Assembly: GCF_041261205.1 (NCBI RefSeq)
Contig: NZ_JBGCCH010000004.1
Location: forward strand, 186,001-250,000
Source: Catenulispora sp. MAP5-51
GTDB taxonomy: Bacteria; Actinomycetota; Actinomycetes; Streptomycetales; Catenulisporaceae
Reading direction: 5' to 3'
Length of the DNA stretch: 64,000 nucleotides
The notes beneath the pieces are model-generated. The model ran no database searches. It was not told the origin of the DNA and saw only the letters and a program-made list of their open reading frames with translations. Positions 1 to 64,000 of the stretch are shown piece after piece; within the stretch, counting starts at the first letter, position 1, and each line of letters starts with the position of its first letter. Both the position numbers and the translations under genes were made by a program.

Positions 1-472
1 CCGTGCGCAGCTTGGCCATCGCCGGGCCGAGCAGTCCGTCGAGCAGCTGGTCCAGATCGGTGCCCTCGGGCAACGGGAAACCCAGGCCGCCGTCGACCAG
101 CACCACCCCGGTGAACCGGTCCGGGTGCCGGACCGCGGCGGTCGCGGCCACCCATCCGCCCATCGAATGGCCCAGCATGGTCGCGCGCTCCACCCCGAAC
201 TCGTCGAGGGTGCGGACCAGGTCGTCCGCGTGCGCGGCGATCGAGTACGGGCCGCCGACTTCGCGGGAGCGCCCGCGACCGCGCAGGTCCGGCGCGATGA
301 GGTCGACTTCCGGCAGCGCCTCGGCCAACGGCGCGAAGGCCAGGCTGTTGGCGGTGATGCCGTGCGCGGCGATCACGGTAGGTGTCTGATCCGTCTCTCC
401 GGGTCCCGACCAGCGGGTCACCGCATACGAACCGGCACCTGAGGGGAACTGGATCTCCACGCTCTGTCGCAT
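1..472 (-). CDS. alpha/beta hydrolase (C-terminus outside window)
   Basis: This is the N-terminal part of an alpha/beta-hydrolase-fold enzyme whose 3' end lies beyond base 1. Reading down from ATG at 472, the protein shows a strand ending in AAHGITANS (oxyanion-hole HG), then DLRGRGRS, and the nucleophile elbow GHSMGG near residue 96, followed by VVLVDGGLG. This is the usual order in the abhydrolase_1/6 family. The acid and His of the triad are not in the window. An in-frame ATG also lies at 502, but GGGGAA upstream of 472 favours the shorter start. Substrate is unknown. Confidence 0.8.
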   Translation of the reverse strand, partial: MRQSVEIQFPSGAGSYAVTRWSGPGETDQTPTVIAAHGITANSLAFAPLAEALPEVDLIAPDLRGRGRSREVGGPYSIAAHADDLVRTLDEFGVERATMLGHSMGGWVAATAAVRHPDRFTGVVLVDGGLGFPLPEGTDLDQLLDGLLGPAMAKLRT

Positions 473-611
473 CCCGCCAGGTTCCCCGCGACAGAACGCC
501 ATGGCAATAGGGCCCGTCGCCATATCCGGCGCTGCGGGTGTGGTGGTGCCCACGCGAATAACGCGCCAGTCGGTAGCGAAGAGGTGTTACAGTAGAGGAG
601 AAGCAAGACGG

Positions 612-688
612 CGCGGGGTGGAGCAGCTCGGTAGCTCGCTGGGCTCATAACCCAGAGGTCGCAGGTTCAAATCCTGTCCCCGCTACCA
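612..688 (+). tRNA. initiator tRNA-fMet (CAT)
   Basis: A complete 77-nt cloverleaf with encoded CCA. Acceptor arm CGCGGGG pairs with CCCCGCT except for the first position, giving the unpaired 1-72 position that marks bacterial initiator tRNA. The anticodon stem ends in three G:C pairs (GGG-CTCATAA-CCC), the second initiator hallmark. The T arm is GCAGGTTCAAATCCTGT. A weak -10-like TACAGT lies at 588-593. A strong palindrome follows 2 nt after CCA. Confidence 0.97.
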
Positions 689-690
689 AC

Positions 691-718
691 GAGGCCCCTC
701 AGATATCTGAGGGGCCTC
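691..718 (+). terminator. perfect palindrome after tRNA-fMet
   Basis: GAGGCCCCTCAGAT is followed directly by its reverse complement, 28 bp in all. The AGATATCT centre would form the loop. It is placed right after the tRNA CCA end, with a short T-containing stretch (CGTTTAT) after it, so it probably ends the tRNA transcript. Confidence 0.8.
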
Positions 719-739
719 GACGTTTATGTGGGAGCCCTG

Positions 740-1222
740 ATGGTGCGCGAACCGGAAGCCGAGATGAGCATCGTCACGGCCCTCGTCCGCTCGGCCTTCC
801 TGGTCGACGCCACCTACGAGCAGACGGCTCGCAAGCACCAGCTCACCTCGCAGCAGGGCCAGTTGCTCTGCGTCCTGATGGGCAAGCCCGAAGAGGGTTT
901 TGGCATGGGCGAACTCGTCCGCATCCTCGGTCTGGCCAAATCCAGTCTCACCGGTCTGGTGGACCGCTCGCTGCGCCGCGGTCTGGTCCGGCGCGAGGCG
1001 GACAGCGCCGACGGCCGCGCGGTCCGCGTCTTCCTCACCGAGGAGGGGGAGAGGCTCGCCGAGGAGTTCTACGACGAGACCGTGCAGCGCGTCGCCGAGC
1101 TGCCGGTCATGCTCTCCGACGAGGAACAGGCACAGCTGGCGGAATTGCTCGGCCGTCTGGTCATGGCGAATCAGGTGCCTGTCGTGTTCGGGGACGACTT
1201 CACCTGCGAAAAGCAGGACTGA
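740..1222 (+). CDS. MarR-family transcriptional regulator
   Basis: A protein of about 160 aa with the MarR winged-helix layout: an N-terminal dimerisation helix, an HTH around residues 45-75 (GQLLCVLMGKP, GMGELVRILGLAKSSLTGLVDRS), then the wing with the family signature (LRRGLVRREADSADGRAVRVFLTEEG) and a C-terminal helix pair. ATG at 740 is chosen because GGGAG sits 6 nt upstream; a GTG at 728 is in frame but lacks a site. Ligand and targets are not deducible. The gene lies right after the tRNA terminator, so it has its own promoter or depends on read-through. Confidence 0.9.
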   Translation: MVREPEAEMSIVTALVRSAFLVDATYEQTARKHQLTSQQGQLLCVLMGKPEEGFGMGELVRILGLAKSSLTGLVDRSLRRGLVRREADSADGRAVRVFLTEEGERLAEEFYDETVQRVAELPVMLSDEEQAQLAELLGRLVMANQVPVVFGDDFTCEKQD

Positions 1223-1264
1223 GGCGCCGCGTCCGGCGATGGACCGGACCGGCGCGACGATAGG

Positions 1265-1954
1265 GTGAGTGCCGTGCCCGACAGCCCGCCGGAGGCCTCC
1301 GCCCAGGATGACAGCCCGGAGGACACCCCGGACGGCGGTCCGGACACCGATGGGCTCGACGACAGCCCGGATCGGCTGATCGCCCTGTCCGACGGGATCT
1401 TCGCGATCGCGATGACCCTGCTCGTCCTGAACGTCTCAGTACCCTCCGGACTGAACCACGCGCAGTTCACCAAGGCCCTGCACGACACCTGGTCCGAGAT
1501 CGGCGCCTACGCGCTGACGTTCGCCATCACCGCCGACCGCTGGCGCGACCACCGCCGGATCTTCCGGCTGGTCCAGCGGACCGACGCCGCCGTGGTGCGC
1601 CTGACTCTGGCGCTGCTCGGGGTGGTGGCGCTGCTGCCGTTCCCGACCGCGTTGCTGTCGGAGTACGGCGGGAACGAACCGCTGGCCATCGTCTACTACG
1701 CGGTCACGATGGGCGTCCTCAACGTGCTGATGCTCGCGCTCTTCCTCGCCGTCCGCCGCGACGAGCGGCTGCAGGCCCGGGTCATCTCCGACCGCCTGGC
1801 CCGGGCCATGCTCTGGGACTTCGGCACGGCGACGGTGATCGCGGTAGTCGCGATCTTGGTCGCGTTCGCCGTCTCGGCCCCCGCCGGGCTGATGATCTGG
1901 CTCGCGGCCATCCCGGCCGGCCTCGTGGCCCGGCAGCTGCGCAAAGGCGCCTGA
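1265..1954 (+). CDS. TMEM175-like (DUF1211) potassium channel family protein
   Basis: A 229-aa membrane protein. After an acidic Pro/Asp/Ser-rich N-terminus of about 35 residues comes the family signature in the first helix (RLIALSDGIFAIAMTLLVL, compare RhxxFSDxxFAIAxTLL), then further hydrophobic helices at about residues 70-85, 105-125, 130-155 and 180-220. In characterised bacterial members, two six-helix repeats or a tetramer of single repeats forms a K+-selective pore; this is a single-repeat form. The stop codon abuts that of the convergent next gene (TGATCA), with no intergenic base. Start GTG 1265 is a choice; GTG 1274 is possible. Confidence 0.85.
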   Translation: MSAVPDSPPEASAQDDSPEDTPDGGPDTDGLDDSPDRLIALSDGIFAIAMTLLVLNVSVPSGLNHAQFTKALHDTWSEIGAYALTFAITADRWRDHRRIFRLVQRTDAAVVRLTLALLGVVALLPFPTALLSEYGGNEPLAIVYYAVTMGVLNVLMLALFLAVRRDERLQARVISDRLARAMLWDFGTATVIAVVAILVAFAVSAPAGLMIWLAAIPAGLVARQLRKGA

Positions 1955-3040
1955 TCAGACGTTGAACAGCTCCCGGAAGTGCCCGAGCATCATCTCCGAG
2001 CCCTTCATCTGCACCACGGTCTCCATCGGCACCTGGAACGGTGCCCCCTGCTCATCGGGGAACTGCCCGACGCCGCCGGTCGGGCCCAGCGGCAGCAGCC
2101 CGACCTTGATCGGCAGGGGGGTGTAGACGGCCGCCGGCTCCTCGCCGCTCGCGTGCGCGATGATGTTCGCCGCCACGACCTCGGCGTGCCGCAGCGCGAA
2201 GCCGGCCATCTTGGTCTCCGGCAGGTCGGTGATGTCGCCGAGGGCGTAGAGGGTGTCGTGGCCTTCGACGCTCAGCCGCTCGGTGACCTTCACCTGCCCC
2301 CGCTCGTTGCGGGGGACCGCGCCGTCCAGGAAATCGGTGTGGATCCGGGAGCCGTGCGCGCGGAACCAGATGTCCGCGGTGAGTCGCGAGCCGTCTTCAT
2401 CGGTGACGGTGAACTCGCCGACGACACCCGGCGCGACCGTCGGCCCGGCCGCCAGGGCACTGCCCAGCCGCAGCTCGATCCCCAGCTCGTCGAGCTGGCC
2501 GCGCAGGTCGGCGACCAGCTCGGGCAGGAAGCCGGGCAGCAGGTCGGCCGACGGGTCGACGATCGTCACCCGCTTGTCCGGCCAGGTCGTGGCGATCTCC
2601 CCGGCCAGCTCCAGGCCGACCGGCCCGGCGCCGAGGATCAGGACCCGGCCGGCGTCGGCCAGTTCCTTGTGCGCCTGGTGCAGTGCGGCCAAAGCCTCAT
2701 CGGCGACGTCGGTGTGCATCTTCGCCGGGAAGGCGTAGGAGGAGCCCGAGGCGAGCACCATGTAGTCGGCGTCGACCCGGCCGCCGGAGGCGAGGTGTAC
2801 GCCGTGCGCGTCCACCCCCACCGCCCGGTCGCGGACCACGGTGCCGTTCTTCAGCAGGGTGCCGTAGGGGAAGAAGATGTTCTCCGCCCAGTCCGGGCGG
2901 ACCAGCGCGCGCAACGCCGCCGCGCTGTGCACGAAGGCATCCTTCGGATCGATGAGGACCACATCGAGGTCCGCGTCCAAGGACTTGGCGGCCTTCGCCC
3001 CGCCGTAGCCGCCGCCGACGATCGCGACCTTCTTGCGCAT
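1955..3040 (-). CDS. FAD-dependent pyridine nucleotide-disulfide oxidoreductase (NDH-2/AIFM2-like)
   Basis: A 361-aa flavoprotein with the two-dinucleotide-binding-domain fold. The N-terminal FAD motif is VAIVGGGYGGAKAAKSL. A second Rossmann motif for NAD(P)H, VLILGAGPVGLELAGEI, lies around residue 140. The FAD-binding TLYALGDITD is near residue 268. There is no CxxxxC disulfide pair, so it belongs to the type-II NADH dehydrogenase/AIF-like branch, acting on quinones or other acceptors rather than as a disulfide reductase. GAGGGGA precedes ATG 3040. Upstream is an operator-rich spacer shared with the divergent ABC exporter, suggesting joint control. Confidence 0.87.
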   Translation of the reverse strand: MRKKVAIVGGGYGGAKAAKSLDADLDVVLIDPKDAFVHSAAALRALVRPDWAENIFFPYGTLLKNGTVVRDRAVGVDAHGVHLASGGRVDADYMVLASGSSYAFPAKMHTDVADEALAALHQAHKELADAGRVLILGAGPVGLELAGEIATTWPDKRVTIVDPSADLLPGFLPELVADLRGQLDELGIELRLGSALAAGPTVAPGVVGEFTVTDEDGSRLTADIWFRAHGSRIHTDFLDGAVPRNERGQVKVTERLSVEGHDTLYALGDITDLPETKMAGFALRHAEVVAANIIAHASGEEPAAVYTPLPIKVGLLPLGPTGGVGQFPDEQGAPFQVPMETVVQMKGSEMMLGHFRELFNV

Positions 3041-3080
3041 GGGAGCCGTCCCCTCGCGGCGGTCCGGGCCGCCGCCTCAG

Positions 3081-3189
3081 TGGTTCGTGGTGGTTCGTGG
3101 TTCGTGATGGTTCGCAGTGGTTCGCGATGCGAACTTAATCGTTCGCGTCACGAACCATAGCGGGCCCCGGGCTTGTTCGCAACACGAAC
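3081..3189. promoter_or_regulatory. cluster of repeated operator-like sites
   Basis: Between the divergent flavoprotein and ABC exporter genes there are three 15-bp imperfect inverted repeats with arms GTTCG and CGAAC: GTTCGCGATGCGAAC (3120-3134), GTTCGCGTCACGAAC (3141-3155) and GTTCGCAACACGAAC (3175-3189). They are preceded at 3081-3120 by four direct half-sites of the type TGGTTCGT/C. The arrangement resembles an autoregulated TetR-type operator array. No regulator gene is adjacent, so the binding protein is unknown. The rest of the 322-bp spacer holds only the palindrome at 3240. Confidence 0.7.
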
Positions 3190-3239
3190 CAAGCGCCTGG
3201 CCAGCGAGGCTTCCGTACGCTAAGAGCAGGCCGGTAGTG

Positions 3240-3263
3240 GGCGGTGGGGTTAACCCCACCGCC
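3240..3263. promoter_or_regulatory. perfect 24-bp palindrome in ABC exporter leader
   Basis: GGCGGTGGGGTT followed immediately by AACCCCACCGCC. It lies about 100 bp before the exporter's first codon and downstream of the operator array. It could be a further protein-binding site or an RNA hairpin in the leader. No T-tract follows, so a simple terminator is less likely. Confidence 0.6.
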
Positions 3264-3362
3264 GGACACCTGGTGGCTCCGTGGCGGTGGATCCGCGGCG
3301 GCTGGCAGCCTTAGTGACGTCGATCGACACCGACCTAGCTGAAGCCACCCGAGGGGAAGATC

Positions 3363-4193
3363 ATGACAACGGCAGCACAGGCCGCGGTCACCCACCGCAC
3401 CGTCGGCACCGCCGCCCGCGCCCAGGCCGTGACCAAGCGCTACGGCCAGGGGGAGACCGCGGTCGTCGCGCTCGACCAGGTCGACGTCGACATCGAGCGG
3501 GGCCGGTTCACCGCGATCATGGGGCCGTCCGGCTCCGGCAAGTCCACGCTGATGCACTGCCTGGCCGGGCTGGACGCGGTCAGCGCGGGCAAGATCTGGA
3601 TCTACGGCCGGGACGGCGTGGCCAGCGAGCTCACCGCCATGAAGGACAAGGAGCTGACCAACCTGCGCCGGGACCGGATCGGGTTCATCTTCCAGTCGTT
3701 CAACCTGCTGCCCACGCTGAACGCCGCGGAGAACATCACGCTGCCGATGGACATCGCCGGCCGCAAGCCGAACAAGGCGTGGCTGGACCGGGTCATCGAC
3801 ACCGTGGGCCTGGCGCCGCGGCTCAAGCACCGCCCCAGCGAGCTGTCCGGCGGCCAGCAGCAGCGCGTGGCCGTGGCCCGCGCCCTGGCCGGCCAGCCGG
3901 AGATCATCTTCGGCGACGAGCCCACCGGCAACCTGGACTCCCGCAGCGGCGCCGAGGTGCTCGGCTTCCTGCGCCGCTCCGTGGACGAGCTGGGCCAGAC
4001 CTTCGTCATGGTCACCCACGACCCCTCCGCGGCCGCCTACGCCGACCGCGTGCTGTTCCTGGCCGACGGCCGGATCGTGGAGGACATGACCGCGCCGACC
4101 GCCGACAAGGTCCTGGACCGGATGCGGCAGTTCGACACCCACGGCCACCCTGTGCACGACAAGAACCTGCGCGGCGACGCGCAGCAGCGCTGA
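3363..4193 (+). CDS. ABC transporter ATP-binding protein (MacB/LolD type)
   Basis: The ATPase subunit of an export-type or mechanotransmission ABC system. It shows Walker A GPSGSGKST at residues 54-62, Q-loop FIFQSFNLLPTLNAAEN, signature LSGGQQQR, Walker B IIFGDEPTGNLDS and H-loop VMVTHD, all intact over 276 aa. The N-terminal 20 residues are an Ala/Thr-rich extension. GAGGGGAAG sits just before ATG 3363. The permease follows 21 bp downstream, so the two form an operon. Members of this type pair with FtsX-like permeases for export of peptides or lipoproteins or for antibiotic resistance; substrate is unknown here. Confidence 0.95.
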   Translation: MTTAAQAAVTHRTVGTAARAQAVTKRYGQGETAVVALDQVDVDIERGRFTAIMGPSGSGKSTLMHCLAGLDAVSAGKIWIYGRDGVASELTAMKDKELTNLRRDRIGFIFQSFNLLPTLNAAENITLPMDIAGRKPNKAWLDRVIDTVGLAPRLKHRPSELSGGQQQRVAVARALAGQPEIIFGDEPTGNLDSRSGAEVLGFLRRSVDELGQTFVMVTHDPSAAAYADRVLFLADGRIVEDMTAPTADKVLDRMRQFDTHGHPVHDKNLRGDAQQR

Positions 4194-4214
4194 GCCGGCC
4201 GGGGGGAAACGATC

Positions 4215-6788
4215 ATGTTGAAGGCATCCCGCCGCAACTTCTTCGCGCACAAGGGCCGGCTGTGGCTGTCCCTGGTCGCCGTGGTGCTGAGCGTGGCGTT
4301 CGTCACCGGCACCCTGATGTTCACCTCGACCATCACCACCACCTTCGACCGGCTGTTCGCCACCACCGCCTCGGACGTCGCGGTCTCGGCCAAGGCCGAC
4401 AAGGACGCGCTGCCCGGCGCGCCGGAGCAGACCGTCCCGGCGTCCGTGCTGGACACCGTCAAGGCGCTGCCGGGCGTGCAGGCCGTCTACGGCGACGTCA
4501 GCACCGAGCGGCTGGCCGTGGTCGGCCCGGACAACAAGGCCATCTCCAACTCCTCCGGCGGCCCGACCATCGGCGCCAACTGGTACGCCACGCCGCACCC
4601 GGCCGTGAACCTGACCTCCGGCCGGCCGCCGGCGGGCCCCGGCGACGTGGTCGTCGACGCCGACACCGCGGCCAAGAAGCATCTGGCGCTCGGCTCGTCG
4701 CTGCGCATCGTGACCGGCACCGACGCCGGCACCTTCCCGGCCACGGTCAGCGGCATCGCGACCTTCCGGACCACCAACCCCGGCGCGTCGCTGTTCTACT
4801 TCGACACGGCCACCGCGCAGACCAGGCTGCTGGGCAAGGCCGGAGTCTTCACCGGGGTGAACCTGGACGCCAAGCCCGGCACGGCCGACGACACGCTCAA
4901 GGCCGAGGTGTCCGCCAAGCTCGGCGCCGGCTACGACGTGAAGACCCGGGCCGAGCAGGAGGCCGACGGCCGCAACAGCGTGGGCTTCATCGGCTTCATG
5001 AAGTACGTGATGCTCGGCTTCGCCGGCCTGTCGCTGATGGTCGGCGCCTTCCTGATCGTCAACACCTTCCAGATGCTCGTCGCCCAGCGCACCCGGGAAC
5101 TGGGTCTGCTGCGGGCGCTGGGCGCCAGCCGGAGGCAGATCAACCTCTCGGTCCGCTTCGAGGCGCTGCTGCTCGGCGTCATCGGCGCCACCCTGGGCAT
5201 CGCCGCCGGCGCGGGCCTGGCCTACGGCCTGATCGCGATCATGAACGGCGTCGGCATGAACCTGGCGGCCTCCGACATGGCGGTGACGCCGGCCTCGGTG
5301 ATCGCCGGCTACGCGGTCGGCGTGCTGGTCACGCTGCTGGCGGCCTGGATCCCGGCGCGGCGCGCGGCCCGCATCACGCCGATGGCGGCGCTGCGCGACG
5401 CCGGCACCCCGGGCGACCGCCGTGCCTCCTGGATCCGCAACGGCATCGGCCTGACGATCACCGGCGGCGGCGCGGCGGCGCTGATCGGCGGCGCTGTCAA
5501 CGGCGCCACCGCGACCGGGGGACTGCTGCTGGGCCTGGGCGTGCTGGTCACGCTGATCGGCGCGATCCTGCTCGGCCCGCTGCTGGCCGGCGTGGTGATC
5601 CGGGTGCTCGGCGTCTGGATGCCGGCCGCCTACGGCTCGGTCGGCACCATGGCCCAGCGCAACGCGCTGCGCAACCCCCGCCGCACCGGCGCCACCGCCG
5701 CGGCCCTGATGATCGGGCTGTCGCTGGTGTCCGGGATGGCCGTGGTCGGCTCCTCGCTGGTGACCTCGGCGACCTCGGAGATGGACCGGAGCGTCGGCGC
5801 GGACTACATCATCACCACCAGCGGCGGCCTGGAGATCACCCCGGAGGTGCTGGCCAAGGCCGAGGCGACGCCGGGCCTGGCGCACGTCACCGAGAACAAG
5901 TTCCTGAACGCCACGGTGTCGGGGGCCTCCGGTGACGGCAAGGGCGGCGGCACGATCGTGATCTCGGCCTCCTCGCCGACCCTGACCCAGGACTTCGACG
6001 CCGCCACCACCGCCGGCTCGCTGTCCGAGGTGTTCACCAAGGAGGGCATCGCGATCCCGGCGGCCGAGGCCAAGTCCCGGAACGCGACCGTCGGCTCGGT
6101 CCTGACCGTCGCCTTCCACGGCGGCACCCCGCTCAAGCTGCCGGTCCTGGCCATCCTGAGCGACAAGACGGTGTTCAACCACGGCGACGGCTACGTCTCG
6201 CTGGCCACGCTGGGCAAGTCGCTGCCGGCCTCCGCACAGCCCGCCTCCGAGCTGTTGTTCGCCAAGGCCGAGACGGGCCAGCAGGACAAGGCGTACGCGG
6301 CGCTCAAGGACGGCCTGGCGCCCTTCCCGCAGGTGACCGTGAAGAGCCAGACCGACTACAAGCAGCTGATCCACGACCAGGTCGGCGGCGTGCTGAACAT
6401 GGTCTACGGGCTCCTGGGCCTGGCGATCGTGGTCGCGATCCTGGGCGTGGTCAACACCCTGGCCCTGTCGGTGGTGGAGCGCACCCGCGAGATCGGCCTG
6501 ATCCGGGCGATCGGGATGGGCCGCCGCAAGACCCGCCGCATGATCCGCCTGGAGTCGGTGGTGATAGCGCTGTTCGGTGCGGCCCTGGGGGTCGGTCTGG
6601 GCCTGGCCTGGGGAGTGGCCGCGCAGCGGGTGCTGTCCGGGATCGGCATCAGCACCCTGGCGATCCCGGTCGGGACCATCGTCGCGGTGTTCCTCGGAGC
6701 CGCGGTGGTCGGCCTGCTGGCCGCCCTGGCGCCGGCTTTCCGGGCCTCGCGGATGAACGTGCTGCGGGCGATCGCCGCCGACGGCTGA
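4215..6788 (+). CDS. ABC transporter permease, FtsX/MacB family (duplicated)
   Basis: An 857-aa membrane protein with two FtsX units. The N-terminal helix (RLWLSLVAVVLSVAFVTGTLMF) is followed by a roughly 230-aa extracytoplasmic MacB-PCD-like domain and three helices with the family motif RTRELGLLRALGASRRQI. A second copy begins near residue 480 (AQRNALRNPRRTGATAAALMIGLS), with another extracytoplasmic domain and RTREIGLIRAIGMGRRKTRR before the last helices. It partners with the upstream ATPase; GGGGGGAAACGATC before ATG supplies the ribosome site. A strong terminator follows, so the operon is two genes. Confidence 0.95.
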   Translation: MLKASRRNFFAHKGRLWLSLVAVVLSVAFVTGTLMFTSTITTTFDRLFATTASDVAVSAKADKDALPGAPEQTVPASVLDTVKALPGVQAVYGDVSTERLAVVGPDNKAISNSSGGPTIGANWYATPHPAVNLTSGRPPAGPGDVVVDADTAAKKHLALGSSLRIVTGTDAGTFPATVSGIATFRTTNPGASLFYFDTATAQTRLLGKAGVFTGVNLDAKPGTADDTLKAEVSAKLGAGYDVKTRAEQEADGRNSVGFIGFMKYVMLGFAGLSLMVGAFLIVNTFQMLVAQRTRELGLLRALGASRRQINLSVRFEALLLGVIGATLGIAAGAGLAYGLIAIMNGVGMNLAASDMAVTPASVIAGYAVGVLVTLLAAWIPARRAARITPMAALRDAGTPGDRRASWIRNGIGLTITGGGAAALIGGAVNGATATGGLLLGLGVLVTLIGAILLGPLLAGVVIRVLGVWMPAAYGSVGTMAQRNALRNPRRTGATAAALMIGLSLVSGMAVVGSSLVTSATSEMDRSVGADYIITTSGGLEITPEVLAKAEATPGLAHVTENKFLNATVSGASGDGKGGGTIVISASSPTLTQDFDAATTAGSLSEVFTKEGIAIPAAEAKSRNATVGSVLTVAFHGGTPLKLPVLAILSDKTVFNHGDGYVSLATLGKSLPASAQPASELLFAKAETGQQDKAYAALKDGLAPFPQVTVKSQTDYKQLIHDQVGGVLNMVYGLLGLAIVVAILGVVNTLALSVVERTREIGLIRAIGMGRRKTRRMIRLESVVIALFGAALGVGLGLAWGVAAQRVLSGIGISTLAIPVGTIVAVFLGAAVVGLLAALAPAFRASRMNVLRAIAADG

Positions 6789-6810
6789 CGCCCCGCGGCC
6801 ATCGGGGGAC

Positions 6811-6845
6811 GGCCCGGCTTCGCTTCGGCGAAGCCGGGCCGTTTT
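6811..6845 (+). terminator. rho-independent terminator after ABC exporter
   Basis: Perfect 13-bp GC-rich stem GGCCCGGCTTCGC / GCGAAGCCGGGCC with a TTCG tetraloop, followed by GTTTT. Confidence 0.93.
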
Positions 6846-6890
6846 GGTGGCTAGCCTTTTCGGCGAACACCTTCAGGAGGGGAACTCTCG

Positions 6891-7379
6891 ATGAACGAAA
6901 CCGCCACGGCCACCGGGCTGCGACTGGTACCGGTGACGCCGGAGAACTTCGACGCGGCCGTGGCGGTGCAGGTCCGCCGGGACCAGGAACACCTGGTGGC
7001 ACCGGTGATGAAGTCGCTGGCCCAGGCCTACGTGTTCGGCGCGTCGGCCTGGCCGCGGCTGATCCTGGACGGCGACCGTGTCGTGGGCTTCCTCATGGCG
7101 TTCCTCGACGTCGACTGGAGCCAGGGCGCCTGCGCCACCCCCGACCTGCGTTCCGGGCTGTGGCGGCTGAACATCGGCCTCGGCGAGCAGCAGCGCGGCC
7201 ACGGCCGGTTCGCCGTGGAACAGGTCGCCGACGAGATCCGCCGCCGCGGCGGCACGAAGATGTTCGTGAGCTATCACCCGGGTTCCGGCGGCCCTCAGGA
7301 TTTCTACCTACGCCTGGGTTTCCGGGCCACCGGCGAGACCACCGGCGGCCAGACCGTCGCGGTCCGCGACTTGACCTGA
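6891..7379 (+). CDS. GNAT family N-acetyltransferase
   Basis: A 162-aa GNAT-fold protein. The acetyl-CoA pyrophosphate loop appears as GLGEQQRGHGRFAVEQV (Q/RxxGxG/A type) around residue 100-115. It is followed by KMFVSYHPGSGGPQDFYLRLGFRATGE, the usual C-terminal FYxxLGF strand-helix. A strong Shine-Dalgarno AGGAGGGGAA precedes ATG 6891. The spermidine/spermine or small-amine acetyltransferase subgroup is possible from the layout, but the substrate is not deducible. Monocistronic, between two hairpins. Confidence 0.88.
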   Translation: MNETATATGLRLVPVTPENFDAAVAVQVRRDQEHLVAPVMKSLAQAYVFGASAWPRLILDGDRVVGFLMAFLDVDWSQGACATPDLRSGLWRLNIGLGEQQRGHGRFAVEQVADEIRRRGGTKMFVSYHPGSGGPQDFYLRLGFRATGETTGGQTVAVRDLT

Positions 7380-7394
7380 GACGACCGGGGGTCA

Positions 7395-7428
7395 TGCCAC
7401 GCACGGCCGATACGGCCGTGTGGTGGCA
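7395..7428 (+). terminator. hairpin after GNAT gene
   Basis: TGCCAC-G-CACGGCCG, loop ATA, CGGCCGTG-TG-GTGGCA: two nested arms with a small internal bulge, 15 bp after the acetyltransferase stop. No T-run follows, as often in high-GC actinobacteria. Confidence 0.6.
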
Positions 7429-7566
7429 AGTCCAGGCGCGTCCCGCCGCTTTGGTGCGACGGCCCGCCGTGCCTGGCCAAGGTGTACAGCGGATTGCCGA
7501 AGAGCTGCCAATCCGTCATCGGAAAGCGGGCTTGGCGCCCGCCCGGGCGGCGGTAGCCTGGCACAC

Positions 7567-8427
7567 GTGACGAAAGAACCGTCAGCCGACAGCGTCGTCG
7601 GCTGTCCTGTAGGCGCCTCCTCCGATTTCGGCGACGAAACGGTCACCAGCCACCACTTCGGCGAGGAGGGGGCGAAGCTGACCTACGGCTCGTACCTCCG
7701 GCTGGAGCAGCTGCTGTCCGCGCAGGTCCTGGAATCGGATCCGCCGGCGCACGACGAACTCCTGTTCATCACCATCCACCAGGTCTACGAGCTGTGGTTC
7801 AAGCAGCTCCTGCACGAGGTCGACGCGGCCACCGCGGCCATGTTGGCGGGGCGGCTGTGGTGGGCCAAGCACCTGCTCAAGAGGGTCGCGACCATCGAGG
7901 ACGTGCTGATCCAGCAGATCGCCGTCCTGGAGACCATGACCCCGCAGGACTTCCTGGTCTTCCGTGAGCTGCTGTCCCCGGCCTCGGGCTTCCAGTCCGC
8001 GCAGTTCCGCGAGCTGGAATTCGCCTCCGGGGCCAAGGACCCGACCTACCTCAAGCGGTTCCGCGGCCTGACCGAGGTCGAGCAGAAGCGGCTGGCCGAG
8101 CGGCTGGAAGCCCCGAGTCTGTGGGACGGCTTCGTCCACGCCGTGGCCCAGGCGGGTCTGCCCGCCGGCTCCGAGGACGAGCTGCGCGACTCGCTGGTCA
8201 AGGTGGCCCGCGACCGCGACGGCTATGGAGAGCTGTGGGAGCTGTCCGAGGCGCTGCTCGACCACGACGAGGCCGCCGCGCTGTGGCGGGCCCGGCACGT
8301 GACCATGGTGGAGCGCCAGATCGGCACCAAGTCCGGAACCGGCGGCTCGACAGGCGCGCCCTACCTGCGCTCTCGTCTGGGCTTGCACTACTTCCCACTC
8401 CTGTGGGAGCTCAGAAGTTTCCTTTAG
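7567..8427 (+). CDS. kynA: tryptophan 2,3-dioxygenase
   Basis: A haem enzyme that opens the indole ring of L-tryptophan to N-formylkynurenine, the first step of the kynurenine pathway. Family motifs are clear: LTYGSYLRLEQLLSAQ, HDELLFITIHQVYELWFKQLLHE (distal His and substrate residues), FLVFRELLSPASGFQSAQFRELE, and the proximal haem-ligand region RHVTMVERQIGTKSGTGGS near the C-terminus. GTG 7567 gives 286 aa, the normal length; the frame stays open upstream without family similarity. No kynureninase or formamidase gene is adjacent. Confidence 0.95.
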   Translation: MTKEPSADSVVGCPVGASSDFGDETVTSHHFGEEGAKLTYGSYLRLEQLLSAQVLESDPPAHDELLFITIHQVYELWFKQLLHEVDAATAAMLAGRLWWAKHLLKRVATIEDVLIQQIAVLETMTPQDFLVFRELLSPASGFQSAQFRELEFASGAKDPTYLKRFRGLTEVEQKRLAERLEAPSLWDGFVHAVAQAGLPAGSEDELRDSLVKVARDRDGYGELWELSEALLDHDEAAALWRARHVTMVERQIGTKSGTGGSTGAPYLRSRLGLHYFPLLWELRSFL

Positions 8428-8578
8428 ACGTGACTTTTCGGCGTGTCTGTCGTCTTTTCGAATATGACTCCATGCGCGCCGGCCCGGTCCGACGACAACT
8501 TCACACGCAGTAGCGCGAGTCCCCTCGTAAACCACTTAGTCACGCAACGGCGCGCGACAGAATAGAGTTCACACGGCC

Positions 8579-11500
8579 ATGCAGAGCACGTATACGGGTG
8601 CGAAACTGGGCAAGCTCGATCAGGCGAAGGCCGACCTGCTGAGCCAGGCGGCCAGACCCGGCACCGATGCCGGGGGCGGCGCCTCGGCCGCGGTGCTGAT
8701 GCCGGCTAAAGGCGACGCCGCCATGGAGGCCTACCTCGACGAGTACTACCGCCACGCGGCTCCCGAGGACCTGATCGGCACCGCGGCCAAGGACATCCGC
8801 TCGGCGGCGCTGTCGCACGCGGCACTGGCCGCCTCGCGGCCGCAGGGCACGGCGAAGGTGCGCGTGCACACCCCGACTGTGGAGACCACCGGCTGGTCCA
8901 GCGGGCACACCGTGGTCGAGATCATCACCGACGACATGCCGTTCCTGGTGGACTCGGTGACCTCCGAGCTGTCCCGGCAGGACCGCGGCATCCACGTGAT
9001 CATCCACCCGGTCATGCACGTCCGTCGCGACCTGGTCGGCGACCTGCTGGAGATCATGGCCCCGGACCAGGACAAGTCCGGTCCGGACGTGACCGTCGAG
9101 TCCTGGATCCACATCGAGATCGACCGGCTGTCCGCGCGCGAGGACGCCGACGGCACGCGCTACGCCGAGATCGAGGGCGACCTGCAGCGGGTGCTGCGCG
9201 ACGTGCGCGAGGCGGTCGAGGACTGGCCGAAGATGCGGGCCACCGCGCTGTCCCTGGCCGAGGACCTGCACCCGGCTTCGGACCAGCAGAAGCCGCCGGT
9301 GCGCGGCGAGGAGCTGTCCGACGCCTCCGACCTGCTGCGCTGGCTGGCCGAGGACCACTTCGCGTTCCTGGGCTACCGCGAATACGACCTGACCACCGAC
9401 GACAACGGCGAGGAGACGCTGCGCGCCGTGCCCGGCACGGGCCTGGGCATCCTGCGCGGCGACCAGCCGATGTCGCAGAGCTTCTCCAAGCTCGGCCCGG
9501 ACGCCCGGGCCAAGGCCCGTGAGGCCCGGCTGCTGGTGCTGACCAAGGCCAACACCCGCTCCACCGTGCACCGCCCGGCCTACCTGGACTACGTCGGCGT
9601 GAAGAAGTTCGACGCCGAGGGCAACGTGGTCGGCGAGCGCCGCTTCCTGGGCCTGTTCGCCGCCCCCGCCTACACCGAGTCGGTGCTGCGCATCCCGGTG
9701 GTGCAGCGCAAGGTGCGCGCGGTGCTGGCCGAGTCCGGCTTCGACCAGAACTCCTTCTCCGGCAAGGAACTGCTCCAGATCCTGGAGACCTACCCGCGCG
9801 ACGAGCTGTTCCAGATCCCGACCCAGGAGCTGGCCGAGATCTCGATCGCGGTCTCGCAGCTGCAGGAGCGCCGCCGGCTGCGGCTGTTCCTGCGCAAGGA
9901 GGCCTACGGCCGGTTCTACTCGGCGCTGGTGTACCTGCCCCGCGACCGCTACGACACCGTGACCCGCCTGCACATGCAGGACATCCTGATGCACGAGCTG
10001 AACGGCGCGGTCATCGACTACACGGTGCGCAACACCGAGTCGGTGCTGACCCGTCTGCACTTCGTGGTGCGCGTCGCCCCGGGCACCGCGCTGGCCGACG
10101 CGGACGCGGATGCCATCGAGGCCAAGCTGGCCGCCGCCACCCGCACCTGGGACGACGACTTCGCCGACGCCCTGCTCGGCGACTTCGGCGAGGCGCAGGC
10201 CCGGGAGCTGCGCGAGGCCTACGGCGCGGCGCTGCCGGAGTCGTACAAGGCCGAGGAACGCCCGGAGATGGCCGTCGCCGACGTCAAGGTCCTGGAAGGG
10301 CTGAAGGCCTCCGGCGAGGGCAGCGCGGTGCGGCTGTACGAGGAGGTCGACTCGGCCCCGGGCGACCGCCGCTTCCGCATCTACCGCGTCGGCTCCTCGG
10401 TCTCGCTGGCCGAGGTGCTGCCGGTCTTCCAGCGCATGGGCGTCGAGGTCGTCGACGAGTTCCCCTACGACCTGGAGATCGACGCCCCGAACCAGCCCTA
10501 CTCGCGCATCTACGACTTCGGGCTGCGCTGCGACCCGGCCTCGATCGCCGAGTACGGCATGGACGAGGCCGCCCGCACCCGCTTCCAGGAGGCGTTCACC
10601 GCGATCTGGACCGGCCGGGCCGAGAATGACCGGTTCAACACCCTGGTCCCGCTGGCCGGCCTGACCTGGCGGCAGGTGGTGATCCTGCGCGCCTACGTGA
10701 AGTACCTGCGCCAGGGCGGCATGACCTCCAGCCAGGAGCTGGTGGAGACGGTGGTAGCGAACAACCGCCGCGTGGCCCGCCTGCTGGTGAAGCTGTTCGA
10801 GGCGAAGTTCTCCCCGGCGTACTCGCACGAGACGCCGGAGCTGTGGGAGAGCATCGTCGAGGAGATCGAGGGCGCGCTGGACAACGTGCAGTCCCTGGAC
10901 GAGGACCGCATCCTGCGCTCGCTGCTCAAGGTCATCCAGGCCACGCTGCGCACGAACTACTTCCAGACCGGCCCGGACGGCGAGCCGAAGACCTACGTGT
11001 CCTTCAAGCTGGACCCGCACGCCGTCCCGGACCTGCCGGCCCCGCTGCCCAAGTTCGAGATCTGGGTGTACTCCCCGCAGGTCGAGGGCGTGCACCTGCG
11101 CTTCGGCAAGGTGGCGCGCGGCGGCCTGCGCTGGTCCGACCGCCGCGAGGACTTCCGCACCGAGATCCTGGGCCTGGTCAAGGCACAGATGGTGAAGAAC
11201 TCGGTGATCGTGCCGGTCGGTTCCAAGGGCGGGTTCTACGCCAAGAACCTGCCGGACCCCTCGGTGGACCGCGACGCCTGGCTGGCCGAGGGCGTGTCCA
11301 GCTACAAGACCTTCATCAGCGGTCTGCTGGACATCACCGACAACCTGGTCTCCGGCGAGGTGGTGCCCCCGGCCGGCGTGGTGCGCCACGACGGCGACGA
11401 CACCTACCTGGTGGTGGCCGCCGACAAGGGCACCGCGACGTTCTCCGACATCGCCAACGGCCTGGCCATCGACTACGGGTTCTGGCTCGGCGACGCCTTC

Positions 11501-13549
11501 GCCTCCGGCGGCTCGGTGGGCTACGACCACAAGGGCATGGGCATCACGGCGCGCGGCGCCTGGGAGTCGGTGAAGCGCCACTTCCGCGAGCTCGGCGTGG
11601 ACTCCCAGAGCGAGGACTTCACCGCGGTCGGCGTCGGCGACATGTCCGGCGACGTGTTCGGCAACGGCATGCTGCTCTCCGAGCACATCCGGCTGGTCGC
11701 GGCCTTCGACCACCGTCACATCTTCCTGGACCCCGAGCCCGACGCGGCGGAGTCCTTCGCCGAGCGGCAGCGGATGTTCAACCTGCCGCGCTCCTCGTGG
11801 GGGGACTACGACACGAGCAAGATCAGCGCCGGCGGCGGCGTGTACCCGCGCGGCGCGAAGTCGGTCCCGGTCTCCCCGCAGGTGCGCCAGGCGCTGGGGC
11901 TGGAGTCCTCGGTCCTGCGGATGGCGCCGAACGACCTGCTCAACGCGATCCTGAAGGCGCCGGTCGACCTGTTCTGGAACGGCGGCATCGGCACCTACGT
12001 CAAGGCCTCCTCGCAGAGCCACGCCGAGGTCGGCGACAAGGCCAACGACGCGATCCGGATCGACGGCACCGACCTGCGCGCCCGGGTCGTGGGCGAGGGC
12101 GGCAACCTGGGCTTCACCCAGCTCGGCCGGATCGAGTACGCGACCTCCGGCGGCCCGGGCAACACCGGCGGCCGGATCAACACCGACGCCATCGACAACT
12201 CCGCGGGCGTGGACACCTCCGACCACGAGGTGAACATCAAGATCCTGCTGGACCAGGCGGTCCACGCCGGCGACCTGACGGTCAAGCAGCGCAACAAGGT
12301 CCTGGCCGAGCAGACCGACGAGGTCGCGCGCCTGGTCCTGCGCGACAACATCGACCAGAACATCGCGCTGGCCAACGCCCAGTGGCAGGCCCCGGAGCTG
12401 ATCGACGCGCACGGCCGGCTGATGCGCCGGCTGGTCAAGGACGGCCTGCTGGACCGCGAGCTGGAGTTCCTGCCGAACGACAAGCAGCTGGCCGACCGCC
12501 GCGCGGCCGGCCGCGGGCTGACCCAGCCCGAGCTCTCGGTGCTGCTGGCGTACGTGAAGATCGTCCTGGCCGACGAGCTGTTCGCCTCCTCGCTGCCGGA
12601 CGACCCGTACTACGTCGAGCGCCTGGCGAAGTACTTCCCGACGCCGCTGCGCCAGACCTACCGGGCCCTGATGGACTCGCACCCGCTGCGCCGCGAGATC
12701 ATCACCACCCAGGTGGTCAACGACCTGGTGAACGCCGCCGGCATCACCTTCGCCTTCCGCATGCGGGAGGAGTCGGGGGCCGCGGCCGACCAGATCGCCC
12801 GCGCCTACAGCGCCGCGAACGAGGTCTTCGACATGGGCGGCTACCTGACCGCCATCGAGGAGCTGGACAACAAGGTCTCGGCCGCGGTGCAGACGGCGAT
12901 GCGGATGGAGATCCGCCGGCTCACGCAGCGCGCCTCCCGCTGGTTCCTGCAGAACCGCAGGCACCCGCTGGACATCCCGGCGCAGATCGAGCAGCTGCGC
13001 GAGGGCGTCCGCGACATCGCCGCGCACCTGCCCAAGCTGCTCAAGGGCCCGCACCTGACCCGCTACCAGGAGCACCGCGAGGACCTGATCATCGCCGGCG
13101 TCCCCGGCGAGCTGGCCTCGGCGGTGGCCGGCATGCCGTCCATCTTCGGCGCGCTGGACATCGTGGAGACCGCCCGCGCGACCGACAAGCCGGTCCTGGA
13201 CGTCGCCGACGTCTACTTCGACCTGGCCGACCGCATGGGCATCGCGGCGATCCAGCAGAAGATCGTGGAGCTCCCGCGCCTGGACCGTTGGCAGACCATG
13301 GCCCGCGCGGCCCTGCGCGACGAGCTGTACGCCTCGCACGCCGGCCTGACCGCCGCGCTGCTGGCCTCCGGCGCCGAGGACGACACCCCGGAGCAGCGCT
13401 ACGAGGCCTGGCTGGACAAGGACCGCGCGGCGGTGGAGCGCTCGCGCACGGTGCTGGACGAGATCATGGCGACCGAGACCTACGACCTGGCGACGTTGTC
13501 GGTCGCCATGCGCACGATCAGCGCCATACTGCGGGCGACGTCGATGTAG
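8579..13549 (+). CDS. gdh: NAD-specific glutamate dehydrogenase, large 180-kDa class
   Basis: A 1656-aa enzyme that deaminates glutamate to 2-oxoglutarate. It is the length and layout of the NAD-GDH first described in Streptomyces clavuligerus. The N-terminal 700 residues hold the ACT-like regulatory modules. The catalytic domain carries VPVGSKGGFYAKN (substrate Lys region) near residue 880 and GVGDMSGDVFGNGML for NAD near 1018. The C-terminal 500 residues are helical (PELSVLLAYVKI). The upstream 150 bp is AT-richer and likely holds the promoter; the ribosome site before ATG 8579 is weak. A terminator follows. Confidence 0.96.
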   Translation: MQSTYTGAKLGKLDQAKADLLSQAARPGTDAGGGASAAVLMPAKGDAAMEAYLDEYYRHAAPEDLIGTAAKDIRSAALSHAALAASRPQGTAKVRVHTPTVETTGWSSGHTVVEIITDDMPFLVDSVTSELSRQDRGIHVIIHPVMHVRRDLVGDLLEIMAPDQDKSGPDVTVESWIHIEIDRLSAREDADGTRYAEIEGDLQRVLRDVREAVEDWPKMRATALSLAEDLHPASDQQKPPVRGEELSDASDLLRWLAEDHFAFLGYREYDLTTDDNGEETLRAVPGTGLGILRGDQPMSQSFSKLGPDARAKAREARLLVLTKANTRSTVHRPAYLDYVGVKKFDAEGNVVGERRFLGLFAAPAYTESVLRIPVVQRKVRAVLAESGFDQNSFSGKELLQILETYPRDELFQIPTQELAEISIAVSQLQERRRLRLFLRKEAYGRFYSALVYLPRDRYDTVTRLHMQDILMHELNGAVIDYTVRNTESVLTRLHFVVRVAPGTALADADADAIEAKLAAATRTWDDDFADALLGDFGEAQARELREAYGAALPESYKAEERPEMAVADVKVLEGLKASGEGSAVRLYEEVDSAPGDRRFRIYRVGSSVSLAEVLPVFQRMGVEVVDEFPYDLEIDAPNQPYSRIYDFGLRCDPASIAEYGMDEAARTRFQEAFTAIWTGRAENDRFNTLVPLAGLTWRQVVILRAYVKYLRQGGMTSSQELVETVVANNRRVARLLVKLFEAKFSPAYSHETPELWESIVEEIEGALDNVQSLDEDRILRSLLKVIQATLRTNYFQTGPDGEPKTYVSFKLDPHAVPDLPAPLPKFEIWVYSPQVEGVHLRFGKVARGGLRWSDRREDFRTEILGLVKAQMVKNSVIVPVGSKGGFYAKNLPDPSVDRDAWLAEGVSSYKTFISGLLDITDNLVSGEVVPPAGVVRHDGDDTYLVVAADKGTATFSDIANGLAIDYGFWLGDAFASGGSVGYDHKGMGITARGAWESVKRHFRELGVDSQSEDFTAVGVGDMSGDVFGNGMLLSEHIRLVAAFDHRHIFLDPEPDAAESFAERQRMFNLPRSSWGDYDTSKISAGGGVYPRGAKSVPVSPQVRQALGLESSVLRMAPNDLLNAILKAPVDLFWNGGIGTYVKASSQSHAEVGDKANDAIRIDGTDLRARVVGEGGNLGFTQLGRIEYATSGGPGNTGGRINTDAIDNSAGVDTSDHEVNIKILLDQAVHAGDLTVKQRNKVLAEQTDEVARLVLRDNIDQNIALANAQWQAPELIDAHGRLMRRLVKDGLLDRELEFLPNDKQLADRRAAGRGLTQPELSVLLAYVKIVLADELFASSLPDDPYYVERLAKYFPTPLRQTYRALMDSHPLRREIITTQVVNDLVNAAGITFAFRMREESGAAADQIARAYSAANEVFDMGGYLTAIEELDNKVSAAVQTAMRMEIRRLTQRASRWFLQNRRHPLDIPAQIEQLREGVRDIAAHLPKLLKGPHLTRYQEHREDLIIAGVPGELASAVAGMPSIFGALDIVETARATDKPVLDVADVYFDLADRMGIAAIQQKIVELPRLDRWQTMARAALRDELYASHAGLTAALLASGAEDDTPEQRYEAWLDKDRAAVERSRTVLDEIMATETYDLATLSVAMRTISAILRATSM

Positions 13550-13580
13550 TCGGCGATCTGTTCGCTCTGGGTACAGCGAG

Positions 13581-13611
13581 CGGCCGGGACGCGCGATGCG
13601 TGTCCCGGCCG
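13581..13611 (+). terminator. terminator after NAD-GDH
   Basis: CGGCCGGGACGCGC, loop GAT, GCGTGTCCCGGCCG: a 14-bp stem with one G-U pair, followed by CTTCGTGT, 30 bp after the glutamate dehydrogenase stop. Confidence 0.85.
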
Positions 13612-13663
13612 CTTCGTGTCCGCCGGAGTATCGTCGATCTCGACGAAGGGGGACGGGGGATTC

Positions 13664-14590
13664 GTGAACGCGGTGACTGCTGCGCGGTGGGCGGACTATG
13701 TCCGGACGAGCTGCTCGACGTGCAAACCCGGGCCGGATGGTACGTGGACCGGGGTGGGCTGGACGCTGATCGCCGTCGGGGCGGCTGTCTTGCTGCTCGG
13801 GGTGGGCATGCTGTGGTTCGAGGCGCGCTCGGGCACGGCCTCGGAACTGGAGCCGGAGGCGGAGCCAGGGCCGGAATCAGAGCCGGAGCCGGAGGCGAGT
13901 GAGCCGACGGCGGTCATGGACAAGGCTCAGCGAGAAGACCTCGAACGCCGGGCCGCGCAAGCCGTGCCGGACCAGCAGACGCCGGAGTCCGAGGAGGCGC
14001 CGGAGTCCGAGCAGGCGACGAAGTCCGGGCAGTCGGCGGGCGGCCCGGTCGTCGGGTTGGGCGTCGGCGCGGCTCTGATCGGCGTGATCATCATGGCGTT
14101 CTCTGCCTCCCGGGTCGAGGACGACAAGAGCCAACTGCGGCTGGCGGCCGCCAACGTGCTCTCGACAGCCGTCGACGGCCCGGCCATCTGCCGGGCGACC
14201 GCGGTCGTCGAGTCCGAGGATCTGCCGTCGTCGGATACCCAGTTCCTGCCGAACGCAGCGGACTGCGGCGCCTCGCCACGGAAGTACGCACAACAGCAGA
14301 ACTCGAGTCCAGCAGGCGTGTTCATCCCTGTCGAGTACGTCTTTTCGACGTCCTTCACCACGGACGGCGAGGTCACCGTCCACGACAAGCAGGACAACCG
14401 CTCGCTGTGCGTCACGGTGCCGGATACCGATGTCGCGGCCGCGACAGCGTCAGAGAACGAGACAGCGACAGCGACGAGCACCGACTCGGGCCCGATGCCG
14501 CTGTTCGACGACGTGACCGTCGACCCGGACCCGTACATCAAGGACGGCGCCTGCCCCGACGCGCCGGTGAGTTCTACGAACTCGCAGTGA
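13664..14590 (+). CDS. membrane protein of unknown function with two TM segments
   Basis: Not recognised. From GTG 13664 (GGGGGA just upstream) it is 308 aa. It has a short N-terminus with a CSTCKPG pair of cysteines, TM helix 1 (GWTLIAVGAAVLLLGVGMLWF), a cytoplasmic-looking loop of about 80 residues made of Glu/Pro repeats (ELEPEAEPGPESEPEPE) and TPESEEAPES, TM helix 2 (GLGVGAALIGVIIMAF), then an extracytoplasmic domain of about 150 residues with several cysteines and an acidic Thr/Ala-rich tail. Expression as a real gene is supported by its frame and codon use. Convergent with the ARPP-2-like gene. Confidence 0.7.
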   Translation: MNAVTAARWADYVRTSCSTCKPGPDGTWTGVGWTLIAVGAAVLLLGVGMLWFEARSGTASELEPEAEPGPESEPEPEASEPTAVMDKAQREDLERRAAQAVPDQQTPESEEAPESEQATKSGQSAGGPVVGLGVGAALIGVIIMAFSASRVEDDKSQLRLAAANVLSTAVDGPAICRATAVVESEDLPSSDTQFLPNAADCGASPRKYAQQQNSSPAGVFIPVEYVFSTSFTTDGEVTVHDKQDNRSLCVTVPDTDVAAATASENETATATSTDSGPMPLFDDVTVDPDPYIKDGACPDAPVSSTNSQ

Positions 14591-14597
14591 GCAGGCC

Positions 14598-15722
14598 CTA
14601 CCGCTTCTCCTTCTGCCGCAGCATCATCTCGAAGCCCGCGGCGCGGAGCCGTCCGCGCAGGTCCTCGGCGGTCGTCCCGATCGCTCCGGCCGCCGCCGAC
14701 AGCCGCCAGTCGTGCGAGGCGAGCAGCTCCAGCAGGTAGCCGCGCCGGATCTGCGCCTCCGAGAGCCGGAACGTCTTCAGGTAGGCGATCGCGCCGGCCC
14801 GGTCGGTGATCGCCTCCCCGATGTGGTTCTCCTCGCCCGGCTTGAAGCGCGGCCGGAAACGGACCAGGTCGAACTCACCCATCTGGTACCCGCGCTCCGC
14901 GGTGTAGTCGTGGTCCAGGAGCGCGTTCGCCATTACACGGTCGTTGAACTCCGCCCACATCGCGCTCTGCGCTTCGGCGGCGGACCGCAACTGGGCCAGG
15001 CTTTCGATGCCGTCGTCGGCGATGTCGACCCGGAACTCCTGGACCGCGAGCATCATGAGCGCGTACTGATAGATCATCTCGCCGAAGTGGTCCAGCACCA
15101 GCGTCGGATGCAGTTCTCGGTAGTCCTCCGGGTGTGGCACCGCGAACGCCGCCGCCAGCGCGTCGGCCGCGTACAGCAGCACGCCGCACTGCCCCTCATG
15201 GATCTCGAAGACCTTCAGCGCGTCCCGAAGCCCCGCCACCGCTGTGCCTCGGTACGAGGCCTCCACACGCGGCGACAGGCCATGCCGCAGCACCCGGTCC
15301 GACCATTCGCGCCAGGCGATGTCCGGTCCGCCGAAGTGCAGGGTGAGGTAGCCCTCGATGGCGAAGTGCAGCGGCAGGAAGCGTGCCCGCTGCTTGCCCA
15401 GCTTCTGCGTCATCCGGCGGTGGACCGGCATTGGCATGCCGCGCACGCTCCCGCGCTCGTCCACGATTTGCGTTCCGTACGCCGCCGACTGGCTGCTGTC
15501 GCCGCTGTCCCGGTTCCAGTCGGCGACGAAGCCGTGCGGGATGTAGGAGTAGTACGAGACCTTCGAGGTGAGCTTCACCTCGCTCCAGCGCGGCTCCTCG
15601 GAGTATGCGATCCTGTGCAGCCGCAGGCCTTCGACCGGCTTGTCGCGCAGCAGCGGCACCAGACGGAGCGCTCCCCACGTCTGCGAAGGCCCGGCCCGCA
15701 GGCCGATGAGATCAATCCGCAC
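14598..15722 (-). CDS. ARPP-2-domain-like protein with C-terminal Fis-type HTH
   Basis: A 374-aa protein resembling what is annotated in other actinomycetes as ARPP-2 domain protein (ARG/rhodanese-phosphatase-associated); this is from memory of the family. Recognisable stretches are SYYSYIPHGFVADW, FLPLHFAIEGYLTLHFGG, FEIHEGQCGVLLYAADALA and FKPGEENHIGEAITD. The last 50 residues (LSEAQIRRGYLLELLASHDW to FEMMLRQ) look like a Fis-type helix-turn-helix, with the shape R..YLLELLA..W.LS..A..IG. Its ATG lies inside the 3' end of the upstream vWA gene (11-nt overlap), so translation is coupled. Biochemical role is not known to me. Confidence 0.65.
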   Translation of the reverse strand: MRIDLIGLRAGPSQTWGALRLVPLLRDKPVEGLRLHRIAYSEEPRWSEVKLTSKVSYYSYIPHGFVADWNRDSGDSSQSAAYGTQIVDERGSVRGMPMPVHRRMTQKLGKQRARFLPLHFAIEGYLTLHFGGPDIAWREWSDRVLRHGLSPRVEASYRGTAVAGLRDALKVFEIHEGQCGVLLYAADALAAAFAVPHPEDYRELHPTLVLDHFGEMIYQYALMMLAVQEFRVDIADDGIESLAQLRSAAEAQSAMWAEFNDRVMANALLDHDYTAERGYQMGEFDLVRFRPRFKPGEENHIGEAITDRAGAIAYLKTFRLSEAQIRRGYLLELLASHDWRLSAAAGAIGTTAEDLRGRLRAAGFEMMLRQKEKR

Positions 15723-17136
15723 CGAGGAACCTCCGTACCCGGCCGTCGAGATAGGCCATCAGCTCCGGCAGCCCGACCCGGCCCTGCGCGAACTGCGCCA
15801 GCTCGGCCAGCAGCACCAGGTCCTCCGCATTGCGGATGCCGACCGACGGCACCAGCGGGCTCAGGGCCCGCACATCCAGCCCTTCGGCGTCGAACACCGG
15901 GTTGACGTGCACGATGTCCACGCGCTGCTCCGGGTCCAGCCGGGTGCGCCACACCCGCAGCACCTCGCCGGCGAGCCCGGGAGGGCTGTTGTCCCAGCCG
16001 TCGGAGACCACCACGATCCGCTCCGGCGAGGTCTCCAACGCGTCGAGCAGACGCGTCCCGAGCGGTGTCGCGCCACTCGGATACGCCAGCAGCGGATCGT
16101 CCCGCCCGGACAGCCACAGCGGCGTGTACTGACCCGGCGCGGCCAGCGCCTCCAGCAGGAAGTGCGTCGCCAGCGCCACGGCGAGCGGCCGGCGCCGCTT
16201 CACCGGCGAGCCGAAGGACGAGAAGCTGTCGTCGAGCACCGCCGTGACGCGACCCCATGTTCCGGTCAGGTCCCCGGCCTCGGCGCGGGCCCACCTGCGC
16301 ATGCCCGTCGTGAGCTCGGCACGCCGCGCGGCGCGCTCGTCCAGCGGCAAAGCCAGAATGCGGATCGCGAGCCGGGTCAGCCACGGTATCTGATCGGTCC
16401 CGCAGTACTTGGCGCTGCCTTCGAGAAGCGCGAGCGGGTCCACTGGTTCCCTGTCGGTGCGCAACTTCTCCAGAGGAGTCATCTGCTTGCCTATGCGCTC
16501 CAGGAAGACCTCACGCTTGATGCCGCGCTTAGCGGCGAAGCCCTCTGCGACCGTGTAGGGGAGCTTATAAAGAACGTTGCCGTCGTAGTGCGCCTGACGC
16601 CATGTCTCCAGGATCGGTGTCTTATAAGGCTTGCGCTGGAGCGGCCCGAACAAGAAGTCGCGCACTTCGTTGTCGCCGAGGTCTACGTGTGCGTGCTTCA
16701 GCCCGGCCTTGAAGCCGCTGCGGTACTTGACCGCGTGGTACGCCGGGTTGTCGAGGCCGGTGATCCAGTCCCGGATGATGGCGCGGGTCCGCCGATTGTT
16801 GACGCCGTCGCGCTGCAACGCCTTGAAGAGACGGAACACGCGCGGCGGGGGCAGCGTCAGCAGGGTCCGCGCTATAAGGCGTCCCTCTATAGCTTTCTGC
16901 TCTGCACTGATGTCCCGTACGTCGCCCAGCAGACCGCGTATAGCGAGCGCGGCGTTGTGGTCGTTGATGCCGAGCGCCAGTGTCGCGGCGTAGAGCTCGC
17001 GGTAATTGACGCGCATGTACTCGTGCAGGAAGTCCAGCGACATCGTCTGCTGTTCGGCGTCCTGCGAGAACTCCCGCTGCCCGGTGGAGGCGGTCGCCGC
17101 ATTGACGAACAGCAGCACGTCTTCCGCCGCCACCAC
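15712..17136 (-). CDS. helical-repeat protein with C-terminal vWA domain (TROVE-like?)
   Basis: 474 aa from GTG 17136. Residues 1-270 are predicted helical and rich in Arg and aromatic residues (LDFLHEYMRVNYRELYA, LYKLPYTVAEGFAAKRG). Residues about 270-474 form a von Willebrand A domain with a complete metal site: DDSFS (DxSxS), GATPLG (Thr) and VVVSDGWD (Asp). The architecture recalls TROVE/Ro60 proteins, which bind RNA; that link is inference. The 5' end is uncertain: the frame remains open to a TGA at 17248-17250 and reads PSPTGIKAYGRDVV just before GTG, but contains no earlier ATG/GTG/TTG. It forms an operon with the ARPP-2-like gene. Confidence 0.7.
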   Translation of the reverse strand: MVAAEDVLLFVNAATASTGQREFSQDAEQQTMSLDFLHEYMRVNYRELYAATLALGINDHNAALAIRGLLGDVRDISAEQKAIEGRLIARTLLTLPPPRVFRLFKALQRDGVNNRRTRAIIRDWITGLDNPAYHAVKYRSGFKAGLKHAHVDLGDNEVRDFLFGPLQRKPYKTPILETWRQAHYDGNVLYKLPYTVAEGFAAKRGIKREVFLERIGKQMTPLEKLRTDREPVDPLALLEGSAKYCGTDQIPWLTRLAIRILALPLDERAARRAELTTGMRRWARAEAGDLTGTWGRVTAVLDDSFSSFGSPVKRRRPLAVALATHFLLEALAAPGQYTPLWLSGRDDPLLAYPSGATPLGTRLLDALETSPERIVVVSDGWDNSPPGLAGEVLRVWRTRLDPEQRVDIVHVNPVFDAEGLDVRALSPLVPSVGIRNAEDLVLLAELAQFAQGRVGLPELMAYLDGRVRRFLGAD

Positions 17137-17330
17137 ATCGCGCCCATACGCCTTGATGCCGGTCGGGGAAGGAAGGCGCGAGCTGCGAATCGTTGCTCCA
17201 AAGGCAGGTTCCGGAAGTCGCGTCGCAAGTCCCGCGACCGGCGCGCCTCACGATACGCGAAAGGCAGTGCGGGACGCGTCGGCATTTTCGGCCGTCCTGT
17301 GCAGAGCCCGGATATGGAGCAGCTCGCGGG

Positions 17331-18380
17331 TCAGTTCTCGACGACGACAGCCGCCGGCTCCCCGCCCAACCGCGCGTCCAGCAGCCGCCGCAGCGAGTTC
17401 AGCCGCGCCGCGCCCGCATGTCCCTCGGCGACCCACGCGTCCAGCGCGCACTCCGGCGCCAGCGAGTCGTGCTGGCAGCCGCGCGGGCAGTTCTCCGTGC
17501 CCGCGGCGAGGTCCGGGAAGTGGTCGATCAGCCGGTTGACGTCCACGTGCGCCAGCCCGAACGAGCGCACGCCGGGCGTGTCGATCACCCAGCCGCCGCC
17601 CTTGCCCGGCAGCTCCAACGCCAGCGCCGAGGACGACGTGTGCCGCCCGCGCCCGGTCACCGCGTTCACCCGGCCGGTCGCCCGGCCCGCGGTCGGCACC
17701 AGCTTGTTCACCATGGTCGACTTGCCCACGCCCGAGGAGCCGACCAGGACCGAGGTCCGCCCGGCCAACCGCGCGGTGAGGTCCTTGTATCCCGAGCCGT
17801 TGGCCGAGACCACTATCGGGATGTCCAGCGGCCGGTACATCTCCAGGACGGCGTCCTCTTCCCACGCTATGACCAGGTCGGCCTTGGTCAGGCAGAGCAG
17901 CGGCTTCATGCCGGCGTCGTAGGCGGCGACCAGACAGCGGTCGATCATCCGGGGCTGCGGGTCCGGGTCGGTGAAGGAGGCGACGATCACCAGCTGGTCG
18001 GCGTTGGCCACCAGCACCCGCTCCACCGGGTCGGTGTCGTCGGCGGTGCGGCGCAGCACGGTCTGCCGGTCCTCGACCCGCACTATCCGGGCCAGCGCGT
18101 CCGGCGACCCGGACAGGTCCCCGACCAGGCCCACCCGGTCGCCGACCACTATCCGCTGCCGGCCCAGCTCGCGCGCCGTCATCGCGATCACGGTCCGGGG
18201 CTTCTTCTTGTCCGGCACCAGGCAGGTGTAGCGGCCGCGGTCGACGGTGATCACCATGCCGGTCGCCGCGTCCTCGTGCGCCGGCCGGCTCTTGGTCCGG
18301 GGCCGGCTGCCCTTGGGGTTGGCCCGGACCCGCACATCACTCTCGTCGTAGCTGTCGAGCTTCCGGCCGCCGCCCGCCAT
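17331..18380 (-). CDS. rsgA: ribosome small subunit-dependent GTPase A
   Basis: A circularly permuted GTPase acting in late 30S maturation. The 349-aa protein has an N-terminal OB-fold (TGMVITVDRGRYTCLV), then G4 CLTKADL before G1 GSSGVGKST, G2 region TGRGRHTSSS and G3 DTPGVRSFGL, and a C-terminal zinc motif CPRGCQHDSLAPEC. The ATG at 18380 shares a base with the aroA stop (TGATG), so the pair is translationally coupled. A longer upstream reading is out of frame with aroA and is rejected. Confidence 0.96.
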   Translation of the reverse strand: MAGGGRKLDSYDESDVRVRANPKGSRPRTKSRPAHEDAATGMVITVDRGRYTCLVPDKKKPRTVIAMTARELGRQRIVVGDRVGLVGDLSGSPDALARIVRVEDRQTVLRRTADDTDPVERVLVANADQLVIVASFTDPDPQPRMIDRCLVAAYDAGMKPLLCLTKADLVIAWEEDAVLEMYRPLDIPIVVSANGSGYKDLTARLAGRTSVLVGSSGVGKSTMVNKLVPTAGRATGRVNAVTGRGRHTSSSALALELPGKGGGWVIDTPGVRSFGLAHVDVNRLIDHFPDLAAGTENCPRGCQHDSLAPECALDAWVAEGHAGAARLNSLRRLLDARLGGEPAAVVVEN

Positions 18381-19729
18381 CAGATGCGGGCCCCGGTCGG
18401 GGTCGGGGCCTGGTGATCGTCGGCGCCCAGCATCGCCGCCCACATCCCCGGGAAGTCCGGCAGCGTCTTGCCGGTGGTGGCGATGTCCTCCACCTCCACA
18501 CCGGGCACGGCCAGGCCCAGCACCGCGCCGGCGGTGGCCAGGCGGTGGTCGTCGTAGGTGGCGAAGGCGCCGGCGTGCAGCTGCCGGGGCCGGATCAGCA
18601 GGCCGTCCGGCTCCTCGACGACGTCGCCGCCCAGGCCGTTGATCTCCCGGGCCAGCGCGGCCAGCCGGTCGGTCTCGTGCCCGCGCAGGTGCCCGATGCC
18701 GGTGAACCGGGACGGGGAGTCGGCCAGCGCGGCGATGGCGGCCAGGGTCGGCGTCAGCTCGCCGACGTCGCGCAGGTCGGCCTCCATGCCGTGTACGCCG
18801 GCTCCGCCGGAGACGGTCAGCCCCGCGGGGGTGAGTTCCACACGGGCACCCATCTCCCGCAACAGGTGCCGCAAAGCGTCCCCGGCCTGGGTGGTGGCGG
18901 CGGGCCAGTCGGCGACGGTCACCGTTCCGCCGGTCACCAGGGCCGCGGCCAGGAACGGGGCGGAGTTGGACAGGTCCGGCTCGATGTTCCACTCGCGGCC
19001 GCGCAGAACCGAAGGGGTGACGGCCCAGCGCCCCGGCTCGGAGGCGTCCACGGTGCCGCCGGCGGCCCGGACGAACTCCACGGTCATGTCGATGTGCGGC
19101 TGCGAGGGGATCGGTCCGCCGACGTGCCGTACCTCCACACCGTTCCGGTACCGGGAGCCGGCCAGCAGCAGCGCCGAGATGAACTGCGAGGAGGCGGTGG
19201 CGTCCAGCTCCACCAGCCCGCCGGGCACCTCGCCGACGCCCTCGACCAGGAAGGGGAAGGTGCCGCGGTCGCCGTCGTCGATGCGGACGCCGAGGTCGCG
19301 CATCGCCTGCAGCAGCGTGCCCATCGGGCGAGAGCGCGCGTAGGGGTCGCCGTCGAAGTAGACCGGGCCCGCGGCCAGCGCCGCGACCGGGGGCAGGAAG
19401 CGCATGACGGTGCCGGCCAGGCCGACGTCGACCTTCGCCGGCGTCCCGTCCGCGCCGCCGCGGAGCTGCGCCGGCGGGGTGACCCGCCACACCGGGGCGT
19501 CGAGCTTCTCACCGGCGTCCACCTCGACGCCCAGCGCCCGCAGCCCGCCGACCATCAGCACCGAGTCCCGGGCCCGCAGCCCGCCGGTGATCGTCGAGGG
19601 CGAGTCGGCCAGCGCGGCCAGCAGCAGCGCCCGGTTGGTCGCCGACTTCGAGCCCGGGACGCGGACGTCCGCCGTCACGGGGCGGCTTGCGGACGGCGCG
19701 GACCACAGGGTCTTCTCGGCGGAGGTCAT
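18380..19729 (-). CDS. aroA: 3-phosphoshikimate 1-carboxyvinyltransferase (EPSP synthase)
   Basis: Transfers enolpyruvate from PEP to shikimate-3-phosphate in the shikimate pathway. 449 aa, full length. The N-terminal substrate-binding motif is VPGSKSATNRALLLAALA. Mid-protein motifs are LDATASSQFISALLLAGSRY and EFVRAAGGTV; the C-terminal motif is GHLRGHETDRLAALAREI followed by TYDDHRLATAGAVLGL. ATG 19729 follows GGAGG-like sequence (GCCGAGAAGACC downstream is coding). The gene heads an operon with rsgA, an order known in actinobacteria, and is divergent from the YedK/HMCES gene. Confidence 0.97.
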   Translation of the reverse strand: MTSAEKTLWSAPSASRPVTADVRVPGSKSATNRALLLAALADSPSTITGGLRARDSVLMVGGLRALGVEVDAGEKLDAPVWRVTPPAQLRGGADGTPAKVDVGLAGTVMRFLPPVAALAAGPVYFDGDPYARSRPMGTLLQAMRDLGVRIDDGDRGTFPFLVEGVGEVPGGLVELDATASSQFISALLLAGSRYRNGVEVRHVGGPIPSQPHIDMTVEFVRAAGGTVDASEPGRWAVTPSVLRGREWNIEPDLSNSAPFLAAALVTGGTVTVADWPAATTQAGDALRHLLREMGARVELTPAGLTVSGGAGVHGMEADLRDVGELTPTLAAIAALADSPSRFTGIGHLRGHETDRLAALAREINGLGGDVVEEPDGLLIRPRQLHAGAFATYDDHRLATAGAVLGLAVPGVEVEDIATTGKTLPDFPGMWAAMLGADDHQAPTPTGARI

Positions 19730-19819
19730 GGGTCAAATCTAGTCGGTGCGGCCGATCACCGCTGGCGACGCCGTATGCCGGCTGGGTTCCTGTGGGCGAC
19801 TCGTGGTTAGCTCGATGGC

Positions 19820-20581
19820 ATGTGTGGACGCTACGTGCTCCGGACCGACCCCTCGCAGCTGGCCGACCAGCTCGGCATCGGGCAGTCGGAGGTGGCCGAG
19901 CAGCTCGCCCAGACCTTCGAACCGAACTACAACGTGGCACCGACCGATTCGGTCGTGGCCGCGATCGAGCGGCACCCGCGGGACGCCGGACCCGGCTCGG
20001 AGGCGGTGCGCAAGCTCAAGGAGGTCCGCTGGGGCCTGGTGCCGTCCTGGGCGAAGGACCGCAAGATCGGCCAGAAGATGTTCAACGCGCGCATCGAGAC
20101 GATCACCGAGAAGGCGTCCTTCAAGCGCGCCTTCATGAAACGGCGCTGCATCATCCCGGCCGACGGCTACTACGAGTGGTACAAGCCGGCCGGCCCCAAG
20201 CCTGTGAAGCAGCCGTTCTTCATCCACGACGGCTCCGGCGACGCCCTGGCTTTCGCCGGGTTGTACGAACTCTGGCGCGATCCGGAGGTCGAGGACAAGG
20301 AGGACCCGGCGGCCTGGCTGTGGTCGGCCACGATCCTCACCACCGCCTCGGTCGGCGGTCTGCACCACATCCACGACCGGATGCCGGTCATCGTCCCGCG
20401 GACGCACTATGACGCCTGGCTGGACCCCGACTACGGCTCCGGCGAGGGTGACGCCGACGCCCTGCTCGGCCTCCTGGACGCCGGCCGCGACCCGCGCCTG
20501 GACACCTATCCGGTCTCGCCGGCGGTGAACTCGGTGCGGAACAACGGGCCGGAACTGGTGGTGCCATTGGAGGCCGAGTAA
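19820..20581 (+). CDS. SOS response-associated peptidase (YedK/HMCES, SRAP)
   Basis: A 253-aa SRAP-domain protein. The invariant Cys2 (MCGRYV) becomes the N-terminal nucleophile after Met removal and crosslinks to abasic sites in single-stranded DNA. NYNVAPTDSV, KMFNARIETITEKASFKRAFMKRRCIIPADGYYEWYK and HDRMPVIVP are the remaining family motifs, including the active-site Asn, Glu and His. The start is fixed by the need for Cys at position 2. The 90-bp spacer shared with aroA has no clear LexA box. Confidence 0.95.
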   Translation: MCGRYVLRTDPSQLADQLGIGQSEVAEQLAQTFEPNYNVAPTDSVVAAIERHPRDAGPGSEAVRKLKEVRWGLVPSWAKDRKIGQKMFNARIETITEKASFKRAFMKRRCIIPADGYYEWYKPAGPKPVKQPFFIHDGSGDALAFAGLYELWRDPEVEDKEDPAAWLWSATILTTASVGGLHHIHDRMPVIVPRTHYDAWLDPDYGSGEGDADALLGLLDAGRDPRLDTYPVSPAVNSVRNNGPELVVPLEAE

Positions 20582-20737
20582 GGCCGGGCGGGACGCGCCG
20601 GAGGAGATTCCGCAGGCCGGGGCCGTCCAGGCGTTGAGGTAGGGTTCTGTCTCGGTGTGACAGGGGGTTGGCATGCCTTAGGATCGGCGGGTCTTCATCC
20701 AGCCTCTGCCTCAATAGGCTCACTCTCCGGGGGGACC

Positions 20738-22297
20738 GTGAGTACGCCCACCATGTCTCGCGGCGCGCGCGCCATGGCCGCGAAGCGCGACGAACGCCGC
20801 GCGTTGGCCGACGCGCACCTGCACCTCGACGACGTCGAGAAGTGGTTCATCAAACGCGGACTGCCGCACTTCATCGAGAACTACAAGGCGACCGAGGACG
20901 TCTTCAACCGCGCGCTGCCGCTGTTCGTCGTCCTGGTCGTCTTCCAGATGGGCCTTGAGCTCACGAGCAAGAGCGTGACCTGGAAGGACCGGCTGATCGG
21001 CGGGGCCCTCGGGCTGGCCGCGGTCGCGGTCGTGATCCTGGTCGCCAACCTGGTCCGGCAGCCGCAGCGCTGGTACCGCTGGCCGCGCAAGATCGGTCCG
21101 GTGGAGATCACGCTGCTGGTGCTGCTCGGGCCGGTGGTCGGCAAGCTGTCGGGGGCGCGCTGGAGCGCGGTGCTGGCCGACTTCTTCGCCAACATAGGCG
21201 TACTGGCCCTGGTGTACCTGCTGACCGCCTACGCGATCCTGCCGGTGCTCAAATGGGCGCTGCGGCACTCGTTCGAGGAACTGGGGAACCTGGGGAACCT
21301 GGCGAGCAAGGCGCTGCCGATGCTCGCGCTGTTCGGGACGTTCCTGTTCCTGAACGTGGACATGTGGCACATCGCCTCGTCCTTCGACAACCGCAGCCAG
21401 CTCTGGTACACGACGTTGTTCTTCGCCGCGATCACCTTCCTGTTCCTGATGGTGCGGCTGCCCGGCGAGGTCAAGAACCTGCAGGGCGACTACTACCTGG
21501 AGGCCGTGATCGCGGCCGCCGCCGACACGCCGCTGCACGAGCACGTCGGCGACCTCGACGACGAGCTGCCGCAGCTGCGGACCAACCGGCGGCAGCGGGT
21601 CAACATGCTGTTCGTGCTGGCCTTCACGCAGGTGATCCAGATCCTGCTGCTGTCGGTGGTGGTGTTCGTCTACTTCGTGTCGCTGGGCAAGCTGGCGGTG
21701 ACCGACGGACAGGTCGCGGACTGGCTGCGGACGCCGGAGTGCCCGAAACTCCCATTTAGGCCGGCGCACAACCCTGAGGCGTACATGCAGGCGTGCGGGT
21801 TCGCCAACGAGGAGCAGGCGAAGGCCTGGATGAAGATCATCGATCCGGGCACGCTGTTCGGCTTCCAGGCGCGAGTCCCAGGCACCAACCTGGCCTTCTC
21901 CGAACCGCTGCTGCGCACCGCGATCCTGCTGACCACCTTCTCCGCGTTCTTCTTCGCGGTCTCCGCGGTCACCGACGAGGCCTACCGCAAGGACTTCTTC
22001 GAGTCGATCACCGGCCGGATCGCCAAGTGCCTCACGGTCCGCTGCGGCTACGTGAACCTCTACGAGAAGGCCGGCCGCCGTGCATTGGGGGAGAGCGGGA
22101 TCGACCCGAAGGCGCTCGACGAGGACCACCGGCGCACGGTCCAGGTCCCGTCGATGGTGGCCGACCCCAACAACCGGACCCAGCAGCTCAGCTCGTACCA
22201 ACCGAGCGGCGGCTATCTGGCGCTGACCGATCCGGAGCCGGAGAACCCGTTCAAGCGGTCCTCGCCGGACAAACGGTCGTCGCCGGACAAGGACTGA
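20738..22297 (+). CDS. polytopic membrane protein of unknown function
   Basis: Not recognised. From GTG 20738 (GGGGGGA 3 nt upstream) it is 519 aa. A basic soluble N-terminus of about 65 residues is followed by hydrophobic segments near residues 65-82, 98-113, 125-140, 152-175, 205-222 and 230-245, a soluble stretch containing a YYLEAV helix, then pairs near 310-335 and 405-425. It ends in a hydrophilic tail of about 90 residues with a short KRSSPDK repeat. Helix count and lack of motifs prevent a transporter call. Confidence 0.75.
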   Translation: MSTPTMSRGARAMAAKRDERRALADAHLHLDDVEKWFIKRGLPHFIENYKATEDVFNRALPLFVVLVVFQMGLELTSKSVTWKDRLIGGALGLAAVAVVILVANLVRQPQRWYRWPRKIGPVEITLLVLLGPVVGKLSGARWSAVLADFFANIGVLALVYLLTAYAILPVLKWALRHSFEELGNLGNLASKALPMLALFGTFLFLNVDMWHIASSFDNRSQLWYTTLFFAAITFLFLMVRLPGEVKNLQGDYYLEAVIAAAADTPLHEHVGDLDDELPQLRTNRRQRVNMLFVLAFTQVIQILLLSVVVFVYFVSLGKLAVTDGQVADWLRTPECPKLPFRPAHNPEAYMQACGFANEEQAKAWMKIIDPGTLFGFQARVPGTNLAFSEPLLRTAILLTTFSAFFFAVSAVTDEAYRKDFFESITGRIAKCLTVRCGYVNLYEKAGRRALGESGIDPKALDEDHRRTVQVPSMVADPNNRTQQLSSYQPSGGYLALTDPEPENPFKRSSPDKRSSPDKD

Positions 22298-22342
22298 GTC
22301 CACAGGGCTGAGCCCTCACCGGATTCTCGCTACTCACGACGA

Positions 22343-22375
22343 AGCCCGGCCCCGCATCGCTTGCGGGGCCGGGCT
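22343..22375. terminator. bidirectional terminator between convergent genes
   Basis: AGCCCGGCCCCGC, loop ATCGCTT, GCGGGGCCGGGCT, with TTCGT after it and ACGA before it. It lies between the membrane-protein gene and the convergent M20 peptidase gene and could serve both. Confidence 0.88.
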
Positions 22376-22424
22376 TTCGTGCAGTCGCTTCAATGTTTCA
22401 CGGGAATCAGGGAATCAGGCCGAA

Positions 22425-23759
22425 TCAGGCCACTGTCAGGAACCGGTCGAGCACCTTGCTCCCGAACTCCAGCGCGTCCAGCGGCACCCGCTCGTCCACG
22501 CCGTGGAACATCGCCGCGAAGTCCAGGCTCGGGTCCAGCTTCAGCGGCACGAAGCCGTAGCCGCGGATCAGGCCCCGGCCCATGTCCATCACGCCGAACG
22601 TCTTGTTGTCGGTGCCGGCCGACAGGCAATAGGGGACTATGCGCGCCGCCGGGTCCTCGGCCTGCAGCGAGGCCATCATCTTCTCCACCAGCGGCACCTC
22701 GAACGGCGCCTCCAGCGCGATGTCGTAGTGCGTGAACTCGCGGGTGACGTCCGGACCGAGCAGCTTGTCGATCTCGGTGAAATACTCCTGCTCCAGGCCT
22801 GGCAGGAAGCGTCCGTCGATCTCGGCGAAGGCCCGCTCCGGGATCACGTTCACCTTGTACCCGGCCTCCAGCTTCGTCGGGTTCGCGGTGTGCTGGAGGG
22901 TGGCGCCGATGAACCGGGCCAGCGGGCCGATCTTGGCCACCGCGGCCCGTGCCGAGGCCGGGTCCTTCGGGTCGAAGTCGACCCCGAGCGCCTCGGTGAC
23001 CTCGGCGAGGAAGGTGGTGACGGTCGGCGTAAGGGTCACCGGCCAGTCGTGGCGGCCGATCCGTGCGACCGCCTCGGCCAGCGCCGTGACCGCGTTGTCG
23101 TCGTTGATCATCGAGCCGTGGCCGGCCTGGCCGCGGGCCTGCAGGCGCATCCACGCCAGACCCTTCTGCGCGGTCTCGATGAGGTAGAAGCGCAGGTCCG
23201 GCGAGACCTCGTAGGAGTAGCCGCCGACCTCGCTGACCGCCTCGGAGACGCCGTCGAACAGGTCCGGGTGCTGCTTGGCCAGGAACTTGGCGCCGTAGTT
23301 GCCGCCGGCCTCCTCGTCGGCCAGGAAGGCCAGCACCACGTCGCGGCGCGGCTTGCGGCCCTCGCGGAGCATGCGGCGCGTGACGGCGAGCATCATCGCG
23401 TCCATGTCCTTCATGTCGACCGCGCCCCGGCCCCACACCATGCCGTCGCGCACCTCGGCGGCGAACGGGTCGAAGGTCCAGTCGGCGGGGTCGGCCGGCA
23501 CCACGTCCAGGTGTCCGTGCAGCAGCAGCGCGTCGGCGCTCGGGTCCGAGCCCTCGAACCGGGCCACCACGCTGGCCCGGCCCGGCTCGGACTCGAAGAT
23601 CTGGGGCTCCAGCCCGGCCTCGGCGAGCTTCTCGGCGACGTACTCGGCCGCCGGCCGTTCGGGCTTGACCGGGTTCGACGTGTCGATCCGGATGAGGTCG
23701 CGCAGGAAGCCGACGACCTCGCCGTAGGGGACTTCTTCGGGGTCCGGGGTGCTCGTCAT
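22425..23759 (-). CDS. M20-family metallopeptidase
   Basis: A 444-aa di-zinc peptidase/deacylase of the ArgE/DapE/ACY1/CPG2 group. Zinc and catalytic motifs are in order: LLLHGHLDVVPAD, GRGAVDMKDMDA, FLADEEAGGNYG (catalytic Glu) and a C-terminal FHGVDERVP (last zinc His). A lid/dimer domain lies between about residues 200 and 320 (GQAGHGSMINDDNAV). Cytoplasmic, no signal peptide. Substrate within the family (acyl amino acid, dipeptide) is not deducible. Start ATG 23759. Confidence 0.93.
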   Translation of the reverse strand: MTSTPDPEEVPYGEVVGFLRDLIRIDTSNPVKPERPAAEYVAEKLAEAGLEPQIFESEPGRASVVARFEGSDPSADALLLHGHLDVVPADPADWTFDPFAAEVRDGMVWGRGAVDMKDMDAMMLAVTRRMLREGRKPRRDVVLAFLADEEAGGNYGAKFLAKQHPDLFDGVSEAVSEVGGYSYEVSPDLRFYLIETAQKGLAWMRLQARGQAGHGSMINDDNAVTALAEAVARIGRHDWPVTLTPTVTTFLAEVTEALGVDFDPKDPASARAAVAKIGPLARFIGATLQHTANPTKLEAGYKVNVIPERAFAEIDGRFLPGLEQEYFTEIDKLLGPDVTREFTHYDIALEAPFEVPLVEKMMASLQAEDPAARIVPYCLSAGTDNKTFGVMDMGRGLIRGYGFVPLKLDPSLDFAAMFHGVDERVPLDALEFGSKVLDRFLTVA

Positions 23760-23828
23760 GCCCCAACCCTACGCTGCCCGATCTGTGCCGGGACGGTGCT
23801 CAGGCGGGTGCCTCGGGCGATCCGAGCC

Positions 23829-25361
23829 TCAGCGCAGCGGCTCGCCGAGGAAGGCCTCTTCCCACTTCGTCGGCGCGAACTCGCAATAGCGCGTGGTCCG
23901 CTTTCGGGAACGCCACAGCACCATCGGATCGGGCAGGTCGGCCAACGCGGCGGTGTCCTTGTCGGGCAGCGCCAGCACATGCCGCGCCATCGCCGCCTCC
24001 TCGCGCGGCAACCGCTGCAGGCCCACCAGATCCGCATCGCGGAGATAGCCGGCGGTGCGCGGATCGAAGTAGGGGAGCAGGGTCACGATCGAAGTCCAGG
24101 GCCCGCGGGGCACCTCCGCGTAGGGCGGCCGCGCACCGCAGTCCCGCAGCACGAGCAGCGGCGTGGCCATGCTCGGCGCGGGCCAGCCGGGGTGGCCGAC
24201 GGGACGGCCGACCGGTTGGACGATCAGGCGCGCCGCGTCCAGGCCGGAGTGCAGCAGGACTGAGTCCCACTCGCCCTGGCGTGCGGTTTCGATGATCACC
24301 CGGGCGCCTACCGCGGCACAGCGCAGAGCCAGTATCTGGGCGAGGTGCAGACTGCCGATGATCGCGGTACTCAGGGTCGTGCGGTGGAACAAGCCGAGCG
24401 TCACCGGGCGATGGGCCGGGTCCATGCCGATCAGCACGCCTCCGGGGGCTGCCCGTGTGCTGCTGTCGGTGCTGTGCGTGCTGCCTTTGCTGCCTGAACT
24501 GCCCGCGCTGCCTTTGCTGCCTGTACTGCCTCTACTGCCTGCGCTGTTTGTATCTCTATGCGTATCGGGGCAGGCGCGGGTCTCGGCCAGGTCGTTGCCG
24601 GAACCGGGCCGGCAATCACCGTCTGTATGCGTCGTGTAGTCAGTGTCGGCGAGGGTGATCGTGCGATAGCCGGCGAGCGCGAGCTTCGCCGACGCGGCCC
24701 GCGTGGCCTTGTCGAGCGTCCGGTGCGCTCCCGTGATGCCGCCGCCGCGCGCCAGGATCGGGCCGGCGGCGCGGGCGGCCAGGGTCTGGCGGCGGCTGCC
24801 GGGCAGTTCCAGGCGGAACGCCAGCCAGGTCAGGCGGACGGCCGGAACCGGCTCGGTGCCGAGGCGGCGGGCGACGTCCTGGTTGAGGCTCTGGTACGAG
24901 GCGCCGGCCTGGGAGCGTTCCGGCAGCCCGGCGCCGGTCGGCTGGACGTGCTGGACCAGCCGCACGTCTGCCAGCCCGAGCAGCGGATCCTCGCGCAGGC
25001 CGGCCAGGATCCGCGGCGGGATCGGCGCCGGAGGGTCGGCCGAGGGCAGGACGGCGTCCACCGGCTCGATCTCCAGGACGGCGCTGACATGATCGGGAAT
25101 CGGCGGCCTGGACCGCTTCAAGCTGTTCGAGTTCAAGCTCTTCGAGTTCTTGTTCCAGTTCTCATTCCAGCCTTTATGTGACTTTTGATCATCCAGCTCT
25201 ACGATGTCCGCGCCGCCGAGTCTCAACGCCACCGACGGCGTGTCGGCTGCCGCCGTTTCCAGCTGTTTGCGGCGGGTTCGCAGGCGCCAGGCCGCGGCCA
25301 CACCACTCGCGGCGGTGACTTGGCCCGCCAGCACCAGACCCATGCCAGCGAAGGTCCGCAT
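23829..25361 (-). CDS. eccE: type VII secretion protein EccE
   Basis: A 510-aa accessory component of the ESX core complex. The N-terminus has one hydrophobic segment (FAGMGLVLAGQVTAASGVAAAWRL) rather than the usual two. The EccE fold includes LTWLAFRLELPG, LALAGYRTITL, PVTLGLFHRTT and the conserved late part VIIETARQGEW to PTKWEEAF. Two low-complexity inserts are unusual: an Asn/Lys/Ser-rich run near residue 65-80 and a Gly/Ser/Lys/Thr-rich run at about residues 265-300, encoded by short DNA repeats. Its start is only 20 bp from the divergent eccB start. Confidence 0.8.
   Translation of the reverse strand: MRTFAGMGLVLAGQVTAASGVAAAWRLRTRRKQLETAAADTPSVALRLGGADIVELDDQKSHKGWNENWNKNSKSLNSNSLKRSRPPIPDHVSAVLEIEPVDAVLPSADPPAPIPPRILAGLREDPLLGLADVRLVQHVQPTGAGLPERSQAGASYQSLNQDVARRLGTEPVPAVRLTWLAFRLELPGSRRQTLAARAAGPILARGGGITGAHRTLDKATRAASAKLALAGYRTITLADTDYTTHTDGDCRPGSGNDLAETRACPDTHRDTNSAGSRGSTGSKGSAGSSGSKGSTHSTDSSTRAAPGGVLIGMDPAHRPVTLGLFHRTTLSTAIIGSLHLAQILALRCAAVGARVIIETARQGEWDSVLLHSGLDAARLIVQPVGRPVGHPGWPAPSMATPLLVLRDCGARPPYAEVPRGPWTSIVTLLPYFDPRTAGYLRDADLVGLQRLPREEAAMARHVLALPDKDTAALADLPDPMVLWRSRKRTTRYCEFAPTKWEEAFLGEPLR
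24459..24551. repeat. CTGCCT-type short tandem repeats inside eccE
   Basis: Repeated units of CTGCCTTTG, CTGCCTGTA, CTGCCTCTA and similar 9-mers on the + strand. On the coding strand they encode the Gly/Ser/Lys/Ala-rich insert of EccE. The unit length is a multiple of three, so copy-number change would keep the frame. Confidence 0.75.
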
Positions 25362-25381
25362 GAGGACGTATCGTACGGGGA

Positions 25382-26884
25382 ATGGCGACGCGAAAGGAGC
25401 AGCTGACCGCGGCGGAATTCTCGCGGCGCCGGGTCATCGGAGCACTGCTGCGGCCGGGTGCGGACGGCGTCGGCGAAGGGGCGCCGCGTCCGTTCCGGGC
25501 GACGTTCGTGGCCGCGATCGTGGTCGTGGTCGCCCTCGGGACGGCCGGCGTGATCGGCTACCTCCATCCGCGATCCAAGGACGCGTGGCAGAAGGACCTG
25601 ATCGCCGACGGCTCGGGCACGCAGTACGTGATGCTCGACGGACGTCTGCACCCGGTCCTGAACTCGACGTCGGCGCAGCTGATGCTCGGCCCGACCCCGA
25701 AGCTGGCGCAGCCGAAGCCCGCGCAGCTGGCACCGTTTCTGCAGCATGTCGGTCCGGCCGTGGGCCTGGCGCGGGTCCCGGGCTCGCTGCCCGCCGCCGG
25801 CGACCTGGACCTGAAGGACTGGTCGGCCTGTGTGACCCCGACCGGCAAGACAGCGGTCGAGATCGGCTTCACGGTCGGCGGCCCCGCCGACCCGGGCGTG
25901 TTGTCGGGCCCTGACGCCCTCCTGGTCCAGGACGAATCCGGCCAGCAGTGGGTGGTCGAGGACGGTCTGAAGTACCGAGTCGGCGACCGGGCCTCGGTCG
26001 CGGCGGCCTTCGGCACCGGCGCGGTGAGGCCGCGCCACGTCCCGGAGGCATGGCTGGGCGGCCTGTCGGCGGGCGACGTCCTGGGCGTGCCGACCATCTC
26101 CGGCCACTACGGCGGCCCGGACCCGCGCCCGGCCCCCGACGGCTTCAACCGCATCGGCATGTTCGGCCGCACCCTCGGCCCCGACGGTGCGGTCGTGGAG
26201 TACTACCTCGTGACCGGTGACGGCATCGCGGCCGTGACACCGACGATGTACGACCTCTACCGGCGCGATCCCCGTCTGGGCGAGTTCAGGTTCACCGAGA
26301 CCACCCTGCCGCCCGGCACGGTGACCCCGGACATGCTGGTGACGACGGCGGCCTCGCAGACGCTGTCGTGGCCGGCCCTCCCACCGCACTTCTCAGCGGC
26401 TTCGCAGAGCGCTGAGGGCGGCGCGGCTGTCCTGTGCGCGACCTTCTCCGGCGTCTTCGACCAGCAGGGACGCGCGCACGTGGAGGTGGCGGTGCGTTCC
26501 TCGCTGCCACAGTCCCTGGCGGCGGTCGGCACGGTCGTGGTGGTGCACGCCGGGCACGGGACGATCGTGCGCGAGTCCGGCAGCGACCCCGCGACGGCCC
26601 CCGACTACCTGGTGACCGACACCGGTCTGCGCTATCAGCTGGTAGGCGCGGCGGCGATGCGGTTGGGGTACGACGGGATCGCTTCGTGCGAGGTGCCGGC
26701 GCCGTGGCTGCGGTTGGTGCCGCTGGGGCCGGCGTTGGATCCGGCGAAGGCGGGTCAGCCTGCTGATGGCAGTGCCGGCGACTATGGTGGCCCTTCCGGT
26801 ACTGCCGGTTCCACCAATAGCGCTGGTTTCTCCGGTGCTGCTGGTTCCTCCGATACTGCGGGTTCCGGCAGCCTCGGCTTGTGA
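25382..26884 (+). CDS. eccB: type VII secretion protein EccB
   Basis: A 500-aa ESX core subunit. It has a cytoplasmic N-terminus (TRKEQLTAAEFSRRRVIGALL, the family start motif), one TM helix at about residues 42-60, and a large extracytoplasmic domain with YVMLDGRLHPVLNSTSAQL, VLSGPDALLVQDESGQQWVV and two cysteine-containing repeats (SACVTP, VLCATFSG). GGGGA lies directly before ATG 25382. The last 45 residues are a Gly/Ser/Ala repeat tail not typical of the family. Divergent from eccE and convergent with eccC. Confidence 0.93.
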   Translation: MATRKEQLTAAEFSRRRVIGALLRPGADGVGEGAPRPFRATFVAAIVVVVALGTAGVIGYLHPRSKDAWQKDLIADGSGTQYVMLDGRLHPVLNSTSAQLMLGPTPKLAQPKPAQLAPFLQHVGPAVGLARVPGSLPAAGDLDLKDWSACVTPTGKTAVEIGFTVGGPADPGVLSGPDALLVQDESGQQWVVEDGLKYRVGDRASVAAAFGTGAVRPRHVPEAWLGGLSAGDVLGVPTISGHYGGPDPRPAPDGFNRIGMFGRTLGPDGAVVEYYLVTGDGIAAVTPTMYDLYRRDPRLGEFRFTETTLPPGTVTPDMLVTTAASQTLSWPALPPHFSAASQSAEGGAAVLCATFSGVFDQQGRAHVEVAVRSSLPQSLAAVGTVVVVHAGHGTIVRESGSDPATAPDYLVTDTGLRYQLVGAAAMRLGYDGIASCEVPAPWLRLVPLGPALDPAKAGQPADGSAGDYGGPSGTAGSTNSAGFSGAAGSSDTAGSGSLGL

Positions 26885-26910
26885 TTCTTTCTTCTGCTGA
26901 TCCTCCCCAC

Positions 26911-29900
26911 CTACCCGTCGGTTGTTGAACCCTGGTACACCGCGTCCCACTGCGGCTCCGGTACCAAAGCCGTCTGCACCAGCACCGTCCCGCCCCGCCG
27001 CCGCACCAACTGCCCCCGCCCCACCGGCTGTCGACTCGGCCGCGCCCCGCCGACCAGCGGTCCCTCTTCCCGGTCGCCGGAGAGCAGCAACCCGGCGGTA
27101 TTCAGATCCCGGAGCTTCTGCAACACCGGGTCGAACATCGCCCGCCCGGCCCCGCCACTGTTCCGCGCGATCACCACGTGCAGCCCCACATCCCGCGCGT
27201 ACGGCAGCAGCTCCACCAGCGGTCCCAGCGGATTCGTGGTCGGCGACGCCACCAAGTCGTAGTCGTCGACGAATACGTACACGTCCTTCCCGGTCCGCCA
27301 ACTCCGCGTCCGCAACTGCTCCGCGGTCACGTCCGGTCCCGGCAACCGGTCCCGCAACGCTTCGGCCAGCTGCGACATCATCGACAGCGCCGCCGGCCCG
27401 GCGACCGCGTACCCGGCGCTGAACTCCTCCGGCACCACGCCCATCAGGCTCCTGCGGTAGTCGATCACCATGAACCGGGCTTCGAGCCGTCCGGCCGTGA
27501 CCTCCTCGACCAGGCCCGTCGCCACCATCCGCAGGAAGTTCGACTTGCCGGCCTCGCCTTCTCCGAACACCACGAAATGCGGCTCGGCCTCGAAGTCCAG
27601 CGCCACCGGCAGCAATCGGGCCTCATCGATCCCGATCACCACGCCTGCGTTGGTCCGGCCTCCCGTGTCTGCTCGTCCGTGCGCGACCACCTCGTCATAG
27701 GCAACCTGCGACGGCAGCATCCGCACCGGCGGCGCCACCGGCCCTCGCCACGCTTTCGCGATCGCCGCGGCCAATTCCTCCGGTGGTACGGCCGTCACCG
27801 CGCCGAGCGTGTGCAGCTTCTGCCGTGTCACGCCTCGGCCCGGCACTCCCTGCGGCACCTCCGCCGCCGCCCGCCGATCCATCTCCGACTCCATCGGATC
27901 ACCGAGCCGTAGCTCCAGCCGTGTCCCGACGGCGTCCTTCAACGGGGCCCGCACATCGGCCCACCGCCCGGTCGATGCCAACAGATGCACGCCGAACGCC
28001 AGCCCGCGCCGTGCGATGTCCACGACGTCCTGCTCCAGCGCCTCGAACTCGGCCCGGAACGCCGACCACCCGTCGATGACCAAGAACACCTGCCCTTGGT
28101 CCGCCTCGGCCTGCGTCCCGCCCGCGGCTTCGCGCCGGTCGAGCACCCCGACCGCCTCCGCGACGATCCGTCGCACCAGGTCGGGATTCGCCCGGCCGGC
28201 GACCGCCGAGACATGCGGCACCTCGGCGAGCGGCGCGAGCGCCCCGCCGCCGACGTCCACCACCAGGAAGCGCGCCTGCGCCGGGGTGTGCGTCACCGCG
28301 AGTGCGAACACCAGCGTCCGCAGCGTCGTCGACTTCCCGGACCGGGGCCCGCCGGCCACCAGCACGTGACCGCCGGCCCCGGACAGGTCCAGCACCTGCG
28401 GATCCTGACGCTGCAGCGCCGGCCGGTCGACGATGCCCACCGGCACCCGCAGCTGACCCGTCCCGTACCAGCGCGTCGCCGACAGTCCGCGCTCGGTGGT
28501 GACCTCGATCCCGGGCAGCAACGCCTCGAGCGTCGGTGGCTCGGCCAGCGGCGGCAGCCAGACCCGGTGCGCCGCCGGGCCGAAGCCGGTCAGCCGGTCC
28601 ACGATCACGTCCAGCACCGTCGCGGACGTCTTCTGGTACCCCATGGCCGCGTCCAGCGCGGTGACCGAGGCCGGGTCGCTCGGATCCGGCTCGGCCGACC
28701 CGGCCCGCAGCGCCACGACCGGCGCCTGGTGCAGCGCGGTGAACCAGACCGGCTTCCGGTGGAGCGCGCTGCGCGCCGCCGGTGCCGCGGTCTCCTTGGC
28801 CTTTCCATACGGCCCGGACACATACGCGGCCTTGAACCGGACCATCGACTCGTTGTCGAACTTCAGGTATCCGGACCCCGGCACGCTCGGCAGGTTGTGG
28901 GCGTCGGAGACACCGAGCACGGCCCGTGACTCCGCGGCCGAGAACGTCTTCAATCCCAGCCGGTAGGACAAGAACGTGTCCAGCCCACGCAGCCGTCCTT
29001 CCTCCAAGCGCTGCGAGGCCAACAAGAGATGCACACCGAGGGATCGCCCGATCCGGCCGATCTGCAGGAACATCTCGATGAACTCCGGCCGTGCGGTGAG
29101 CAGCTCGGAGAACTCGTCGACGACCACCAGCAACGACGGCAGCGGCACCAGATCGGCGGCGCGGACCCGGTCGTAGTCGTGCACGTTCTTCACGTTCCCG
29201 GCACGCTTCAGCAACTCCTGGCGTCTGTTCAGCTCGCCGGTCAGCGCGTCGCGCATCCGGTCCACCAGCGTCAGGTCGTCCGCGAGGTTGGTGATCACCG
29301 CGGCCACATGCGGCAGGGTCGCCAGCCCGGCGAACGTCGCACCGCCCTTGAAGTCGGCCAGGATGAAGTTCACCTGCTCGCTGGAATGCGTCAGGGCCAG
29401 AGCCGACACCAGACTGCGCAGCAGCTCGGATTTCCCCGAACCGGTGGCGCCGACACACAAGCCGTGCGGGCCCATACCGCCGAGCGCGGCCTCCTTCAGG
29501 TCCAGCACGACAGGCTGACCGTCCTCGCCGACGCCGATCGGCGCGCGCAACCGGTCGTGCGGCGAGGCCGAGCCACGCTGCCACAAGCTCGGCGCATAGA
29601 TCTCGGCGGCATCCTCGATCCCGAGCAGGTCGGTGAACTCCAGCGCCGACAACAGCGGCTCGTCCCCGCCTCCCGCCGACAGCCGCAACGGAGCCAACTG
29701 GCGGGCCAGAGCCTCGGCCTGCCCCAGGGTCAGCGTGTCGACCCGGATCGGGAAGGCACGCTCGTCGGAGCCGGCCCGGCCGTCCGGCAGTTCCACCGCC
29801 GCGGTGCCGTCGAGGGTGATGTGCAGCGCCATCTGGTTCCGCTTCGGGCGCGCGGCACCCGCCCCGCCGATCTCGACGATCGTCACTCCGAGCAGACCGC

Positions 29901-30948
29901 TGTCGGAGATCAGTTGAGTGGACGACGCGGCTGATCCCGTCGACGAGGACAAAGCGGAGGCAGAGACATACGAGTCCGACAACGGCGCCAAGGCGGTGTC
30001 GAACAGGACGATCACGTGCGGCCGGTCGAGCAGCGAGACGATCCCCGTGAACCGCGGCCGTTCGGCCAGCAGCTGCTCCAGGCCCGCCTCGGCGTCCGTC
30101 CGGTCGTCGTAGATCATGCGCTGCGGACCGGCGGCATCCTGCGCGCTCGGGTGCTGGACGTGCGGCAGCCACTTGAGCCAGTCCCAGCGCTGGACCCGGT
30201 CGCTGTCCGCGATCACGCAGATCTTGAGGTCGTCGGGGGAGTGGAACGTCACCAGCTGCGCCAGCAGCGCGCACACCGCCGACGGCCCCGGTCCGCCGCT
30301 CACGACCAGGCGCGCGATCGAGCGCAGCGGGATCGAGACCGGCTGGTCCGGCACCGTGCCGTGGACGGCGAGCAGCCGGCGTAAGGCGTCCGCGCACATC
30401 GGCTCCAGCTCCTGCATCGGAGCCGTCTCCGGCGGCACGAGTTCCGTCGCCAGGCGCGCTGCGCCGCGCCCGATCCGCACGGTCAGGAAGTCGGGATCGG
30501 ACTGCCGCCGCTCCCACAGGCGCTCGCGAAGGGCGACCAGGCTCCACAACCGGTCCGGATCCGGATGGGCGTAGCTCGCCGCCGTCTTCTGGGCACGCGT
30601 CGCCGCCGTCACCTCCGAGCGGATGTTCGCGAGATGCCGCAGATAGTCGCGCCGGGCGTCGACGAGCCGGCTCGTGCCCCCGGCACGCTGCCGGACCGCC
30701 GTGACCGCCCCGAACACCAGGCTGGAGGCGAAGGTCACGCCGCCCACGATCATCATCAGGGCATTGGCACCCGGCATGAAGAAGAACACCACGGATCCCA
30801 GCCCGGCCACCATCGGCAGCAGGTTCAGGGCCCAGTGCCCCTCCCCGCCCCCGCGCGGCACCTCCGGCGGCGGCTGGAGGACCACGGTGCCGCTGGGCAT
30901 TTCCGGCGACGGGCGACGCGGTCCGCGGGTGACAGAGGTCGTACTCAC
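26911..30948 (-). CDS. eccC: type VII secretion FtsK/SpoIIIE ATPase EccC (single chain)
   Basis: The 1345-aa motor of ESX secretion, fused EccCa+EccCb. Two TM helices lie at about residues 40-80, then three ATPase domains: GATGSGKS near residue 500 with LLVVVDEFSELL, GGPRSGKST near 868 with VFLVIDGWSAF, and a degenerate GEGEAGKSN near 1130 with YVFVDDYDLVA. The first domain is usually the only active one; the others bind substrate signals. Start is GTG 30948. The gene is convergent with eccB and divergent from eccD (43 bp), unlike the co-directional order usual for ESX operons. Confidence 0.96.
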   Translation of the reverse strand: MSTTSVTRGPRRPSPEMPSGTVVLQPPPEVPRGGGEGHWALNLLPMVAGLGSVVFFFMPGANALMMIVGGVTFASSLVFGAVTAVRQRAGGTSRLVDARRDYLRHLANIRSEVTAATRAQKTAASYAHPDPDRLWSLVALRERLWERRQSDPDFLTVRIGRGAARLATELVPPETAPMQELEPMCADALRRLLAVHGTVPDQPVSIPLRSIARLVVSGGPGPSAVCALLAQLVTFHSPDDLKICVIADSDRVQRWDWLKWLPHVQHPSAQDAAGPQRMIYDDRTDAEAGLEQLLAERPRFTGIVSLLDRPHVIVLFDTALAPLSDSYVSASALSSSTGSAASSTQLISDSGLLGVTIVEIGGAGAARPKRNQMALHITLDGTAAVELPDGRAGSDERAFPIRVDTLTLGQAEALARQLAPLRLSAGGGDEPLLSALEFTDLLGIEDAAEIYAPSLWQRGSASPHDRLRAPIGVGEDGQPVVLDLKEAALGGMGPHGLCVGATGSGKSELLRSLVSALALTHSSEQVNFILADFKGGATFAGLATLPHVAAVITNLADDLTLVDRMRDALTGELNRRQELLKRAGNVKNVHDYDRVRAADLVPLPSLLVVVDEFSELLTARPEFIEMFLQIGRIGRSLGVHLLLASQRLEEGRLRGLDTFLSYRLGLKTFSAAESRAVLGVSDAHNLPSVPGSGYLKFDNESMVRFKAAYVSGPYGKAKETAAPAARSALHRKPVWFTALHQAPVVALRAGSAEPDPSDPASVTALDAAMGYQKTSATVLDVIVDRLTGFGPAAHRVWLPPLAEPPTLEALLPGIEVTTERGLSATRWYGTGQLRVPVGIVDRPALQRQDPQVLDLSGAGGHVLVAGGPRSGKSTTLRTLVFALAVTHTPAQARFLVVDVGGGALAPLAEVPHVSAVAGRANPDLVRRIVAEAVGVLDRREAAGGTQAEADQGQVFLVIDGWSAFRAEFEALEQDVVDIARRGLAFGVHLLASTGRWADVRAPLKDAVGTRLELRLGDPMESEMDRRAAAEVPQGVPGRGVTRQKLHTLGAVTAVPPEELAAAIAKAWRGPVAPPVRMLPSQVAYDEVVAHGRADTGGRTNAGVVIGIDEARLLPVALDFEAEPHFVVFGEGEAGKSNFLRMVATGLVEEVTAGRLEARFMVIDYRRSLMGVVPEEFSAGYAVAGPAALSMMSQLAEALRDRLPGPDVTAEQLRTRSWRTGKDVYVFVDDYDLVASPTTNPLGPLVELLPYARDVGLHVVIARNSGGAGRAMFDPVLQKLRDLNTAGLLLSGDREEGPLVGGARPSRQPVGRGQLVRRRGGTVLVQTALVPEPQWDAVYQGSTTDG

Positions 30949-30991
30949 TGGTGAAGGGTATTCGGAGTGACCGGCTGGCTACCATAACGGC

Positions 30992-32881
30992 ATGACTGCA
31001 GGTTCCGGGGTCGCCGGGCGGCCCGTCGCGGTCGGCGGCCACTGCCGGGTCACCGTCATCGCGCCCACCCGCCGCGTCGATGTGGCGCTTCCGGAGGACG
31101 TGCCACTGGCCGAACTCCTCCCGGAACTCCTGCGGCTGGTCGGCGACCCGCTCCCGACCTCCGCCGCCCTCGCTGCCGCACTGACCGGCTACGTCCTCAC
31201 CGGCGCTGACGGCGAGCCGCTGGACACCGCGGCGTCGCTGACCGAGCAGGGCGTGCTCCACGGCGGCGTACTCCGCCTGCGCCCGGCCGACGACCTCCCC
31301 GAGGTCGCGGTCCACGACGACATCGCGGACGTGGTCGCCCAAGCGGTCATCGCCGGCGGTTCGCAGTGGACGACGGCCGCTTTGCGCGCCACGGCCTTGG
31401 CCGTGGTCGTCGTCGCCTCGGCGCTCGGCGCGGGCGTGCTCTGGTTCTCCAACACCGGGACGTTCCACGGCTGGAAGGGCATGGTCGCGGGCGCGATCAC
31501 GGTGCTGCTGTTCGGCGTCGCGATCCGGCGCGCGCGGTACGACCGGTCTGCTGTCGGGCGCGGAAGCTACTACGGGTACGGAGACGGTGCGGGCCCGGGC
31601 GCTCCGTCCGGCCCTCCGGATCGTGACCGTCCCGAGCGCAGACACGATCGAGTGAATCAGCCCCCGGCGCGAGGCGAAGGACCGGACGGCTACTACGGCG
31701 AGCCCACCGCTGACTACGGCTACTCGTCCGGTGATCCGGACGACGGCTCCGCCAACACGACGATGACCTTCGACCTCGCGTCCTTCGCCTCCGAAGATCC
31801 CGACTCCCGGCCCACCGCGACCCACTTTCTCGGCAGCGCCACGGCGACCCGGGCTGCGAAGAGCGTCCGCGACGGCGGCCTCGGCAGCCTCGCGGCCTGG
31901 CCCACCGTCGCCGAGGCGATGGCCTGGGCGACCGGCGCGCACCATCAGCGTGACTACACGGCGGCAGCCGTACTCGCGGCGTCGTCGCTCCCTTATGCCT
32001 TCATCGCCGGCACCGGTCTGCTGCCCGCCGACGCCGCAGCCGGACACGGCCTCGGCCGCGCCCACTTCCTGGCCGGCGCCGCCACCGTCCTGGTCATGGC
32101 CCTGGCCGCGATCATCGGCCTCGGCCGCCGGATCGCGGTGCCGGTGGCAGGCGCGACCGTGGGGCTGGTCGCCACCTGTGCTGGTATCGGCCTGCTGGTG
32201 ACCAAGGCCAGCCCGGCCTCCGGCATCGCCGTCGTCGCCGCGGTCTGCGCGCTGGTCATCGAACTGCTGCCGTTCGCCGCGATGGCCGCCGCCCGCTTCG
32301 TCATCGAACCCCCGACCAGCGGCGTGGAACCCGGCGACTTCGAAGGCTCCCCGGTCAACAACTACGTGGTCGGCCTGCGCGTGGCCCGCACCCTGGAGGT
32401 CCTGACCGGGCTGACGGCGGGCGTCGGCACGCTGCTGGTGCTCTCGGTCGCCCTCCTCGTCACCCCGATCGACGCCATGCAGACCGCATCGGACGCCTCC
32501 CACACGGTGTGGGGCCAGGCGCTCGCGCTCCTCGTCTCGGGCGTGACCCTGTGCCGCGCGCGCCTGTTCCGCGAACGCGCCCAGGTCCTGGCCCTCGCCC
32601 TCAGCGGTCTGGCCGGCCTGGTGATCGCCTTCATCGCCATGGCCGCCAACGCGGTCCCCGACCTGCGCGCGATGTGGCTGGCCCCGTTCCTGGTCGTGAT
32701 CGCCCTGCTGGCCCTCGGCCTGGCCTCGATCCGCCCCCGCCGCGGCACCTCCGAGCCGATCATGCCGCCCCGCTGGGCCCGCGCCGTCGACCTGCTCGAG
32801 GGCGTGATCTTCCTCGCCGTGCTCCCGGTGCTGATGGCCGTGCTTGGCGTATACGGCCAGGTGCGCAATCTGAAGGGCTGA
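30992..32881 (+). CDS. eccD: type VII secretion integral membrane protein EccD
   Basis: The 629-aa channel subunit of the ESX complex. Residues about 15-100 form the ubiquitin-like (YukD) domain (CRVTVIAPTRRVDVALPED). Eleven hydrophobic helices follow. Odd is a hydrophilic insert of about 115 residues (about 183-300) between helices 2 and 3, rich in Tyr, Gly, Pro and Asp. ATG 30992 has only a distant GGAG. The end is convergent with the HNH gene, 29 bp apart. Confidence 0.92.
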   Translation: MTAGSGVAGRPVAVGGHCRVTVIAPTRRVDVALPEDVPLAELLPELLRLVGDPLPTSAALAAALTGYVLTGADGEPLDTAASLTEQGVLHGGVLRLRPADDLPEVAVHDDIADVVAQAVIAGGSQWTTAALRATALAVVVVASALGAGVLWFSNTGTFHGWKGMVAGAITVLLFGVAIRRARYDRSAVGRGSYYGYGDGAGPGAPSGPPDRDRPERRHDRVNQPPARGEGPDGYYGEPTADYGYSSGDPDDGSANTTMTFDLASFASEDPDSRPTATHFLGSATATRAAKSVRDGGLGSLAAWPTVAEAMAWATGAHHQRDYTAAAVLAASSLPYAFIAGTGLLPADAAAGHGLGRAHFLAGAATVLVMALAAIIGLGRRIAVPVAGATVGLVATCAGIGLLVTKASPASGIAVVAAVCALVIELLPFAAMAAARFVIEPPTSGVEPGDFEGSPVNNYVVGLRVARTLEVLTGLTAGVGTLLVLSVALLVTPIDAMQTASDASHTVWGQALALLVSGVTLCRARLFRERAQVLALALSGLAGLVIAFIAMAANAVPDLRAMWLAPFLVVIALLALGLASIRPRRGTSEPIMPPRWARAVDLLEGVIFLAVLPVLMAVLGVYGQVRNLKG

Positions 32882-32910
32882 CCTCCGCAGCCGCCGAACG
32901 ATCCCGGTCA

Positions 32911-34263
32911 TCACGCTTCACCACCCGCGACCCCGGCACCCGCCACGGCCTCCGCGGCATCAGGCCGCCACGGACTCGGCCCGGGATACCAGGCCGGCGT
33001 GTCCGTGTACCAGGGAGCCCGCGGCTTCTGGAACCGGCGCTGCTCGTTGTACGTCCGAACCTCCGACTCCTGCCAGCCGTGCTGTCGCTGCCAGAGCTCG
33101 TCATGCAACTCCCGATGATGCCGACGGCACAGCAGGCGCATCTGGTCCAGGTCGGTATGACCGCCCGCAGCCCACGGGATGTCATGGTGCGCATCGCACT
33201 CGCGCGGCGGCCGCCCGCACCCCGGCGCGGTACAGCCCCCATCGCGCACCGCCATGGCCTCGTACTGGGCCCGCGTGGCAAGCCGCCGTTTGCGCCCCTG
33301 CCACAACACCTCGCCCTCGCCGTCCACCAGCACCGCCCGCAACGCGGCCTCGCACCGCAACATGTGCGCCTCCGCCGCGGGAACGGCGCGCCCCCGCCCC
33401 GTCCGCGCCCCCGGCGCCCCCGGCAGCGCCTGCGCCGTGTCGGCCCGCATGACGATGGTCATGGTCGTCGGGCCGTTGTGGCGCTGCGGCAGGTCACCGG
33501 ACCGCAGCCGGTCCTCGGCTAGCCGCACCAGGGCATCGGCCCGGACCCTCGCGAGGTCCTCGGCACCGTCGGCCACCTCGTCAGCGCCACCGGCTCGCGG
33601 ATCGCCGAGCGCGTCCAAGGCCGTCAGCAACGCATCACCACCCGTGGTGGACAGAAACCCACCAGGCACATAGCCGTCGAGCACAGGGGTCATATGGAAC
33701 CCCCGCTTCTCCTCGGCCACCCTGGCCCGATTGAGCGCGGTGGCCGGCGCGACCCGATGAGCGGCATCCTCGGCATGCTCCCGCAGGCTCTCGGCCCCCT
33801 CAGCCATCGCCCGAGCGATCAGCGCCCTGCGAACCCGGTCGACGACCTCGTCCGGCTGGTGCACGAGCGCAGCAAGAGTCTCGGCGATGATCCTGGCCTG
33901 CGGAGCAGAGATGTCACCGGTCCGCAGCGCATCCTCGGTCGCCGGATCCTTCCTCAGCGCCTTGACCGTGGCAATCAACCGCCCGGCATCACCCTTAGTC
34001 CGCCCCAGATCAACGATCAGGGCCTTCCGGGCGGCATCAGTGGCGCGCCACGACAGTTCCTCCCGCGTAGTCTCCGGCGTCTGCACCGGATCACCACGGT
34101 CATGCCACGTCCGGACACACCGAACAAGCACCCCCTCAGCCGCACGCGAGACCTGTTCGGCAGCCCGCGCGACAGCCAGGCTGCCGCTCGTGTCATAAGC
34201 GAGCGGATCCAGCCCCGCGAGGCAGGTCGTGGCATCGCTGAGCTGGCGCAGCGGGTTGACCAT
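32911..34263 (-). CDS. DUF222 / HNH endonuclease protein (13E12-repeat family)
   Basis: 450 aa from ATG 34263 (GAAGGGA upstream). The long N-terminal helical DUF222 region contains LRTGDISAPQARIIAETLAAL. The C-terminal HNH motif reads CTAPGCGRPPRECDAHHDIPWAAGGHTDLDQMRLLCRRHH split over the zinc-knuckle cysteines and the HH...N/D...H core. These proteins occur in many copies in actinobacteria and are thought to be nucleases of mobile or selfish character. It separates eccD from the mycosin cassette on the same strand as the cassette. Confidence 0.9.
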   Translation of the reverse strand: MVNPLRQLSDATTCLAGLDPLAYDTSGSLAVARAAEQVSRAAEGVLVRCVRTWHDRGDPVQTPETTREELSWRATDAARKALIVDLGRTKGDAGRLIATVKALRKDPATEDALRTGDISAPQARIIAETLAALVHQPDEVVDRVRRALIARAMAEGAESLREHAEDAAHRVAPATALNRARVAEEKRGFHMTPVLDGYVPGGFLSTTGGDALLTALDALGDPRAGGADEVADGAEDLARVRADALVRLAEDRLRSGDLPQRHNGPTTMTIVMRADTAQALPGAPGARTGRGRAVPAAEAHMLRCEAALRAVLVDGEGEVLWQGRKRRLATRAQYEAMAVRDGGCTAPGCGRPPRECDAHHDIPWAAGGHTDLDQMRLLCRRHHRELHDELWQRQHGWQESEVRTYNEQRRFQKPRAPWYTDTPAWYPGPSPWRPDAAEAVAGAGVAGGEA

Positions 34264-34438
34264 CGTCGTGTCCCTTCGACGTGTTCCCCGCACGCCTGTT
34301 CTGACAGGACCAACGATAGCTGGCGTAAATGGTCTATGTAGGGCAAACGACTCTCTCGAAACAAGTCATATAAGAGACCTCAAATCAGACCCACGACACG
34401 CCTTACCAAGCCACCCGCCCCGCCCCCCCCGCGACGCA

Positions 34439-35545
34439 CTACGCCCGCCGCACCCACCGCCGCACCCCAACAAGAACGAGCCCACAACCACCCACCGCAC
34501 CCCCGCCAACAAGCCACCACCACCCCCACCCACCGCCGGCCCGCCGCACGGGCGCCCCAACCACACCTCCAACAACCGGCGGCGCAGCGAGCCGCACAGC
34601 CGCCAAAACATCCAAAATCCCCGCCCCATACCGATCATCCCGAGCAGCCCCCCGCATAGCAGCAGGCTTATCAGCAGTCCCCTCCAAAGCCGCAACAACC
34701 TCCGCAGCACTCCACCCCGGGTGCGCACTCCGCACCAAAGCAGCCGCAGCAGAAACATAGGCGGTAGCCTCCGAAGTCCCATCGGAATACCCCACCCGCC
34801 CCCGATTATCATCCCGCATAATATGCACCCCCGGCGCCACCAAAGCCACATCAGCCCCCGTATTCGACTGACTCCACACCTCCCCCGAACTATCAATCGC
34901 CCCCACACCAACCACCCCAGGCCACGCCGCCGGATAGTACTGCTGCGAGCTCCCATCGTTTCCGACGGCCGCCACGACCACGACATCATGGGCAAGGGCG
35001 TCCTGAACCGCACGATGGATGTCAGGGTCGTCCCGGTCGAACCCCAAAGCTAAGTTAATTACTGATGCTTTGCGTGAAACGGCGAACTCGATTGCTGGGG
35101 CGACGCCAAAAATCAAACCACTGCTAGAACCATCTGTGGCTCGCACTGGAAGAATACCCGACTCGGGCGATAGTCCGAGTGTTCTCGCTCCGGCGCCTCC
35201 GATAATTGATGCTTCGCCAGTTCCGTGTCCGTCGCCATCCTTATCGAGACGGCCATCTCCAATACTGGCGCCGGTTGCGTCTGAGAAGTCTGCGCCGGTA
35301 AGAAGATTGATTGTGGTGTCGCTATTTGACTGAACTCCGGTATCGACGACTGCAACGACCGTTCGCGCTCCACGTGTAATATTCCAGACTTTGCTGGCTT
35401 GAAGATAGCGTAGGGCCCATTGAGTATCTGTTGACGTGCTAGCAAGGTACGTTGGCACCACGGTAAGCCCAATTACTAGAGGTGCTTGGGCCAGTCTGGA
35501 CCGATGACTCCATCGGCGGGTGCTGCGACTGTGTTGGGTAGCCAT
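34439..35545 (-). CDS. mycP: type VII secretion-associated serine protease, mycosin
   Basis: A 368-aa membrane-anchored subtilase. It has an N-terminal signal sequence with a basic region (STRRWSHRSR), then the catalytic triad Asp68 (VVAVVDTG), His107 (DGDGHGTG) and Ser258 (SDGTSEATA), and the oxyanion Asn196 (AAVGND). A C-terminal Gly/Trp-rich TM helix (about 336-360) is followed by RRWVRRA. Mycosins stabilise the ESX complex and process substrates. The ATG at 35545 lies 70 nt inside the preceding WXG gene in another frame; a later GTG near 35460 would remove the overlap but also the signal peptide. The 3' half is strongly T/G-rich on the coding strand. Confidence 0.88.
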   Translation of the reverse strand: MATQHSRSTRRWSHRSRLAQAPLVIGLTVVPTYLASTSTDTQWALRYLQASKVWNITRGARTVVAVVDTGVQSNSDTTINLLTGADFSDATGASIGDGRLDKDGDGHGTGEASIIGGAGARTLGLSPESGILPVRATDGSSSGLIFGVAPAIEFAVSRKASVINLALGFDRDDPDIHRAVQDALAHDVVVVAAVGNDGSSQQYYPAAWPGVVGVGAIDSSGEVWSQSNTGADVALVAPGVHIMRDDNRGRVGYSDGTSEATAYVSAAAALVRSAHPGWSAAEVVAALEGTADKPAAMRGAARDDRYGAGILDVLAAVRLAAPPVVGGVVGAPVRRAGGGWGWWWLVGGGAVGGCGLVLVGVRRWVRRA

Positions 35546-36837
35546 ACGCTTTTTCGCTCTTTGAGATATTCCGGACGAGGATTACGTTCTTCGCGCGTAC
35601 GGTGTATGGAACCTACGCTGCTAAATGGAGGAACCATAGGCGCGGTTTCGTCGCTGGTCCCATCGTGCTGCGACTGATAGGTCTGCTGGGGCATAGGTCG
35701 AGGTGGAAGTGCATCGTCGTCGGCTTTTTGGGGCGAGAAGTGGGTTTCGGTCGTTGCTGAAGATGAACTTGCGTTAGCGACGTCAGTTGTTTGGTGGTTG
35801 GACTTTGTGCGCGTTGTGATGGGTGAACGGTTTTGATGGTGGGTCTCCTCTGGGGTCCGCACTTTTTTACCTTCTGCGTGAATTTCCTGCACGCTACTTA
35901 CGAATGCGTCATCGCCGGTGGGGCGGGTTAACGCTGTTCCTGTGATGGCGGCAGGGGCATCATGGACCGCTCTTGAGGCCTCACTATTCTCGCCCAGGGT
36001 TTTTGCGGGGAACTTATGTGAAGTGGCAGTGCTGATCAAGTTTAAGGTACTCTCGCCATGTTGAATTTTGCTGCCCGATGAAGGCTCAAGGGGGATCGAG
36101 TCGGAAGCTTGGTGGTCACCGTGAAGGGCTACCAGCGGCGCGCGCCTCTTGAAGGAGGTGTTGAGACTATTTGCAGTGTCTCTTGGGGGTAGGCGGTGAC
36201 GCTCGTAGGGTTGCGGAAGCCCGGCCGCAGGTGGCTCTGCTGTCAGTGAATCGCTCTTGCCGGAATCTCCCATCGAATTGAGCATCTTTGATTCCTCGGC
36301 GGGGGTAAAACCTTTATCAAATTCGAATCCGACGTTTGAAAGCTGCCCACGGGTTTCTACATATTGAGCAGCGATGCCGTTGACCACCTGCACGGCTTGC
36401 TCGTGCGCCGCCTGATACTTGGCGTCTTGCCGCGCTGCTTCAAGTGCCTCGAATGGCGTAGCGGGACGCTGGACCACAGCAGTGACGCCGGGTTCTGGCA
36501 GGTCAGGTACGTTCATCATCTGATGTTGCTGCTCAGCGACGACCTGCGCGCACCGGCCGACAGCAGTGGCAGCGGCCAGGGCGCTTCCGTGGAAATCTCG
36601 AGCCTCAGCCGCGGCACGCCCCAGCGTTGCCGCCGCCTGTTCCGCGGCCTGTCCCCGCCACCAGTTCGGCAAGTCCGCCTGGGCGTGCGAAAGCAAGTCC
36701 GCGACCTCTCCGACCCGGTCGGCCAGGGCGCGAAACGACGCAGGCATAGCCTGCATAGTCCCGACCTGCGGCGAAGCCGCCAGGCTCCGCAGCTCGTCGA
36801 GGGTGAAGTGGCCGTACTCGAACTGGGATTCGCTCAC
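35476..36837 (-). CDS. WXG-motif protein with long disordered tail, probable ESX substrate
   Basis: 453 aa. The first 110 residues form a helical hairpin with the WXG-type turn WRG at residues 60-62 (LPNWWRGQAAEQAAATLGRAAAEARDF is its context), as in WXG100/PPE-like ESX substrates. A second helical piece runs to about residue 190. The remaining 260 residues are polar (Ser, Thr, His, Pro, Glu, Gln) with no predicted fold. Start is GTG 36837, overlapping the TGA of the upstream gene (GTGA). G+C is visibly lower over the tail than in neighbours. Not recognised as a named family; secretion is inferred from fold and context. Confidence 0.75.
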   Translation of the reverse strand: MSESQFEYGHFTLDELRSLAASPQVGTMQAMPASFRALADRVGEVADLLSHAQADLPNWWRGQAAEQAAATLGRAAAEARDFHGSALAAATAVGRCAQVVAEQQHQMMNVPDLPEPGVTAVVQRPATPFEALEAARQDAKYQAAHEQAVQVVNGIAAQYVETRGQLSNVGFEFDKGFTPAEESKMLNSMGDSGKSDSLTAEPPAAGLPQPYERHRLPPRDTANSLNTSFKRRAPLVALHGDHQASDSIPLEPSSGSKIQHGESTLNLISTATSHKFPAKTLGENSEASRAVHDAPAAITGTALTRPTGDDAFVSSVQEIHAEGKKVRTPEETHHQNRSPITTRTKSNHQTTDVANASSSSATTETHFSPQKADDDALPPRPMPQQTYQSQHDGTSDETAPMVPPFSSVGSIHRTREERNPRPEYLKERKSVWLPNTVAAPADGVIGPDWPKHL

Positions 36838-37274
36838 GGCATCGCTCCGCCCAAGCCGCCCAAGCAGTTCACGTCACCCTCCGCTGCCCGCATCGCGGCG
36901 GCGGCAGCAGTCGCGACCGCGTCGTCGGCGGCGGCGTATGTCGCGCGGGTGCGCTCCGCGTAGGTTGTCAATGCGGTGACCGTTTCGTGGATGCGGTGGT
37001 ACCAGGCTTGGAGGTGGTGGACCAGGTCTGTGTGGGTGTTGCCTAGGGGGTCGGCTTCGTTCAGCAGTCCATATACATATGTGGCGGCGTCGTCTTTCTC
37101 TGTGCGCCACGCCGCTGGGCCTGTGTGGAGGGTGGGGTCGATGGTGGGCCAGTGGTGGGCGTGGGGGGCTGACAGGGTTGATTCCAGGTCGGCCAGGGCT
37201 CGGCGGAGGGTTGCCAGGTGGTCCAGGCAGGTGTGGAAGGTGGGGGTGGTTGTTTTTGTGGTTGTGGTGCTCAT
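36834..37274 (-). CDS. small helical protein of the ESX cassette
   Basis: A 146-aa protein starting at ATG 37274 with GGGGAGG upstream. After a Thr/Lys-rich N-terminus it is helical throughout (HTCLDHLATLRRALADLEST, then HLQAWYHRIHETVTALTTYAERTR), ending Ala-rich. It contains Trp but no clear WXG turn. The 4-nt stop/start overlap with the WXG-motif gene suggests the two products are made in equal amounts and may pair, like PE/PPE or EsxA/B partners; this is inference. The coding strand is A/C-rich, opposite in skew to the mycosin 3' half. Confidence 0.75.
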   Translation of the reverse strand: MSTTTTKTTTPTFHTCLDHLATLRRALADLESTLSAPHAHHWPTIDPTLHTGPAAWRTEKDDAATYVYGLLNEADPLGNTHTDLVHHLQAWYHRIHETVTALTTYAERTRATYAAADDAVATAAAAAMRAAEGDVNCLGGLGGAMP

Positions 37275-37416
37275 GGGGTGTGGGGCCTCCCCGGGTGGGG
37301 CTTTGGGCTTGGGGGTGTGGTCGGGGTGGTAGCGTTGGCACGCGGCCGCGAGTTGTGTGGTTCCCCGTGGAGACGACCGGGGGCGCTCAGCGACCACAAT
37401 CTTACGAGGAGTCACT

Positions 37417-37686
37417 GTGTCCCTGGACGCTGCTACGAAGAAGAAGATCGTTGAGGAGTACGGGACCGGGGCGAGCGACACGGGCTCCCCGGAGGTGCAG
37501 ATCGCGCTGCTCACGTACCGGATCAACGAGCTCACCGAGCACCTGAAGTTCCACAAGCACGACCACCACAGCCGGCGGGGGCTGCTGCTGCTGGTCGGCC
37601 AGCGGCGGCGGCTGCAGGGGTACCTGCAGAAGACCGACATCGTGCGGTACCGCGCGCTGATCGAGAAGCTGGGCCTGCGGCGGTAG
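37417..37686 (+). CDS. rpsO: 30S ribosomal protein S15
   Basis: 89 aa, the standard length. Family motifs are [45 protein letters not shown] and [20 protein letters not shown] read in sequence; S15 binds 16S rRNA in the central domain. Start GTG 37417 has GAGGAG 5 nt upstream. In actinobacteria rpsO lies before pnp, as here, and an ESX locus next to rpsO is also seen in Streptomyces (recalled). Confidence 0.98.
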
Positions 37687-37715
37687 GTTCGGCCGGGTTG
37701 TTTGTGCTGTGAACT

Positions 37716-37744
37716 GGAGCGGTCCGTTCGTCACGGACCGCTCC
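37716..37744 (+). terminator. rpsO-pnp intergenic hairpin 1
   Basis: GGAGCGGTCCGT, loop TCGTC, ACGGACCGCTCC: a perfect 12-bp stem 30 nt after rpsO. No strong U-tract follows. In Streptomyces the corresponding rpsO-pnp hairpin is a read-through terminator and RNase III target; the same role is likely here by synteny. Confidence 0.8.
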
Positions 37745-37785
37745 TGTCGTGTACCCGGTGGGTGCTGGGCCGGACCAAGCTGATG

Positions 37786-37817
37786 ACTTTTCCGGTTAGA
37801 GTGGGTACCGGAAAAGT
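37786..37817. promoter_or_regulatory. rpsO-pnp intergenic hairpin/palindrome 2
   Basis: ACTTTTCCGGT (37786-37796), a 10-nt spacer, then ACCGGAAAAGT (37807-37817): a perfect 11-bp inverted repeat in a less GC-rich stretch. It could be a second processed RNA hairpin of the pnp leader or a DNA operator at a pnp promoter. The 334-bp spacer holds only these two hairpins and a GC-rich untranslated leader. Confidence 0.65.
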
Positions 37818-38020
37818 TCCATACGTTTTAGGGAACTGAAGAGGCACTGCGCGACGTGGCTCGCGTCGAAGTGGCCGGTTGGGCGCCGATCTTCGGTAGT
37901 GGCCCTCGGGACGTTCTACGCCCGGGGGCTTCGATCGAAGACCGGGCCGCCGCACGGCGGCGTGGGCCCACGACAAACGCGTCCTCTTCAGTCCGCCGCA
38001 TTCGAACTGAGGAGTACCTC

Positions 38021-40240
38021 TTGTCCGAGGGTGTTTTCACCACCGAGGCTTTGATCGACAACGGTCCGTTCGGTCAGCGCACCGTGCGTTTCGAGACGGG
38101 CCGGCTGGCCCGTCAGGCTGCCGGGTCTGTCGTGGCCTATCTGGACGAGGAGACGATGGTCCTTTCGGCGACCACCGCCTCGAAGTCCCCCAAGGACTCG
38201 CTCGACTTCTTCCCGTTGACGGTCGATGTCGAGGAGCGCATGTACGCCGTGGGCCGTATCCCCGGCTCCTTCTTCCGGCGGGAGGGCCGGCCCAGTGAGG
38301 ACGCGATCCTCACCTGCCGGCTCATCGACCGGCCGCTGCGTCCGTCCTTCGCCAAGGGCCTGCGCAACGAGGTGCAGGTCGTGGCCACCATCATGGCGCT
38401 GAACCCGGACCACCTGTACGACGTCGTGGCGATCAACGCCGCCTCGGCCTCCACGCAGCTGGCCGGCCTGCCGTTCTCCGGTCCCATCGGCGGCGTGCGC
38501 GTCGCGCTGATCCAGGACCGCTGGGTGGCCTTCCCGACCCACACCGAGCTGGCCGACGCCGTGTTCGACATGGTCGTGGCCGGCCGGGTGCTCGACGACG
38601 GCGACGTCGCGATCATGATGGTCGAGGCCGAGGCCACCAGCCAGACCGTGTCCCTGGTCGCCGGCGGTTCGACCGCCCCGACCGAGGAGGTCGTCGCCGA
38701 CGGCCTGGAGGCCGCCAAGCCCTTCATCAAGGCGCTGTGCGTGGCCCAGCAGGAGCTGGCCTCGCAGGCGGCCAAGGAGACCGCGGAATTCCCGCGCTTC
38801 CTGGACTACCAGGACGACGTCCTGGAGGCCGTGACCGCCACCGCCAAGGCCGAGCTGGCCAACGCGCTCACGATCGCCGGCAAGCACGACCGCGAGGCCG
38901 AGCTGGACCGCGTCAAGGCGCTGGTCGTGGAGAAGCTCGCGCAGCAGTTCGAGGGTCGCGAGAAGGAGATCGGCGGGGCGTTCCGCGCCCTGACCAAGAA
39001 GCTGGTGCGCGAGCGCATCATCCGCGACCAGGTGCGCATCGACGGCCGCGGCGTGCGCGACATCCGTCCGCTGTCCGCCGAGGTCGAGGTCGTGCCGCGG
39101 GTGCACGGTTCGGCGCTGTTCGAGCGCGGCGAGACCCAGATCCTGGGCATCACCACGCTGAACATGCTCCGGATGGAGCAGCAGCTGGACACGCTGAACC
39201 CCGAGACGCGCAAGCGCTACATGCACAACTACAACTTCCCGCCGTACTCCACCGGTGAGACCGGCCGCGTGGGTTCGCCCAAGCGCCGCGAGATCGGCCA
39301 CGGTGCCCTCGCCGAGCGCGCCCTGGTCCCGGTCCTGCCGCCGCGCGAGGAGTTCCCCTACGCGATCCGCCAGGTCTCCGAGGCGCTGAGCTCCAACGGC
39401 TCGACCTCGATGGGCTCGGTCTGCGCCTCGACGATGTCCCTGCTCAACGCCGGTGTGCCGCTGAAGGCCCCGGTCGCCGGCATCGCCATGGGCCTGGTCT
39501 CGGCCGAGATCGACGGCAAGACCGAGTACGTGGCGCTGACCGACATCCTCGGCGCCGAGGACGCCTTCGGCGACATGGACTTCAAGGTCGCCGGCACCAA
39601 GGACTTCGTCACCGCGCTGCAGCTGGACACCAAGCTGGACGGCATCCCGGCCTCGGTCCTGGCCGCCGCCCTGAAGCAGGCCAAGGACGCCCGCCTGCAC
39701 ATCCTGGACGTCATGATGGAGGCCATCGACGTCCCGGACGAGATGAGCGAGTTCGCCCCGCGCATCATCACGGTGAAGATCCCGGTGGACAAGATCGGCG
39801 AGGTCATCGGCCCGAAGGGCAAGATGATCAACCAGATCCAGGAGGACACCGGCGCGGAGATCACGATCGAGGACGACGGCACCATCTACATCGGTGCCGC
39901 CAACGGCTCGGCCGCCGAGGCGGCGCGGACCACGATCAACCAGATCGCCAACCCGACGATGCCGGAGGTCGGCGAGCGCTACCTGGGCACCGTGGTGAAG
40001 ACCACGACCTTCGGCGCGTTCGTCTCCCTGATGCCCGGCCGCGACGGCCTGCTGCACGTCTCCCAGCTCAAGAAGCTGGCCGGCGGCAAGCGGGTGGAGA
40101 ACGTCGAGGACGTGATCAAGGTCGGCGACAAGCTGCAGGTGGAGATCGCCGAGATCGACTCCCGCGGCAAGCTGTCCCTGATCCCGGTGCTGCCGGATGC
40201 CGAGGATGAGGCCAAGCCGGCCGAGGCCAAGGCGGAGTAA
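38021..40240 (+). CDS. pnp: polyribonucleotide nucleotidyltransferase / guanosine pentaphosphate synthetase I
   Basis: A phosphorolytic 3'-5' exoribonuclease of 739 aa. It has two RNase PH domains ([26 protein letters not shown]; then [38 protein letters not shown]), a helical linker, a KH domain ([22 protein letters not shown]) and an S1 domain ([26 protein letters not shown]). TTG 38021 is chosen as start because GAGGAG lies 6 nt upstream and the length matches family members; the frame stays open for 55 more codons upstream but without similarity. In Streptomyces the enzyme also makes (p)ppGpp-like products. Confidence 0.97.
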
Positions 40241-40245
40241 TCCTC

Positions 40246-41565
40246 TTGAACCCGGCTGAGACCCTGATCGCCGGGCAGAACGGCAGCGGCACTGTGCGCC
40301 GCACCGTCCTGCCCGGCGGTTTGCGCGTGGTCACGGAGACCATGCCATCCGTTCGGTCTGTGACGTTCGGCATCTGGACCGGCATCGGCTCGCGCGACGA
40401 GCACGCCGAGGAGTCCGGCGCCACGCACTACCTGGAGCACCTGCTCTTCAAGGGCACGGCGAAGCGGTCGGCGCTGGACATCTCGGCGGCGCTCGACGCG
40501 GTCGGCGGCGAGATGAACGCGTTCACCGCCAAGGAGTACACGTGCTACTACGCGCGCGTGCTCGACACCGACCTGCCGCTGGCCATCGACGTGATCTGCG
40601 ACCTGGTCACCTCGGCGCTCATCCGCCCCGAGGACGTCGCCTCCGAGCGCAACGTCATCCTCGAGGAGATGGCGATGACCGAGGACGAGCCGGCCGACCA
40701 GATCCACGACGAGTTCGCCTACGCCCTGCTCGGCGACTCCCCGCTGGGCCGGCCGATCCTGGGCTCGGTGGCGTCGGTGAACGCCCTGACCAGGGACGCC
40801 ATCGCCGAGTACTACCACTCCCACTACACCGACGACCACCTGGTGGTCTCCGCGGCCGGCAACCTCGACCACGACGTGGTGGTGGCCCTGGTGGACGCGG
40901 CGTTCGCCCAGGCCCGCGGGGTCCGGGACGCCGACCGGCAACCGGTCGTGCCGCGCATCGGCGGCGACTGCGGGGTCGCGCACTCGGGCCTGCGCCTGGT
41001 GTCCAAGCAGACCGAGCAGACGCACGTGGTGCTCGGCGTGCCGGGCGTGGCGCGCAACGACCGCCGCCGCTATCCGCTGGGCATCCTGTCCACGATTCTC
41101 GGCGGCGGCATGTCCTCGCGGCTGTTCCAGGAGGTCCGGGAGAAGCGCGGGCTGGCCTACTCGGTCTACAGCTTCTCCTCGCACCACGCCGACTGCGGCA
41201 TGTTCGGTGTGTACGCCGGCTGCCAGCCGGAGAACTTCACCGAGGTGCTGAAGATCTGCCGCGACGAGGTCGCCAAGGTGGCCGACGGCGGTGTCACCGA
41301 GGAGGAGCTGCGCCGCGGCATCGGCCAGGTGCGCGGCTCCACGGTGCTCTCGCTGGAGGACACCGGGTCGCAGATGACCCGGATCGGGAAGAACGAACTC
41401 GTCTACGGCGAGCACCTCACCATCGAGGAGCTGCTGGGGCGGGTCGAGTCGGTGACGCTGCAGGACGTCAAGGAGGTCGCCGAGGAGTTCCTGCGGCAGC
41501 CCCCGGCGATCGCGGTCATCGGCGACTACGAGGATGCGTCATCGTTCGAAGGGGCCCTGGGATGA
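40246..41565 (+). CDS. M16-family zinc peptidase (pitrilysin/MPP-like)
   Basis: A 439-aa M16B protease. The inverted zinc motif HYLEHLLFKGT (HxxEH) is near residue 62, with the downstream Glu in NVILEEMAMTEDEP. The C-terminal half contains the paired inactive fold with the conserved MSSRLFQEVREKRGLAYSVYSF. Start is TTG 40246, five bases after the pnp stop, with its ribosome site (GGCGGAG) inside the pnp end. The gene overlaps dapB by 4 nt. This pnp-M16-dapB order is conserved in actinobacteria. Confidence 0.95.
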   Translation: MNPAETLIAGQNGSGTVRRTVLPGGLRVVTETMPSVRSVTFGIWTGIGSRDEHAEESGATHYLEHLLFKGTAKRSALDISAALDAVGGEMNAFTAKEYTCYYARVLDTDLPLAIDVICDLVTSALIRPEDVASERNVILEEMAMTEDEPADQIHDEFAYALLGDSPLGRPILGSVASVNALTRDAIAEYYHSHYTDDHLVVSAAGNLDHDVVVALVDAAFAQARGVRDADRQPVVPRIGGDCGVAHSGLRLVSKQTEQTHVVLGVPGVARNDRRRYPLGILSTILGGGMSSRLFQEVREKRGLAYSVYSFSSHHADCGMFGVYAGCQPENFTEVLKICRDEVAKVADGGVTEEELRRGIGQVRGSTVLSLEDTGSQMTRIGKNELVYGEHLTIEELLGRVESVTLQDVKEVAEEFLRQPPAIAVIGDYEDASSFEGALG

Positions 41566-42338
41566 CCAGTACGACTCCCGCCCTGAGCCAGGGCATCGTG
41601 AAGGTCGCGGTGTTCGGGGCGGCCGGCCGGATGGGGCAGGCCGTCTGCCGCGCCGTGCTGGACGCGCCGGGCCTGGACCTGGTCGCGCAGATCGACGTCG
41701 ACGACGACCCGCAGCGCGCGGTCGACGCCGGCGCCGAGGTCGCTGTCGACTTCACGCACCCCGGCGTGACCATGCAGAACATCGAGTTCTGCGCCCGGAA
41801 CGGGATCAACGTCGTGGTCGGCACCTCCGGCTTCGACGAGGCCCGGCAGGACCAGGTCCGGGCTCTGCTGCACGGCACCGACGTGCGCGTCCTGGTCGCC
41901 CCGAACTTCTCCATCGGCGCGGTGCTGATGATGAAGTTCGCGGCCACCGCGGCGCCGTACTTCGAGAGCGTGGAGATCGTCGAGCTGCACCACCCGGACA
42001 AGGTCGACGCGCCCTCGGGCACCGCGACCCGCACCGCGGAGCTGGTCGCCGAGGCCCGCGCCGCCGCCGGGAGCGCGCCGATGCCGGACGCCACGAAGAC
42101 AGGGCTCGACGGCGCGCGGGGCGCCGTGGTCGAGAGCATCCCGGTGCACTCGGTCCGGCTGCGCGGCCTGATCGCGCACCAGGAGGTCCTGCTCGGCACC
42201 GTCGGCGAGACCCTGACCATCCGGCACGACTCGCTGGACCGCGCCTCGTTCATGCCCGGCGTGGTGCTGGCCTGCAAGAAGACCGGCACGCTGCCGGCCG
42301 GCCTGACCGTCGGCCTGGACGCGTTGCTGGACCTGTAG
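41562..42338 (+). CDS. dapB: 4-hydroxy-tetrahydrodipicolinate reductase
   Basis: Second step of the diaminopimelate/lysine branch. 258 aa. N-terminal NAD(P) motif is VAVFGAAGRMGQAVC; the substrate loop is VDFTHPGVTMQN; NVVVGTSGF and APNFSIGAVLMMKFA precede the catalytic ELHHPDKVDAPSGTA (His pair and Lys). VHSVRLRGLIAHQEVLLG ends the substrate domain. ATG 41562 overlaps the M16 peptidase stop (ATGA), giving coupled translation. The partner dapA lies at 58.3 kb. Confidence 0.97.
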   Translation: MTSTTPALSQGIVKVAVFGAAGRMGQAVCRAVLDAPGLDLVAQIDVDDDPQRAVDAGAEVAVDFTHPGVTMQNIEFCARNGINVVVGTSGFDEARQDQVRALLHGTDVRVLVAPNFSIGAVLMMKFAATAAPYFESVEIVELHHPDKVDAPSGTATRTAELVAEARAAAGSAPMPDATKTGLDGARGAVVESIPVHSVRLRGLIAHQEVLLGTVGETLTIRHDSLDRASFMPGVVLACKKTGTLPAGLTVGLDALLDL

Positions 42339-42364
42339 AGATTCCGATAGGCACTGAAAAGCTC

Positions 42365-42808
42365 ATGCGCACCCGCACCACGGCCCTGATCCTGGTCGTC
42401 ATCCTGTGCTTCTACCTGCTGCTGGCCGTCCAGCGCGGGGTGTGGCTGGTGGCCACCGGCAAGCCGGTGCTGGTGCTGTTCGGGATCGGCGTGCTGATGC
42501 TGCCGGTCGTGGGTGCCTGGTTCGTGGTCACCGAGGTGCGGATGGGCAACGCCTCTTCGCGCCTCGGGACCCGGCTGGAGGCCGAGGGCTTGTGGCCCAC
42601 GGAGGAGATTCCGCGGCGGCCCTCCGGCCGACCGGATCTGAAGGCCGCCGACGAGATCTTCGAGAAGCGCAAGGCCGAGGTCGAGGCCGATCCGGAGAAC
42701 TGGCGCGGCTGGTACCGGTTGTCCCTGGCGCACAACGACGCGCGGGACAGGTCCCGCGCGCGCAAGGCGCTGCGGAAGGCCATCGAGCTGGATCGGTTGC
42801 AGGCTTGA
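42365..42808 (+). CDS. small membrane protein with C-terminal TPR-like unit
   Basis: 147 aa. Two N-terminal TM helices (TTALILVVILCFYLLLAV; VLVLFGIGVLMLPVVGAWFVV), then a soluble part ending in one tetratricopeptide-like repeat (DPENWRGWYRLSLAHNDARDRSRARKAL, with the W/Y..A spacing). A similar gene follows dapB in Streptomyces (recalled). Function is unknown; a scaffold role is only a guess. Twenty-six bases after dapB, probably the last gene of the operon. Confidence 0.82.
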   Translation: MRTRTTALILVVILCFYLLLAVQRGVWLVATGKPVLVLFGIGVLMLPVVGAWFVVTEVRMGNASSRLGTRLEAEGLWPTEEIPRRPSGRPDLKAADEIFEKRKAEVEADPENWRGWYRLSLAHNDARDRSRARKALRKAIELDRLQA

Positions 42809-42978
42809 TGGGGCTGCGCTGCTGATCCGGCTGCACAGCTGATCAGCGCTCCCGGGTCCGTCGCTTTCCGTAACGCCGCTATATCGATCTGGTCACGGCC
42901 GCAACGATCGGCGAAACCCGCTTCGTCCTCCCTCGCGGCGGTCGGCGTTCTGCCGGCCCCATACACGGGGAGGCAGAA

Positions 42979-44487
42979 ATGCGAAGACAATTGGCGGCGC
43001 TCGGGGCGATTGCCCTGGTCGTGGCCGGGATGGCGGCGCCTGCTAGGGCTGCTGCCGGAGCGGAGCCGCTTGCCGGGTACTACGGGCAGCGGCTGGATTG
43101 GCAGCCGTGTGCGGGGATCCCGGCGTACGAGTGCGCGACCTTCGTCGTGCCTCGCGACTACGGCCGGCCCGACGCGGGGGACTTCCGGCTGCCGGTGATC
43201 AAGAAGCCGGCCGGCGATCCGGCGCATCGCGTCGGGAGCCTCATCCTCGACCCGGGCGGCCCCGGCGATTCAGGGCTGGCGGACCTGCCTGGCGACGTGT
43301 CCTCGTTCGGCGCCTCGGTGCAGGCGGACTTCGACGTCGTCTCCTGGGACCGGCGGGGCATCCAGGGCGGCGATCCCACGGTGACCTGTGGGAACACCGC
43401 GGCGATCGACGCCTTCACCCATCTGGATCCCGCACCGTCCACCCCGCGGGGAGTCCAGGCGCTGGTCACGGCCGGACGGACGTTCACGGCGGCCTGCCGT
43501 GCGAACTCGGTGCCCGACCTGCTGGGCCAGCTCGGATCGATCGCGAACGCGCGGGACATGGACATCCTGCGGGTGCTGCTCGGCGAGAACAAGATGAACT
43601 TCTTCGGCTACTCCTATGGCTCCTACCAGGGGCTCATCTATGCCGAGCTGTTCCCCGGCCGCATCAGGACCATGACCCTGGACGGCATCTTCGACCCTTC
43701 CCTCACGGCTGCCCAGATCACGGTGGAGGGTGCGGCGTCCGAGGAGAGCGAGCTCCAGCACTACTCCGACGTCTGCACCACGACGCCGGGCGTCACCTGT
43801 CCAGCCTCCACGCCGGCCGGCATCATGGCCTTGATCGACAAGCTCCAGCGGCAGGTGAAGACCAGGCCGCTGCCGGCTCAGGGGACGACGCGGACAGTCG
43901 GACCGGCGGAGTTGGCATCGGCCCTGCGCCTGAACGCGGTAGCGCCGAGTGTCTTCTACGCGATGACCAGTCCTGCACTCTCAGCCGCGGCGAACGGTGA
44001 CGGCACCCAACTCCTGGCTCTGGCGGACCTGTGGAACAGCCGCACGCAAGGAGCGCCGGGGACCGTGACCGGCTATACCGATGGATACCAGGATGACACC
44101 GCGCTGTTCTGCACCGATCGGCCATGGCCGAGTGGAGCGGGCGCCTACGGTCCGCTCCTGGCAGCCTCCGAAGCCGCGTCGCCGCACCTCGGCGCCGAGC
44201 GCGCGACCATGGCGCTGCCCTGCGGCTCGTGGCCGGCGACCGATCTGCCGCACGTGGTCCGCGCTCCCGGCGCGCCGCCGATCCTGGTGGTGTCCTCGGT
44301 CGGCGACCCCGTCACGCCCTACCAGTGGGGTGTCCACGTCGCCGACTCCTTGGCGAACGGAGTCCTGCTCACCTCGGATTCGCACGGTCACACCGCCTAC
44401 GGCGGCAACGGATCGCCGTGCCTGGACGCGCACGTCGACGACTACATCGTCAACGCCGCGCCGCCGGCGCCCGGCACAGCCTGCTGA
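42979..44487 (+). CDS. secreted tripeptidyl-aminopeptidase-like alpha/beta hydrolase
   Basis: 502 aa. A Sec signal peptide of about 25 residues ends at APARAAAG. The mature enzyme has the S33 proline-peptidase-like layout: oxyanion LDPGGPGDSG, VVSWDRRGIQ, nucleophile GYSYGSYQG, acid SSVGDPVTP and His SHGHTAYGG. A C-terminal cap domain carries conserved cysteines (CTTTPGVTC, FCTD, LPCGSW, SPCLD). Family members in Streptomyces (Tap/SlpD/SlpE) remove tripeptides from secreted proteins. Its 3' end overlaps the convergent MpaB-family gene by 46 nt. Confidence 0.92.
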   Translation: MRRQLAALGAIALVVAGMAAPARAAAGAEPLAGYYGQRLDWQPCAGIPAYECATFVVPRDYGRPDAGDFRLPVIKKPAGDPAHRVGSLILDPGGPGDSGLADLPGDVSSFGASVQADFDVVSWDRRGIQGGDPTVTCGNTAAIDAFTHLDPAPSTPRGVQALVTAGRTFTAACRANSVPDLLGQLGSIANARDMDILRVLLGENKMNFFGYSYGSYQGLIYAELFPGRIRTMTLDGIFDPSLTAAQITVEGAASEESELQHYSDVCTTTPGVTCPASTPAGIMALIDKLQRQVKTRPLPAQGTTRTVGPAELASALRLNAVAPSVFYAMTSPALSAAANGDGTQLLALADLWNSRTQGAPGTVTGYTDGYQDDTALFCTDRPWPSGAGAYGPLLAASEAASPHLGAERATMALPCGSWPATDLPHVVRAPGAPPILVVSSVGDPVTPYQWGVHVADSLANGVLLTSDSHGHTAYGGNGSPCLDAHVDDYIVNAAPPAPGTAC

Positions 44488-45452
44488 CCGGGACGGCGTG
44501 AGCCCGTCGTGCCGTGGAGTTCGCGGGCTTGCGTCGGACTGACGATCGCGGAGTTCTGCGGTGGCGCTGATCTGTAGTGCTGCCGCAGAACTTTGCCGGT
44601 GACCGGAGCGACCGGTGAGATCACCGTGATGCCGACACGCGGTACCTTGGCGATGCGGGTTCCTATACGGATGAACGGCCGCGCTACACGGATGCCGAGA
44701 TCTATAAGCCGCCACTGGTGGAAACCACCTGTGCGACGCATCCATGTAGGCAGCGAATGGATGCTCAGAATCGCCGTGAAGCGGGACGCGGCCCAGACGC
44801 GGAAGCCCACTTTCCTTAGCGGCGGGAAGAGTAGATAGTGCATCCCGCGCTGTGCGCGCTCTGAGGAACACAGCTGCGGCCGCACCTTCTCGAAGTACGC
44901 CTTGACCTCCTCGCGATTGCGCGGGATGTCTGCGGGATCGCAGGTCTGGAGCTCGGCGGCGACTCTGCACTCGGCCCAGTAGCGGTCCTCATCGGCCTTG
45001 GACAAGCGGCCGGGGCCATAGAGCTCGTAACACTTCAGGACGCTGTGCCATCCCGTTATGTGAATCCACAGCTGGGATTCCGGGTTGTTGGCGCTATAGC
45101 GTTTCCCCGTAATGGGTTCCACGCCGGTGGCCTTGGCGTGGACGCGCATCAGGAATTCGGCGGCCTGAATCACGGTGCGGCTGTCGCCGACGGCCACCGT
45201 GAGGAAGTAGGCGAGGGTCTGGTCGAGGCGGCCGTGCGGATCCTCGTAGATGCCGCCGCTGTCGGCGACCGCGGCGGCCAGCGGGGGATCGAAGTGCTCG
45301 AGCACCACGGCGCGCTGGAACCCGATCAGCGAGGTCGGGGACGTCCAGACCTTCCAGCTCACCGAGTCCGGGCCGAAGAAACCGTTGTCGAGGCTGCGCA
45401 GCGGTCCGCGGTCGGGGGAGACGGGGACGTCTTCGGCGCTGGGGTGGGGCAT
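44442..45452 (-). CDS. oxygenase MpaB family protein (DUF2236)
   Basis: 336 aa from ATG 45452, preceded by a perfect AAGGAGG. Family features include the start SVSWKVWTSPTSLIGFQRAVVLEHFDPPLAAAV, HGRLDQTLAYFLTVAVGDSRTV, and ESQLWIHITGWHSVLKCYE. These are haem-binding or haem-like oxygenases of the latex-clearing/MpaB group; substrate is unknown here. The divergent TetR gene and the perfect palindrome between them indicate repression by that regulator. Confidence 0.88.
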   Translation of the reverse strand: MPHPSAEDVPVSPDRGPLRSLDNGFFGPDSVSWKVWTSPTSLIGFQRAVVLEHFDPPLAAAVADSGGIYEDPHGRLDQTLAYFLTVAVGDSRTVIQAAEFLMRVHAKATGVEPITGKRYSANNPESQLWIHITGWHSVLKCYELYGPGRLSKADEDRYWAECRVAAELQTCDPADIPRNREEVKAYFEKVRPQLCSSERAQRGMHYLLFPPLRKVGFRVWAASRFTAILSIHSLPTWMRRTGGFHQWRLIDLGIRVARPFIRIGTRIAKVPRVGITVISPVAPVTGKVLRQHYRSAPPQNSAIVSPTQARELHGTTGSRRPGQQAVPGAGGAALTM

Positions 45453-45497
45453 CGGGTGTGCCTCCTTATACAGTGGACGCCGGGAATTACTACCGGC

Positions 45498-45516
45498 GCG
45501 TAGCAATATGCTACGC
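45498..45516. promoter_or_regulatory. TetR-type operator
   Basis: GCGTAGCAATATGCTACGC is an 8-bp-arm perfect inverted repeat with a 3-bp centre. A third half-site GCGTAGC follows at 45519-45525. It sits midway between the MpaB-family gene and the divergent TetR-family gene, the usual place for an autoregulatory operator. Confidence 0.8.
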
Positions 45517-45543
45517 GGGCGTAGCTTTGTAAAGGGGCCGGGT

Positions 45544-46182
45544 GTGGCGACGGAGAACGGGCGGCGGCGGCGCGAGTACGCGCCCCGGGTGCCGATCGAG
45601 CAGCGTCGCGAGGAGTTGCTGGATGCCGCGCTGCGCATCGTGGTCCGGGACGGCCATGCCGCGGTGACGATGGAGGCCGTGGCAGCGGCTGTCGGGGTCA
45701 CCAAGCCTGTGGTCTACGGAGTGTTCGCGAACAGGGCGACGCTGTTGGGGGAACTGCTACAGCGAGAGCAGGCAGCGGCGCTGGAGCAGTTGGTGGGACT
45801 GCTGCCGGCGCTGCGTAAGGGCTTGGCAGCCGGCGCGCATCCGGCGGATGTGCTCGCCGAGGCGTTGGACGGCTTCCTGGCCGCCGTGCGGGTGGCACCG
45901 GAGCGGTGGTCCTGCATCGTCCTGCCGACGGCCGACATGCCGCCGCAGTTCACTGCGGTACGCGAAGAGGCGCGGGGGTTGGTGTTGGCTTCGGCGGAGG
46001 AGCTGGGCCGGTGGATCACGGGGACCTTCGACGCCCCGGCCGATCTCGATCCGGAACTGATCGCGCACACCGTGGTGACGCTCGCGGAGATGGCTGCGCG
46101 GCTGGTGCTGACCGATCCGGAGAGGTATGAACCGGTCCGTTTCGTAAAGGGACTGCGTGCTGCGGTGGGGCTTGTGCGTTAG
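45544..46182 (+). CDS. TetR-family transcriptional regulator
   Basis: About 212 aa from GTG 45544 (AAAGGGG upstream). The N-terminal HTH is typical: RREELLDAALRIVVRDGHAAVTMEAVAAAVGVTKPVVYGVFANRATLLGELL, broken here by helix breaks. The C-terminal half is the helical ligand/dimer domain (about residues 70-205). An ATG at 45508 is in frame but lies inside the operator, so the GTG is preferred. Likely represses itself and the divergent oxygenase gene through the palindrome at 45498. Confidence 0.92.
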   Translation: MATENGRRRREYAPRVPIEQRREELLDAALRIVVRDGHAAVTMEAVAAAVGVTKPVVYGVFANRATLLGELLQREQAAALEQLVGLLPALRKGLAAGAHPADVLAEALDGFLAAVRVAPERWSCIVLPTADMPPQFTAVREEARGLVLASAEELGRWITGTFDAPADLDPELIAHTVVTLAEMAARLVLTDPERYEPVRFVKGLRAAVGLVR

Positions 46183-46230
46183 AGCTGTGCTTGGTGCGTT
46201 AAAGCTCTGCCTAGTGGGTTAAATCTGCGC
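46174..46230. repeat. three 20-bp imperfect tandem repeats at two gene ends
   Basis: Copies begin at 46174, 46194 and 46214, each as GTGCGTT or GTGGGTT followed by (A)GAGCTGTGC/AAAGCTCTGC/AAATCTGCGC. The first copy contains the TetR stop codon and the last contains the stop of the convergent hydrolase gene. It has no obvious hairpin. Confidence 0.75.
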
Positions 46231-46971
46231 CAGGCTCGACGGCCAGCGCCGGTCGCGCCAGTCCTGCAGGAAGTCCTCGATCCGCGACACGACCCCATCC
46301 CGCTGCGTCAGCAGGAAGAACATGTGGCCGCCGCGGAAGAACTCGATCTCGGAATCGCGGATGCCGACCCGGGTGGCCAGCGCGGCGGTCGGCGTCACGC
46401 TGCGGTCGCGGCGTCCGTGCAGGATCAGTGTGGGCGCCACGATGGCGTCCAGCCGGTCGGCACCGTCGTACGACGTGCTGGCGGCGACCTGGCGCTGGTG
46501 CGCGTAATGCGGTTGCCGATGGACCTCTCCGGCTCCGGGCAGGAGACGCAGGCGTTTTGCCAGCCCCAGGATCCGGGCCGGGAGCGACATCCGCAGCCGG
46601 CCGGTCCCGGTCGCCGCCGTGGAGATCAGCACCAGGCGGTCGACGCGGTCGGGGCGGCCGGCGGCCAGCTCGATGGCGATCCGGCCGCCCATCGACACCC
46701 CGACCACGTGCGCGCGCGGCAGGTTGAGCGCTTCCATCAACGCGTCCACGTCCCCGGCCATCATCGGGATCGAATACGGGACGTCCGGCTTGTCGCTGCG
46801 CCCGGCGCCGCGGTTGTCGAAGGTGAGGACGCGGAAGCTGCGCGCCAGCAGCTCGGTGAAGGGCGCGAACACGGTCAGATCCGCGCCGAGGCCGCCGATC
46901 AACACTAGGGGCGGGCCGTCGCCGTGGATCTCGTAGTAGACGTCGATGTCGCGGACTCGAACCGATGGCAC
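46219..46971 (-). CDS. alpha/beta hydrolase
   Basis: A 250-aa alpha/beta-hydrolase with intact catalytic features: oxyanion IGGLGAD, TFDNRGAGRSDKP, nucleophile GVSMGGRIA near residue 93, acid HGRRDRSV and His FFRGGHMFF. No signal peptide. It most resembles the 3-oxoadipate enol-lactonase/haloperoxidase-type group, but substrate is not deducible. Start ATG 46971. Confidence 0.92.
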   Translation of the reverse strand: MPSVRVRDIDVYYEIHGDGPPLVLIGGLGADLTVFAPFTELLARSFRVLTFDNRGAGRSDKPDVPYSIPMMAGDVDALMEALNLPRAHVVGVSMGGRIAIELAAGRPDRVDRLVLISTAATGTGRLRMSLPARILGLAKRLRLLPGAGEVHRQPHYAHQRQVAASTSYDGADRLDAIVAPTLILHGRRDRSVTPTAALATRVGIRDSEIEFFRGGHMFFLLTQRDGVVSRIEDFLQDWRDRRWPSSLAQI

Positions 46972-47029
46972 TCAGCCAGGATAGGCCTGTCGCGGGCCGC
47001 TGACCTGAGAAAACGGATTCGAATTGGTC

Positions 47030-47434
47030 TCAGATGACGGCGGTCGCCTCCACTTCGATCAGTGCCTCCGACATGAAGAGCGACGAGACCTCGACCGCGG
47101 TGCTGGTCGGTGCGGGCAGTCCTTGGAAGCACTCGGCGCGCACTTCGCCGTACTCGCGGATCCGGGAGATGTCGGTCAGGAATGTGCGGAGGCTGACGAC
47201 GTTCGCGAGCGTCGCGCCGTGTGCGGCCAGCACCTGACTGATCAGGTCCATGACACGGCGGGTCTGGGCGCGCAGGTCGCCGGGGCCGACGATCCGGTGC
47301 TCGTCGTCCCATGCCACCTGGCCGGCCAGCATCAGCAGCGTGCGCTCGCCGAGCGGGATCACGGCGACGTTGGAGAAGGCCTTGCGCGGCGAGCTCGGGA
47401 CGCCGGCGGGGTCGTCGAGAGTGAAAACGGTCAT
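47030..47434 (-). CDS. RidA family protein (YjgF/YER057c/UK114)
   Basis: 134 aa, normal RidA length. Motifs are FSNVAVIPLGERTLLMLAGQV, DLRAQTRRVMDLISQVLAAHGATLANVVSLRTFLTD (with the catalytic-type Arg), and VEVSSLFMSEALIEVEATAVI. Archetypal members hydrolyse reactive enamine/imine intermediates from PLP enzymes. It is divergent from the LysR gene 80 bp away and is probably its target. Confidence 0.92.
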   Translation of the reverse strand: MTVFTLDDPAGVPSSPRKAFSNVAVIPLGERTLLMLAGQVAWDDEHRIVGPGDLRAQTRRVMDLISQVLAAHGATLANVVSLRTFLTDISRIREYGEVRAECFQGLPAPTSTAVEVSSLFMSEALIEVEATAVI

Positions 47435-47469
47435 GGGCCGAAGCTATGGTGCGAGCATGGATACCAGAA

Positions 47470-47495
47470 GCGAATAGTTCGCATGGAACTCATGC
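47470..47495. promoter_or_regulatory. operator-like inverted repeats in ridA-lysR spacer
   Basis: GCGAATAGTTCGC (47470-47482) is a perfect 5-bp-arm palindrome; it overlaps GCATGGAACTCATGC (47481-47495), a second 5-bp-arm inverted repeat. Their place between a divergent LysR gene and its likely target fits LysR recognition and activation sites. Confidence 0.5.
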
Positions 47496-47514
47496 GGAGC
47501 TAGCATGGCCGGCC

Positions 47515-48393
47515 ATGGACACCGCGCTGCTCGAAGTCTTTCTGGAAGTCGCCCATCGAAAGTCATTCACCGCGGCGGCCAGTCCGCTCGGCTACACGCA
47601 GTCGGCGATATCGCGTCAGATAGCCGTGCTGGAGGCATCGGTCGGCGCGCCGTTGTTCGACCGGCTCCCACGGGGCGTACGGCTGACGGAGGAGGGCCGG
47701 GCCTTGATACCGCACGCGACGGCCGTCGTAGGCCGTCTGCGGGCCGCTGTGGCCGATGTGCGGGCCGTCCGGACGATGGGCGGCGGGGGGCTCCGGCTCG
47801 GCGCGATCCCGACCGCCGACATGGCCCTGATCCCGCGGGCCGTCGCGGAGTTCCGCCGGGTGCATCCGGCGGTGGCCGTGACGCACACCGAAGGGCTGAC
47901 CCGCGGGCTGGTCGTGGACGTCCGCGAGGGGGATCTGGATCTGGCGGTGATCGGGACGGCACAGCCCGAGCCGGCTTTCGAGGGCGTGTCCCTGCGCAAG
48001 CTGATGGACGATCCGCTGTCGGTCGCCTTGCCGCTCGGCCACCGGCTCGCCGGCCGGGACATGCTGTCGCTGGCCGATCTCGAGGGCGAGAACTGGATCG
48101 CCGGCCAGCCGCGCTCGCAGGACACGCTGATCGCCGGGGTGCAGGACGGGGGGTTCCAGCCGCTGATCCCTTACGTGGTCCTGGAATGGTCCGCCAAGCA
48201 GGGCTTCGTGGCGGCCGGGCTCGGCGTGACACTGGTCCCGGCGCTGGCGGCCGCGTCGGTGCGGCCGGACGTGGTCGTGGTGGCACTGGATCCGCGGGAG
48301 GTCGCGCCGCGGTCGGTGTTCGCCGCGACTCCCGAGGGCGTGGCGGACAGTGCGGCGGTGACCGGGTTCCTGGAGCTGCTGACCGGTGATTGA
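47515..48393 (+). CDS. LysR-family transcriptional regulator
   Basis: 292 aa from ATG 47515. The N-terminal HTH (LLEVFLEVAHRKSFTAAASPLGYTQSAISRQIAVLEASVGAPLFDRLPRGVRLTEEG, spread over residues 4-60) is classic LysR. Residues 90-292 form the periplasmic-binding-protein-like effector domain (LRLGAIPTADMALIPRAV, FVAAGLGVTLVPALAA). Divergent from ridA, so probably controls it. Short tandem repeats start at its stop codon. Confidence 0.94.
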   Translation: MDTALLEVFLEVAHRKSFTAAASPLGYTQSAISRQIAVLEASVGAPLFDRLPRGVRLTEEGRALIPHATAVVGRLRAAVADVRAVRTMGGGGLRLGAIPTADMALIPRAVAEFRRVHPAVAVTHTEGLTRGLVVDVREGDLDLAVIGTAQPEPAFEGVSLRKLMDDPLSVALPLGHRLAGRDMLSLADLEGENWIAGQPRSQDTLIAGVQDGGFQPLIPYVVLEWSAKQGFVAAGLGVTLVPALAAASVRPDVVVVALDPREVAPRSVFAATPEGVADSAAVTGFLELLTGD

Positions 48394-48456
48394 TGACAGA
48401 TACAGATTATTGATGACAGATACAGATTCGGTGACAGGTACAGATCGGTGACAGGT
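48388..48456. repeat. degenerate 17-20-bp tandem repeats at lysR stop
   Basis: Four consecutive units of the type TTGATGACAGATACAGATT / GGTGACAGGTACAGATC, the last one shortened to GGTGACAGGTCCGG. The first unit includes the lysR stop codon. Located between lysR and the flavin reductase gene. Confidence 0.8.
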
Positions 48457-48502
48457 CCGGAACCCGCCGGTGTAAGGGGCGCCGGCGGCCGACGATTGAG
48501 GC

Positions 48503-49189
48503 ATGCACACAGTTCCAGGCATCAAAGTCCTCTACTTCGGAACCCCTGTCGTCCTGATCACGACCCGCAACGAGGACGGCACCCCCAATATCGCCCCCAT
48601 GTCCTCGGCGTGGTGGCTCGACGGAAACGCCATGCTGGGTCTGGGGAACTCCTCACAGACCTCCGCCAACATCGCCCGCGAGGGCGAGTGCGTCCTGAAC
48701 CTGCCGTCCTCCGACGTGGTCGCGTATGTCGACCGCATCGCGATGACCACCGGGCGCAAGGAGATCGCGCCTTACCGGATCGAGCAGGGCTACCGCACCG
48801 AGCGCGACAAGTTCGGGCTGGCAGGGCTGACGGAGCAGCCCTCCGAACTGGTCTCCCCGCCGCGGATCCTGGAGTGCCCGATCCAGATGGAGTGCCGGCT
48901 GACCGTGGCGCACCCGGTGGGCTCGGGGAACCTGGCCGCGTTCGAGGTCGAAGTGCTCCGGACGCATGTCGAGGAGAAGCTGGTCATCCCGGGGACGCAC
49001 TACATCGACCCGGAAGCGTGGGACCCGCTGATCATGAAGTTCTGCGAGTTCTTCGGCGGCGGACAGCCGGTGCACTCCTCGCGGCTGGCGGCCGGTTGGA
49101 AGATGCCGCATACCCTGCGGAACCTTCCAGTGACGGACGGTGCCGATGCTGTGGTAGAGCCCGCGCTCAGTGGGTCAGCGTCAGCTTGA
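48503..49189 (+). CDS. flavin reductase family protein
   Basis: A 228-aa protein with the FMN-binding split barrel of the flavin-reductase-like family: VLYFGTPVVLITTRNEDGTPNIAPMSSAWW at the N-terminus, LNLPSSDVVAYVDRIA, and CPIQMECRLTVAHPVG. The role would be FMN-dependent reduction or supply of reduced flavin; substrate is unknown. ATG 48503. Its 3' end overlaps the convergent small gene by 23 nt. Confidence 0.88.
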   Translation: MHTVPGIKVLYFGTPVVLITTRNEDGTPNIAPMSSAWWLDGNAMLGLGNSSQTSANIAREGECVLNLPSSDVVAYVDRIAMTTGRKEIAPYRIEQGYRTERDKFGLAGLTEQPSELVSPPRILECPIQMECRLTVAHPVGSGNLAAFEVEVLRTHVEEKLVIPGTHYIDPEAWDPLIMKFCEFFGGGQPVHSSRLAAGWKMPHTLRNLPVTDGADAVVEPALSGSASA

Positions 49190-49472
49190 TCGCCAGACCC
49201 GGGAGCAGCAGTCCGAACGCGCTGAAGGCCAGCGGGCCGTGCGCGCCGCAGTGCAGCCGCCGGGTCGCGCCCTCGCGGACGTCCACCGAGACCTTCGTGG
49301 AGTACATGCCGTCCAGGGAGATCTCCACCAGGTGGATACCGGGCTCGACGACGAACTCGGCCGCGCCGTTTTGCGCCAGGCGGCCGACCGCTACGCCGTC
49401 GATCCAGACCCGGTAGGGCCGCGGGCGCAGCTGGAATCCGCTGCGGCGAGTGAGAGCTATCGTCCCGGACAT
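49167..49472 (-). CDS. small PEGA-like beta protein with C-terminal hydrophobic segment
   Basis: Not firmly recognised. About 101 aa from ATG 49472 (AGGCAGG upstream; ATG 49496 is possible). The core PYRVWIDGVAVGRL..G..EFVVEPGIHLVEISLDG..STKVSVDV resembles a PEGA-type surface/beta-sandwich repeat, and the end (GPLAFSAFGLLLPGLAIKLTLTH) is hydrophobic. The same strand as the conservon but separated from it by a terminator. Confidence 0.6.
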   Translation of the reverse strand: MSGTIALTRRSGFQLRPRPYRVWIDGVAVGRLAQNGAAEFVVEPGIHLVEISLDGMYSTKVSVDVREGATRRLHCGAHGPLAFSAFGLLLPGLAIKLTLTH

Positions 49473-49520
49473 GCGCAACCTGCCTAATTCGGACATCGGG
49501 GGTCGCAAGGAGCATAAGCG

Positions 49521-49553
49521 CGAGGGCGGCACCGGGATCCGGTGCCGCCCTCG
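49521..49553 (-). terminator. terminator of the cvnABCD operon
   Basis: CGAGGGCGGCACCGG, loop GAT, CCGGTGCCGCCCTCG: a perfect 15-bp stem 24 bp after cvnD. Confidence 0.85.
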
Positions 49554-49576
49554 GCCGTTATGCGATCGTCGCCTAC

Positions 49577-50185
49577 CTAGGATGCCGCCGCCGCCGCGAA
49601 GCGTGACATGGCGTGCTCCACCAGGCGGATCAGGGTCAGCTTGGTGGACTCCCGGCTGCGGGCGTCACACGTGACGACCGGCACATCCGGCGGGATCGAC
49701 AGCGCCTCGCGGACGTCGGCGACCTCGTGGGTGAGCATGCCGTCGAAGCAGTTCACGCCGACGATGTAGGGCAGGCCCGCGTCCTCGAAGTAGTCGATGG
49801 CCGAGAAGCAGTCCGCCAGGCGGCGGGTGTCCACCAGCACCACCGCGCCGATGGCGCCGCGGCACAGGTCGTCCCACATGAACCAGAAGCGGTTCTGGCC
49901 CGGGGTGCCGAACAGGTACAGGATCAGCTCGCGGTCCAGGGAGACGCGCCCGAAGTCCATGGCCACCGTGGTGGTGACCTTGCCGGGCACGACCGTCAGG
50001 TCGTCCACGCCCTCGGAGGCGGCGGTCATCACGGCCTCGGTGGTCAGCGGGGCGATCTCCGAGACCGCGCCGACGAAGGTGGTCTTGCCGACGCCGAAGC
50101 CGCCGGCGACGACGATCTTCACCGACGTGGTCGGGCCCACCGCGGGCTGCGGCTCGGGCGCCTGTCCGTAAGGGGAGTAGTTCAC
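49577..50185 (-). CDS. cvnD: conservon G-protein-like ATP/GTP-binding protein (CvnD)
   Basis: A 202-aa small GTPase-like protein, last gene of the conservon. G1 GGFGVGKTTFVGAVSEI starts at residue 28; the switch region VTTTVAMDFGRV and G3 LFGTPGQNRFWFMWDD follow, with VGVNCFDG at the G4 position instead of NKxD. In Streptomyces conservons, CvnA-D assemble at the membrane and influence differentiation and antibiotic production. It lies 15 bp after cvnC. Confidence 0.94.
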   Translation of the reverse strand: MNYSPYGQAPEPQPAVGPTTSVKIVVAGGFGVGKTTFVGAVSEIAPLTTEAVMTAASEGVDDLTVVPGKVTTTVAMDFGRVSLDRELILYLFGTPGQNRFWFMWDDLCRGAIGAVVLVDTRRLADCFSAIDYFEDAGLPYIVGVNCFDGMLTHEVADVREALSIPPDVPVVTCDARSRESTKLTLIRLVEHAMSRFAAAAAS

Positions 50186-50200
50186 TGCACGGCCTCCTTT

Positions 50201-50557
50201 CTACAGATTGCGGAGCCCGATGAGGACTCGTTCGAGGAGCGCGAGGTTGGGCTGGCCGCTGTCGGACTCGCCAGGCTGCTGGATCGTGACCAGGCCGGCG
50301 TCCGACATGTCGCCCAACAGCACCCTGACCACCCCCAGCGGCATCCGCATCAGCGCCGCGACCTCGGCGACCGACTTCAGCTCGACGCACAGCTCGCAGA
50401 TGCGCTGGTGCTCCGGCTCGCGGCCGGGGAGGCGCGATCGTCCGTTGTCCGTCGTGGATACCAACGCCTCGATGGGCAATTGGTAACGGGCCCGCGTGCG
50501 GCCCCTGGTCAGCGCGTATGGGCGGACGAGGGGCGAGGAATCGTGCGCGCTGCTCAC
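50201..50557 (-). CDS. cvnC: conservon DUF742 protein (CvnC)
   Basis: 118 aa, DUF742. LVRPYALTRGRTRARYQLPIEALV at the N-terminus and an HTH-like C-terminal part (ELCVELKSVAEVAALMRMPLGVVRVLLGDMSDAGLV), ending in LLERVLIGLRNL. Standard third gene of the cvnABCD order; exact biochemical role is unknown. Confidence 0.94.
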   Translation of the reverse strand: MSSAHDSSPLVRPYALTRGRTRARYQLPIEALVSTTDNGRSRLPGREPEHQRICELCVELKSVAEVAALMRMPLGVVRVLLGDMSDAGLVTIQQPGESDSGQPNLALLERVLIGLRNL

Positions 50558-50615
50558 GGCCGCGTGCTCCTGTCGCTCGTCACAGCAGGGGGAAGGGGGG
50601 TCACCTGGCGTCCTC

Positions 50616-51044
50616 TCAGCGCGGCAGCGACGACTGGAGCTCGGCGCGCAGCGCCGGCGTCAGGACGTCGCCGGCGCGTTCGACGAGCAGGGCCATTTCA
50701 TAGCCGATCAGGCCCATGTCGCAATCCGAGGAAGCGAGTACGGCAAGAGCGGAACCATCGGAGATGGCCATCACGAACAGGAAACCACGGACCATCTCCA
50801 CGACGGTCTGGGTCACGGCGCCGCCCTCGAAGATGCGGGCGGCGCCCTGGGTCAGCGACGACAGGCCGCTGGCCACGGCCGCCAGCTGGTCGGCGCGGTC
50901 GCGGGGGAATCCGTCGGACACCGCCAGAAGCAGGCCGTCTGAGGAGACCACCACCGTGTGCGCGACCCCCGGAACGCGGTCCACGAAGTTGGTGATCAGC
51001 CAGTTGAGATTCCTGGCGGCTTGGGTCAGGTTGGGGTCGTTCAC
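50616..51044 (-). CDS. cvnB: conservon roadblock/LC7 protein (CvnB)
   Basis: 142 aa, roadblock/LC7 fold ([36 protein letters not shown], then [15 protein letters not shown] and [38 protein letters not shown]). Roadblock proteins act as GTPase-activating or scaffold partners, here for CvnD. Its start is 6 bp after cvnA, so translation is likely coupled. Confidence 0.95.
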
Positions 51045-51050
51045 GGTTGC

Positions 51051-54000
51051 TCAGTCCTGCTTTCCTGGCTCAGGAGCACCGAAGGCGGCCTGGCCGTCGG
51101 ACGCGGTGGGGTTGGCGGGATCGGAGGGCTGCGATTCGCCGGGGTTGGCGGCGTCGCGGCCCTGGCGCAGCCCATTGTGGAAGCTGGCCAGGCGGGAACG
51201 CACGGCCTCGGCCGAGCGCGCCGGGATCGGCGAGGGCGCGACCTTGGCGGCGCCGGTGCCGTCCGCCGAGCCGGGCACGAGGTTGGACCGCGGGACGCGC
51301 TTGGGCAGACCCTTGGGGGTCAGGCCGGCCGCGACCGGCTTCTTGACCACTTCGGCGGCCCTCCAGCCCTCGTCCCCCGGGGACTGCCAGGCCTGGCCCG
51401 CGGAGCTTTGGTCGTCGTTCATGGGCTCCTTGGGTTCCTCGTGCGGTGCGGCGGGCCGGGCCGTGGCGCCGGGGATGCCGGCGGCCGGCGCGGCCGGCGG
51501 GGTCGGGGCACCGGGACCGGCCTCGGGGGCGGTCGGCGGAGCCGGGGTGGACGCGCCCGCGGGCGCCTGGACGGGCTCGGCGGGCGCCTGGGGGGCCTGC
51601 GGGGCCTGAGCCGGGAAACCGATGCCGGATCCCGCCAGCGGGTCTCCTGCGGGCTCTGTGCGCGGTGCCGGCACGGCCGGCCGGACCGGTTCGGCCGGGC
51701 GCACGGGGGCGGCTTCCAGAGCGCTCTGCGGAACGGGCGGTGCCTCGCCGGCCCGCACCCGGAACCACTCGGACTCGATCGCGTTGAAGATCGAGGTGTC
51801 GTGCGCCGCGGGGTCCATCGGGATGGACTCGAGCGGTGCGGTGAGCGGGTCGGGGTAGTCGGCGTAGTTGCTGCCGGAGGAGGACAGCGGGTCCGGCGCG
51901 GCGATCGGCTCACCGGCAGGGGGCGCGTAGCCGGCGCCGCCCATCGTGTCGCCGAGCGTCTGGTGGAAGCCCGAGCCGGACAGGTCGGCGGCCGGCGGGG
52001 CGGCCGGTTCGCCGTACTGCGGGGCGTCGAAGCCGGGGCCGGACAGCGGTTCGCCGACCGGCGTGTGGAAGCCGGAGCCGGACAGGTCCGCGGCCGGAGC
52101 ACCGGCCGGGCCGCCGTACTGCGGGGTCTCGAACTGCGGGGCCTCGAACTGCGGGGCGTCGAAGCCGGGGCCGGAGAGCGGTTCGCCGACGGGGCGGCGG
52201 CCGAAGGACGGGGCGTCGTTGCCGTAGCCCGTGCCCACGGTGGGCGCCTCGGGCGTGGTGAACGGATTCCTGAGGCCCGCCATCGGGTCGCCGGGGCCGT
52301 CGCTCGCCGGAGCGCCGGCCGGGGTGCCGTACTGCTGGGCGTCGAAGCCGGGACCGGACAGCGGTTCACCGACGGGGCGGTGGCCGAAGGACGGGGCGTC
52401 GTTGCCGTATCCGGTACCGGTCGGGGCGCTGGGCTGCTCGGTGAACTGCTGCGGGGGCTCGAAGCCCGGGCCCGCCAGCGGTTCGCCCATCGGGCGGCGG
52501 CCGAAGGACGGCGCGTCGTTGCCGTAGCCGGTCCCGCCCTGACCGCCGGGCTGCGGGGCCTCGAACTGCGGGGCCTCGAACTGCGGCGGCTGGTACTGCG
52601 GAGCCTCGAACTGCGGAGCCTGCGGCGGCTGGAACTGCGGCGGCTCGAAGGCCGGCCCGCTGAACGACTCGGTGCCGGGCTGCCCGGCGGCCGGGGCCGC
52701 GGGGCCCTGAGCCTGCGCCGAGTTGCCGAAGCCGCTGTCGTCCAGGTGCCCGCCGAACGGCGTCATGCGCACCTCGCCGGGTGCGGCGAACGGGTCGCCG
52801 GCGGCCAGTTCGGCGCCGAGGTCGTTGTTCAGGCCGCTCGCGGAGAGCGGTTCGGCGGCACTGAAGCCGCCAGCGGCCGGGGCCTGCGGGGCCTGGCCGG
52901 GCGCGGCGAACGGGTTCGCCGGCGGCGGCAGGAGCAGGTCGTCGTTGCCTTCCTGGGCCTCGCGGTACGCCGCGAACTCCCCGGTGTGTTCCATCTCCGG
53001 GATGTTCGGGAGCAGATCGTCGAAGCTGGAGTTGAAGTTCAGGCTCGAGGACCTCGGGGGAGCCGGCGGGGTCGGCGGCGCCGCGGGCGGCGTCGGGACT
53101 CGGAACTGACCGGTGTTCTCCATGCCCTGAGGGGGAGCCTGCGGGGTGTTCGGCCGGAAGTCGTACGTCGCGGTTCCGTCCAGCGCCTCGGACAGCCGGT
53201 TGTCCAGCTCCGGTTCCGGCAGCACGAACTCGGGCCGCGCGAAGGCGCCGCTGCTGCCCGGATCGCCCGGGTCGCCGTCGCGGATCACCGGGGTCACGCC
53301 CTGCGACATGGCCTCGGTCTCGGCGAGCAGTTCGGCCAGGCCCGGCGGGGTGGCGTCGGTGCCGCGGTACGGCGGGGCCGCCGCGCTCACGTCCTCCCAG
53401 CCGTCTCCGTCGCCGCCGCCCGTCGGGACCCGCTCGCCGCCGAACGGCGGCAGCGGGGCCGGCTGCTGCGCCGGCGCGTCCTGGAAGTCCTCGGGCGAGG
53501 GCAGCTCGCGCTGCTCGGCCCGCACCGCGCCGCCGGGGCGCCGGGGCAGGCCGGTGGAGGTCAGCGCGGGGAGCTGGCCGGTGTCGGCGATGTCGCCGAA
53601 GGTGCCGCGGTTGCCGCCGACGGCCGGGGCGTCGGACAGGTTGCCGGCCAGCAGCGCGGCCGGGACCAGCACCAGCGCGGTGATACCGCCGGTGGCCGAG
53701 CGGCGCAGGCGGACCTGGATGCCGTGCCGGGTGGCCAGCCGGCCGACCACGAACAGACCCATGCGGCGGGAGATGGCGACGTCCACGACCGGCGGGTTGG
53801 CCAGCCGCTCGTTGGAGTCGTCCAGTTCCTCCGGGGTCATGCCGATGCCGGAGTCCTCGATCTCCAGCATCACGCCGCCGGTGTTCAGCAGGTTGCCGGT
53901 GACCGAGACCTTGGTCTCCGGGGCGGAGAACGACGTCGCGTTCTCCAGCAGCTCGGCGACCAGGTGGACGACGTCGTTCACGGCGCGGCCGGCGACCTCG

Positions 54001-55820
54001 ACGGTGGGCAGGTCGCGCAGGGTGACCCGCTCGTACTGCTCCACCTCGGAGGCCGCGGCGCGCAGCACGTCGATCAGCGGGACCGGCTGGGACCAGCGGC
54101 GCCCGGGCTCTTCACCCGCGAGCACCAGGAGGTTCTCACCGTTGCGGCGCATACGGGTCGCCAGGTGGTCCAGCTTGAACAGCGAGGCGAGCTGGTCGGG
54201 GTCCTGCTCGGCGTTCTCCAGCTCGTCGATCAGCCGCAGCTGGCGCTGCACCAGCGACTGCGACCGGCGCGAAAGGTTGGTGAACATCGCGTTGACGTTG
54301 TTCCGCAGCATGGCCTGCTCGGTCGCCAGCCGGACCGCCTCGCGGTGCACCTCGTCGAACGCGCGGGCCACCTGGCCCACCTCGTCGGTGCTGGACAAGG
54401 CGATCGGCGCGATCGGCTCGATGGCCTCGCTGCCGTCCGCGTCGCGCAGGCGGCGCACCATCTCGGGCAGGCGGTTGCCGGCGATCTCCAGCGCGGTGTT
54501 CTGCAGTACCCGCAGCGGCCGCACGAGCGAGCGCGCGATCAGCGCGGTGGCCACGGACACCACGAGCAGCACGCCGACGATGATGCCGATGTTCAGGTAC
54601 ATGGTGTTGCGGGCGCTGTTGGACAGCGAGTCGGCCCGCGACACCAGGGCCTGGGCCTGCTGGGCACGGACCTGCTTGTACTTGGCGAGCAGTTCGTTGT
54701 ACTGCTCGTACACGCTGCCGGGGACCAGCTGGTTGCCCTGGTCGCTGGCGTCGCTGTTGGCCAGTTTGTCGGCGATCGTCGTCAGGTACTGGTTCGCGCC
54801 GGTGTAGGTCTCGCCGACGTCCACGGTGTCGCTCAGCGACTGCTGCATCGGCGTGGTGGCGACGGTCTTGAACTCGGTGCGGGTGGAGGCCAGGTCCGAG
54901 ATCAGACCCTGCAGCTGGGCCGAGTTCGCCTGGGCCTGGTTGGGGTCGGAGCGGACCGCCAGGACCGTCAGGAAGCCGCGCTCGCGCGAGGTCGTCTCGG
55001 TCATCTTGCCCAGGTCCGCCAGCGACCGGGAGTCGTTGATCAACTGCTGGTCGCCGGCGTCGGCGGCGACGAACTCGTAGAGGTTGTCCAGGCTGTCCAG
55101 GACCTTGTTGTACTGGCCGAACACGCTCAGCGGGTTCGAGTACGAGCCGTCGACCGCGGTGTGCAGGGCCTCCACGCCGGTCATGTTCGCCTTGGCGTCG
55201 GCGATCGCGGCCAGGGTGTCGGCCGGATAGGAGCCGTCGATCTTGTTCAGCACCGGCGTCATGGCGTCCGAGGCGCGGTCGGTGACCTTGCGCTTCGTGG
55301 CCATGCTGGTGGTCAGGTTGGTCAGCGTATCGGGGTTCGCCCCCGGCGTCCGGAACGCCATCATCTCGATGCTGACGTCGCGCTCGTCCTGCAGCGCGTC
55401 GATCAGGTCCGACAGCGGGCTGGCCGCGGCGGCCATGGTCTTGGCGTGGTCGTAGGTCTGCACGTTGCCGACCTGCTGCACGATCCGGGCCGCGGCGCCG
55501 AAGATGGTCGCCACCAGCGGCACGATGACCAGCACCACCAGACGGGTGCGGACGCGCCAGTTGCGCGGGGCGAAGCGGTTGGCCGGCCCGGTGGGGACCG
55601 GCGGGGGTGGCTGATGGCCTCCGCCGCCCTCCGACTCCTGCGGAGTGGGGACCGGACGTTGTCCGGGCAGCACGCCGTCCCGGACCCCGCGCGGAAGCTC
55701 GCCGGGAGCCGTGCGGCCGGCGGCCGCGTCGGATATGGATCCGCCGGGAGGTGGCCCGCCCACGCCGCGCTCCGGGAAAGGAGCCGGCGGACGGCGCGGG
55801 GACACGGGTCGAGTCTGCAC
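51051..55820 (-). CDS. cvnA: conservon sensor histidine kinase-like protein with nitrate/nitrite-sensor domain (CvnA)
   Basis: 1589 aa from GTG 55820. A Pro-rich N-terminus is followed by TM1 (RLVVLVIVPLVATIFGAA, about residue 92), a helical extracytoplasmic NIT-type sensor domain, TM2 (NIGIIVGVLLVVSVATALIA, about 410), a HAMP linker and an HATPase domain with N-box HLVAELLENATSF and G1 EIEDSGIGM. Residues after about 760 are an unusually long disordered tail rich in Pro, Gly and Gln with near-identical repeats. The phospho-acceptor region is not obvious. First gene of the conservon; its promoter lies in the spacer shared with the substrate-binding protein gene. Confidence 0.93.
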   Translation of the reverse strand: MQTRPVSPRRPPAPFPERGVGGPPPGGSISDAAAGRTAPGELPRGVRDGVLPGQRPVPTPQESEGGGGHQPPPPVPTGPANRFAPRNWRVRTRLVVLVIVPLVATIFGAAARIVQQVGNVQTYDHAKTMAAAASPLSDLIDALQDERDVSIEMMAFRTPGANPDTLTNLTTSMATKRKVTDRASDAMTPVLNKIDGSYPADTLAAIADAKANMTGVEALHTAVDGSYSNPLSVFGQYNKVLDSLDNLYEFVAADAGDQQLINDSRSLADLGKMTETTSRERGFLTVLAVRSDPNQAQANSAQLQGLISDLASTRTEFKTVATTPMQQSLSDTVDVGETYTGANQYLTTIADKLANSDASDQGNQLVPGSVYEQYNELLAKYKQVRAQQAQALVSRADSLSNSARNTMYLNIGIIVGVLLVVSVATALIARSLVRPLRVLQNTALEIAGNRLPEMVRRLRDADGSEAIEPIAPIALSSTDEVGQVARAFDEVHREAVRLATEQAMLRNNVNAMFTNLSRRSQSLVQRQLRLIDELENAEQDPDQLASLFKLDHLATRMRRNGENLLVLAGEEPGRRWSQPVPLIDVLRAAASEVEQYERVTLRDLPTVEVAGRAVNDVVHLVAELLENATSFSAPETKVSVTGNLLNTGGVMLEIEDSGIGMTPEELDDSNERLANPPVVDVAISRRMGLFVVGRLATRHGIQVRLRRSATGGITALVLVPAALLAGNLSDAPAVGGNRGTFGDIADTGQLPALTSTGLPRRPGGAVRAEQRELPSPEDFQDAPAQQPAPLPPFGGERVPTGGGDGDGWEDVSAAAPPYRGTDATPPGLAELLAETEAMSQGVTPVIRDGDPGDPGSSGAFARPEFVLPEPELDNRLSEALDGTATYDFRPNTPQAPPQGMENTGQFRVPTPPAAPPTPPAPPRSSSLNFNSSFDDLLPNIPEMEHTGEFAAYREAQEGNDDLLLPPPANPFAAPGQAPQAPAAGGFSAAEPLSASGLNNDLGAELAAGDPFAAPGEVRMTPFGGHLDDSGFGNSAQAQGPAAPAAGQPGTESFSGPAFEPPQFQPPQAPQFEAPQYQPPQFEAPQFEAPQPGGQGGTGYGNDAPSFGRRPMGEPLAGPGFEPPQQFTEQPSAPTGTGYGNDAPSFGHRPVGEPLSGPGFDAQQYGTPAGAPASDGPGDPMAGLRNPFTTPEAPTVGTGYGNDAPSFGRRPVGEPLSGPGFDAPQFEAPQFETPQYGGPAGAPAADLSGSGFHTPVGEPLSGPGFDAPQYGEPAAPPAADLSGSGFHQTLGDTMGGAGYAPPAGEPIAAPDPLSSSGSNYADYPDPLTAPLESIPMDPAAHDTSIFNAIESEWFRVRAGEAPPVPQSALEAAPVRPAEPVRPAVPAPRTEPAGDPLAGSGIGFPAQAPQAPQAPAEPVQAPAGASTPAPPTAPEAGPGAPTPPAAPAAGIPGATARPAAPHEEPKEPMNDDQSSAGQAWQSPGDEGWRAAEVVKKPVAAGLTPKGLPKRVPRSNLVPGSADGTGAAKVAPSPIPARSAEAVRSRLASFHNGLRQGRDAANPGESQPSDPANPTASDGQAAFGAPEPGKQD
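51930..52640. repeat. coding minisatellite in cvnA
   Basis: The C-terminal tail of CvnA repeats GTGYGNDAPSFG-RP-GEPL-GPGF three times (DNA near 52200, 52380 and 52500) and DLSGSGFH with GEPLSGPGFDAPQ twice (near 51970 and 52070). It is followed on the protein's N-terminal side by tandem PQFEAP/PQYQPP hexapeptides (52555-52640). DNA copies are nearly identical, which suggests recent duplication. Confidence 0.85.
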
Positions 55821-55949
55821 TGGCCCTCACAGCTTTCTTTGCAACCGGGCCGCTAATGCGGCGGGTGGGGCGCCACACGGGGCTCGCGGTCTCTAGGTTT
55901 CAAGCAACGCATTCCAGCACAGGAGAGCGAGCGAGGCCAAGGGCGGGGG

Positions 55950-55980
55950 TTGACAGAGGTACGGTTCGATGCGTTATAGG
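55950..55980 (+). promoter_or_regulatory. sigma70-type promoter for substrate-binding protein gene
   Basis: A full-consensus -35 TTGACA at 55950-55955 and -10-like TATAGG at 55975-55980 (spacer 19; shifting the box to GTTATA gives 17). It points towards the lipoprotein gene at 56130. The 309-bp spacer between cvnA and that gene shows no other clear element. Confidence 0.6.
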
Positions 55981-56129
55981 TGGATAAACCGGGCAACGGG
56001 TCCGCGTATATGCGTATCCTTACTCGTGCATTAGTGCTAGTCGATCTCAACGGTGACGTAGGGGTCCGGCGGCCCATGTATTACGATGCGCCGACCGGCT
56101 TCATCGAAAACCCTGTAGGGGGCAGCGCA

Positions 56130-57236
56130 GTGCGATCAGCCAAACCCCGAGCCCGTTCACGCAGGACCTCGGCGATCGTCCTGACTCTGGTGCTCACAGC
56201 GTCGGTAGGCGCCGCCACGGCGTGCAGCTCCAGCACGTCCTCGGGGTCCTCGATGCCGTCCCACGGAGCACTGGAACAAAATCATCTCCGAATAGGCATC
56301 CCCAAGGGCGAGATCGGCGCACTGCCGATCTACACCGGAGTCGACAAGGGCTATTTCAAGGCCCAGGGGATCGATGTCTCGATCGATGATTCCTATTCCT
56401 CCTACCAGGCGGCGCTCCAGGCCCTGAACGACGGTAAAGTCGATCTGGTCTACGACGACTACGTGCACGCGATCCTGGCCCAGTCCACCGGCGCCTACCG
56501 GCTGCAGCTGGTCGCCGAGGGCTACACCGCGGGCGACGGCAGCGTGCAGCTGGTCGGCAATCCCACGACCATCAAGAGCGCGGACCAGATCAAGAACGTC
56601 TTCAGCGCGGCCGACGGGTTCCTGGTGCCGACCTCCGGGACCAACGACGCCAACGACGCCTACACGGTCCCCACGATCATGCTGATGACCTCGCTGCCGG
56701 ACCTGGCCAACAGCCTGCGGATCAAGGCGGCCAGCTCGGCGGCACACCTGAAGTCCATGGCGCCCGGCGCGGCGGTGGACAAGCTGACCGGTTCCGGCAC
56801 CAAGAACCCGAACCTGGCGGCCGTCATGGCCGAGCCGTACTACAGCGTCGCGATGAACAACAACCAGCTGGTCAACCTGCTGGACCTGACGCGCGGCTCG
56901 ACCCAGGCCATGCCGATGGGCGGCTACTTCGCCAAGCAGGACTTCGCGGTGGCCGACACCAACCTGTTCAAGGCCTTCACCGGGGCGCTGAACCAGGCCA
57001 AGAACGTGACCTCGCAGCGCGCCACGGCCATGGCCGAGATGCAGATCCACTACGGCACCATGGCGAACTCCACAGTCGCGGCTAGCTTGAGCTTCGGCAC
57101 GTTCCCGACCACCGTGAACGTCGACCGGGTGGACCGCGTCCTGACCCTCATGCAGAGCCTGGACCTCGCGCAGTATTACAACATCGACACGATGATGCCG
57201 CCGGACGCGCTGCGCGGCGGGGTCGACGGGAGCTGA
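56130..57236 (+). CDS. ABC-type substrate-binding lipoprotein (SsuA/THI5/NMT1-like)
   Basis: 368 aa from GTG 56130 (AGGGGG upstream). An N-terminal lipoprotein signal (RRTSAIVLTLVLTASVGAATACSSS) has its cysteine after ATA. The mature part follows the nitrate/sulfonate/thiamine-precursor binding-protein fold: HLRIGIPKGEIGALPIYTGVDKGYFKAQGIDV, then DGKVDLVYDDYVHAIL. No permease or ATPase gene is adjacent, so it is an orphan SBP. Ligand is unknown. Confidence 0.87.
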   Translation: MRSAKPRARSRRTSAIVLTLVLTASVGAATACSSSTSSGSSMPSHGALEQNHLRIGIPKGEIGALPIYTGVDKGYFKAQGIDVSIDDSYSSYQAALQALNDGKVDLVYDDYVHAILAQSTGAYRLQLVAEGYTAGDGSVQLVGNPTTIKSADQIKNVFSAADGFLVPTSGTNDANDAYTVPTIMLMTSLPDLANSLRIKAASSAAHLKSMAPGAAVDKLTGSGTKNPNLAAVMAEPYYSVAMNNNQLVNLLDLTRGSTQAMPMGGYFAKQDFAVADTNLFKAFTGALNQAKNVTSQRATAMAEMQIHYGTMANSTVAASLSFGTFPTTVNVDRVDRVLTLMQSLDLAQYYNIDTMMPPDALRGGVDGS

Positions 57237-57297
57237 CGGGGGCTGTCGCACCGTCCGCGCCGGCGTCGTCACAGGTCGGCGCCGTTAGGCTCGGACG

Positions 57298-58029
57298 GTG
57301 AGTGCAGAAGCTACGCGGAGCGTGCGGTTCCGCTCGGACATGACCGTGGAGCTGGTGAAGGCCTCGGCCTCCGACAGCGACGTGCTGTGGGCGGCGCGGG
57401 TGTCGACCAGGGGCGAGCAGTCGCTCGAGGACGCCGGCGCCGACCCCGCCCGCTCCGCCGGTCTGATCAACTTCCTCATGCGGGACCGGCACGGCTCGCC
57501 GTTCGAGCACTCGTCGATGACCTTCCTGGTGGCCGCGCCGATCTTCGTCTTCCGCGAGTTCATGCGGCACCGCGTCTGGTCCTACAACGAGGAGAGCGGC
57601 CGCTACCGCCAGCTGGAGCCGGTGTTCTACGTGCCGGGCCCGGACCGGAAGCTGGTCCAGGAGGGCAAGCCCGGCAAGTACGTGTTCGTGGCGGGCAGCC
57701 CGGAGCAGCACAAGGCGGCCGAGGAGACGGTCCGCCGGTCCTGCGAGGCCAGCTATGCCGCCTACCTGGAGATGCTCGACGCCGGCATCGCGCGCGAGGT
57801 GGCCCGCACCGTGCTCCCGGTCGGCATCTACTCCTCCATGTACGCCACCTGCAACGCCCGCGCGCTGATGCACTTCCTGTCGCTGCGGACCAAGCACGAG
57901 GACGCGACGTTCCCGTCGTTCCCGCAGCGCGAGATCGAGATGGTGGCCGAGCAGATGGAGGAGCACTTCGCCGAGCTGATGCCGCTGACCTACGCGGCCT
58001 GGCAGGCGAACGGACGAGTCGCGCCGTAG
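57298..58029 (+). CDS. thyX: flavin-dependent thymidylate synthase
   Basis: Makes dTMP from dUMP using methylene-tetrahydrofolate and FADH2. 243 aa. The ThyX motif RHRVWSYNEESGRY (RHRx7S) begins at residue 90; HGSPFEHSSMTF and the late ARTVLPVGIYSSMYATCNARALMHFLSLR complete the active site. GTG 57298. Start of the thyX-dapA-rnj block known in Streptomyces. Confidence 0.97.
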   Translation: MSAEATRSVRFRSDMTVELVKASASDSDVLWAARVSTRGEQSLEDAGADPARSAGLINFLMRDRHGSPFEHSSMTFLVAAPIFVFREFMRHRVWSYNEESGRYRQLEPVFYVPGPDRKLVQEGKPGKYVFVAGSPEQHKAAEETVRRSCEASYAAYLEMLDAGIAREVARTVLPVGIYSSMYATCNARALMHFLSLRTKHEDATFPSFPQREIEMVAEQMEEHFAELMPLTYAAWQANGRVAP

Positions 58030-58145
58030 GGCTGACTGACTGTCAGTCGCGAAGTGCTCACTCTTGGTAGTCCTAAAGAGTGAAAAACGACCGGCGCTCC
58101 AATCCGACCCGTAACGCGCTACACACACCTCTGTTAAGCACGGCG

Positions 58146-58187
58146 GACCCCGTCCCCACCGGACCCCCGAGCGGTGGAGACGGGGTC
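58146..58187 (+). terminator. hairpin in thyX-dapA spacer
   Basis: GACCCCGTC-C-CCACC (58146-58160), 12-nt loop, GGTGG-A-GACGGGGTC (58173-58187): 14 paired bases with one mismatch. It ends about 110 bp before dapA and is followed by TGTCC rather than a T-run. It may terminate thyX or act in the dapA leader. No lysine-riboswitch structure was recognised. Confidence 0.65.
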
Positions 58188-58299
58188 TGTCCATCCACGG
58201 GGCGACGATTCCCGGCAGGGCTCCTTTCAGCGCGGCTGTGGGATTCGCGTAAGCAAAGCCAGATATTCGATCACCGGTGCGGGCCGGTACCTTTGTGCC

Positions 58300-59244
58300 A
58301 TGCCCCAGAACGCGCACCCCGCCGAGCCCGCCACGGCCCCTTGGCCAGACAATGCCCTCTGGTCGGCCGGGGCGCCCTTCGGCCGCATGATCACCGCGAT
58401 GATCACGCCCTTCCAGGCGGACGGCTCCCTGGACCTGGACGGTGCGCAGAAACTGGCCGCACACCTGGTGGACGCCGGCAACGACGGCCTGGTGATCTCC
58501 GGCACCACCGGCGAGTCGCCGACCACCTCCGACGCCGAGCAGGCGGCGCTGCTGCGGGCGGTCCGCGAGGCCGTCGGCGACCGGGCGACCGTGATCGCCG
58601 GCGTCGGCACCAATGACACCGCTCACACGCTGGAGCTGGCCCGGCGGGCCGAGGCCGACGCCGACGCGCTGCTGGTGGTGACCCCGTACTACAACAAGCC
58701 GACCCAGGAGGGCCTGTTCCGGCACTTCACCGCGGTGGCCGACGCCACCTCGCGGCCGGTCGTGCTCTACGACATCCCGCACCGCTCCGGCATCCCGATC
58801 GAGGTCGACACCCTCAAGCGGCTCGCCGAGCACGAGAGGATCGTCGCGGTCAAGGACGCCAAGGGCGACCTGGTCGCCGGGTCCGAGGTCATCGCTGCCA
58901 CCGATCTGGCCTACTATTCGGGGGACGACCCGCTGACCCTGCCCTGGCTCTCGGTCGGGGCGGTCGGCGTGGTGAGCATGTCCGGGCACCTCGCGGCGCC
59001 GCGCATCCGCGCGATGATCGCCGCGTATCTGACCGGCGACGTGGCCGAGGCGGCCCGCCTGCACGCGGAGCTGCTGCCGGTCCACGCCGGTGTGACGAGT
59101 CTGCCAGGTGTGATCTCCCTCAAGACGGCAATGAACATGCTGGGACTGCCCGGCGGCCCGGTGCGGCTGCCCCTGGTCGAGGCGACCGAGGAGCAGCAGG
59201 ACCGGCTCAAGACGTTTCTCGCCCAAGGCGGCGTGAAGATCTAG
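58300..59244 (+). CDS. dapA: 4-hydroxy-tetrahydrodipicolinate synthase
   Basis: First committed step of lysine/DAP synthesis, condensing pyruvate and aspartate semialdehyde. 314 aa from ATG 58300. TIM-barrel motifs: VISGTTGESPTTSDAE, GVGTNDTAHTLELARRAEADADALLVVTPYYNKPTQEGLFRHF, Tyr157 in LYDIPHRSG, and the Schiff-base Lys185 in IVAVKDAKGD. The preceding open stretch lacks similarity. dapB is at 41.6 kb. Confidence 0.97.
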   Translation: MPQNAHPAEPATAPWPDNALWSAGAPFGRMITAMITPFQADGSLDLDGAQKLAAHLVDAGNDGLVISGTTGESPTTSDAEQAALLRAVREAVGDRATVIAGVGTNDTAHTLELARRAEADADALLVVTPYYNKPTQEGLFRHFTAVADATSRPVVLYDIPHRSGIPIEVDTLKRLAEHERIVAVKDAKGDLVAGSEVIAATDLAYYSGDDPLTLPWLSVGAVGVVSMSGHLAAPRIRAMIAAYLTGDVAEAARLHAELLPVHAGVTSLPGVISLKTAMNMLGLPGGPVRLPLVEATEEQQDRLKTFLAQGGVKI

Positions 59245-59287
59245 CAAGGAGCGGACCAGAGGTCCGCGGAACACAAAGGAAAACTGC

Positions 59288-60973
59288 ATGAGCCATCCGC
59301 ATCCGGAACTCTCCGGACCCCCGCCGTTGCCGCGAGGCGCGCTGCGAGTGACCCCGCTCGGCGGTCTCGGAGAGATCGGTCGCAACATGACCGTCTTCGA
59401 GTACGGCGGCAAGCTGCTCATCGTCGACTGCGGCGTCCTCTTCCCGGAGGAGGCCCAGCCCGGCGTCGACCTGATCCTGCCGGATTTCAGCTCCATCCGG
59501 GACCGGCTGGACGACGTGGTCGGCGTGGTGCTGACGCATGCCCACGAGGACCACATCGGCGGGGTGCCCTACCTGCTCAAGGAAGCCCCGGACATCCCGC
59601 TGATCGGCAGCAAGCTGACCCTGGCGCTGGTCGAGGCCAAGCTCACCGAGCACCGGATCCGGCCCTACTCGCTGCAGGTCGCCGAGGGCGACGTGGAGCA
59701 GATCGGGCCGTTCGAGTGCCGCTTCGTGGCGGTGAACCACTCCATCCCGGACGCCATGGCCGTGGCGATCAAGACCCCGGCCGGCACGGTGTTCCACACC
59801 GGCGACTTCAAGATGGACCAGCTGCCGCTGGACAACCGGCTCACCGACCTGGCGACCATCGCCGAGCTCGGCAAGGCCGGCATCGACCTGCTGCTGGCGG
59901 ACTCCACCAACGCCGAGGTGCCCGGCTTCGTCACCTCCGAGCGGGAGATCACCCCGGTGCTGGACCGGGTGTTCGGCCGGGCCAAGGGCCGCGTCATCGT
60001 GGCCTCCTTCGCCTCGCACGTGCACCGGGTGCAGCAGGTCTGCGACGTGGCCGCGGCGCACGGCCGCAAGGTGGCGCTGGTCGGCCGGTCCATGGTCCGC
60101 AACATGGCCGTGGCCCGGGACCTGGGCTACCTGAAGGTCCCCGCGGACCTGATCATCGATCTCAAGGAGATCGACGACCTGCCCGACGACAAGGTCGTGC
60201 TGATGTGCACCGGGTCGCAGGGCGAGCCGATGGCCGCGCTGTCGCGCATGGCCAACCGGGACCACCAGGTCCGCATCACCGGCGATGACACCGTCATCCT
60301 GGCGTCCTCGCTGATCCCGGGGAACGAGAACGCGGTGAACCGGGTGATCAACGGCCTGACCCGCTGGGGCGCCACGGTCGTGCACAAGGGCAACGCCATG
60401 GTGCACGTCTCCGGACACGCCGCGGCCGGCGAGCTGCTGTACTTCTTCAACCTGGCCAAGCCGCGCAACTTCATGCCGGTGCACGGCGAGTGGCGGCACC
60501 TGCGCGCCGCGGCCGACCTGGCGATCAAGACCGGGGTGCCGGAGGACCGCGTGGTGATCGCCGAGGACGGCGTCACCGTGGACCTCGTCGACGGCGTCGC
60601 GCGCATCACCGGCAAGGTCGACGCCGGCTACGTCTACGTCGACGGCAGCTCGGTGGGCTCGGTGACCGAGGCTTCGCTGAAGGACCGGCGGATCCTGGGC
60701 GACGAGGGCTTCGTGTCGGTGTTCGTCGCGGTGTCGGCCGACACCGGCAGCATCGTCACCGGCCCGGTCATCACCGCCCGCGGCTTCGGGCTGGACGACC
60801 AGACGCTGGAGCAGGCCAAGCCGCTGATCGTGCAGGCGCTGGCGGACGCCGCGGCCGAGGGCATCGGCGACACCCACCAGCTGCAGCAGCTGGTGCGCCG
60901 GGCGGTCGGACGCTGGGTCTCCAACACCACGCGGCGCCGCCCGATGATCCTTCCGGTGGTCGTCGAGGTCTGA
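59288..60973 (+). CDS. rnj: ribonuclease J
   Basis: A 561-aa 5'-3' exo- and endoribonuclease. Metallo-beta-lactamase motif THAHEDHIGG (His84, His86, Asp88, His89), then VNHSIPDAMAVAI, HTGDFKMDQ and the beta-CASP part (LLADSTNAEVPGFVTSER, VIVASFASHVHRVQQV, GNAMVHVSGHAAAGEL). Conserved C-terminal domain present. In actinomycetes RNase J acts with PNPase and RNase E in decay. Forty-three bp after dapA, so likely co-transcribed; a strong terminator follows. Confidence 0.97.
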   Translation: MSHPHPELSGPPPLPRGALRVTPLGGLGEIGRNMTVFEYGGKLLIVDCGVLFPEEAQPGVDLILPDFSSIRDRLDDVVGVVLTHAHEDHIGGVPYLLKEAPDIPLIGSKLTLALVEAKLTEHRIRPYSLQVAEGDVEQIGPFECRFVAVNHSIPDAMAVAIKTPAGTVFHTGDFKMDQLPLDNRLTDLATIAELGKAGIDLLLADSTNAEVPGFVTSEREITPVLDRVFGRAKGRVIVASFASHVHRVQQVCDVAAAHGRKVALVGRSMVRNMAVARDLGYLKVPADLIIDLKEIDDLPDDKVVLMCTGSQGEPMAALSRMANRDHQVRITGDDTVILASSLIPGNENAVNRVINGLTRWGATVVHKGNAMVHVSGHAAAGELLYFFNLAKPRNFMPVHGEWRHLRAAADLAIKTGVPEDRVVIAEDGVTVDLVDGVARITGKVDAGYVYVDGSSVGSVTEASLKDRRILGDEGFVSVFVAVSADTGSIVTGPVITARGFGLDDQTLEQAKPLIVQALADAAAEGIGDTHQLQQLVRRAVGRWVSNTTRRRPMILPVVVEV

Positions 60974-61037
60974 GCGCGGGCCGGAGGCGTCCGGCAAGGC
61001 TGGGCCCCTTAGCGGGTCTGGGCCTTTGGTAGGTCTT

Positions 61038-61080
61038 GGCGGGCCATCCTTTCGGTGCTGCATCGAAAGGATGGCCCGCC
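61038..61080 (+). terminator. strong terminator after rnj
   Basis: GGCGGGCCATCCTTTCG, 9-nt loop, CGAAAGGATGGCCCGCC: a perfect 17-bp stem 65 bp after the rnj stop. The rest of the 356-bp spacer holds only a G-rich stretch. Confidence 0.92.
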
Positions 61081-61206
61081 GCGTTCGGTGCGAGCTGTAA
61101 TGGATGCGGGACGAGGGGCGGCCTTCGTGGGGCGGAGCCGCCTCCTCGGCCAGGGGGAACCCAAGCATCGGCACCTCACCGGGGGGTCAGGGGCGGGGGT
61201 TCGTAC

Positions 61207-61237
61207 GGGGGAACGGGGAAAACGGGGGTAACGGGGG
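61207..61237 (+). other. potential G-quadruplex in rnj 3' region
   Basis: Four G-runs of 5, 4, 5 and 5 separated by AAC, AAAAC and TAAC. On the + strand these meet the G3+N1-7 rule. Located downstream of the rnj terminator and just beyond the 3' end of the convergent regulator gene. Confidence 0.6.
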
Positions 61238-61329
61238 TGGCCGGGATCGTCGGCCCGCATCCTGCGGGCGGGGCGGTCCCGGCCATATGGGATTCCCGTC
61301 GTGGACCGGACTGCCGGGGCCGGCGGGGG

Positions 61330-62325
61330 CTACCGGCGGTTCGCCGCTATCAGTTCGGCGCCAAGGCCGGTGAGCCGGTGCCGGACGCTGCGCCCGGTGC
61401 GTTCGGTGACGACCAGCCCGGCCGAGCGCAGCGCGGCCGCGTGGGCCGAGGCGGTGGGGGACTTGACGCCGAGGCGTACCGCCAGCTCCCCGGTCGTGGG
61501 ATCGTCGCCGATGGCGCGCAGCGCGGCGGCGCGGGCCCGGCCGATGAGCGAGGCCAGGCCGTCGTGGGGCGGCCCTTCCGCGGTGAGCGCGGCGGCGGCG
61601 TCCAGATCCGAGACCGGATAGGCCATGATCGAACGTCTGCCGGGGGCTATCAGCGAACCCACGTAGTGCCCGAACACCGACGGTGTGAACGTCAGCCCGT
61701 CGCCGCGCAGGTCGTAGCGCCAGTCCGGGACCTTGGCCACGGCCAGCGAGAGCTGCTCGGGTTCCCAGCTCAGCTTGGGATGCAGGTCGTTCAGGACCGC
61801 GCCGGGGCCGTCGGTGGCCATCTGGCGGGCCCGGCGCCCGATGTCGGCGTCCAGGGTGCGGCGGATGTCCGGCCAGTCGTCGGCCAGGCAGGAGGTGAAC
61901 AGCGCGTGCATCGCGTCGGTGAGCACCGGGATCAGCCGGTCGCCGTGGTCGCGCAGGGCGTCGTAGGCCCGGGAGGGGCGGCGGTCCCAGGTGTCGAAGA
62001 TCGTGAAGTCCAGCGCCAGCTCGGTGTCGCGGACCGCGCGCAGCGCGTCGAGCTCCTCGTCCAGGCCGCGGTGCAGGCGCCCGCTCGGCGGCAGGTCCGG
62101 GATCAGGAAGGCCGGGGCGTAGTTGGGGATCGCGTTCAGCAGCTCCATCAGCGGCCGGCAGCGTTCGGGGACGTGCCGCAGGGCCCCGGCCAGCCAGCGC
62201 CGGTGCGCCGAGCGTAAAGGACGGGTGGATCCCAGCTGGTCCAGGCCGCGGACCAGGTTCACCAGGGGAGAGGTCTCAAAACCGATGTTCGCCAGGTCGG
62301 CACTGGTCATGGGGATGCCGACCAC
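61330..62325 (-). CDS. ArsR-type winged-helix regulator with N-terminal DUF5937-like domain
   Basis: 331 aa from GTG 62325 (GAGGGGG upstream; ATG 62310 lacks a site). The N-terminal 240 residues resemble the actinomycete domain opening with FETSPLVNLVRGLDQL. The C-terminal 80 residues form a winged HTH: GRARAAALRAIGDDPTTGELAVRLGVKSPTASAHAAALRSAGLVVTERTGRSVRHRLTGLG, an ArsR-type module, split over helices. Autoregulation and targets are unknown. Convergent with rnj. Confidence 0.82.
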   Translation of the reverse strand: MVGIPMTSADLANIGFETSPLVNLVRGLDQLGSTRPLRSAHRRWLAGALRHVPERCRPLMELLNAIPNYAPAFLIPDLPPSGRLHRGLDEELDALRAVRDTELALDFTIFDTWDRRPSRAYDALRDHGDRLIPVLTDAMHALFTSCLADDWPDIRRTLDADIGRRARQMATDGPGAVLNDLHPKLSWEPEQLSLAVAKVPDWRYDLRGDGLTFTPSVFGHYVGSLIAPGRRSIMAYPVSDLDAAAALTAEGPPHDGLASLIGRARAAALRAIGDDPTTGELAVRLGVKSPTASAHAAALRSAGLVVTERTGRSVRHRLTGLGAELIAANRR

Positions 62326-62430
62326 GCCCCACCCCCTCTTCGCCGAGCCCGCGCCCGCCCCGGCCGGCGGTGCGGCAACCCCCTGACAACCGACGACCCC
62401 GCCGGCTGCCGTCGCTCGCATGATACGCCG

Positions 62431-62462
62431 CGAGCCCCCGACCGCGTGCGGTCGGGGGCTCG
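62431..62462. terminator. terminator upstream of winged-helix gene / after small gene
   Basis: CGAGCCCCCGACCGC, loop GT, GCGGTCGGGGGCTCG: a perfect 15-bp stem. It lies 27 bp after the stop of the minus-strand small gene and before the regulator gene on the same strand. Confidence 0.88.
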
Positions 62463-62489
62463 CTATGCGTGATGGCGCGAAGCCTCGCG

Positions 62490-62825
62490 TCAGGCGGCGG
62501 CCTCGGCGAGCTCGCCGGCGGTCAGCTTCTCCGCCAGCGCCTTCCACGCCGGGACCTTCTCGCCGAACTTGGCGGCCAGCTCGGTCACCTCGGCGTCGAT
62601 CTTCGTGCGGTCCGCGCCCTCGATGGCGGACAGGAGGCCGAACAGCTCCTCGGAGTCCACCTTCAGGTGCAGGTTCTTGCCGTCGGCGGCGGCGAAGTAG
62701 CAGAAGCCGCCACCCAGCGGCGTGAACCGCTTCATGTCACCGAAGACACGCCCGCCGCCGGCACCACCGGCACCGGCCCGCACGGATGCGCGCGCTGTCT
62801 TGCTTTCCTTCTTGGCACCGGCCAC
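62490..62825 (-). CDS. small basic/alanine-rich conserved-looking protein
   Basis: Not recognised. 111 aa from GTG 62825 with a strong GAGGAGGG 6 nt upstream. Basic N-terminus (AGAKKESKTARASVRAG), a short hydrophobic patch (GGGFCYFAAADGKNLHLKV), then helices (EELFGLLSAIEGADRTKIDAEVTELAAKFGEKV broken at proline). The ribosome site and clear terminator support it being real; function is unknown. Confidence 0.72.
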   Translation of the reverse strand: MAGAKKESKTARASVRAGAGGAGGGRVFGDMKRFTPLGGGFCYFAAADGKNLHLKVDSEELFGLLSAIEGADRTKIDAEVTELAAKFGEKVPAWKALAEKLTAGELAEAAA

Positions 62826-63079
62826 GACGGCCCTCCTCGATAGTCCCGGCGCGTCGTGCAGACGCGGACGAACCAGCTGATGAATTGGGGGATCGACCCG
62901 CTCGGGAAGGGCGCACACGCGAATACTGCGCGGCACCCACAAGGGGCCGACCGAACTACTTTAGCCTGAACGGCCGCCCGGACGGGAATCGGCCGTCGGG
63001 CGGGTAACGGCTCGCACGCGCGGGCGAACTTGCGTGTGGCGGGCGGTGCCGGTGGGACATCACCGGTAGCCTGGTCATC

Positions 63080-64000
63080 ATGGCCACCCGTACGCCCTCC
63101 AAGAACAGCAAGGCAACGGCAGCCACATCCGCGTCCAAGTCCGGTGCGAAGTCCTCCTCGGGGTCGGCCGGATCGGCGGGGGCGGCCAAGGGCACCGCCG
63201 CGAGAAAGGGACGCGGCAGGGCTGCCGCGTCCGGCGCCGCGCCCGCCGCCGCACCTCCGCCGAAGAACCCGCGCTCCCGCTCGGCGCGTACCGCCGGGCC
63301 GCTGGAGAAGGGGATCGGCAGGCTGGCCACCAATTCGCGCCGCGGCGCCGGCCGGGCCTCGCAGGGGGCCAAGTCGCTGCACCCGGACCACCGGCGCGAC
63401 GGCGTCGGCTTCGCGCTGATCGGCCTGGGGATAGTGATGGCCGCGGCGCTGTGGCACGGGTTCCCCGGCGCGGTGCCGCAGGCCATCGTCGCGGTCGTGG
63501 CCGGCGGCTTCGGCCGGGTCGGCGCGTTCACGCCGCTGCTGGTCTTCGGCCTGGCGGTGCGGGTGATCCGGCGGCCGGAGGAGGCCGCCGACACCAACCG
63601 GATGTCCATCGGCTGGGGGGCCTTCACCGTCGCCGCGGTCGGCCTGATCCACATCTCCGGCCACATGCCGCACCCCTCGGACGGGGCCACCGCGATGCGG
63701 GACGCCGGCGGCTGGATCGGCTACGCGATCTCCGCGCCGCTGGTCTCGACGGTGTCCTCGTTCGTCGCCGTGCCGCTGCTGATCCTGCTGCTGCTGTTCG
63801 GGGTCCTGGTCATCACCGCGACGCCGGTCTACCGGATCCCGGAGCGGATCCGCGCCGGCCGCGGGCACGCGGGCGGGTTCCTGCATTGGATGATCTTCGG
63901 CGAGCGCGAGGACCCGGACGCGTCGGCCACCGAGGAGGACGACCCGTACGGGATCCTCCCCGAGGACGACCCCTCGGACAACGAGGTCCGCAACCAGCGC
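63080..64000 (+). CDS. ftsK: DNA translocase FtsK, N-terminal part
   Basis: 307 aa visible; the gene continues beyond the window. An N-terminal basic Ala/Ser/Lys/Arg-rich region of about 115 residues is followed by four TM helices (VGFALIGLGIVMAAAL; AIVAVVAGGFGRVGAF and TPLLVFGLAVRVI; MSIGWGAFTVAAVGLIHI; VPLLILLLLFGVLVITA), then the acidic linker DPDASATEEDDPYGILPEDD. The motor domain is not in the window. ATG 63080. FtsK follows rnj in Streptomyces too (recalled). Confidence 0.9.
   Translation, partial: MATRTPSKNSKATAATSASKSGAKSSSGSAGSAGAAKGTAARKGRGRAAASGAAPAAAPPPKNPRSRSARTAGPLEKGIGRLATNSRRGAGRASQGAKSLHPDHRRDGVGFALIGLGIVMAAALWHGFPGAVPQAIVAVVAGGFGRVGAFTPLLVFGLAVRVIRRPEEAADTNRMSIGWGAFTVAAVGLIHISGHMPHPSDGATAMRDAGGWIGYAISAPLVSTVSSFVAVPLLILLLLFGVLVITATPVYRIPERIRAGRGHAGGFLHWMIFGEREDPDASATEEDDPYGILPEDDPSDNEVRNQR

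Follow-up and report, generated by a model that had tools for sequence, protein, structure and literature searches.

In the window, the 64-kb stretch of DNA that was analysed (C4:186001-250000; Table 1), three minus-strand genes separate an ESX locus (eccE/B/C/D) from rpsO; the genome is of Catenulispora type and belongs to a soil actinomycete. They encode a small partner, a large partner and a mycosin-type subtilase, and their ORFs were found where the first-pass annotation had placed them. Confirmed as well were the overlaps it had claimed, 4 nt between the 146-aa and the 453-aa ORF (36834-36837) and 70 nt between the 453-aa and the mycosin ORF (35476-35545). Both lengths are identical in all six copies that were compared within Catenulispora (the window and five others, L026-L030), when ORF coordinates with start codons taken from the alignment are used.

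Table 1. Features of the cassette and of the adjoining ESX locus (window positions)
Feature	Position	Strand	Remark
EccE-like protein	23829..25361	-	22.9 bits versus Pfam cut-off of 23.7
EccB	25382..26884	+	above cut-offs
EccC, EccCa and EccCb in a single ORF	26911..30948	-	above cut-offs
EccD (YukD and EccD membrane domain)	30992..32881	+	Pfam/NCBIfam, above cut-offs
HNH-domain protein	32911..34293	-	lies between eccD and the cassette; conserved within Catenulispora
Mycosin-type subtilase, 368 aa (P0003)	34439..35545	-	ORF
Large partner, 453 aa (P0002)	35476..36837	-	ORF
DNA of C-terminal segment of large partner, residues 405-453	35479..35625	-	3' part overlaps mycosin gene
Small partner, 146 aa (P0001)	36834..37274	-	ORF
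rpsO	37414..37686	+	flanking marker adjoining cassette

The joint presence of EccB, EccC, EccD and a mycosin-type subtilase, the latter scoring below the TIGR03921 cut-off, identifies the locus as an ESX (T7SSa) system. The halves of the EccE-like ORF correspond to two separate ORFs in other genera, and the HNH-domain protein is not regarded as a member of the cassette. A canonical esxA-esxB pair was not detected, as the window contains no PF06013 match at E <= 0.001 and a tblastn search with EsxA/EsxB of genus g4 returned nothing better than E 6. Of the eight WXG100 loci that score best in the own genome, those most closely related to these g4 proteins form a pair at C3:604294-604871. The g4 EsxA-EsxB, located next to eccB, resembles the cassette pair as a WXG pair of an ESX locus, but these are different proteins, and the window locus shows no such pair.

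The small and the large partner

The small partner does not reach the cut-off of any Pfam family (best DUF7939, E 0.063), and NCBIfam returned no match. A weak model (pLDDT 62.6, pTM 0.37) predicts helices at residues 13-35, 63-73 and 80-138, and a fold search with this model gave nothing useful. The last helix contains YAAAD, a YxxxD motif, at residues 113-117. Y/FxxxD/E is present in 17 of 17 aligned small partners (Y in 15; none of the rows comes from the three L056 ORFs) and in 51 of 53 further rows. T7SS pairs are recognised by a WxG on one partner and, on the other, a YxxxD/E where the last helix ends; here, the former is on the large and the latter on the small partner, a split export signal that favours the first-pass proposal of a co-secreted pair. 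A profile comparison relates P0001 to the small partners of other genera (probability 79.6%, E 1.5e-5), while the profile of the latter gave weak helical matches in the PDB, led by flagellin (E 0.0048) and a WXG100 protein (0.012). Single small partners match DUF6317 (8e-5) and DUF2563 (1.5e-4).

Residues of about 6-171 of the large partner are modelled as a PPE-like helical domain with helices at 13-20, 23-59, 63-108 and 128-169. The WRG turn claimed earlier occupies residues 60-62 (W60-R-G62) between helices 2 and 3, and the model shows the feature by which PPE proteins are recognised, a helical domain of some 180 aa at the N-terminus with an intervening WxG. A Foldseek search returned chains of PE-PPE complexes at ranks 1-6, PPE subunits judging by their length, with weak E-values (best 0.009); BAR domains score Z 10-11 alongside the PPE chains, a range that is common for long helices according to the tool. 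The WXG/PPE-type fold on which the earlier proposal depended is favoured by these matches, but the predicted PPE-like fold is suggestive only. Pro-Pro-Glu is absent near the N-terminus of P0002, Pfam PPE is not matched, and WXG100_2 (E 0.17) and WXG100 (E 0.48) remain sub-threshold in Pfam/NCBIfam. With neither the PPE motif nor a score above the Pfam cut-off, the large partner falls outside formal PPE membership; Pro-Pro-Glu should not be the sole PPE criterion, however (PMC7028111). One relative, L056:4649-5947, passes the Pfam PPE cut-off (28.2 versus 26 bits).

In the wider family, WxG is invariant in 20 of 20 aligned large-partner rows (20 of the 21 ORFs found by motif regex; L055 was excluded as short) and is present in 54 of 55 further rows. 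Of the relatives aligned from other genera, all 14 score against Pfam WXG100 (best 6e-8) and five against Pfam PPE (best 8e-7) at a threshold of E <= 0.1, and two show weak matches to EspB_PPE (best E 0.011). The profile of these relatives matches S. aureus EsxA structures (E 2.4e-10), and a profile comparison ties the window branch to the family (E 5.3e-8). The pair thus represents a divergent branch within a family that is common in the order and whose other members match WXG100 and partly PPE. The earlier proposal of a co-secreted pair is supported, as fold, YxxxD/E signal and recurrence all favour it, but its claim that the pair is new has to be qualified, given this membership of a common family. 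In our assessment, the two proteins very probably constitute a co-secreted T7SS pair, and their export is, we infer, well supported.

A polar tail of 260 residues had been claimed for the large partner, and about 268 were measured (172-440). From residue 172 to about 400-440 this tail is Ser/Thr/Ala/Pro-rich, fast-evolving and predicted to be disordered, with nearly all pLDDT values below 50, and a Pfam search of it revealed no domain. It terminates in a conserved motif that carries no name, RPxYL(K/V)E...W...P..I at residues 421-440, in which R421, P422, Y424, E427, W432 and P440 are invariant in the 20 aligned rows. A conserved N-terminal export domain followed by a hypervariable remainder superficially fits a polymorphic-type toxin whose effector tail varies, the small protein then being its immunity protein or partner, and LXG toxins of Bacillota (LXG-Lap, T7SSb) likewise have a helical N-terminal domain that needs a small helical partner (PMC11217815). 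The cassette differs from LXG-Lap in belonging to an actinobacterial T7SSa and in including a mycosin. No toxin domain was found in the disordered tail, the export signal sits on the small protein, and the far end of the tail is conserved across the order, which is the opposite of a swapped toxin domain; a toxin is thus a very improbable explanation. The long tail, and the fast-evolving linker that lies between the bundle and the strongly conserved terminal peptide, would also suit a surface or cell-wall component, in which the tail end of the exported bundle is tethered to the envelope and the mycosin acts as a release protease. The lack of a Pfam domain in the tail argues against such tethering, which we consider unlikely.

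The regions also differ in their selective constraint, which was determined as dN/dS against three relatives, or as pN/pS where dS was saturated. Values are lowest in residues 1-170 of the large partner (0.06-0.09), followed by its residues 399-430 (0.13-0.16) and the protease domain of the mycosin (0.13-0.17); they reach 0.2-0.5 in the small partner and 0.47-0.67 in the tail. Because of this pattern across the two partners and the protease domain, the three-gene observation exceeds chance.

The mycosin-type protease and its linkage to the pair

The third gene, annotated early on as a mycosin, does encode a subtilase (Peptidase_S8, 1.1e-38) in which D68, H107, N196 and S258 are all in place, including the Asp-His-Ser residues expected of this family. 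The match to the NCBIfam mycosin model TIGR03921 is strong (1.1e-60) but, at 205.6 bits, under the cut-off of 278.75, and the protein is therefore termed mycosin-type. Hydrophobic segments near residues 18-36 and, at the C-terminus, near 341-363 (hydropathy peaks starting at 18 and 341-345) predict an N-terminal signal and a C-terminal membrane segment; an extra peak starting at 307-315 lies where the protease domain ends. By alignment, Asp/His/Ser are retained in 56 of 57 cassette mycosins, and a catalytic-motif regex that counted only 28 of 57 was rejected as too strict. In the final tree of 26 rows (from the 45 of a first tree, the mis-cut long-branch row M1_L034 and 18 others were excluded), cassette mycosins are split from eccB/eccC-linked mycosins with a support of 100/99. 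Constraining the window mycosin to the eccB/eccC-linked group was rejected (p-AU 0.003), and a single clade of Catenulispora and sister-genus cassette mycosins gave a p-AU of 0.448. Phylogenetically, the window mycosin is not of the eccB/eccC-linked type.

Single-protein searches masked the breadth of the family: with P0001 as with P0002, matches were confined to the same 7 of 60 genomes, which include the own genome and all belong to one genus. The cassette of other genera came to light from the genes beside their closest mycosins. In a sample of 119 genomes of the order, the profile of the C-terminal motif matches 81, and in a class-level sample it matches 13 of 246, the latter all within the same order. 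A linkage census of the 60 best profile matches after the 20 training rows placed a mycosin just downstream of the large partner at 57 loci and a small partner (E < 1e-5) at 53, odd loci being retained (short large-partner ORFs in L066, L068, L069 and L070; L102, which overlaps L096 and has an 85-aa ORF; L078, which continues past the motif). The three genes, proposed as a set from the window only, hence recur as a set elsewhere in the order, beyond the genus. The linkage is strong but not strict, because the pair lacks an adjacent mycosin at three of the 60 loci (L085, L087, L092) and, within the genus, a related mycosin also occurs alone, with no pair beside it. A mycosin of the own genome at C3:119295, the closest among 4 of 7 matches, was considered as a second cassette and dismissed, since it stands without a pair. 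Loss of the cassette in G001, G002 and G005 is unproven because these contigs stop where it should begin, at a distance of some 100-165 bases ahead of the start of rpsO. EspG (PF14011) was matched in none of 41 genomes, the control genomes likewise being unmatched.

That neither partner is named by curated families could suggest three unrelated neighbours rather than a T7SS substrate set. This reading is already contradicted by the census, with its 57 of 60 adjacencies outside the training rows, and also by the conserved order and overlaps and by the distribution of WxG and YxxxD/E over two proteins; we give it almost no credence.

A more serious alternative, which we place somewhat below an even chance, is that the pair is secreted while the mycosin is the structural mycosin of the ESX machine and leaves the large partner unprocessed, their adjacency reflecting operon inheritance. 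In its favour, P0003 has no second match within the window, whereas a mycosin lies between eccC and eccB at four loci from other genera and families. Moreover, MycP1 and MycP5 of M. marinum are needed for secretion while their protease activity is dispensable, and EspB was the sole known mycosin substrate as of 2016 (PMC5082899, 2016). Against it stands the retention of the catalytic residues, and a structural role alone hardly explains why the cassette of sister genera lies on a different contig from the eccC/eccB-linked mycosin (G010, G011) or 0.9 Mb apart from it (G012). In genus g4, the cassette directly follows esxA-esxB-mycosin 1 (L051, L052, L059, L061). On balance, we lean towards a mycosin that is functionally dedicated to the pair. 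As mycobacterial mycosins are required for secretion independently of proteolysis (PMC5082899), cleavage of the large partner is something that we can only infer, and it is plausible but speculative.

A working model and its implications

The reading that we prefer, and hold to be probable, is a PE/PPE-like heterodimer that is co-secreted and, together with a dedicated mycosin, serves the adjoining ESX (T7SSa) machine. The two partners would most likely fold as a four-helix-bundle heterodimer resembling PE-PPE. Their WxG and YxxxD/E could then act as a single composite signal read by EccC, similar to that formed by the WxG between PPE helices 2 and 3 and the YxxxD/E on PE (PMC7028111; PMC3935865), and the pair would be exported in a folded state, its flexible tail ending in the short conserved motif. 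The neighbouring membrane-anchored mycosin most likely stabilises or gates the translocon, like other mycosins; binding to the tail or the C-terminal motif, or cutting there, may be a further function once the pair is exported.

Known PE-PPE pairs (PE25-PPE41, PE5-PPE4, PE8-PPE15) share with the cassette a helical domain of about 170 residues with WxG between helices 2 and 3, a separate small YxxxD/E partner, a long variable C-terminus and adjacent genes at an ESX locus. In contrast, the cassette has no Pro-Pro-Glu and stays below the Pfam PPE/WXG100 cut-offs, and it possesses a fixed C-terminal motif with a mycosin directly behind. EspB, which is reported to be processed by MycP1 (PMC5082899), offers a further parallel from mycobacterial ESX-1 as a large, long-tailed WXG/PPE-type substrate with a mycosin. 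It is described, however, as carrying WXG and signal on one chain, with no apparent partner (PMC11217815), whereas the cassette splits them over two proteins.

Among the papers listed by literature searches, none describes the cassette as such, although the principal T7SS studies of S. scabies and S. coelicolor may do so. The nearest is Sfla_1620/Sfla_1621 of Streptomyces pratensis, a mycosin beside a hypothetical protein in an operon with bldB; both are highly divergent core genes, and the hypothetical protein was likened by DELTA-BLAST to ESX-1 secretion-associated Ala/Pro-rich proteins (PMC4239341). A Streptomyces mycosin with an ESX-1-like neighbour is thus already in print. Judged from the description alone, which in its account of these genes mentions neither a small partner nor a WxG/YxxxD/E split nor a C-terminal motif (PMC4239341), this is possibly the same cassette. 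Two secreted serine proteases have also been noted by the bldB locus beside rpsO (PMC1934918).

PE and PPE proteins have been described as unique to mycobacteria (PMC4758615; PMC12209268), and in an evolutionary model eccE, pe and ppe were added only on later plasmid-borne clusters (PMC4791881). If the proposed model is true, the occurrence at this locus of a PPE-like protein whose partner carries YxxxD/E would point to an earlier origin of the PE/PPE substrate architecture. The order in which the cassette occurs is not known to have a mycomembrane, and this architecture would then be separable from outer-membrane transport. More tentatively, and with some doubt, the terminal peptide RPxYL(K/V)E...W...P..I might be a docking or processing tag for the mycosin, and the cassette, with its PE-like protein, PPE-like protein and protease, a portable export-and-processing module of actinomycetes that lack a mycomembrane. 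If so, PE/PPE-type substrates would not have been invented by mycobacteria, nor would their primary use lie at an outer membrane. As the cassette sets a candidate substrate bearing a conserved end motif immediately before its mycosin, the question of mycosin substrates would become testable in harmless laboratory streptomycetes.

Layout and conservation of the cassette in Catenulispora

The first-pass annotation had proposed a minus-strand cassette of three genes overlapping by 4 nt and 70 nt, and the corresponding open reading frames with both overlaps are indeed present, encoding a small partner (P0001), a large partner (P0002) and a mycosin-type subtilase (P0003). The cassette is placed between rpsO and a gene for an HNH-domain protein. 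The EccD, EccC and EccB proteins of the window score over the curated cut-offs, with EccCa/b contained in a single ORF, and an EccE-like protein scores slightly under its cut-off.

Features of the cassette and its ESX neighbourhood
Feature	Position	Strand	Remarks
EccE-like protein	23829-25361	minus	compare L032:15114-17251
HNH-domain protein	32911-34293	minus	adjoins eccD in window
Cassette, three genes	34439-37274	minus	products: 146-aa protein, 453-aa protein, 368-aa subtilase
rpsO	37414-37686		far side of cassette from HNH-domain gene

The halves of the EccE-like protein match two separate ORFs in the fetched loci L032, L034, L036 and L038, and likewise in four loci of genus g4 (L052, L059, L061, L065); judged by these matches, it looks like a fusion. 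The HNH-domain protein also lies beside eccD in all eight eccD-holding Catenulispora stretches (L026-L029, L031, L041, L043, L045), and no match to it was found in the loci of other genera fetched for this comparison.

P0001 and P0002 each matched the same seven of 60 genomes, including the window's own 10.9 Mb genome, in which the window spans G000:C4:186001-250000; all seven belong to Catenulispora, of which ten genomes were searched. The named relatives recovered with the large protein were two Catenulispora and one Catenulisporales MAG (n=3). The rpsO-to-eccD stretch is unbroken and of the same gene order in 5/7 matched genomes (window, L026-L029), and a contig end falls inside the cassette in G009 and G003. 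Contigs of three other Catenulispora genomes (G001:C243, G002:C83, G005:C377) end beside rpsO, at the cassette, so that its absence there is unproven; these breaks in draft assemblies suggest sequence that is hard to assemble. Both overlaps are identical in the six copies compared. Against three relatives, dN/dS (replaced by pN/pS where saturated) was low towards both termini of P0002 (N-terminal 0.06-0.09, C-terminal 0.13-0.16), high in its tail (0.47-0.67) and 0.13-0.17 in the protease domain. In the large-partner gene, G+C content is 0.66 over the N-terminal part and drops to 0.56 over the tail. Approximately 1.6-1.7 kb separates eccC from eccB in two other Catenulispora copies (L026:11632-13341, L028:12265-13894), possibly a remnant; this gap comprises 27 bases in the window and is occupied by a mycosin in other genera.

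Related cassettes in other genera

The closest mycosins beyond the genus (45-47% identity) come from sister genera, where the three genes keep this order; the cassette lies there on a contig separate from the eccD-rpsO locus in G010 and G011 and 0.9 Mb from it in G012. In genus g4 of family f2, by inference Streptomyces, four loci (L051, L052, L059, L061) carry eccB-esxA-esxB-mycosin 1, followed by the cassette. Profile comparison joined the Catenulispora partners to those of other genera, for the large (E 5.3e-8, 94.8%) as well as for the small proteins (E 1.5e-5, 79.6%). In 20 aligned large partners, the C-terminal motif RPxYL(K/V)E...W...P..I is invariant at R421, P422, Y424, E427, W432 and P440; Y159 is likewise invariant, as are W60 and G62 of the WRG turn noted at first pass. 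Gene overlap does not account for the motif, because most mycosin ORFs of the census described below start past the stop of the large partner and the motif is still present.

The motif profile matched 81/119 genomes of the order (E <= 0.01), in all five genera. The census comprised the 60 best matches after exclusion of the 20 training rows; as raw counts over loci that are related to one another and not independent events, a mycosin homologue was directly downstream on the same strand in 57/60 and a small partner upstream (E < 1e-5) in 53/60. Y/FxxxD/E occupies one column in 51 of these 53 small partners (Y in 44), WxG is present in 54 of the 55 large partners whose N-domain gave a score, and Asp/His/Ser are kept in 56/57 mycosins. 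In the sample of the class, 13/246 genomes matched the motif and 10/246 the small-partner profile (E <= 1e-5), all within this order and in 2/104 genera.

Genome G015, from another family, holds ten motif and fifteen mycosin matches (loci L055, L056, L066-L070, L075, L089), an apparent amplification of the cassette.

Fold of the partners and placement of the mycosin

Both partners score below curated family cut-offs, and their family assignment therefore rests on profiles and motifs. Each of the 14 aligned large partners from other genera matched Pfam WXG100 and 5/14 matched PPE (E <= 0.1), and the profile of these proteins found S. aureus EsxA structures (2.4e-10). The P0002 model, built from a four-sequence alignment, has block pLDDT values of 62-88 over residues 11-170 and is mostly disordered past them. 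In a Foldseek search, PE-PPE complex chains took ranks 1-6 (best E 0.009), with no match at E <= 0.001. A second structural comparison placed a PPE15-complex chain on top (Z 11.4, 169 residues, 3.7 A), but BAR domains score close behind, and the fold match is thus suggestive and not proof. The modelled N-terminal fold may be PPE-like; the large partner is not classed here as a PPE protein. The low-confidence model of P0001 consists chiefly of a helix over residues 13-35 and another over 80-138.

A PF06013 search gave no match inside the window. When the eight top-scoring WXG100 loci of the genome were compared with g4 EsxA/EsxB, a pair at C3:604294-604871 (L001, L003) proved closest; it lies away from the four eccD matches of this genome.

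P0003 is a subtilase that retains its catalytic residues and has one N-terminal and one C-terminal hydrophobic segment, scoring under the NCBIfam mycosin cut-off; no second match to it was found within the window. A 26-row tree sets eccB/eccC-linked mycosins apart (100/99) from those of the cassettes, with which a Catenulispora mycosin that stands alone is placed; the window branch groups with this solitary mycosin and with the cassette mycosins of sister genera (99/99). Grouping P0003 together with the eccB/eccC-linked mycosins was rejected (p-AU 0.003). The solitary mycosin (G000:C3:119295-120149, L046) has no pair beside it, and counterparts exist in L047-L050.

Relation to known secretion systems

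The composite signal WxG plus YxxxD/E is described for PE-PPE in passages of PMC7028111 and PMC3935865, and the cassette likewise splits the two motifs over two adjacent proteins. The two proteins most likely form a heterodimeric T7SS substrate with a mycosin dedicated to it. This mycosin may cut the tail of the large partner; passages of PMC5082899 describe mycosins as essential independently of proteolysis and name EspB as the sole mycosin substrate known in 2016. A related hint in print, possibly on the same cassette, concerns Streptomyces pratensis, in which an operon with bldB holds two highly divergent genes, one for a mycosin and one for a neighbour that resembles ESX-1 secretion-associated proteins (PMC4239341). 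PMC4791881 lists four ESX-4 clusters for Catenulispora acidiphila and puts PE/PPE and EccE later in evolution, an order of events with which the cassette fits poorly.
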